Part shown: one piece after another, positions 1-23,657 of the stretch | Layout: the number at the start of each line of letters is the position of its first letter | Position numbering within the stretch: position 1 is the stretch's first letter | Virus record (IMG/VR): IMGVR_UViG_3300005747_001325 | Location: 1 to 23,657 of that record | Source of the DNA: a virus | Strand: one strand, 5' to 3' | DNA: 23,657 nt | The notes under the pieces: model-generated | The model's database searches: none | What the model saw: only the letters and a program-made list of their open reading frames with translations | Told to the model about the DNA's origin: nothing | Translations under genes and position numbers: made by a program

Positions 1-618
1 TGCATTCCATTGTGCTAGACCATAGGAGCTTTCTACTCTGTCAACTTTTGCTGCATCAGGGTTAAACCGAATACCTTGATAAAGAGATTCAATAGCCAAG
101 TTACCAACTACTCCTGCAGCCGCTCTTGGCGATAAACCTTCATCAGTTAGTATCTTCATAAGGATCATTCTTCTTTCATCGGCATTGGCCTTACCATCGT
201 TATATAGCGCTACCATATCGTCAGTTACAATGACTGGGGTAACTTTACCACTGTATATCGATGAAGTCTGTCTATCACCATCCTTAAAGAAGTTTGAACT
301 GGATCTAGAGTTTTCTCTTTGTACCGATGAAGGGACTTGTGTATGAGGCATTGAACCTAATATTAAAGGTAACTGGGATTGCTTACCATCTAAAAAAATA
401 CCAAATACAAATGCAGATGGTTGTAGCTGGGGCGAAAGGCCTAGCCCTGATGTTCCAGGCTCTGTCGTAGGAATAAGTGCTTGGGCATAGGGAAGATACT
501 TGTCCTCTACTTCATCACTATGTAAGCCGTGAATTCTTACTTTAAATCTACCTTGATTCTCTGGATCGGTAGCTTTTACTGTTCCAACCCACCATCTAAT
601 ATTATCGCCGTAAAACAC
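1..618 (-). CDS. 5: Baseplate hub/tail lysozyme gp5-like, 3' end outside window
   Basis: Central spike protein of the T4-type baseplate: the N-terminal OB-fold sits on the gp27 hub and the enzymatic domain cuts peptidoglycan during infection. The first 206 codons are seen. Residues 1-95 form the OB-fold (FYGDNIRWWVGTV, GRFKVRIHG, then FGIFLDGKQSQLPLILG). After a Ser-rich linker (about 95-130), residues 135-206 read as a Phage_lysozyme2-type domain: GVVGNLAIES (probable catalytic Glu177) and SYGLAQWN. This is not the T4 GH24 lysozyme domain. The start is GTG at 618, sharing one base with the stop of the upstream hub gene, with a GGGAGGT ribosome site just ahead. The C-terminal beta-helix needle lies beyond position 1. 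Identity of the OB part is firm; the lysozyme subtype comes from motif memory only. Confidence 0.85.
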   Translation of the reverse strand, partial: MFYGDNIRWWVGTVKATDPENQGRFKVRIHGLHSDEVEDKYLPYAQALIPTTEPGTSGLGLSPQLQPSAFVFGIFLDGKQSQLPLILGSMPHTQVPSSVQRENSRSSSNFFKDGDRQTSSIYSGKVTPVIVTDDMVALYNDGKANADERRMILMKILTDEGLSPRAAAGVVGNLAIESLYQGIRFNPDAAKVDRVESSYGLAQWNA

Positions 619-2060
619 TATTCACCTCCCTCACCAACTTTGGCAACATCCATTTGAACATTATGAAGCCCATCTAATACATTGAATACGTGTTTGGTTC
701 TTAGGATCATAAAGCTTCCGGATCTTTCCGCGTTTGTTAGCTCTCTTTCAACAGATGCTAGATCATTATTAAGAACCTTAATATCTATAACATTTCCTAC
801 TGTTGTATCTAAGGAAGGGGTGGAAAATAGTAATCCCGGAAGCTGAATCGTTATGTAATTCATTAGTAGATATCTAAGCATGCTTGATCTAATTACTTTT
901 AATATATGATCCTCTTCCTCGATCTGCCCTGCAAAGCCTAGAACAGATTTATCTTTACTAGAGGGACTTCGATCGATCGTGTCACCGGTTATCATAAAGT
1001 TTACTGCAGAATTATGTTGTGATATAGTTTTTCCGCCTTTGGGAAAGCCTTCTTCGTTATAAATCCGAGTAAAGTCATCAAATATATTCATTTTTTGATT
1101 ATTACCAACTGGCTTAAATAAACCTAATTGATTTCTATCATTCATAATCGATTCCATGTTCACAAATCGACTAGAGGGCTTTGAAGAGTTAGCATGGATT
1201 GTTTCTAATCTAGATCCGTAAGCACCAAGCCTAGCTAAAAGATGTGAGTGATTGGTTTCTGTTTCATGTACGCCACTAATAACATATGGTAAATCTGCAT
1301 CTTCATACTGTACCGCTGCTCTGGAATACACGAATGGATTCTTCGGATTAAAGCTTTCTCTTTCCAGAATACTTTCTAAGTCCGTCATAACCAACTTATT
1401 CTGATTTAAGGTCGAATAGCAGAAATATGGAAACCCGTTAGTAGTCGTCATTCTATTTAAAACAGTCTGAATAATTTCTAGTGGTGTTTGCCACGGAGCT
1501 ATGTATCTAAGGTCCCCTTGATACGAAGGCTTCCAATAATAATACGGTGAGGAATCGCTACTTCGAATTGGCAGTTTAGCATCGCTAGTAGAGCCTTTAT
1601 ATAAGACTATCTCTTTGTTTAATTCGCCTCTAGCAATCTTTCTTACAATATTTTCGCCAAAGCCTTGGTAGCCTTTATTAATCCTATTGAGTTTATCAAA
1701 ATAAGCCACGTCCTCTAAAAGATGAAGCTTCATTAGGCTTAGGTTTGGGTTACCCTTTACCGGAACATTATCACTAATAGAATCAACCCTAAAGGATTTT
1801 ACAATCACCGGCATACTTTCCGATATTGCACTTTTAAAAGTAACCACAATCTTTTCAGTACCCTTAAAGCTATTAATAATACCTTGGTCTTCCATAATGG
1901 AAAGTTCTGCGGTTAGAAATGGATTGAACACGCTTTCATACACCACAAGATCCACAACATTCGTCTCTTCGGTATCCTTATATAGGAATACCTCTTTCTT
2001 TATCCGCTCAGGAATATCTAAGACAATACTTATTAAGTGTATTTGTTCAGGTGAATACAT
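618..2060 (-). CDS. 27: Baseplate hub protein, gp27-like
   Basis: A 480-residue protein directly upstream of gp5 with a one-base overlap, as expected for the gp27 partner whose trimer carries the gp5 spike and joins it to the tail tube. The N-terminus (VVDLVVYESVFNPFLTAELS, about residues 35-55) is beta-rich, in the style of the first tail-tube-like hub domain. The protein is longer than T4 gp27 (391 residues). It starts one base after the gp53 stop, so the two are translationally coupled, and it belongs to the late operon read from the promoter at 4167-4174. The assignment rests mainly on position, size and overall texture; no catalytic motif is expected. Confidence 0.72.
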   Translation of the reverse strand: MYSPEQIHLISIVLDIPERIKKEVFLYKDTEETNVVDLVVYESVFNPFLTAELSIMEDQGIINSFKGTEKIVVTFKSAISESMPVIVKSFRVDSISDNVPVKGNPNLSLMKLHLLEDVAYFDKLNRINKGYQGFGENIVRKIARGELNKEIVLYKGSTSDAKLPIRSSDSSPYYYWKPSYQGDLRYIAPWQTPLEIIQTVLNRMTTTNGFPYFCYSTLNQNKLVMTDLESILERESFNPKNPFVYSRAAVQYEDADLPYVISGVHETETNHSHLLARLGAYGSRLETIHANSSKPSSRFVNMESIMNDRNQLGLFKPVGNNQKMNIFDDFTRIYNEEGFPKGGKTISQHNSAVNFMITGDTIDRSPSSKDKSVLGFAGQIEEEDHILKVIRSSMLRYLLMNYITIQLPGLLFSTPSLDTTVGNVIDIKVLNNDLASVERELTNAERSGSFMILRTKHVFNVLDGLHNVQMDVAKVGEGGE

Positions 2061-2061
2061 T

Positions 2062-3108
2062 TTACGATCTTAAAGCTTTTTGGAATTCTGTATTAATCTT
2101 GCTTGCCATTGATTTGGTAAACACCTTAATCCTACGTAGTTCATCATTCTGTTCTTGTAGTCTATTTAGATAAGTTGTATTTACCTTATCTCGTACAGCT
2201 GCCTCGTTCGGTCTGTTATCGATATAAAGTGTATCGGAATTAAAATCTACTGGAAGATCATACCAGGTACCATCTGTATCCGAATAATGATGCGTTGCAT
2301 TATACTGGTCAAGTACTGTATGCACGTTAACCCGCTTCACATTGTCTTCGGTCCAATCCGTAGGATAGGTCGAGTTCCTAGATTTTAGCTGTGCAGGCGG
2401 ACTAATGGTGTAAGTAGACACGGTTGCAGTTGCAGTAGCTCTATCACCAGATCTAGAGGTTGGGCTATTAGGTAATCCGATTGTAATAGTAGGTGCCGAT
2501 ACGTAGTCATCCCCGCCATCATCTACTTCAATGGATGTAACTGCTCCGTTAGTAACAAATGCAGTGGCTCTTGCTGCGGTTCCGCCACCACCGGTAATAG
2601 TGACTGTGGGTGCAGTAGTATATCCGGAACCACCATCTGTTACAGTAATAGTCTTAACCTCTTTAAACGGCTTAACAGTAATCTGGCCAAGATCCAGATT
2701 CTTCTCAATAATCTTACCTTTAAATGTAGGATTGTTAATTGATCCGGTAATAGCTATATTACCAACATAGAACTCATCGTACATTTTATATGTAGTAAGC
2801 AAAGTCTTATTCGGATAAAATTCTTTTCCTAAAGCCCGAACATCCTGTTCATCTAACGGCCAACCTTGCTGTCTAAGATTGTCATTCAATAGAAAGAATG
2901 TCCAATAGTAATCAATAGTTCCATATAGCTCGTACGATAGAACGTCCGGCCTCATTCCATCAGGTATAAAATAGTATTCATATAGAGCAGCGTCATCTGC
3001 TACTTGATCGATTAGGTCTACGTACGTAGTAATATTTTGGAATACCGAGGTTGCAACCTCGTCACCAAATCTATAATCGACCAATGGATAATTTGCAAAT
3101 AAAGTCAT
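2062..3108 (-). CDS. 53: Baseplate wedge protein gp53 with repeat insertion
   Basis: Wedge subunit that helps join baseplate wedges around the hub. Residues 1-110 carry the gp53 signature: an early [11 protein letters not shown] segment, then [23 protein letters not shown] and GWPL. T4 gp53 is 196 residues; this one is 348. The extra length is mostly a Gly/Thr-rich insertion (about 150-240) with two copies of a [13 protein letters not shown]-like unit (about 154-172 and 193-211), followed by a C-terminal part with Tyr/Asp-rich and charged helical segments. The start at 3108 has an AAGAGG ribosome site. Lies between gp48 and gp27 in the late operon. The wedge assignment is strong; the function of the insertion is unknown. 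Confidence 0.85.
2476..2649 (-). repeat. Two GGxGYxxAPTVTI coding repeats in gp53
   Basis: Protein-level tandem repeat inside gp53: residues about 154-172 ([18 protein letters not shown]) and 193-211 ([18 protein letters not shown]), 39 residues apart, with Gly/Ala/Thr-rich linkers. Repeats of this style occur in structural proteins of marine phages (from memory). Probably short beta-strand modules added to the wedge. Confidence 0.7.
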
Positions 3109-3119
3109 GAGTGTTCCTC

Positions 3120-4133
3120 TTAATAACCATCAACGATATCTTGAGCAGTCAGTGCGACAGTCTCTGTGAATGTTAATGTTATATCAGTCTCTTGGAAGTT
3201 ACCATCCGAATGAAAAGCCATAGATGATTGATTATATACTACAGCCACGTCAGTTAGATAAGAAGGCTTGATGTAGGTCGCCACGTCTTTACCTTTATAC
3301 TTCATTTGAATATCAAAGATACTAGGATAGCGGAATGCAGCATTTATCCCAGCTTCTCTTTGAGACTCCGGGTACATCTCTTCTCGAAAGAATCTTACAA
3401 TCTTTTTCACCTCTTCAGCTTCTTCGTGGCTGTCGGGAATCATTTTAAACGTAAATCTAAATGTCCTAATTTCTGGACCGGCTAGGATTGACCTTTTGTT
3501 CGGGTTTAAAGCAATACCAGTTGTACTACTAATAGCACCCGCCACACCAGTATTTAATTTAGAGGCGATTCTCATAGCAGCAACTTGTGCACCAGGACTA
3601 GCCAGTCCATAGTTAATCATGTCTCCAATTCCAGAAAAGGCATCGAAAAAAGCTTTTTTCAGGGCAGGATACAGATCACCACCAGCTTGCAATGCTGCTT
3701 CCGTTCCGGCACCTAATATACCTAAGTCTATGTTGTTATATGTAACTCTGTCTTGGAATCCCATGGACATTGGTAGATAAAGGGTACACTTTCTCCCGCT
3801 ACCAATTCTAAGAGGAAGTTTACTTTTATATGTAACTCTGTCGTCTTCCGCAACTAAATTTTCTCTCGTATTCTTCCTTGCCGCTTCTTGAAATATTCGG
3901 TTGTCACCTTTTAAATTTGAAGATACTGTTTGATCAACATAGGCGCCTATAAGTGCATCCAACGTCTTATTAAAGATATTTTCATTCTCGGTTTTTCTAG
4001 CCGTAAAAATAACTCGACCTTGGTAGGTTTCTCTATCGGTAAAAGGATAATTCAATCGTTCTTTTCCCGCTATATTACGAAGCCGTTGATCTCTAATGTC
4101 TCTGACTTCCTGGTTAGGGTCTTTCCGTGTCAT
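3120..4133 (-). CDS. 48: Baseplate tail tube cap gp48-like
   Basis: A 337-residue protein that should cap the baseplate hub and start tail tube polymerisation. Family-type features: [17 protein letters not shown] (about 118-135), a small Ala/Gly-rich middle, and [24 protein letters not shown] followed by [18 protein letters not shown] and a C-terminal [13 protein letters not shown], the pattern of the gp48/gp54 tube-like C-terminal domain. First gene of the late operon gp48 > gp53 > gp27 > gp5; the TATAAATA promoter lies 34 bases upstream of the start. T4 gp48 is 364 and gp54 is 320 residues, so size does not separate them. gp48 is preferred because another tube-fold protein (5267-6001) is a better gp54 candidate. 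Confidence 0.75.
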
Positions 4134-4143
4134 TTTAATTCCC

Positions 4144-4151
4144 GATAAATA
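4144..4151 (+). promoter_or_regulatory. Probable divergent late promoter for gp4 operon
   Basis: Reads GATAAATA on the plus strand, one mismatch from the late consensus. It would start transcription near 4157, about 26 bases before the gp4 ATG at 4183. With the minus-strand promoter at 4167-4174 it forms a compact divergent late control region. Confidence 0.5.
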
Positions 4152-4166
4152 TTAAAAAGTTAAAAG

Positions 4167-4174
4167 TATTTATA
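4167..4174 (-). promoter_or_regulatory. T4-type late promoter for gp48 operon
   Basis: Reads TATAAATA on the minus strand, the full T4 late consensus recognised by the gp55/gp33/sliding-clamp machinery. Transcription should start near 4161, giving a leader of about 27 bases before the gp48 ATG at 4133. Confidence 0.85.
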
Positions 4175-4182
4175 TGGTAATT

Positions 4183-4674
4183 ATGGCATACTCTGGAAGA
4201 TATAAAGTAAAGAATCGAAGCAAATACAAAGGTAACCCTGATAATGTTATCTTTCGGTCCCTATGGGAACGCAATGCATTTAAATGGTGTGATGATAATC
4301 CGGATATAAAGAGCTGGGGATCAGAGGAGGTTGTGATTCCATACTTCTACGATGTGGATAAAAAATACCATCGATACTTCATGGACTTAAAGATTATCTA
4401 TAAAAATGGCAAGATTGTTCTTGTAGAGATTAAGCCGGCTAAGGAAACGTCGCCACCCCAATATAAAGGTAGAAAGACTAAGCGTTATATTAACGAAGGT
4501 ATGACATATGTCAAGAACCAAAACAAATGGAAAGCAGCGCAGGAATATGCTATGGATCGTGGCTGGGACTTTCAAATATGGACTGAAAAACATTTAAGTG
4601 CGTTAGGTATACTGCCGAATCCTAGGAAGAAACTCAAGCCACTTGGTCCGATAAAAGTTAAAAAACGTACATAA
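4183..4674 (+). CDS. 4: Head completion protein gp4 (TnsA-like nuclease fold)
   Basis: Needed in T4 to finish the DNA-filled head before tail joining. The 163 residues follow the gp4 pattern: MAYSGRYKVKNRSKYKG at the start, RSLWERNAFKWCDDNP, WGSEEVVIPY, HRYFMDLKI and VEIKPAKET. Glu29, Asp68 and Glu82-x-Lys84 are placed as in a TnsA/restriction-endonuclease-like active site. The start at 4183 is preferred over the in-frame ATG at 4174 because the family begins MAYSG and because 4174 overlaps the promoter bases of the opposite strand. First gene of the plus-strand structural operon. Confidence 0.88.
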   Translation: MAYSGRYKVKNRSKYKGNPDNVIFRSLWERNAFKWCDDNPDIKSWGSEEVVIPYFYDVDKKYHRYFMDLKIIYKNGKIVLVEIKPAKETSPPQYKGRKTKRYINEGMTYVKNQNKWKAAQEYAMDRGWDFQIWTEKHLSALGILPNPRKKLKPLGPIKVKKRT

Positions 4675-4682
4675 ATAGTACC

Positions 4683-5267
4683 ATGAGCAACTTATTTAAC
4701 AAACTAGAATTACAGGCATTTAGATCTGGTATTACACCCCGGACTAAGGAATCAAGAGATTGGTTTAGACGGAAGGCATTAGCACTTCGTAATGTTAGCC
4801 GCAGCGCGCTGATGAAGGAAGAACCAGTAACACTGTCAAATCGATCCGTTGTTGGTTCGATGTATATGTTCTTCTATGATCCAAAGCATAAGAAGACATT
4901 ACCATACTATGATTCGTTTCCACTGGTTATTGTTATCGATAAAGCAGAAGGCGGATTCCTAGGATTAAATCTACATTACCTTCCTCCGATTCTTAGAGCT
5001 AAGTTCCTTGACGCTTTGCTAGATATAACCAGTAACGATAAGTATGACGAATCTACAAAATTTGCTTTGTCCTACTCGTTATTGAAAAAGTCGTCAAAGT
5101 ACAAATATTTTAAACCTTGTATAAAGCATTACCTAGCCAGCAACGTAAAAAGTAGATTCGCGAAGGTGCACGCGCCCGAGTGGGAAATCGCAGCATTCTT
5201 ACCTACAGCTGATTGGCAAAAGGCTGGTAAGTCAACGGTTTATTCTAACTCCAGAAGGATGATTTAA
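4683..5267 (+). CDS. Conserved T4-like virion/assembly protein, role unassigned
   Basis: A 194-residue protein between gp4 and the tube-fold gene. It is basic and Tyr-rich: GITPRTKESRDWFRRKA near the N-terminus, then MYMFFYDPKHKKTLPYYDSFPL (about 59-80), GFLGLNLHYLPPILRAKFLDAL (about 91-112) and a C-terminal EWEIAAFLPTA. Proteins with these motifs recur beside gp4 in cyanophage-type T4-like phages (from memory). The position would suit a head or tail completion role such as gp2 or gp3, but no residue decides this. It lacks a clear ribosome site; the stop overlaps the next start by one base (TAATG), so the two are coupled. Confidence 0.8.
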   Translation: MSNLFNKLELQAFRSGITPRTKESRDWFRRKALALRNVSRSALMKEEPVTLSNRSVVGSMYMFFYDPKHKKTLPYYDSFPLVIVIDKAEGGFLGLNLHYLPPILRAKFLDALLDITSNDKYDESTKFALSYSLLKKSSKYKYFKPCIKHYLASNVKSRFAKVHAPEWEIAAFLPTADWQKAGKSTVYSNSRRMI

Positions 5268-6001
5268 TGGCAAGCATTGATCAGTTTAAGTCTTTAGTTT
5301 CTGCCAAGGATGGAATGGCAAGAGCCAATCTATTCTTAATAGAATTACCAGGTGGATTTCCAGGTGCATCCGTTCGAGAATTAAACCTATTGTGTAAAGA
5401 CGTACAGCTTCCTGGTCGTCAGATTATGACTAACGAACGTCGTATTGGTATGAAGATGGAAAGAATGGCATATGGCTATGCTGTCACAGATATCTCATTG
5501 ACCTTTCATGTAATGAACGACTACGGTGTAAAAGAGTACTTTGAGGCATGGCAAAACTTGGCTGTTGACCAAAATAAATTCGAGGCAGGATACCAGAAGG
5601 CGAGAGACGGAAGCGGATATGCTAAATCCGTAAAGATCCGGCAGCTTAAAAAGGGAGTGAATCTACCCGTACCTAAGAAAGAATTCTTTGACACCAGAGG
5701 GCTTCCACAGGCTATTCGAACTCGACTTCCTAAGTTTGGTCCTATTGATCTAGCATCAGGCCAATTGGATCTAAGCTCTATTACAAATGACGATGTGGCT
5801 TATATCTGTGAATTAGAGAATGCTTTCCCGACTACAGTTAATCCTATTCAGTTAAATAACGAATTGGATGGATTGGTAGAACTCAACGTACAGCTATCCT
5901 ATACAAACTGGACTTCAAGTAAGGCATTTAAGCCACTACAACTACAGAACTTTATTAGCCGGCAGATTGGCACAGCTATCGGCAGGGTTTTCGATACTTA
6001 A
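5267..6001 (+). CDS. Tail-tube-fold protein, probable gp54-type tube initiator
   Basis: A 244-residue protein with the tail tube (gp19) fold pattern: an early LLCKDVQLPGRQ, then YGYAVTDISLTFHVMND with YFEAWQNLAVD, an inserted basic segment (about 110-165), and a C-terminal AFPTTVNPIQLNNELDGLVELNVQLSYTNW, the usual last strands of tube subunits. It is larger than T4 gp19 (163 residues) and sits among baseplate and tail-assembly genes, which favours a gp54-like tube initiator or baseplate-proximal ring over the major tube protein. Start coupled to the preceding stop (TAATG) with AAGGATG upstream. Fold confident; exact ring uncertain. Confidence 0.75.
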   Translation: MASIDQFKSLVSAKDGMARANLFLIELPGGFPGASVRELNLLCKDVQLPGRQIMTNERRIGMKMERMAYGYAVTDISLTFHVMNDYGVKEYFEAWQNLAVDQNKFEAGYQKARDGSGYAKSVKIRQLKKGVNLPVPKKEFFDTRGLPQAIRTRLPKFGPIDLASGQLDLSSITNDDVAYICELENAFPTTVNPIQLNNELDGLVELNVQLSYTNWTSSKAFKPLQLQNFISRQIGTAIGRVFDT

Positions 6002-6021
6002 TTATTTAAAGGATGAATTGA

Positions 6022-6741
6022 ATGGCACTACCCCAAATTAATACTTTTCCATGGTATGATATTACTATTCCATCAACAAACAAAACAGTAAGATATAGAC
6101 CATATAACGTAGGAGAACAAAAGACACTTCTTATAGCATTTGAATCGGGTGAATCATCTAATATTGCAAAGTCGCTGTTAGATATTGTTATCAATTGTAT
6201 TGAAGATAATCTAGATAGAAACTCTCTAACAACATTTGACGTAGAGTATTTGTTCTTGCAGATTAGATCAAAATCCGTTGGTGAAACAAGCAATGTTATT
6301 TTGACCTGCCCAAGTTGTGGACAGCAAAATGGCGTAGAGATTATCGTAGATAAGATACACATTGATCGATCCAAATTCCCGGAACGAATGATTAAGATAT
6401 CCGAAGACTACACGCTGGAACTCAAGTTCCCGACCTATATTGATGTTCTGAATAGTAACGGTGTAACCCAAGAGGATTCTGTCAGTGAATTATTGTATCG
6501 GACTATTATGCAGAGTTTAGATAAACTACATACGCCGGATGAATTAATTCGATTTAAGGATGAACCCGTAGAAGAGATTACGAAATTTATTGATAATCTA
6601 ACTACTGGGCAATATAGTAAACTTATGGAATTTGTAAATCGTTTACCAAGTTTAAAACAAGATGTAGAGTATGAATGTGAAGGTGAAGGGTGTGACCAAA
6701 AGAATAATTATACGTTACAAGGATTATACGATTTTTTTTAA
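6022..6741 (+). CDS. 26: gp26/gp51-type baseplate hub assembly protein (tail assembly chaperone)
   Basis: A 239-residue member of the T4_baseplate (gp26/gp51) type, which helps assemble the hub and is not a major virion part. It has an N-terminal beta-rich segment (TNKTVRYRPYNVGEQKTLLIA), a helical region, and two cysteine pairs, Cys96-x2-Cys99 (CPSCGQ) and Cys219-x4-Cys224, that could bind one zinc. The start has AAGGATGA upstream. The last sense codons sit in a run of eight T followed by TAATAG, and the -1 frame is open across this point for another 63 codons (see the extension entry). Placement just before the tape measure candidate is the classic place of tail assembly chaperones. gp26 versus gp51 is not resolved. 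Confidence 0.8.
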   Translation: MALPQINTFPWYDITIPSTNKTVRYRPYNVGEQKTLLIAFESGESSNIAKSLLDIVINCIEDNLDRNSLTTFDVEYLFLQIRSKSVGETSNVILTCPSCGQQNGVEIIVDKIHIDRSKFPERMIKISEDYTLELKFPTYIDVLNSNGVTQEDSVSELLYRTIMQSLDKLHTPDELIRFKDEPVEEITKFIDNLTTGQYSKLMEFVNRLPSLKQDVEYECEGEGCDQKNNYTLQGLYDFF

Positions 6742-6929
6742 TAGCTCTTTCTCATGACACACTAGTTAATTTTTACCAAGTGAATTTTCAATTGCTACAG
6801 AATTACAATTATTCACTTTTTGATCTAGAAAATATGCTGCCATGGGAAAGAGAGATATACCTACAAATGCTTCTCGATCAGCTAAAGCAGCAAAGAGAAG
6901 AAAGACAGAAAAGAGCTTTTACTAGTTAA
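6732..6929 (+). CDS. -1 frameshift extension of the gp26-like chaperone (GT-like product)
   Basis: Frame -1 relative to the upstream gene is open from the T run at 6732-6739 to the TAA at 6927-6929. Slippage on T TTT TTT (6732-6738) would yield a 302-residue fusion whose last 63 residues include YNYSLFDLENMLPWEREIYL and a Lys/Glu/Arg-rich end. The motif (a small domain with a W/F-E-R-E/D-I/L-Y core) is the type seen in second reading frames of tail assembly chaperones. No start codon with a ribosome site exists in this frame: GTG at 6780 has none and the first in-frame ATG lies inside the motif. This argues for frameshifting over independent initiation. It ends nine bases before the tape measure start. 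Confidence 0.72.
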   Translation, partial: FFLIALSHDTLVNFYQVNFQLLQNYNYSLFDLENMLPWEREIYLQMLLDQLKQQREERQKRAFTS

Positions 6930-6938
6930 GGATACGCA

Positions 6939-8594
6939 ATGTCGTCGTTGGAAGCAGTTAATAAAACCTTAGGCAGGATCGAGGAAGATACTGACCTTCT
7001 TAATAGGAACTTTCATAAATGGTTTATAACACAGGAACGTAGTAAGTTAGATGATGAGGAAGATCGAAGGGAAAGAAAAAAGCTTCTAGCAATGCTAGGA
7101 ACTGCGGCTGCCGCAGGGGCTGGACGAGGCGGTAGAGGTGGTGGAGCTGGCAGAAAAGCTAGTGGCGGAATGAACCCGTTAGGATTTCTTAATAATCTTC
7201 CCCCTTGGGCTAAACTACTATTAGGTGTATATGCAGGAAAGGCGGCATACGGGGCATACAGAGTTGCAACGGCACCGCAAAGAGCAGGTAACAAGCTTGG
7301 CCAAATGGCCGTAGACTATTATGATGCGAGGTCACGAAAAAACATTGAAGCGGCAGAAGCTATACGTCAGGCTAAACGGAAGGCAGAATTTAAGGCAGAA
7401 ACAGCCCGGTTATTAGAGGAGATTGATGCTGGTTCAAAAACACCAAAGGCTCCGCAAGCCCCACAGCTAGATTATACTTCAAGTGGCGTGGGCCTTACAT
7501 CATCTGACGCGCCACTAACAGCTAGTAGGACTCCGCCCTTATCGTCACCAACAGCTCCTGGGATTGACGTGGCACCATTAAAGCCATTATTACCAAACGC
7601 CCCTAAGATACAAACAAGCGTTTCTGACCTTCAGAACATGAGAATTCTCATCAACGGAGATCGCGTATCGTATTGGGAGAAGGACAGAGGATTTATCAAA
7701 GTAGACGAAGCGGTTTCTAGATTACAGAAAGCTGGATTGGATGCAAGGGGTAATCCTATTCCAATGTTAACTCCACCCATAGAAACTGATTTTACAGTAG
7801 ATACAAAGTCAGCGCCTCCAGTTAAAAATAACTTTACCCCCATTGGAGATAATGGCCCCAGATTACCAGGAGGTATATCAACCAGCGGCCTTTTGATATT
7901 GGATACATTTGACACAGCAGACAGCGTTATAAAACAAAGCTATGGTCCACGGAGTGTCACTAATCCTAATCCGACAGCTACTGGCGGAGCACTAATGGTA
8001 AACACTGTCGCAGGACTGGGGCAAGCTGGCGGGGAATTTTTTGATTTCCTGGCCACTATCTATGGCGCCGCGACCGGCAAAGATAGTCAAACCAATATTG
8101 GCCAGGCATTGGGTGATTCTATAAGAGATAGCGAGCTGGGCCGGCGGCTGGCTGGCCAAGGTAACGAGGTAGGATTAAACCCGATATTTGCTGCTACCGT
8201 AAGCTCAATGGCTGACAGAATGAATGCTGCATTAGAACACGTTGTTAATGGAGTAGGGATAGTTTCTGGTACTACCACCGGTGCTGAAATCCGGGATAAA
8301 GCAATACAACAACAAATTAATCAAGGCCAAGCTTTGGCGAATCTTGGAAGTCCCGGCCTTGAGCCGCTAACAAAGATGAGTGACGCACAGGTCCAAGCTG
8401 CACTTGCACTAATTGAAGCTGCTGCGGCCCAAACTAAAGCTGCTAAGGCGATGGCAGGTAGTGGTGGGGGATCCGGCTCCGGTGCAATCAATGCTTTACC
8501 AGTTAATCCAACCTATGACCATAACTATAATAAGATTGAATATGGTATAGCTGGTGGTGGTAATGCTACATTAGGAATTTTAGGCGTTAGATAA
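6939..8594 (+). CDS. 29: Probable tape measure / hub protein (gp29-like)
   Basis: A 551-residue protein immediately after the chaperone frameshift region, the canonical tape measure position; T4 gp29 (590 residues) both sets tail length and belongs to the hub. The N-terminus is a charged helix (about 1-50, RIEEDTDLLNRNFHKW, DDEEDRRERKK), followed by a Gly/Ala/Arg-rich stretch (about 55-80), a hydrophobic segment near 90-107 (WAKLLLGVYAGKAAYGAY), a Pro/Ala linker (about 165-215) and Gly/Ala-rich C-terminal helices. Composition is low in aromatics and cysteine, as usual for tape measures. No sequence motif proves gp29; the call rests on position, size and composition. Start supported by AAGGATA. 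Confidence 0.65.
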   Translation: MSSLEAVNKTLGRIEEDTDLLNRNFHKWFITQERSKLDDEEDRRERKKLLAMLGTAAAAGAGRGGRGGGAGRKASGGMNPLGFLNNLPPWAKLLLGVYAGKAAYGAYRVATAPQRAGNKLGQMAVDYYDARSRKNIEAAEAIRQAKRKAEFKAETARLLEEIDAGSKTPKAPQAPQLDYTSSGVGLTSSDAPLTASRTPPLSSPTAPGIDVAPLKPLLPNAPKIQTSVSDLQNMRILINGDRVSYWEKDRGFIKVDEAVSRLQKAGLDARGNPIPMLTPPIETDFTVDTKSAPPVKNNFTPIGDNGPRLPGGISTSGLLILDTFDTADSVIKQSYGPRSVTNPNPTATGGALMVNTVAGLGQAGGEFFDFLATIYGAATGKDSQTNIGQALGDSIRDSELGRRLAGQGNEVGLNPIFAATVSSMADRMNAALEHVVNGVGIVSGTTTGAEIRDKAIQQQINQGQALANLGSPGLEPLTKMSDAQVQAALALIEAAAAQTKAAKAMAGSGGGSGSGAINALPVNPTYDHNYNKIEYGIAGGGNATLGILGVR

Positions 8595-8598
8595 ATCA

Positions 8599-8628
8599 AA
8601 AGGGAGGCCTTCCTAGGTGCCTCCCTTT
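8599..8628. terminator. Bidirectional hairpin terminator between tail operon and gp32
   Basis: Perfect 10-base inverted repeat AAAGGGAGGC / GCCTCCCTTT with a 10-base loop, placed between convergent genes. On the minus strand it is followed by TTTTGATTT, a usable T-tract, so it should end gp32 transcripts well; on the plus strand the tract is short (TTTCTAT). Confidence 0.85.
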
Positions 8629-8791
8629 CTATCTGCATTTCACGTATGCAGCAACCGACTGGGTTATCCGGTACCAGTGCTTATACCGACCTAGAGTAGA
8701 GGGCCACTTCCTCTCTAGGATTTCTTGCGCATATACTGGCGCAGTCAGTTTGGGTACATTCGACGTAATTGTCAGGCTTTCCCCGTTCGCC

Positions 8792-9709
8792 TTAGTCTTC
8801 CGCTGCTAGTTTAGCGAAATAACTCATTGTGTCATCTTCATCTACCGCCTCTGCAGTTTGCTGCGGAGCTGCAGCTACTGGCTGTGGGGCAGGTCGTTGA
8901 CGTGTTTCGAAGCCTGGAATCTCTTCATCCAATGCTACCGATTGCTTTACAGTACGTGGTGCTTGTTCACCTAGTACTGTATACATCTTAGTCTTGAGTT
9001 CATCGTAAGACTTATAGCTCTTAGGATCAATAAACTCACTAATGTCATATAGTTGACCATAGACGTTTTCTAGTCCAGCATCATCGCCATTCAATAAAGG
9101 TGACGGTGACCTGAACTCTGACTTATCGTAGTTACGATATCCTTCGACATTACGAATCTTCATAACGAAGTCTGCACCATCCCAGAAGTCAAATGGATTG
9201 ACTGGTTTCTCATCCGGGAATTGTGGTTGCATAAGATCCATAACCTTATCGAAGATCTTTTTACCAAACTTATAGATCATAACCTTACCTTCATTCTGTG
9301 GATTAGAAGGATCGGATACGATATACACATTGGTTACATAATGCAATCGACGTTTCTGCTTACGAGCAGTCTCCTTGTCGTCATCATTACCAGAGTTCCA
9401 TAGACGAGAGTTTAGTTCACCAACTGGATCATTCTGACCAATTGATGTAAGTGATTTCTCGATGTACCATTGACCTGTCGGTCCTTTGAAACCATGATCC
9501 CAGTAACGTACCCATGGAATATCTTGGCCCTCGGCAGCAGGCAAGAATCGGATAATAGCATATCCATTGCCAGCCTTATCTACTGTAGGCTTCCACTCAC
9601 GTTCATCTTTGTATGATTTGTTTTGGGTATCGCCACCGCCAACTGTTTGTGCGGCTTGAACAAGTTTATTAAAATCTGTGCGATTGCGTTTTAGTGCTTC
9701 TAGTGACAT
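8792..9709 (-). CDS. 32: Single-stranded DNA-binding protein gp32
   Basis: Coats single-stranded DNA in replication, recombination and repair and contacts the phage replisome. The 305 residues match T4 gp32 (301) in layout: a basic N-terminus (LKRNRTDF) for cooperative binding, a core with GYAIIRFLPA, GQWYIEKSLTS, YVTNVYIVSDPSNPQNEGKV, YKFGKKIFDKV, FDFWDGADFVMKIRNVEGYRNYDKSEF, and an acidic C-terminal tail (about 285-305, DEDDTMSYFAKLAAED) after a Pro/Ala/Gln linker. There is no cysteine anywhere, so the T4 zinc site (one His, three Cys) is absent; that region reads SLTSIGQNDPVGELN. Own promoter at 9745-9773; hairpin 8599-8628 downstream. Confidence 0.95.
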   Translation of the reverse strand: MSLEALKRNRTDFNKLVQAAQTVGGGDTQNKSYKDEREWKPTVDKAGNGYAIIRFLPAAEGQDIPWVRYWDHGFKGPTGQWYIEKSLTSIGQNDPVGELNSRLWNSGNDDDKETARKQKRRLHYVTNVYIVSDPSNPQNEGKVMIYKFGKKIFDKVMDLMQPQFPDEKPVNPFDFWDGADFVMKIRNVEGYRNYDKSEFRSPSPLLNGDDAGLENVYGQLYDISEFIDPKSYKSYDELKTKMYTVLGEQAPRTVKQSVALDEEIPGFETRQRPAPQPVAAAPQQTAEAVDEDDTMSYFAKLAAED

Positions 9710-9744
9710 TGTATTTCCTTGTATGACTGAAGTATAACTGTATT

Positions 9745-9773
9745 ATTGTACCATATATTTTTAGATAGGTAAA
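9745..9773 (-). promoter_or_regulatory. Sigma70-type promoter for gp32
   Basis: On the minus strand: -35 TTTACC (9768-9773), 17-base spacer, -10 TACAAT (9745-9750) preceded by TGG, an extended -10. It overlaps the 3' end of gp33 and lets gp32 be expressed apart from its upstream neighbours. It lacks the G-rich box of the accessory promoters. Confidence 0.75.
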
Positions 9774-9997
9774 CTGTTTTGTCGCGGTAAAAAATTTAAA
9801 TTCATCGCTTCAGCTTCTATCTTGTTTTTGATGATAGGGGATATAAATTTACGTACATCCTCTAACTCAACATCATTCTCTTCGCATATATGAATAACTG
9901 CATCCATGTACGAAGACTTATGATCTCTTGCGGTTTGCTCGATTAGTTTTCCGAACTCGCTTTTTGTTAGAAACTTTCTCTCGGGTTCCGTCTGCAT
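9761..9997 (-). CDS. 33: Late promoter transcription co-activator gp33
   Basis: A 78-residue homologue of T4 gp33 (112), which bridges RNA polymerase with gp55 and the sliding clamp to activate late promoters. The key stretch, SYMDAVIHICEENDVELEDV followed by RKFISPIIKNKIEAEAMNLNFL, lines up with the T4 core (SYLEA...EEN...IIEKIQSEAIDENLL as remembered). The hydrophobic C-terminal end (SLPI) sits where T4 gp33 has its clamp-binding tail. The N-terminal third of T4 gp33 is missing. The ATG at 9997 is chosen because the homology starts there; upstream in-frame residues are a shadow of the neighbouring gene, whose 3' end it overlaps by 80 bases. TATAAATA promoters in the window agree with its presence. 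Confidence 0.82.
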   Translation of the reverse strand: MQTEPERKFLTKSEFGKLIEQTARDHKSSYMDAVIHICEENDVELEDVRKFISPIIKNKIEAEAMNLNFLPRQNSLPI

Positions 9998-10535
9998 ATT
10001 TATCCATGTCCATTTCTTTTGTATAAATTTCACCAATGTCAGGATAGTATACTCCGACAGTTCTTTTCGGAGTACCGTCTTTCTCGTATGCCATCGCGAC
10101 ACTATTCATTTTGATAGTGTTTTGTCTACTACTACCATATCGATGATCGAGCCAAAGCCCGTCTTGCAGATATTTGTTTAGGTTAAAGACATAGGTCTCC
10201 GTGTCCCAATACTGTTTACGGATTGCCGGATCTTTATCCTTACCAGCCTGCTTGCCAAAACTAGATAATAGTTGTTTCTGTTCTTTTAGCCAAACCTTTA
10301 CCTTTGCCGGATTAAGAGGATGATCATCGGGTAAATCCCTGATAGATTCATGCAAGGATAAGTTTTTTGCAGGGCCCCGAGCCTCACGAGCTTTTGCCAT
10401 TCTTTCCCTTAGAACTTCTTTCTGGTCTTCTGTTAAAGGCTTACGTTTACGTTTAGGCTTAATAGGCTTGGCGCTTTCAATACCGAGCATTTCTTTGGCG
10501 GCTTGCCGCTGTTTAATAGTTCTTGGAGTTGCCAT
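9918..10535 (-). CDS. Conserved basic protein upstream of gp33, function unknown
   Basis: A 205-residue protein, very rich in Lys/Arg at both ends (KPKRKRKP near residue 27 and KKRVRKTNRANRKRS at the C-terminus). The central part has LSLHESIRDLPDDHPLNPAKVKVWL, a region of charged helices, then YLQDGLWLDHRYG and KRTVGVYYPDIGEIYTKEMD. Similar proteins lie beside gp33 in cyanophage-type T4-like phages (from memory) without known function. The basic tails suggest nucleic acid binding (inference). Its last 80 bases encode the start of gp33 in another frame. The start at 10535 has no strong ribosome site, six bases after the upstream stop, so coupling is likely. Confidence 0.75.
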   Translation of the reverse strand: MATPRTIKQRQAAKEMLGIESAKPIKPKRKRKPLTEDQKEVLRERMAKAREARGPAKNLSLHESIRDLPDDHPLNPAKVKVWLKEQKQLLSSFGKQAGKDKDPAIRKQYWDTETYVFNLNKYLQDGLWLDHRYGSSRQNTIKMNSVAMAYEKDGTPKRTVGVYYPDIGEIYTKEMDMDKYADGTREKVSNKKRVRKTNRANRKRS

Positions 10536-10541
10536 AATGTA

Positions 10542-10745
10542 TCACTCATCTAAGGTTAGTATTTCAATTTCTCCGTCTTCACGCCGTTCCCACCGAATCA
10601 TATTATTGTCTATTAAATATTGGAGTGTACTCTCAACTGTTAGTCCCGTTTCCCTTTTAGAGAATAGTTTCCCCATCATAAATGTACAAACGTTTGCAGC
10701 AGCAAATATAATCCACAACATAACTTCCGGTGAAAATCCAAACAT
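10542..10745 (-). CDS. Small single-pass membrane protein
   Basis: 67 residues. A membrane helix lies near the N-terminus (about 7-28, VMLWIIFAAANVCTFMMGKLF), followed by a soluble charged tail (SKRETGLTVESTLQYLIDNN, MIRWERREDGEIEILTLDE) that resembles a small winged or acidic domain. Start at 10745 rather than the in-frame ATG at 10766, because a perfect AAGGAGG (10750-10756) sits four bases ahead of it. A CATAAATA late-like element is upstream. Function unknown. Confidence 0.75.
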   Translation of the reverse strand: MFGFSPEVMLWIIFAAANVCTFMMGKLFSKRETGLTVESTLQYLIDNNMIRWERREDGEIEILTLDE

Positions 10746-10766
10746 ATATGCCTCCTTATATGTCAC

Positions 10767-10774
10767 TATTTATG
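10767..10774 (-). promoter_or_regulatory. Possible late promoter (CATAAATA)
   Basis: One mismatch from the late consensus on the minus strand; a start near 10761 would give a 16-base leader holding the AAGGAGG site of the small membrane protein. It overlaps the stop codon of the upstream gene. Confidence 0.4.
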
Positions 10775-11015
10775 CACAAACAAAAGAGACGACATTCTCG
10801 ACGCGATAAGAACGCCAACCCTCCTTATCGATATCCCATGCTGCAACAATGTTCGGATTAGGCTTAGACTCCTTGGTAGACTTTGTTGTTGGGACTTTAT
10901 CTGACATTAGTGTACACATCATGTCACGTTCTTCGCCATTGGTCTTTTTAAAAATGACCCGACATGTGTTCTCTTGTAATTGACTAATCATATATTCACG
11001 TGTTATCTTTACCAT
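10770..11015 (-). CDS. WYL_2 / Sm-like SH3-barrel small protein
   Basis: 81 residues in the DUF2693 (WYL_2, Sm-like SH3 beta-barrel) pattern: a short N-terminal helix (YMISQLQE), CRVIFKKTNGEERDMMCTL, KVP, then a linker and VAAWDIDKEGWRSYRVENVVSF. Phages of this type often carry one or more copies; a role in binding RNA or protein is only inferred. The true start is the ATG at 11015, one base after the stop of the preceding gene; upstream in-frame sequence is a shadow. Confidence 0.8.
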   Translation of the reverse strand: MVKITREYMISQLQENTCRVIFKKTNGEERDMMCTLMSDKVPTTKSTKESKPNPNIVAAWDIDKEGWRSYRVENVVSFVCA

Positions 11016-11016
11016 A

Positions 11017-11271
11017 TTAATCCCAATCGTTATCATATTTGGTTGTGTAGTATAGTGTTTCCCCGTAATACTCTTTGGCGTATTTGGAAGCGTCAGTCCA
11101 CTGATAGATATTAGATTCTTTAGGAATCTGGATATCTTTATTTTTATTTTTAGGTTGGACGGACTTAAGTGCCCGAGAAGATTTTTTGCGGATCTTAGCC
11201 ATTTTCTTTTTGCGTTCAGCAATCTCTTTGATTAAAGAAATGCGATCATCATATGTAGTAGCAGTTTTCAT
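11017..11271 (-). CDS. Small basic hypothetical protein
   Basis: 84 residues: charged N-terminal helix (EIAERKKKMAKIRKKSSRA), then an aromatic C-terminal half rich in Tyr (KYAKEYYGETLYYTTKYDN). Not recognised. Strong AAAAGGAGATA ribosome site and its own promoter at 11299-11327; coupled to the WYL_2 gene downstream. Confidence 0.75.
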   Translation of the reverse strand: MKTATTYDDRISLIKEIAERKKKMAKIRKKSSRALKSVQPKNKNKDIQIPKESNIYQWTDASKYAKEYYGETLYYTTKYDNDWD

Positions 11272-11298
11272 AATGGTATATCTCCTTTTGATAATACT

Positions 11299-11340
11299 AC
11301 TCTACCACTTTACAATTCGTTTGTAAATCCCCTAAATGCA
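11299..11340 (-). promoter_or_regulatory. Extended early-type promoter P1
   Basis: Minus strand: box TGCATTTAGGGGA abutting -35 TTTACA (11322-11327), 17-base spacer ending TGG, -10 TAGAGT (11299-11304), then a leader with AAAAGGAGATATACC. Drives the gene starting at 11271. One of four promoters of the same design in this window. Confidence 0.8.
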
Positions 11341-11346
11341 TTTTTT

Positions 11347-11661
11347 TCAAGATAATTTGAAATTAGCCATATCAATGTCTCCTATAGAAGGCGGTGTAAG
11401 GATGCCGCCAATGGACTGTAGATAGCCATTAGCAATCTCCGTATTCGTATCTGTGATAAGCACTACGTTCATAAACTGGACTTGGTCTGGACGTGGCTTA
11501 CCGGACACGCATACACCATCCATTAGACCAATGCCTTCTTGGGTCTGACCTACGCCTTTCGGCTTTTCTAATGTAAGAATTCCGTTATTGAACTCTACAA
11601 ACTTACCAATGAATTCCCCAACTGGAGTAACTGCAGTAACTACTGTACCTGATTTAAACAT
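11347..11661 (-). CDS. Small beta-barrel-like hypothetical protein
   Basis: 104 residues from the ATG at 11661, which follows the upstream stop by two bases; the longer in-frame reading overlaps that gene and is less likely. The N-terminal half looks like a small SH3/Sm-type barrel (FKSGTVVTAVTPVGEFIGKF, VEFNNGILTLEKPKGV), followed by MDGVCVSGKPRPDQVQFMNVVLI. Not recognised beyond that. Last gene of the P2 unit. Confidence 0.7.
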   Translation of the reverse strand: MFKSGTVVTAVTPVGEFIGKFVEFNNGILTLEKPKGVGQTQEGIGLMDGVCVSGKPRPDQVQFMNVVLITDTNTEIANGYLQSIGGILTPPSIGDIDMANFKLS

Positions 11662-11663
11662 GT

Positions 11664-11861
11664 TTATTGTCTCGCTGCTATAAATTGTTTCCAAGCTTGG
11701 CGGTCAGGCCATTGTGGATCTCTGTTAAATAGTTCGGTTTGGATCTGGGCCTCTTTTTCAGTCCTACAAATAGTTTGTAGTTCTGTCCTAGCCGCATAAA
11801 TTGCCCAGAGCGTTTCACCCTTTCGTATAAATTTGCGATAGGTAAAATCTTTATGCTTCAT
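11664..11861 (-). CDS. Small hypothetical protein
   Basis: 65 residues: FTYRKFIRKGETLWAIYAAR and a helical RTEKEAQIQTELFNRDPQWP segment. Its ATG overlaps the upstream stop (ATGA), so it is translationally coupled to the 105-residue gene. Function not recognised. Confidence 0.75.
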   Translation of the reverse strand: MKHKDFTYRKFIRKGETLWAIYAARTELQTICRTEKEAQIQTELFNRDPQWPDRQAWKQFIAARQ

Positions 11862-12175
11862 ACTAGTTCCTCTTCTAGGATTGTGGTAAAGCCAAAGGGA
11901 GATACTAGTGAGGCCTTACCGTTTTCGTCGACGATAATATCTCCACATGATACTGAAGCCATGCGGTCCAAACGTTCAATGCGTGATTCAGGACCGATAT
12001 TACCGATTTGAAATACATCGTTAAGATCATTACCAGTAATGTTAGATACGTGATTGTAGCGCTCATTGGCCCAAGCCTGAGTAGCTGTTGCCTTGCGATT
12101 TTTACCGTATGATACTTCGAAACGGATATCGCGATTGTCTGAACCTTTTAGCTGGTATACTTTGAATGTTTTCAT
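11858..12175 (-). CDS. Small protein with weak YodL-like pattern
   Basis: 105 residues: MKTFKVYQLKGSDNRDIRFEV at the start and a C-terminal SVSCGDIIVDENGKASLVSP then FGFTTI. The arrangement of a KxYQL strand, a middle helix and an S-V-x-x-GDII...GF end resembles YodL-type domains, but this is pattern memory only. First gene of a unit driven by P2 (12200-12228), with an AAAAGGAGATA ribosome site. Confidence 0.75.
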   Translation of the reverse strand: MKTFKVYQLKGSDNRDIRFEVSYGKNRKATATQAWANERYNHVSNITGNDLNDVFQIGNIGPESRIERLDRMASVSCGDIIVDENGKASLVSPFGFTTILEEELV

Positions 12176-12199
12176 AATGTATCTCCTTTTGATAGTACT

Positions 12200-12241
12200 A
12201 ATATAAGACCTATTCGCAGGAATGTAAACCCCCTAAATTCA
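12200..12241 (-). promoter_or_regulatory. Extended early-type promoter P2
   Basis: Minus strand: box TGAATTTAGGGGG, -35 TTTACA (12223-12228), 17-base spacer, -10 TATATT (12200-12205), leader AGTACTATCAAAAGGAGATA. Drives 12175 and the coupled genes after it. Confidence 0.85.
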
Positions 12242-12251
12242 TTTTATTCGT

Positions 12252-12485
12252 TTATTTTGAATTTTTTTCCAGAAGGTATGAGCCTTCCGGTAGGTTAAAA
12301 GCTTTCATAAGCTTATAGTACATTTCAGGTTTAAGCGTAACCACATCAAACCGTTGTCTTTCTTCGTCCCACTGACGAATGTGGCAGTAGTCTTCATATA
12401 GGAGAGCTGAAACATCCTCCAGCTCTCCGGTCTCATCCATAATGGTAATGAGAGTTTCATCTTGATCGAATTCAATCGTAATCAT
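12252..12485 (-). CDS. Small acidic hypothetical protein
   Basis: 77 residues, acidic: MITIEFDQDETLITIMDETG, then YEDYCHIRQWDEERQRFDVV and a helical end. Its start shares ATGA with the stop of the 48-residue gene upstream, so it is coupled to it. Not recognised. Confidence 0.75.
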   Translation of the reverse strand: MITIEFDQDETLITIMDETGELEDVSALLYEDYCHIRQWDEERQRFDVVTLKPEMYYKLMKAFNLPEGSYLLEKNSK

Positions 12486-12628
12486 GCAGATTTCTTTTTT
12501 CTCATTCGTCGGAGTTTAGAGAAGAGGTTAAGTATACGTTTCTCAATTACTTTCTTTCGGGCGCGGCGGCGTAGCCTTGCGCTATTTGATCTCGAAATAC
12601 GGTTTGCTTTGGATTTATCTTTTTCCAT
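12482..12628 (-). CDS. Very basic 48-residue peptide
   Basis: Encodes 48 residues of which 21 are Lys or Arg, with RLRRRARKKVIEKRI and RRMRKKKSA segments. Start at 12628 has a near-perfect AAGGAGGAA ribosome site; the stop overlaps the next start (ATGA). A nucleic-acid-binding or ribosome-targeting peptide is possible, but nothing proves it. Confidence 0.72.
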   Translation of the reverse strand: MEKDKSKANRISRSNSARLRRRARKKVIEKRILNLFSKLRRMRKKKSA

Positions 12629-12650
12629 TCGCTATTCCTCCTTGTTGTTA

Positions 12651-13106
12651 TCAAACGTTTGTGTATTTGATCTCCTCACGGCCTTCTAATATTCCCCATT
12701 CTTCCTGAATCCGTTTGGCTAGATCATCTTCGACAAAATAATCCTCGCCATAATTCGATAGATCATCCAGTCTTTTATTTTCGCCGTCCTCATATATACC
12801 AGCGAAATCTAATCCCTCTTCATAATAAGATCCTATCACATTCCAACCTTTTTCGGTAAGGGCTTCGTATAATTCAACAGGTGGTTCCCATGCGCTAGAG
12901 AATGACACTGTAATGCCATCATCAGTTGGCTCCCACCAAATGTCACATGCCTCTCTATATTCCCAACTAGGATCTAGACCCCTTAGGAATCCAATTGGTC
13001 CACCCCAGCTATCTTGTTCTAGGCTTTCTACCCGAAGCCTTACTTCATCTACGACAGTAGGATTACTGTGCGATATATCTAAATTATTAAAACACCAATT
13101 AGGCAT
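12651..13106 (-). CDS. Api92/YubB-like ferredoxin-fold protein
   Basis: 151 residues beginning MPNWCFNNLDISHSN, the typical start of phage and plasmid Api92-like/YubB-like proteins, with WGGPIGF, GITVSFSSAWEPPVELYEAL and YYEEGLDFAGIYE in the expected order. The family has a ferredoxin-like fold and no firm function. C-terminus is very acidic. The start overlaps the previous gene by eight bases (ATGCCTAA). Confidence 0.82.
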   Translation of the reverse strand: MPNWCFNNLDISHSNPTVVDEVRLRVESLEQDSWGGPIGFLRGLDPSWEYREACDIWWEPTDDGITVSFSSAWEPPVELYEALTEKGWNVIGSYYEEGLDFAGIYEDGENKRLDDLSNYGEDYFVEDDLAKRIQEEWGILEGREEIKYTNV

Positions 13107-13668
13107 AAACTTCGTCCCTCATAACATTAAACCATTCTGGAATAGAACGGCCTTTCCAATCCATTGAAAATCGTGATTGTTTGGTTTGATAGAAAGCACG
13201 ATAAGATCCAACTGGATCTGATGGATTAATACATTCTGGTGCAGCACCCATTGCAAGCTTAAACGGTGTAAGCGGGCCTTGTGGAATATTTTTAGGCGGT
13301 GTCTTTAGGATCTCGCCAAGGGCGGCAAATGAACCATGTGTCTTGCCGTAACGATATACAAATTCGTCATGTAAAGCCACAAAGTGTTTGTAGTGCCAGT
13401 TGTAGTTAGCAACTGATTCCATAGACCAAACAGTGCACGGATGCCCAACGTGTACAGCTTTATATATGACATCGTCATGATGATCTAATTCCCAATGCTT
13501 AACCATAGTCTTACCAGACTTGGAAGGAATCCTAGTAGGCTTACCATCCAGCACACGGTGAACCGTGGAAAGCATTTGGGCAGATTCCAGTGGCATTTTA
13601 ACAACATGCTTATCACACTGTAGTTGCGCTGCCCGTACTGGATCTTCGTCAAGTATAAAAATATTCAT
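13099..13668 (-). CDS. Conserved phage/bacterial protein, function unknown
   Basis: 189 residues with a highly patterned N-terminus, MNIFILDEDPVRAAQLQCDK then HVVKMPLESAQMLSTVH, and later GHPCTVWSMESVANYNWHYKHF and PLTPFKLAMG. Conserved His, Cys and Trp residues suggest an enzyme or a metal site, but I cannot name it. Homologues with the same opening occur in phages and bacteria (from memory). Driven by promoter P3 (13691-13719) with a TAGGAGA ribosome site. Confidence 0.78.
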   Translation of the reverse strand: MNIFILDEDPVRAAQLQCDKHVVKMPLESAQMLSTVHRVLDGKPTRIPSKSGKTMVKHWELDHHDDVIYKAVHVGHPCTVWSMESVANYNWHYKHFVALHDEFVYRYGKTHGSFAALGEILKTPPKNIPQGPLTPFKLAMGAAPECINPSDPVGSYRAFYQTKQSRFSMDWKGRSIPEWFNVMRDEVYA

Positions 13669-13690
13669 AATATAATCTCCTATAGAAACT

Positions 13691-13732
13691 ATTCTATTTT
13701 ATTTTAAGCTTGTTGTAAACCCCAAAATGCAT
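13691..13732 (-). promoter_or_regulatory. Extended early-type promoter P3
   Basis: Minus strand: box TGCATTTTGGGG, -35 TTTACA (13714-13719), 17-base spacer, -10 TAGAAT (13691-13696). It overlaps the 3' end of the 73-residue gene upstream and drives 13668. Confidence 0.8.
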
Positions 13733-13915
13733 TTTACAGGCAACTTTTGCTTGCTTATCGTTCCACTTAAAAAAATCGGCTACCTTCTTTTCAAGCTTTT
13801 CCCGGGACTTCTTCTTTCCGTCCCAGTCCTGTACCCAGCTCCATATTATCCGATCTATGTCGCCCCAGTGCATCTCGCTCACGTTCTTCTTTAAGCTGTC
13901 TTTTAATCCACTCAT
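13694..13915 (-). CDS. Small Trp/Lys-rich hypothetical protein
   Basis: 73 residues: LKDSLKKNVSEMHWGDIDRI, IWSWVQDWDGKKK, then charged helices ending KMHFGVYNKLKIK. CAGGAG lies eight bases before the start. An out-of-frame reading (13791-13943) overlaps much of it and also has a good ribosome site; this one looks more protein-like along its whole length. Function unknown. Confidence 0.6.
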   Translation of the reverse strand: MSGLKDSLKKNVSEMHWGDIDRIIWSWVQDWDGKKKSREKLEKKVADFFKWNDKQAKVACKMHFGVYNKLKIK

Positions 13916-13943
13916 GGTAGCGCTCCTGTTTTTCGTAAGTCAT
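13791..13943 (-). CDS. Alternative overlapping 50-residue reading frame
   Basis: 50 residues, MTYEKQERYHEWIKRQLKEE at the start, becoming Gly/Arg-rich and less protein-like after about residue 30. Ribosome site CAGGAG six bases ahead of the ATG. Overlaps the 73-residue gene by 125 bases in another frame. It may be a real nested gene or a short leader peptide coupled to the gene below. Confidence 0.4.
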   Translation of the reverse strand: MTYEKQERYHEWIKRQLKEERERDALGRHRSDNMELGTGLGRKEEVPGKA

Positions 13944-13961
13944 GGTTTACTCCTGGTTTTT

Positions 13962-13969
13962 TATAAATA
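13962..13969 (+). promoter_or_regulatory. T4-type late promoter for EF-hand gene
   Basis: Exact TATAAATA on the plus strand; start expected near 13975, 22 bases before the ATG at 13997. Confidence 0.85.
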
Positions 13970-13996
13970 TAGTAGTACAAAGGCATGGAGGGAAAT

Positions 13997-14353
13997 ATGG
14001 CCGCAAAGACACTTGAGGCAGATTCAATATTTGCACATCTGGATACAGATGGTGATGGGGTAATTACCGATGAGGAAATGGCCCGCGCAAAAGAGATTGC
14101 TGAGTTCGAACACAAACGTAAAATGCAAGACAATGAAGATGCAAAGGAAGACCAGATCAGGCAAATGGCATGGTTTGCTCTTTGGGGCATGCTTCTTTAT
14201 CCTATTACTATTATTCTAACATCAATCCTAGGGCAAGACGAAGCCTCAGGATTGATTGCTAATATCGCACCGACTTACTTCGTAGCTATCGCCGGTTTGG
14301 TTGCTGCGTTCTTCGGCGCTCAAGCTTACTCTAAAGGTAAGAAGGAAGGTTAA
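13997..14353 (+). CDS. EF-hand membrane protein, late-expressed
   Basis: 118 residues. A canonical EF-hand calcium loop (residues 16-27, DTDGDGVITDEE) is followed by a charged helix and two membrane helices (about 57-79, MAWFALWGMLLYPITIILTS; about 91-107, YFVAIAGLVAAFFGAQAY) and a basic tail. Start at 13997 chosen because GGAGGG lies just ahead; the ATG at 13985 has none. It is the only plus-strand gene in this accessory region and has an exact late promoter. Two helices plus late timing would suit a holin-like or virion membrane role, but this is inference. The stop overlaps the convergent nuclease stop. Confidence 0.85.
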   Translation: MAAKTLEADSIFAHLDTDGDGVITDEEMARAKEIAEFEHKRKMQDNEDAKEDQIRQMAWFALWGMLLYPITIILTSILGQDEASGLIANIAPTYFVAIAGLVAAFFGAQAYSKGKKEG

Positions 14354-14817
14354 CCCTTCTTCATCTTTTCAACAGCGGCGTTGTAGTCCTCTTGGGTTAC
14401 AACGCCTTCCTGTAAAAGCCTCTCGCGGTTTTTCATATGTGCTTCCTGGGTTTCTTCTTTGCTTCCGCCAAAATATGGTACGCAATGACCGGTCTCTGCC
14501 ATTACTTCCGTTACCATTCTACCATCTTCGGTCACAAAGTCTCCAAGCACTCTACCAAACTTGCCCTTCATATCTTCGCCATTTCTAGCGATCTGTGTCT
14601 TTAGAATAGCTTTCTCACCAAGTAGTTCTTGTAATTTAGCCTTTGCAGCTTTACCAAATATTTTTTCTACTTTATCAGCTGTACGACTTTCGGGTGTATC
14701 AATACCCATAATACGAACTCTCTCATCAGCTAAAACTACACCAAATCCTAGTTCAATATCAACATCCACAGTGTCACCATCAACCACTCTATTAATCTTT
14801 GCTCTATATTCATACAT
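14350..14817 (-). CDS. Staphylococcal-nuclease-type (SNase/thermonuclease) enzyme
   Basis: 155-residue calcium-dependent nuclease of the SNase family. The OB-fold active site is intact: VDGDT (Asp15), RVRIMGIDTPE (Arg35, Asp40, Glu43) and KFGRVLG (Arg89) correspond to Asp21, Arg35, Asp40, Glu43 and Arg87 of the staphylococcal enzyme. No signal peptide is seen, so it should act inside the infected cell, for example on host DNA or RNA, unless packaged. An exact late promoter is at 14850-14857 and a weak AAGGGA ribosome site lies ten bases upstream. Ends tail-to-tail with the EF-hand gene. Confidence 0.92.
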   Translation of the reverse strand: MYEYRAKINRVVDGDTVDVDIELGFGVVLADERVRIMGIDTPESRTADKVEKIFGKAAKAKLQELLGEKAILKTQIARNGEDMKGKFGRVLGDFVTEDGRMVTEVMAETGHCVPYFGGSKEETQEAHMKNRERLLQEGVVTQEDYNAAVEKMKKG

Positions 14818-14849
14818 CGTTCAACTATCCCTTTTTATGTAAGTCGAAC

Positions 14850-14857
14850 TATTTATA
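14850..14857 (-). promoter_or_regulatory. T4-type late promoter for SNase gene
   Basis: Exact TATAAATA on the minus strand; start near 14844, about 27 bases before the ATG at 14817. Confidence 0.82.
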
Positions 14858-14868
14858 ATCTAAAATGC

Positions 14869-15144
14869 TTAGGGCTTTTCTAGCACATTTAACCTTTGAT
14901 TCAGAATTTCAATAGAATCTTCATACGTGTCATTATTAATTTGCTGACGAGCATAGAACGAAGAGTGCGATCCAGCTGTATCGATAATAGCTTGCTCATG
15001 ATTAGCCAGTTGTTCATTTATATTAGAATTCTCAAGTTGAAGCATTATTACTTCTGCATTTAGATTATCGATACTGTTTTTGTTCTTTTCGATTTCCGTG
15101 TTCATTGCCACCATCGACAAGAACCACACTACAATTACTTCCAT
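14869..15144 (-). CDS. Small N-terminally anchored coiled-coil protein
   Basis: 91 residues. A short hydrophobic N-terminus (MEVIVVWFLSMVAM) is followed by a long coiled coil (about 17-60, NSIDNLNAEVIMLQLENSN) and a polar C-terminal part ending in another helix (DSIEILNQRLNVLEKP). Start at 15144 has CAGGAGAAA upstream; the longer in-frame reading runs into the tRNA gene. An anchored coiled coil could be spanin-like or a scaffold, but nothing decides. Confidence 0.75.
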   Translation of the reverse strand: MEVIVVWFLSMVAMNTEIEKNKNSIDNLNAEVIMLQLENSNINEQLANHEQAIIDTAGSHSSFYARQQINNDTYEDSIEILNQRLNVLEKP

Positions 15145-15164
15145 TTTATTTCTCCTGTTTTGAT

Positions 15165-15242
15165 TGGCGACCCCTGTAGGACTCGAACCCACGACCTAAT
15201 GCTTAGAAGGCACTTGCTCTAATCCTGCTGAGCTAAGGAGTC
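15165..15242 (-). tRNA. tRNA-Arg(TCT)
   Basis: Complete cloverleaf on the minus strand: acceptor GACTCCT/AGGGGTC (one G-U), D stem GCTC/GAGC, anticodon stem AGTGC/GCATT with loop CTTCTAA (anticodon TCT), T stem GTGGG/CCTAC with TTCGAGT loop, discriminator G and encoded CCA. Reads AGA codons, which are common in these genes. Confidence 0.95.
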
Positions 15243-15254
15243 AAATTATTTGTC

Positions 15255-15728
15255 TTACCGAATAAACTCTAGCACATAGCGCTTGCCGTTTAGGTAAAAG
15301 CGAATGGTAGAATGGCTGTAGCGTTCTTCGGTTTGATCAACATACACTACGACATTATTGCAAGATTGCTTTCTTTCGTATCCAACAATACGGCGTTCGG
15401 TTTTCGGTTTAGATCCTTTATCAGCACCAATTAATCCACCAATTACCGCACCAGCAGCTGCACCATCGTCATTGCCAGATACACCTTTACCAAGGAGTCC
15501 GCCGATAATCATTCCTGCTAGTGCACCACCGGCAGCGTTACCCTGAACTTGTACATTCTCGTAGACTGGTACGTCTACATTCTCACATCGAGTCTTTGTA
15601 GTAGGCATTTGGGTAACAACCGTAGTTGTATGGTCATAGACCTTAATACGGTCAACGGTATCAGCAGCAGCTGCCGTCGCAATTCCCATCGCAAGTAGCG
15701 GGGCTGTTAATACAGTAGTTTTCAACAT
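15255..15728 (-). CDS. Secreted glycine-zipper protein
   Basis: 157 residues. Signal peptide (MLKTTVLTAPLLAMGIATAAAA), then a segment with two cysteines that could pair (Cys in TKTRCENVDVPVY and in YERKQSCNNVVVYV). The middle (about 62-105) is a glycine-zipper hairpin, AAGGALAGMIIGGLLGKG and GAAAGAVIGGLIGADKG, as in Gly-zipper 2TM outer-membrane proteins. The C-terminus (TEERYSHSTIRFYLNGKRYV) is beta-like. It should go to the envelope of a Gram-negative host. Start at 15728 chosen for AAAAGGAGC ahead and for the signal peptide; the longer in-frame reading is a shadow. Role unknown: envelope disruption, exclusion or lysis are options. Confidence 0.85.
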   Translation of the reverse strand: MLKTTVLTAPLLAMGIATAAAADTVDRIKVYDHTTTVVTQMPTTKTRCENVDVPVYENVQVQGNAAGGALAGMIIGGLLGKGVSGNDDGAAAGAVIGGLIGADKGSKPKTERRIVGYERKQSCNNVVVYVDQTEERYSHSTIRFYLNGKRYVLEFIR

Positions 15729-15822
15729 AAGGTTGCTCCTTTTCGCATCCGTTCCAGTATTCATGCGGCTCACTGTTTCCACCTTTAAAGTTTATCCAGG
15801 CCGAATCTATATCATATTGCAC
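15661..15822 (-). CDS. Possible Cys-rich 53-residue protein overlapping the glycine-zipper gene
   Basis: From GTG at 15822 (AAGGGAG nine bases upstream, in the same place as the ribosome sites of the other P1-P3 cassettes) to TGA at 15661-15663. Begins MQYDIDSAWINFKGGNSEPH and ends with a Cys-rich CDGNCDGSCC-type tail (six Cys in total). The first 31 codons lie outside the glycine-zipper gene and look protein-like; the rest overlaps its signal peptide in another frame. It is the first reading frame after promoter P4, which otherwise would have a long untranslated leader. Confidence 0.45.
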   Translation of the reverse strand: MQYDIDSAWINFKGGNSEPHEYWNGCEKEQPYVENYCINSPATCDGNCDGSCC

Positions 15823-15849
15823 AATATTTATCTCCCTTGTTATGGTAGT

Positions 15850-15891
15850 AATATAAGGCTTTTCTGATTGTTTGTAAACCCCCTATTTCGC
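15850..15891 (-). promoter_or_regulatory. Extended early-type promoter P4
   Basis: Minus strand: box GCGAAATAGGGGG, -35 TTTACA (15873-15878), 17-base spacer, -10 TATATT (15850-15855), then ACTACCATAACAAGGGAGATA. A GATAAATA late-like element (15825-15832) overlaps its leader. Confidence 0.82.
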
Positions 15892-16008
15892 ATTCTTTCG
15901 AAATATTTCAACTATCTCCAAAGCGTATCCAAGGGTTCGAATATCCACGTCCTGAATCGCTTTCCATTCCTGATCTATGATCCGTTTTGCGCACTCCACT
16001 GCTGTCAT
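15883..16008 (-). CDS. Small helical protein (41 residues)
   Basis: 41 residues beginning MTAVECAKRIIDQEWKAIQD and ending EIVEIFRKNAK; amphipathic helices throughout, in the style of many short phage proteins. Only a weak ribosome site. The stop codon lies in the G-rich box of promoter P4. Overlaps the 58-residue reading in another frame. Confidence 0.5.
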   Translation of the reverse strand: MTAVECAKRIIDQEWKAIQDVDIRTLGYALEIVEIFRKNAK

Positions 16009-16084
16009 ATTTAATCCATCCATCTAAATTATTCAAATCAATTCCATCAAAAGGATCATCCTTATCGATAGGTATCTCTGACAC
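15908..16084 (-). CDS. Small acidic protein (58 residues), GTG start
   Basis: GTG at 16084 with AAAGGAG nine bases ahead, inside the 3' end of the 105-residue gene. Begins SEIPIDKDDPFDGIDLNNLD and ends GYSNPWIRFGDS. The first half looks protein-like; the second half overlaps the 41-residue frame for 101 bases. One of the two may be a shadow, or both may be used. Confidence 0.45.
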   Translation of the reverse strand: MSEIPIDKDDPFDGIDLNNLDGWIKYDSSGVRKTDHRSGMESDSGRGYSNPWIRFGDS

Positions 16085-16379
16085 TTTGCAACGCTCCTTT
16101 TATACGTGAGGGGTATTCTCCCATATATGTTCCTGCTTCTAGCATATCCTTGTTTAAATATTTCTTGTGAATATGATCAATCTCGTCCCAGTTCTCTAGG
16201 ATTCTTTTAGCCATATTGTCAAATGTTCGATCTGATAGTATCGGGCTATCCTCCACGTAATAAGCATATGAGGCCATGATATACCACGGGATGTACATGT
16301 TTGTTGAAGTATCACATACATCTGAACATGCTTTTTCAATCTCTTTTAATATACGTGCGTCTCTTGTTGCTTTCGACAT
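16062..16379 (-). CDS. Small helical protein with ligase-N-terminus-like motif
   Basis: 105 residues, helical. The central YAYYVEDSPILSDRTFDNMA resembles the YYxxDxPxISDxxYD motif at the start of NAD-dependent DNA ligases, but the adenylation domain is absent, so only a motif-level likeness is claimed. AAGGAAA ribosome site; overlaps the end of the SprT-like gene by 44 bases, so it is co-transcribed with it. Confidence 0.7.
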   Translation of the reverse strand: MSKATRDARILKEIEKACSDVCDTSTNMYIPWYIMASYAYYVEDSPILSDRTFDNMAKRILENWDEIDHIHKKYLNKDMLEAGTYMGEYPSRIKGALQSVRDTYR

Positions 16380-16794
16380 CGTACTTTTCCTTTAATTCTT
16401 TTTCCTTCCGATGCGCTTCAACCTCCCAGGGTCGTTCGTCGTACGGCATATCAGAAGAATAAACCTTTTTATTAAACCTCACCTCGTGCACCCAACCAGA
16501 TACCATTCGTCGGGTAACATATTGCCATACATGTATCATCTCATGTAGCATTGTGGATATTAAATCGTCAAGGGGGAGTGATACATCGATGCGGATCGTA
16601 AACTCACGATCTCCTTCATCCATTACGTCGCCATAGATTCCTTTCTTCTCAGCTAAGTTCCGTATCGTCCTAATATTTATGAAAATAGGCTTTCGAGTTC
16701 GGGGCATAAGAGTATTAAAGGCGAACCACGCTGCTGCAGTGATCGCCTTTTTCTTATACTTTGGGCATTTACTTTGAAAGTCTATAATGATCAT
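16336..16794 (-). CDS. SprT-like zinc metalloprotease
   Basis: 152 residues. HEMIH (84-88) is an HExxH zinc motif within MLHEMIHVWQYVTRR, and a downstream ERPWEVEAHRKE supplies a likely third ligand (Glu124, Glu126 or His128). The layout matches small SprT/SPRTN-type proteases, which cut DNA-bound proteins, and related phage enzymes. The ATG at 16794 lies only seven bases after the -10 box of its promoter, so the message seems leaderless. No ribosome site precedes it. Possible alternative start at Met30 would remove part of the domain. Confidence 0.85.
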   Translation of the reverse strand: MIIIDFQSKCPKYKKKAITAAAWFAFNTLMPRTRKPIFINIRTIRNLAEKKGIYGDVMDEGDREFTIRIDVSLPLDDLISTMLHEMIHVWQYVTRRMVSGWVHEVRFNKKVYSSDMPYDERPWEVEAHRKEKELKEKYDVESNKRRTYIKRD

Positions 16795-16801
16795 AGTGAG
16801 T

Positions 16802-16830
16802 ATTATACCCTATGTAGTATGAGATGTAAA
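16802..16830 (-). promoter_or_regulatory. Strong sigma70 promoter of SprT-like gene
   Basis: Minus strand: -35 TTTACA (16825-16830), 17-base spacer, -10 TATAAT (16802-16807), seven bases, then ATG. It lacks the G-rich box of P1-P4 and gives an apparently leaderless message. Confidence 0.85.
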
Positions 16831-17457
16831 CTAATTTTTAGTTCTAATCTCAATATTTTCCGTTTTAGGAATCTTCAACAAATCGTGTTTATGGTAAAGA
16901 ACAAACTGTGTATCCTTAAACTCATTAAAGATCCCGTTCCAAATTGGTCGCCATCGATCATTTAATCTGACGTTGTTCATTGCACCTCTATCGGAGTTCA
17001 GGACTAGATCCGTATAGCTTTGTAAGTTCATATCAAATAAGGAGTCAAACCCATACATGTGGATCTCTGTCCCCTTTAGATGATTAGCAGCATAGTGTAC
17101 AGCAAAGTGTCCGCAGTTGAAGTTAGTGTACATATTACCTTTAGTGTCGGTGGGACTAAGCTTTGTATACTCTGGAACGTGTGTGTAAAAGCCGCGGATC
17201 TTATGCCCGAACTTCATTTTGAAGTTGCCTCTGTTATTGTCATACCAGATCTTAGGTCTATATCCTAAGGTCCATTGACCATCAATCTGAACGCTACCTT
17301 CAGTTAATGCCATACACATTTTAAAATCGACAATACACGAGGTATAAAGATTACGTATGGCCATTGGTGGCTGATTACAACCAACCTTTATACCTTTTGC
17401 ATCTCTATACATACGGGCATTATCCCCATTACCTATAACATGAATTACGCGACTCAT
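16831..17457 (-). CDS. Glycan-locus protein, possible sialyltransferase/DUF115-like transferase
   Basis: 208 residues. Opens with SRVIHVIGNGDNARMYRD and IKVGCNQPP, a nucleotide-binding-like Rossmann start followed by a conserved polar loop; later CGHFAVHYAANHLKGTEIHM then YGFDSLFD and RWRPIWNGIF. The order GNG...N...GTEIHMYGFDS resembles GT42 sialyltransferase/DUF115-like folds. Activity is not proven. TAGGAGA ribosome site; overlaps the upstream GT by 29 bases. Last gene of the glycan locus. Confidence 0.7.
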   Translation of the reverse strand: MSRVIHVIGNGDNARMYRDAKGIKVGCNQPPMAIRNLYTSCIVDFKMCMALTEGSVQIDGQWTLGYRPKIWYDNNRGNFKMKFGHKIRGFYTHVPEYTKLSPTDTKGNMYTNFNCGHFAVHYAANHLKGTEIHMYGFDSLFDMNLQSYTDLVLNSDRGAMNNVRLNDRWRPIWNGIFNEFKDTQFVLYHKHDLLKIPKTENIEIRTKN

Positions 17458-18103
17458 GGAACTCTCCTATATCCTCTTTTATAAGATCCTGAATGTGTTG
17501 CTTACCCTTCCCACCAGTCCAATGCATTATCCTGATATCTTTAGGTGCAGTTTGGTCAATAAGGTCAAGCCTTAATGTGTTATACTTTTTAGGAAGATCT
17601 TTAATATATATCTCTTTACTTAACGGATCACCAAGAAGTTCGTGTAGTACTTCCTGATCACCCACTTCGGGATTACTAGCTACTGCATTACGCCATTTCT
17701 GTAGGATCGGAGGTAGACCTTGGAATCCAACCACACCAGAGTTATGCCATTTGCTTTGTCTACGACTAGTCCACGGCTGATCCACTACCATCGATAATTT
17801 GTTTGGTTCAATGTGGTCAAAGATCTCATCGATTGGTCCTTGTACATGACAATCAGTATCAATCCAGCAAACCTTTTCAGACACCTTCGATGCAGCAATC
17901 ATCGCATCTGGTTTCTTAAACCATCCAACGCTTTTACTTTCTAGTGGTGAGGGCCCAAATACTCGTTTGGCTTCTGTGGTCATACCAAAGTCATAAACTA
18001 TAATATTGGTATTAGTATGAATCTTAATAGTATCCATAAACCAACCTAGCATCCATTCAGTGTTACTATCACATCCAGTAATAAAGGTCTTAGAGTATTT
18101 CAT
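17429..18103 (-). CDS. GT8-like glycosyltransferase
   Basis: 224 residues with a GT-A fold: DTD metal/nucleotide motif (Asp82, Asp84 in VCWIDTDCHV), SKWHNSGVVGFQG (about 118-129) and a C-terminal MHWTGGKGKQH (about 193-203), the GT8-style HxxGxxK ending. Should transfer a hexose from a nucleotide sugar. Overlaps the upstream GT25-like gene by 14 bases. No signal peptide, so cytoplasmic. Acceptor unknown. Confidence 0.82.
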   Translation of the reverse strand: MKYSKTFITGCDSNTEWMLGWFMDTIKIHTNTNIIVYDFGMTTEAKRVFGPSPLESKSVGWFKKPDAMIAASKVSEKVCWIDTDCHVQGPIDEIFDHIEPNKLSMVVDQPWTSRRQSKWHNSGVVGFQGLPPILQKWRNAVASNPEVGDQEVLHELLGDPLSKEIYIKDLPKKYNTLRLDLIDQTAPKDIRIMHWTGGKGKQHIQDLIKEDIGEFHESRNSCYR

Positions 18104-18737
18104 AGTTGCTGTCCCATGTATGTTTAGCTACACATCCTACAGGATTCTGGATTGTAGTGAATGTATCCTTAACAACCACCTTCCAGGGGTAGTGCTCTTG
18201 CAGGTAAGGAAAGTTCTGTGTATTCATAAACACGTCAGTTGGTCCCGCTTGGATCTTTGCCTGGTATACTAGATCCTTTGCTCCCCATGGATTAATCCGA
18301 TACGCGTGCGCGCCTCCGAAGTATCTCTTATGTGTAAGTGGACCAGTTCCAAGGAATGGAGGGATCCTATATTTACCATATGATGGTGCACCAAGATTCA
18401 GGATCTTATTAAATGCAATAGTATCCTTTATCTCGTCCACAATAACCGCATCATGTTCAAAGATAGTAATTGGCCGCCGTGTGTTTAATGATAGTTTCCA
18501 TAGTGAGTAATGAGATAGAAAGGCAGCGATACAATTATCAATGCGGGAATACATCTCAGTAAAGCCAAGGGACGAAAGTTCTTCCCTTTTCATCATCTTT
18601 GTTATATCTGTATTACTAGGTGTGATAGCATCAAACATCTCGATCTTCATACCATAGTGTTCGCCTGACTTAATAAGTCGTTCAGCGTATTTTACTGACT
18701 GTGGAAGATCTTTTATAGTAATGACATAATGTTTCAT
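18090..18737 (-). CDS. GT25-like glycosyltransferase
   Basis: 215 residues, LgtB/GT25 type: MKHYVITIKDLPQS opening, EMFDAITPSN, CIAAFLSHYSLW, then the acidic EHD motif (94-96 in ITIFEHDAVI) and GGAHAYRINPWGAKDLVYQA. The start at 18737 shares ATGA with the previous stop and matches the family start; the longer in-frame reading is a shadow. One of three GT25-like genes in the locus. Confidence 0.85.
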   Translation of the reverse strand: MKHYVITIKDLPQSVKYAERLIKSGEHYGMKIEMFDAITPSNTDITKMMKREELSSLGFTEMYSRIDNCIAAFLSHYSLWKLSLNTRRPITIFEHDAVIVDEIKDTIAFNKILNLGAPSYGKYRIPPFLGTGPLTHKRYFGGAHAYRINPWGAKDLVYQAKIQAGPTDVFMNTQNFPYLQEHYPWKVVVKDTFTTIQNPVGCVAKHTWDSNYEIL

Positions 18738-19432
18738 AGTGTGGTTGTGCTCGCTGTTCTTTGGACTTTGGTATAGTATGTTTTGCTTACACCCAATAAC
18801 GGAAATAGTTGGTAACACATCAAGGCGTCGTTTGGCCATAAGCCATATTCATTTACTAATTCTAACATCTCTTCCGCTGCCCATGGTTTAATTATATAGG
18901 CAGAGTTGCCAGCTAATCCTTGGGGAATGTTTATATTATCTATACGTGGAACATTAGCAACCTCTGATTTTGACTCCTGGAGCATCCTATGGAACGCTGT
19001 AGCCATCCTTGTAGCACCGAAAGGTTCATTAATGCCGATAATACCATACCGAGATTCTAATAGGCTGTCGTACGATAATTTTCTAGTAAAGATCGCATCA
19101 TGTTCCAGTACTAGTATTGGTTCACGTTCATCAAAGCACTTTTCCCATAGTGTCAAGTGGCTCAGCGCACAAGCTATTCTAGCATTTTTATTTCGGGTCG
19201 GATATGCTTTCTTTGTTAACCCTGATGCAAAGTCAACTACTTCGCCTTCCCAGGGATAGTTCCATTTTGTTCTATACCGATGCGTCATTAAGGCTTGCGC
19301 ATCATCAGGAACTATAGCATCAAATCTTTCTATAGGGAACTCGTTCTTTACCCGCCAACTGCTTTCAATACAATGCTGTGAAGCAGTTTCGGATATCTCA
19401 TTACCCTCAATTGTTATAACATAAGCTCTCAT
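18734..19432 (-). CDS. GT25-like glycosyltransferase
   Basis: 232 residues: MRAYVITIEGNEIS, ERFDAIVPDD, ARIACALSHLTLWEKCF, then EHD (110-112 in ILVLEHDAIF), and GLAGNSAYIIKPWAAEEMLE. Same architecture as the downstream and the 21469 paralogues but divergent, so each may add a different sugar or linkage. Start shares ATGA with the cupin stop. Confidence 0.87.
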   Translation of the reverse strand: MRAYVITIEGNEISETASQHCIESSWRVKNEFPIERFDAIVPDDAQALMTHRYRTKWNYPWEGEVVDFASGLTKKAYPTRNKNARIACALSHLTLWEKCFDEREPILVLEHDAIFTRKLSYDSLLESRYGIIGINEPFGATRMATAFHRMLQESKSEVANVPRIDNINIPQGLAGNSAYIIKPWAAEEMLELVNEYGLWPNDALMCYQLFPLLGVSKTYYTKVQRTASTTTL

Positions 19433-19788
19433 TTTTGGCTATCACCCGGCATAACCCTATAATTATCCTCTACCGAATCTGGAGTAGAAACTTCTATAAT
19501 AGTTCCTTTGTCAATACAATATATCTTATGCGGTAGCAAAGGTTTATTACGCCAGGTGTCTCCTTGATTTAATTCTTGTTTATGGCTACTAGCATCTTTG
19601 GTATCAATCCATTGTACCAAAAAGCTGCCGTCTAGTACATACCAAGTTTCATCTTTTTCTCTATGGAAATGCATGGAGAACTGAGCGCCTTTATTAAACC
19701 TTAAAAGCTTACCGCAGTACTTGTCGTTAGTGGACCAGATCAGTTCGTGACCCCAGCCTTTTTCTACAAAGCCATTTAATCTATCCAC
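19429..19788 (-). CDS. Cupin, phosphomannose isomerase type II-like
   Basis: 119 residues in one cupin barrel: VEKGWGHELIW, FSMHFHREKDETWYVLDG with His40, His42 and Glu47 as metal ligands, QGDTWRNKPLLPHKIYCI (His87), and VSTPDSVEDNYRVMPGDS. Resembles the C-terminal isomerase half of mannose-1-phosphate guanylyltransferase enzymes; could isomerise a sugar phosphate for the locus. GTG start at 19788, one base after the kinase stop; no ATG is available before the conserved core. Confidence 0.8.
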   Translation of the reverse strand: MDRLNGFVEKGWGHELIWSTNDKYCGKLLRFNKGAQFSMHFHREKDETWYVLDGSFLVQWIDTKDASSHKQELNQGDTWRNKPLLPHKIYCIDKGTIIEVSTPDSVEDNYRVMPGDSQK

Positions 19789-19789
19789 T

Positions 19790-20548
19790 TTAGATCTCCT
19801 CTAGTGTTGGGGCATAAACACCCATGTGCTGAACTGTTATTGCCGCAGCTTGTATAGCAAACTCAATAGCCTGACTAATATCTTTCGTGTCCAGATGTTT
19901 CTTTACAAAAGCGGCGAAGAAAGTGTCACCAGCACCGCATACATCATTTACTTTAATATTAGGTGTAGGAAACGACTTACCGTACCATAAGACCTCTTTG
20001 CCGCCTTTCGTAACAATTGTAGTGTGGTAATCTGGGGATGAGGTTTTATTAAGGTATTCGTCTTCATTAATTTTTAGATACGCGCCGGAAAATCTAGAAA
20101 GATCGGGCTTCTTTGTATCAATATAGATTGGAATCCCTAGCTTATTTCCAGTGCGTATTATATGCTCAATATCGACATATGTTAAGAAGCCTTTATTGTA
20201 ATCAGTAATCACAATAGCATCAGAGGATGGGTCAATAAAATTAGTGCGACCAATACGTTCATCTATATCCTCATCGACTCTTAGAATCTGGTAATTAGTC
20301 TTCTCATCAATGTACCGGGTCTTAATACTTCTACCGGTGGCGGTGTATTGTACGGGATTACATCCAAAGTTTTTGAAGTTGTTGGACACATTAAAAATCA
20401 TACCGGCTTTATTTTGGGTATATCTTTCTTTAAAGACGGGGATGGGAGCTTCAGGACTTATTCGATCGACAGATCCATAGACATATCGATCAGTACAGCC
20501 GTCTCCGATTAATGTAATTTTCCAAGGTGTTTGTGGTTGACTCATCAT
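19790..20548 (-). CDS. PfkB-family sugar kinase, HldE kinase-domain-like
   Basis: 252 residues. Opening TLIGDGCTDRYVYGSVDRIS then PEAPIPVF is the heptose-7-phosphate kinase (HldE N-domain) signature; NDVCGAGDTFFAAF carries the PfkB catalytic GAGD (Asp208). Shorter than the HldE kinase domain (about 310), with the middle condensed. Would phosphorylate heptose-7-phosphate at C1. The start (20548 or 20545) must precede residue 11, so the 56-59 base overlap with the nucleotidyltransferase gene is real. The two together look like a split HldE. Confidence 0.85.
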   Translation of the reverse strand: MMSQPQTPWKITLIGDGCTDRYVYGSVDRISPEAPIPVFKERYTQNKAGMIFNVSNNFKNFGCNPVQYTATGRSIKTRYIDEKTNYQILRVDEDIDERIGRTNFIDPSSDAIVITDYNKGFLTYVDIEHIIRTGNKLGIPIYIDTKKPDLSRFSGAYLKINEDEYLNKTSSPDYHTTIVTKGGKEVLWYGKSFPTPNIKVNDVCGAGDTFFAAFVKKHLDTKDISQAIEFAIQAAAITVQHMGVYAPTLEEI

Positions 20549-20900
20549 TCACTCTATCGAAGAACTCTATACCCTTACAGAATTCCTCCCCTACTATTTT
20601 ACCATTCTTCCAGTCCGAACCGATTACTCTTACATCAGGTTTATACTCTTTTATAATTGTAACTAATTCTTCATCGTTTGTAAATACCCTAACTTCATCA
20701 ACAGCCTTTAAATTCTCTAATATACATTTACGAGTCTGGAGATTATTGACTGGACGATCCGGGCCTTTGGCTTCACTTATCCTAGAATCTGTGTCAATAG
20801 CTACCATAAGATAATCACCCAGAGACTTAGCATAATTGAGTAGTGCTATGTGCCCCGGGTGTAATATATCATATGCGCCATTCGCCATTATATATTTCAT
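20490..20900 (-). CDS. Nucleotidyltransferase, HldE C-domain (RfaE2)-like
   Basis: 136 residues of the cytidylyltransferase-like superfamily: NGAYDILHPGHIALLNYAKS with the HxGH motif (His14, His17), AKGPDRPVNNLQTRK, and a C-terminal NDESTTNTLENYI matching the HldE STTN end. It should couple a sugar-1-phosphate to a nucleotide, making ADP-heptose if it follows HldE, although a glycerol-phosphate type substrate cannot be excluded. Start shares ATGA with the methyltransferase stop. Confidence 0.85.
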   Translation of the reverse strand: MKYIMANGAYDILHPGHIALLNYAKSLGDYLMVAIDTDSRISEAKGPDRPVNNLQTRKCILENLKAVDEVRVFTNDEELVTIIKEYKPDVRVIGSDWKNGKIVGEEFCKGIEFFDRVNDESTTNTLENYINRRRLY

Positions 20901-21472
20901 TTTCTTTTAATCAGCATTGCTCCTACGCCCTCAGTAAGCTCTTCTACTAATCCAAACTGGCTACCAATAATATCAGATTTCATCCACTCTTTTACGCCAG
21001 GGCCAATCGGAGAGGGTTTACCATGAATCATTGCTGTATCATGAAATACAATCCAATCCCTAACGGATGCAGCATGAAGTTCCAATTCTCTTTGAACCCA
21101 TGGCCAAGTGTGAACAGAATCGATTAGCATTGTATCACAAGGACCTACACATTGTTTATCGTGGGAGCTGCAATTATAAAGGCGAAGGGTACCATTGTGC
21201 TCTTTCAGATAGTCATCAAAGTATTTTTTATGGGTGTTGAATGGGTTAAAGTCGACATCCACTAGATGTAGCTCTCTAGCACCGTGTAGGGCAGCATACG
21301 CTGCACTCCATCCATAATATGTACCTAGCTCTTTATGCACATATCCTTCTCTCATATTTTCGCGAATAAGATCATAATGGCAACGATAACGATAATCTTT
21401 AGTGCCAACTTCTTTAAATTTTTCTGTTAAATCATATAGATCTTTCGCATCCTTGATTTGCAAATTTCTCAT
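20897..21472 (-). CDS. SAM-dependent methyltransferase (Methyltransf_24-like)
   Basis: 191 residues: motif I HKELGTYYGWSAAYAA (about 47-61), LHLVDVDFN, TMLIDSVHTWPWVQRELELH (about 114-133) and WIVFHDTAM. This order is typical of Methyltransf_24-type enzymes found in glycan loci, which often methylate sugars at O or N. Coupled on both sides by ATGA overlaps. Substrate unknown. Confidence 0.85.
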   Translation of the reverse strand: MRNLQIKDAKDLYDLTEKFKEVGTKDYRYRCHYDLIRENMREGYVHKELGTYYGWSAAYAALHGARELHLVDVDFNPFNTHKKYFDDYLKEHNGTLRLYNCSSHDKQCVGPCDTMLIDSVHTWPWVQRELELHAASVRDWIVFHDTAMIHGKPSPIGPGVKEWMKSDIIGSQFGLVEELTEGVGAMLIKRK

Positions 21473-22167
21473 GTATTTTCTCCGTGACTCGTTCTTTGAT
21501 TTCCGAAAATATAATGCGATAGTTCGAAATAATCCGGAAACGCGTATTGCATATGTATAGACTTAGTATTAATAATATAGTCAGCTTTGTCCCAACCATG
21601 TTCCTTTACATTGTTGATAATTCGTTTGGCACCCTTAGGTGATATAGCATAAGCAGCGCTTCCAGGGATCATTCCGGCATTAAGCCATATATTTTTTGAT
21701 TTGTAATTTAAAAATGGATTGACGTATGTATGTATGCCTTCCATAAGAGTGGGCTTGCTTGTGGTATCAAATATGTTTTGATGTAGACCGCTGTGCATAT
21801 TCAGTACTAGCATCTCATCGAATTGCGTGTCGTCCCAAGGCTTTTTTGCAAATACATCGTGTTCTAAAATTACAATGGGTTCGTCTAATTCTATACACTT
21901 ATTCCACAGTGTATAGTGATTTAAGAAGTTGGAATATTTACATTCATATGTCCAGTTAGTACCATTCTTCCCAATCTGTCTATCGTACATATGACTAGGA
22001 TTCATTACAGTTAAATTGTATTTCTTATCGAACTCTTTTACATTCTTAGGTGTAATCCCTTCAAAGAGTTCCGCGTCATATCCGTGCTCAATACAAGAAT
22101 CATATGCCCATCCTGCGGTCTTTTCAGAATTAGCATTGCCTTTAATATGAATAATGTAAGCCTTCAT
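21469..22167 (-). CDS. GT25-like glycosyltransferase
   Basis: 232 residues: MKAYIIHIKGNANSEK, AELFEGITPKN, YSNFLNHYTLWNKC, EHD (102-104 in IVILEHDVFA), and GSAAYAISPKGAKRII. Third GT25-like enzyme of the locus. ATGA overlap with the upstream GT9-like gene. Confidence 0.86.
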   Translation of the reverse strand: MKAYIIHIKGNANSEKTAGWAYDSCIEHGYDAELFEGITPKNVKEFDKKYNLTVMNPSHMYDRQIGKNGTNWTYECKYSNFLNHYTLWNKCIELDEPIVILEHDVFAKKPWDDTQFDEMLVLNMHSGLHQNIFDTTSKPTLMEGIHTYVNPFLNYKSKNIWLNAGMIPGSAAYAISPKGAKRIINNVKEHGWDKADYIINTKSIHMQYAFPDYFELSHYIFGNQRTSHGENT

Positions 22168-22856
22168 ATCCTTAAAGCCTTTTTTTGATAGTCGGCGTAT
22201 GGCGGAACATTTACTTTATTCTCTTTTGCATATTGATGGTACTGTTCCTCGGTAGCTACTTTCACGCCTTTACCGGTCTGCTGGTATATCGTTACACCGG
22301 GTTGTGTCTGTAGGTATCTCATATAGTGATACGCATCAGCAAAATAATAACTATTCTTAGAGATAACTGTAGTTGGTATTTTTAGTGCGGCAGCTAACCA
22401 GGCCGTGCCGGAATCTATAGTTATATGCCGCTCCGACTTTTTCATTAGTCTTACAAGGCTATCAAGATCTGTGCACCTCAATGTGTCCTGGGGGTTGTTT
22501 AGCTTCTGAAGCTGCTCATCTATTTCTACGGGGCTTAGTGCTCGGTCTGCAGCATTGTTACTATTTGTTTTAAATTGGAAAGTGGAGTGTTCTGCTTTAG
22601 ATCGATTTGTAATACTAATTAAGGGTGCTTTATCAATACGCATTTTGTGTAATAGATCGGGCATTGTTTCGGTGATACGCCCATCGATATGCACAAACTC
22701 TGGGACCTCTACCTTTGCGATCTCTAGAATCTTTAATAGAGTGTTAAAGTCCCCTCGGTTATAATATACAGTCTTTATGGCGTAATGTTTAAAGTAACTG
22801 GCCAGGATAATACTATCGCCCAGTGCATCGAATATTCTATACAAGCTTACATTCAT
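22164..22856 (-). CDS. GT9-like (ADP-heptosyltransferase-type) glycosyltransferase
   Basis: 230 residues, GT-B-like. The N-terminal LYRIFDALGDSIILAS is the GD-containing start of GT9 enzymes, and RHITIDSGTAWLAAALKIPT then TVIS (about 143-166) matches their DTGxxHxAAAL-P nucleotide-binding stretch, with Trp where His is usual. Shorter than LPS heptosyltransferases (about 320-350). With the HldE-like pair in the same locus, ADP-heptose is a plausible donor. Coupled by ATGA overlaps. Confidence 0.75.
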   Translation of the reverse strand: MNVSLYRIFDALGDSIILASYFKHYAIKTVYYNRGDFNTLLKILEIAKVEVPEFVHIDGRITETMPDLLHKMRIDKAPLISITNRSKAEHSTFQFKTNSNNAADRALSPVEIDEQLQKLNNPQDTLRCTDLDSLVRLMKKSERHITIDSGTAWLAAALKIPTTVISKNSYYFADAYHYMRYLQTQPGVTIYQQTGKGVKVATEEQYHQYAKENKVNVPPYADYQKKALRI

Positions 22857-23566
22857 GATGTAAATTCTTTCATTCTAGTTTTTGTTTTTGCAAGGAAGTG
22901 GTTAATCTTCCCATCCGGTATTCCGAACGACCACATATAGTTCATACGATTCCATTGGTTGGATAGTTCAACTACATGTATATCATGTTTATTAATCATA
23001 AGGTTTAGATAAGGTTGTTCATTCATTCGAAGCGTATTTCTATATCTTTCTATCTCGAGCATACCCCCAAAGAGCTTTCGGGCTTTCAGTCTTCCCTCTT
23101 TAGTCCATAGAACCACACCACCATTTAAATATCTTTTCTCTAACGGAAATGTAGTAGACTTTTTAAACTGGATATTTCCATACGCTTCTAATTTACTTAT
23201 AGCGCTATTAATAAAGCCTTTCGGACTTCTAGGTCCACCTTCTTGGATCATGCCGATCTCTTTGATATTCTGGTCAAATATATTATCAGTAGTGTCAACA
23301 AGCGTGTCTATGTCTAGCATTAGTACCTTATCAAACTGATCAAAGTATGGATCAAGAAATACCCTGCAGGCTTCTAGATTCTGATTAGGGGCATGGATAG
23401 TTACCTTAGTAGACAATTCATATTTAACACCGATAGCTGCAGCATACTTTTTAGCTGACCGGATACCCAGATTAGCCCAGTGCGGAAATCCATCGGCTTC
23501 CTCTTTAATAATGTCTTTATTGTCACCGGTAAAAGGTAGATAGTATTGGTAGATTAGATTAGCCAT
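22853..23566 (-). CDS. GT8/GT32-like glycosyltransferase
   Basis: 237 residues: IYQYYLPF opening, KVLMLDIDTLVDTTDNIFD with DxD (Asp85, Asp87), EKRYLNGGVVLWTKEG (about 144-157) and a C-terminal QWNRMNYMWSFGIPDGKINH then FL. GT-A fold, nucleotide-sugar-dependent. Its C-terminus resembles that of the preceding partial gene, so the two are tandem paralogues. Start overlaps that gene's stop by eight bases. Confidence 0.82.
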   Translation of the reverse strand: MANLIYQYYLPFTGDNKDIIKEEADGFPHWANLGIRSAKKYAAAIGVKYELSTKVTIHAPNQNLEACRVFLDPYFDQFDKVLMLDIDTLVDTTDNIFDQNIKEIGMIQEGGPRSPKGFINSAISKLEAYGNIQFKKSTTFPLEKRYLNGGVVLWTKEGRLKARKLFGGMLEIERYRNTLRMNEQPYLNLMINKHDIHVVELSNQWNRMNYMWSFGIPDGKINHFLAKTKTRMKEFTS

Positions 23567-23657
23567 GCGTTTTCATCTTACCTTTTACCACATCGTTAAA
23601 GTGTGTAATCTTACCACGGTCACCGTCTGCTGCCCACTGGAAGTTTAGTTTATTCCA
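23559..23657 (-). CDS. C-terminus of a second GT8-like transferase, cut by window edge
   Basis: Only the last 32 residues are present (WNKLNFQWAADGDRGKITHF, then NDVVKGKMKTHG). They align with the C-terminal end of the next gene (WNRMNYMW...GKINHFL...KTRMKEF), which identifies a paralogue of the same transferase family. Stop codon overlaps the next start (ATGGCTAA). Confidence 0.7.
   Translation of the reverse strand, partial: WNKLNFQWAADGDRGKITHFNDVVKGKMKTHG

Follow-up and report, generated by a model that had tools for sequence, protein, structure and literature searches.

A -1 frameshift signal and a candidate stimulatory long-range RNA helix in the tail chaperone gene of T4-type phages

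The stretch of DNA analyzed here (the window, 23,657 bases) belongs to a T4-type myovirus of a Kyanoviridae-like kind, and Kyanoviridae are the closest named phages that carry the locus under study. Matches to family profiles identified gp48-, gp53-, gp2-, tail-tube- and gp32-like genes around a gene for a tail assembly chaperone (TAC). The features of this locus, numbered by position in the window, were as follows.

5267..6001, plus strand: upstream tail tube / gp54-like gene (phrog_45 tail tube, E 2e-29)
6022..6741, plus strand: TAC-N gene (T4 gp26-like) in the zero frame, stop included (PF12322, E 2e-47; phrog_150, E 2e-47; AlphaFold model of the short form, pLDDT 89)
6732..6738, plus strand: slippery heptamer T_TTT_TTT, within a T-run at 6732-6739
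6739..6744, plus strand: zero-frame double stop (TAA 6739-6741, TAG 6742-6744)
6738..6929, plus strand: -1 frame extension, TAC-C (gp51-like), from Leu TTA 6738-6740 to the stop TAA 6927-6929 (phrog_634)
6745..6756, plus strand: 5' arm of a long-range RNA helix and putative frameshift stimulator (conserved 10-bp part, 6745-6754), 6 nt past the heptamer
6841..6852, plus strand: 3' arm of the same helix (conserved 10-bp part, 6843-6852), over Pro-Trp-Glu-Arg codons
6939..8594, plus strand: downstream gene, a tape measure candidate from its position only

The ORF at 6022-6741 encodes a product of 239 amino acids, and its 3' end reads GAT TTT TTT TAA TAG, with a T-run of 8 Ts. The initial annotation had described a zero-frame T TTT TTT followed by a double stop, and this description is exact in the sequence. 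A heptamer of the form T_TTT_TTN was detected in the same register in all 37 distinct loci of a first set of relatives and in 148 of 149 distinct loci of a larger set, the sole exception being a T4-type gp51 gene. Phe-Phe pairs elsewhere in the 37 loci were encoded as T_TTT_TTY in just 4 of 120 cases. The length of the T-run across the 148 loci was 6 in 120, 7 in 11 and 8 in 17. A conserved T-run with a -1 ORF had been named as the feature to look for in related phages, and it was found in these 148 distinct relatives, which carry the heptamer in register and the downstream domain in the -1 frame. An upstream Shine-Dalgarno-like stimulator was searched for, and AGGA or GAGG was found in some loci only. 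The X_XXY_YYZ heptamer typical of -1 programmed ribosomal frameshifting is present in the zero frame and kept in relatives.

Translation in the -1 frame gives FF-L-IALSHDTLVNFYQ...ENMLPWEREIYL...AFTS, and the frame, as the annotation had stated, stays open past the T-run, with 62 codons after the junction Leu before the stop at 6927-6929. The extension matched phrog_634, "baseplate hub assembly catalyst" (gp51), with an E value of 1.3e-20 and also matched the final part of phrog_150, the family to which gp26 belongs. No stop was present within the first 48 extension codons in any of 343 loci, so that none of the homologues examined interrupts the extension in this part; over the same bases, the other two frames contained a stop within 45 codons in 37 of 37 loci. 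The pN/pS ratio in the 37 distinct loci was about 0.25 for the -1 frame and 1.05 and 2.3 for the other two. These matches and this selection identify the extension as a genuine protein domain and a homologue of gp51. A -1 frame extension was found in every relative of the first comparison and in all further lineages inspected. A like design was present in the Emdodecavirus phiM12, Aeromonas phage Aeh1, Vibrio phage nt-1, Stenotrophomonas phage Moby, the Pootjesviridae RL38J1 and OLIVR5, Methylophilales phage Melnitz and Pelagibacter phage Mosig.

The relationship of this gene to T4 genes 26 and 51 was apparent from a search with the predicted fused product (TAC-N plus the -1 extension, 302 amino acids). 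T4-type gp51 proteins aligned with it in one frame over residues 24-284, the gp51 domain being fused in them to a gp26-like domain. T4 gp26 ends in ...GLKEFFELL, slightly beyond the frameshift position, and gp51 reads straight through this position. Both T4 proteins matched PF12322 and aligned with each other with an E value of 2e-6. By homology, then, two paralogous genes in T4 encode what relatives encode with one frameshifted gene, and the short form corresponds to T4 gp26 and the fused form to T4 gp51 according to the alignments. In T4 (L108:7803-9229), genes 26 and 51 are divergently oriented on the two strands, their starts separated by 50 bases, so an inversion went along with the copying. 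The exceptional locus of the larger set, L127, has a frame break in the middle of its T4-type gp51 gene (L127:1501-2246), far from the frameshift site, perhaps through an assembly error.

The short-form model was compared with known structures. Gp26-family proteins were matched in a viral structure library. A Foldseek search of the PDB gave the highest probabilities (0.66 and 0.72) to the HK97 TAC 2ob9, with E values of about 1 that are not significant. By sequence homology, the window carries both parts of a T4-like TAC, namely a TAC-N domain homologous to gp26/gp51 and, in the long form, a C-terminal domain resembling the end of gp51.

Frameshifting is reportedly said, in the abstract of a 2022 study by Vladimirov and coworkers, to appear conserved in several T4-like groups. 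As relayed by two later papers (PMC10885494 and PMC12846349), T4-like TACs were identified in that study (Vladimirov, Gautam & Davidson 2022, Virology 566:9-15): the PRFect paper (PMC10885494) cites it for a short gene and a long fusion gene, and poly-T signals in the TAC-N genes of T4-like phages are the point for which it is cited in the Adele paper (PMC12846349). An earlier review had given T4 as an exception to G-T frameshifting (PMC5009743). By these accounts the frameshift principle in T4-like TACs is already published, and the frameshift described here is of a known kind. The proposal that T4-type hub chaperones use the logic of lambda G/GT therefore fits the locus, with its gp51-homologous extension, but is not new.

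RNA structure downstream of the heptamer was then considered. No local structure was detected directly after the slippery site in the window (z of +0.8 over 49 nt), and the stem that was found is long range. A first hint came from RNAalifold on 20 loci, in which the first extension codons paired with the codons for PWER about 90 nt further on, a feature that the initial annotation had overlooked. In the window, a helix of 12 bp is formed by 6745-6756 with 6841-6852, which leaves a spacer of 6 nt after the heptamer, within the range of about 5 to 9 nt typical of structures that accompany -1 frameshifting; the helix region has an energy of -25.7 kcal/mol and a z-score of -2.71. The conserved length of the helix is 10 to 12 bp. 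Among 7381 arm pairs with 10-nt arms, the helix ranked first for pairing excess over GC3-matched synonymous recoding in 148 distinct loci, and it again ranked first in 54 independent loci, none of which reached 85% identity with a locus used for discovery. Since common descent leaves relatives with shared codons, the recoding z-scores cannot be taken as calibrated probabilities, and weight was put instead on the ranks, on the independent subset and on an in-frame negative control.

Further analyses utilized the 83 loci other than those of the cyanophage ALFH type. In these loci, 90.2% of the cells in the helix were paired, compared to 39 to 63% when the arms were slid, and 59 cells covaried, compared to 24.6 in shuffles, with none of 500 shuffles reaching the observed number. 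The minimum-energy fold contained the helix in 72 of the 83 loci, and a 120-nt region had a mean z-score of -2.76 relative to synonymous recodings. Two pairs covaried strongly, and both joined synonymous third bases, one between Ala and Arg codons (CG 52, UA 23, AU 2) and the other between Leu and Glu codons (CG 37, UA 33). These two variable pairs ranked first and third for Watson-Crick excess among 1035 third-base position pairs. An Rfam search gave no match, and no earlier description of such an RNA element was found in open papers, a scope outside of which Vladimirov et al. 2022 lies. As far as can be told, the helix and its differing counterparts in relatives are new.

These counterparts varied between lineages. 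In the cyanophage ALFH type, the long-range helix was mostly absent and a compact hairpin was present instead at about equal spacing, with a local z-score of -2.65 and values below -2 in 49 of 65 loci; pair counts for this hairpin were weaker, as two different hairpins occur within the group. A 7-bp hairpin was present in OLIVR5, the homologous codons of nt-1 paired with a different sequence, and phiM12 and Aeh1 had other pairing partners. Moby, RL38J1 and ACG-2014d, in which the heptamer is present, exhibited no clear selection for downstream structure. The T4-type in-frame gp51 genes, which served as the negative control, gave no structure signal on average, with six values from -1.81 to +0.75.

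An alternative reading of the helix is that it is a by-product of constraints on amino acids or base composition, or has another role, such as in mRNA stability, and does not stimulate frameshifting. Part of the pairing is already supplied by fixed amino acids (Leu-Ser-His and Trp-Glu-Arg), and third bases could be correlated through the differing G+C contents of the genomes. Against this reading stand the two synonymous pairs at ranks 1 and 3, the first rank obtained under GC3-matched recoding and repeated in independent loci, the hairpin at similar spacing in cyanophage-type relatives and the absence of the signal in T4-type genes that are read in one frame, and we regard this alternative as unlikely. 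An RNA stem past the slippery site probably makes the ribosome slip. We favor the view, with reasonable but not full confidence, that a conserved long-range helix, in which the first extension codons (Ala-Leu-Ser-His) pair with Pro-Trp-Glu-Arg codons 84 to 88 nt further on, drives frameshifting in T4-type TAC genes; that the 5' arm stays in position across relatives and pairs with different partners (within a local hairpin in cyanophages, with others in phiM12 and OLIVR5); and that the element is absent where the T4 lineage has two genes.

The locus as a whole very probably encodes both TAC-N and a rarer TAC-NC from one gene, with the helix promoting a programmed -1 slip of the ribosome on T_TTT_TTT. 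Most ribosomes would end at the TAA at 6739 and release TAC-N. A minority would be held up by the RNA helix 6 nt ahead, slip back by one base with two tRNA-Phe on the heptamer and read on to 6929, which would add the gp51-like TAC-C and yield the 302-residue TAC-NC. We infer the slip itself, its rate and the stimulatory role of the helix from the computed signals. By analogy with lambda gpG/gpGT (PMC5009743), the proteins would act as chaperones, in which case the tape measure protein would be the partner of TAC-N, and the less abundant TAC-NC would recruit tail-tube subunits.

Other origins of a -1 product were also weighed. The extension could belong to a small gene in its own right, which annotations of many cyanophages call gp51, translated from an internal start or by reinitiation after the gp26 stop. 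Many public records do mark it as a short separate gp51 ORF from an internal ATG, or omit it, and in nt-1, Moby, RL38J1, phiM12 and several Ackermannviridae the gp26 stop is overlapped by an ATG (TGATG/TAATG). The -1 frame is under selection, however, from the junction itself and before any usable start: in the 37 distinct loci, pN/pS was 0.275 over extension codons 1 to 17, which precede the usual internal ATGs. In the window, the possible -1 frame starts, counted from the Ile codon, are GTG at +39 nt, TTG at +51 and ATG at +93, the last of these inside the conserved core; among starts up to +60, the TTG alone has a Shine-Dalgarno match, of 4 nt, and none of the nearby start codons has a good ribosome site. 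No independent start with a ribosome site recurred consistently among the homologues either, and the -1 ORF overlaps the TAC-N gene and is under coding selection without a start of its own. With the heptamer kept in register throughout this group and the domain fused to a gp26-like domain in T4-type gp51, a separate gene is very unlikely. The programmed frameshift proposed in the initial annotation was supported at the sequence level by the heptamer register, the coding selection, the open frame and the lack of a good start.

The Ackermannviridae and their relatives (L099, L104, L110-L112 and L114-L118, including Vi01, Menlow and phiMAM1) also have the extension in the -1 frame, and in these the T6 heptamer is gone, with G_ATT_TTC, G_GTT_TTC, A_CTT_TTC and similar sequences in its place. 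Downstream structure was mostly absent in this group, and the signal is therefore not universal in the gene family. An ATG overlaps the gp26 stop (TAATG or similar) in 6 of the 10 loci; the other 4 (Menlow, IME250, phiMAM1 and Vi01) have neither a T6 heptamer nor an overlapping ATG.

Slippage could instead occur at the level of the RNA polymerase on the T-run, and not at the ribosome. A run of 8 Ts, as in the window, is long enough for some RNA polymerase slippage. The run is just 6 Ts long in 120 of 148 relatives, however, the T_TTT_TTN codon register is kept and the conserved helix lies 6 nt downstream, as expected of ribosomal frameshifting, and together these observations make the polymerase a highly improbable source of the -1 product. 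Homopolymer runs are error prone, but the relatives refute a sequencing error or a decayed gene: 148 distinct loci, and also cultured phages, share the break, and the sequence on either side of it is under purifying selection.

The predicted ribosomal frameshifting within one gene places this locus close to several known systems. It shares with T4-like TACs, as they are cited, a family (PF12322 / phrog_150 plus phrog_634), short and long forms with a common N-terminal domain and a poly-T signal, and it differs from T4 itself, with its two separate genes. As in lambda gpG/gpGT (PMC5009743), a short chaperone and a longer -1 frameshifted form are predicted between tail-tube and (here presumed) tape measure genes; unlike the lambda system, this one has a poly-T slippery site and a downstream long-range helix, and no sequence similarity was shown between the two. 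The TAC of the Vandenendeviridae/Andersonviridae, described for Pseudomonas phage Adele (PMC12846349), also consists of a TAC-N and a TAC-C that is reached in the -1 frame via a T-rich site, ahead of the gene for the tape measure. Its invariant motif is GTTTTT, in contrast to T_TTT_TTN here, and an RNA helix goes unmentioned in the part of that paper that concerns this TAC. In abundant marine T4-type phages (cyanophages, pelagiphages and their kin), a single frameshifted gene is probably the source of both tail chaperones. The helix and the differing structures in relatives are the part worth following up, as this candidate stimulatory element is testable and comes with natural variants (long-range helix, hairpin or none) and an absence in T4's own lineage.

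The composition of the next gene had been read as that of a tape measure, and this could not be confirmed from the window: searches of Pfam and PHROG with the ORF at 6939-8594 gave no family match, and it is too divergent for its sequence to show a tape measure identity. In Sinorhizobium phage phiM12, the gene next but one downstream matched tape-measure PHROGs weakly (E 2e-5). Elsewhere in the window, translations inspected by eye suggested a small EF-hand-like membrane protein ORF (13985-14353, plus strand) adjoining a thermonuclease-like ORF (14350-14817, minus strand), and a long run of ORFs on the minus strand (16831-23566) resembled glycosyltransferases and sugar-nucleotide enzymes.
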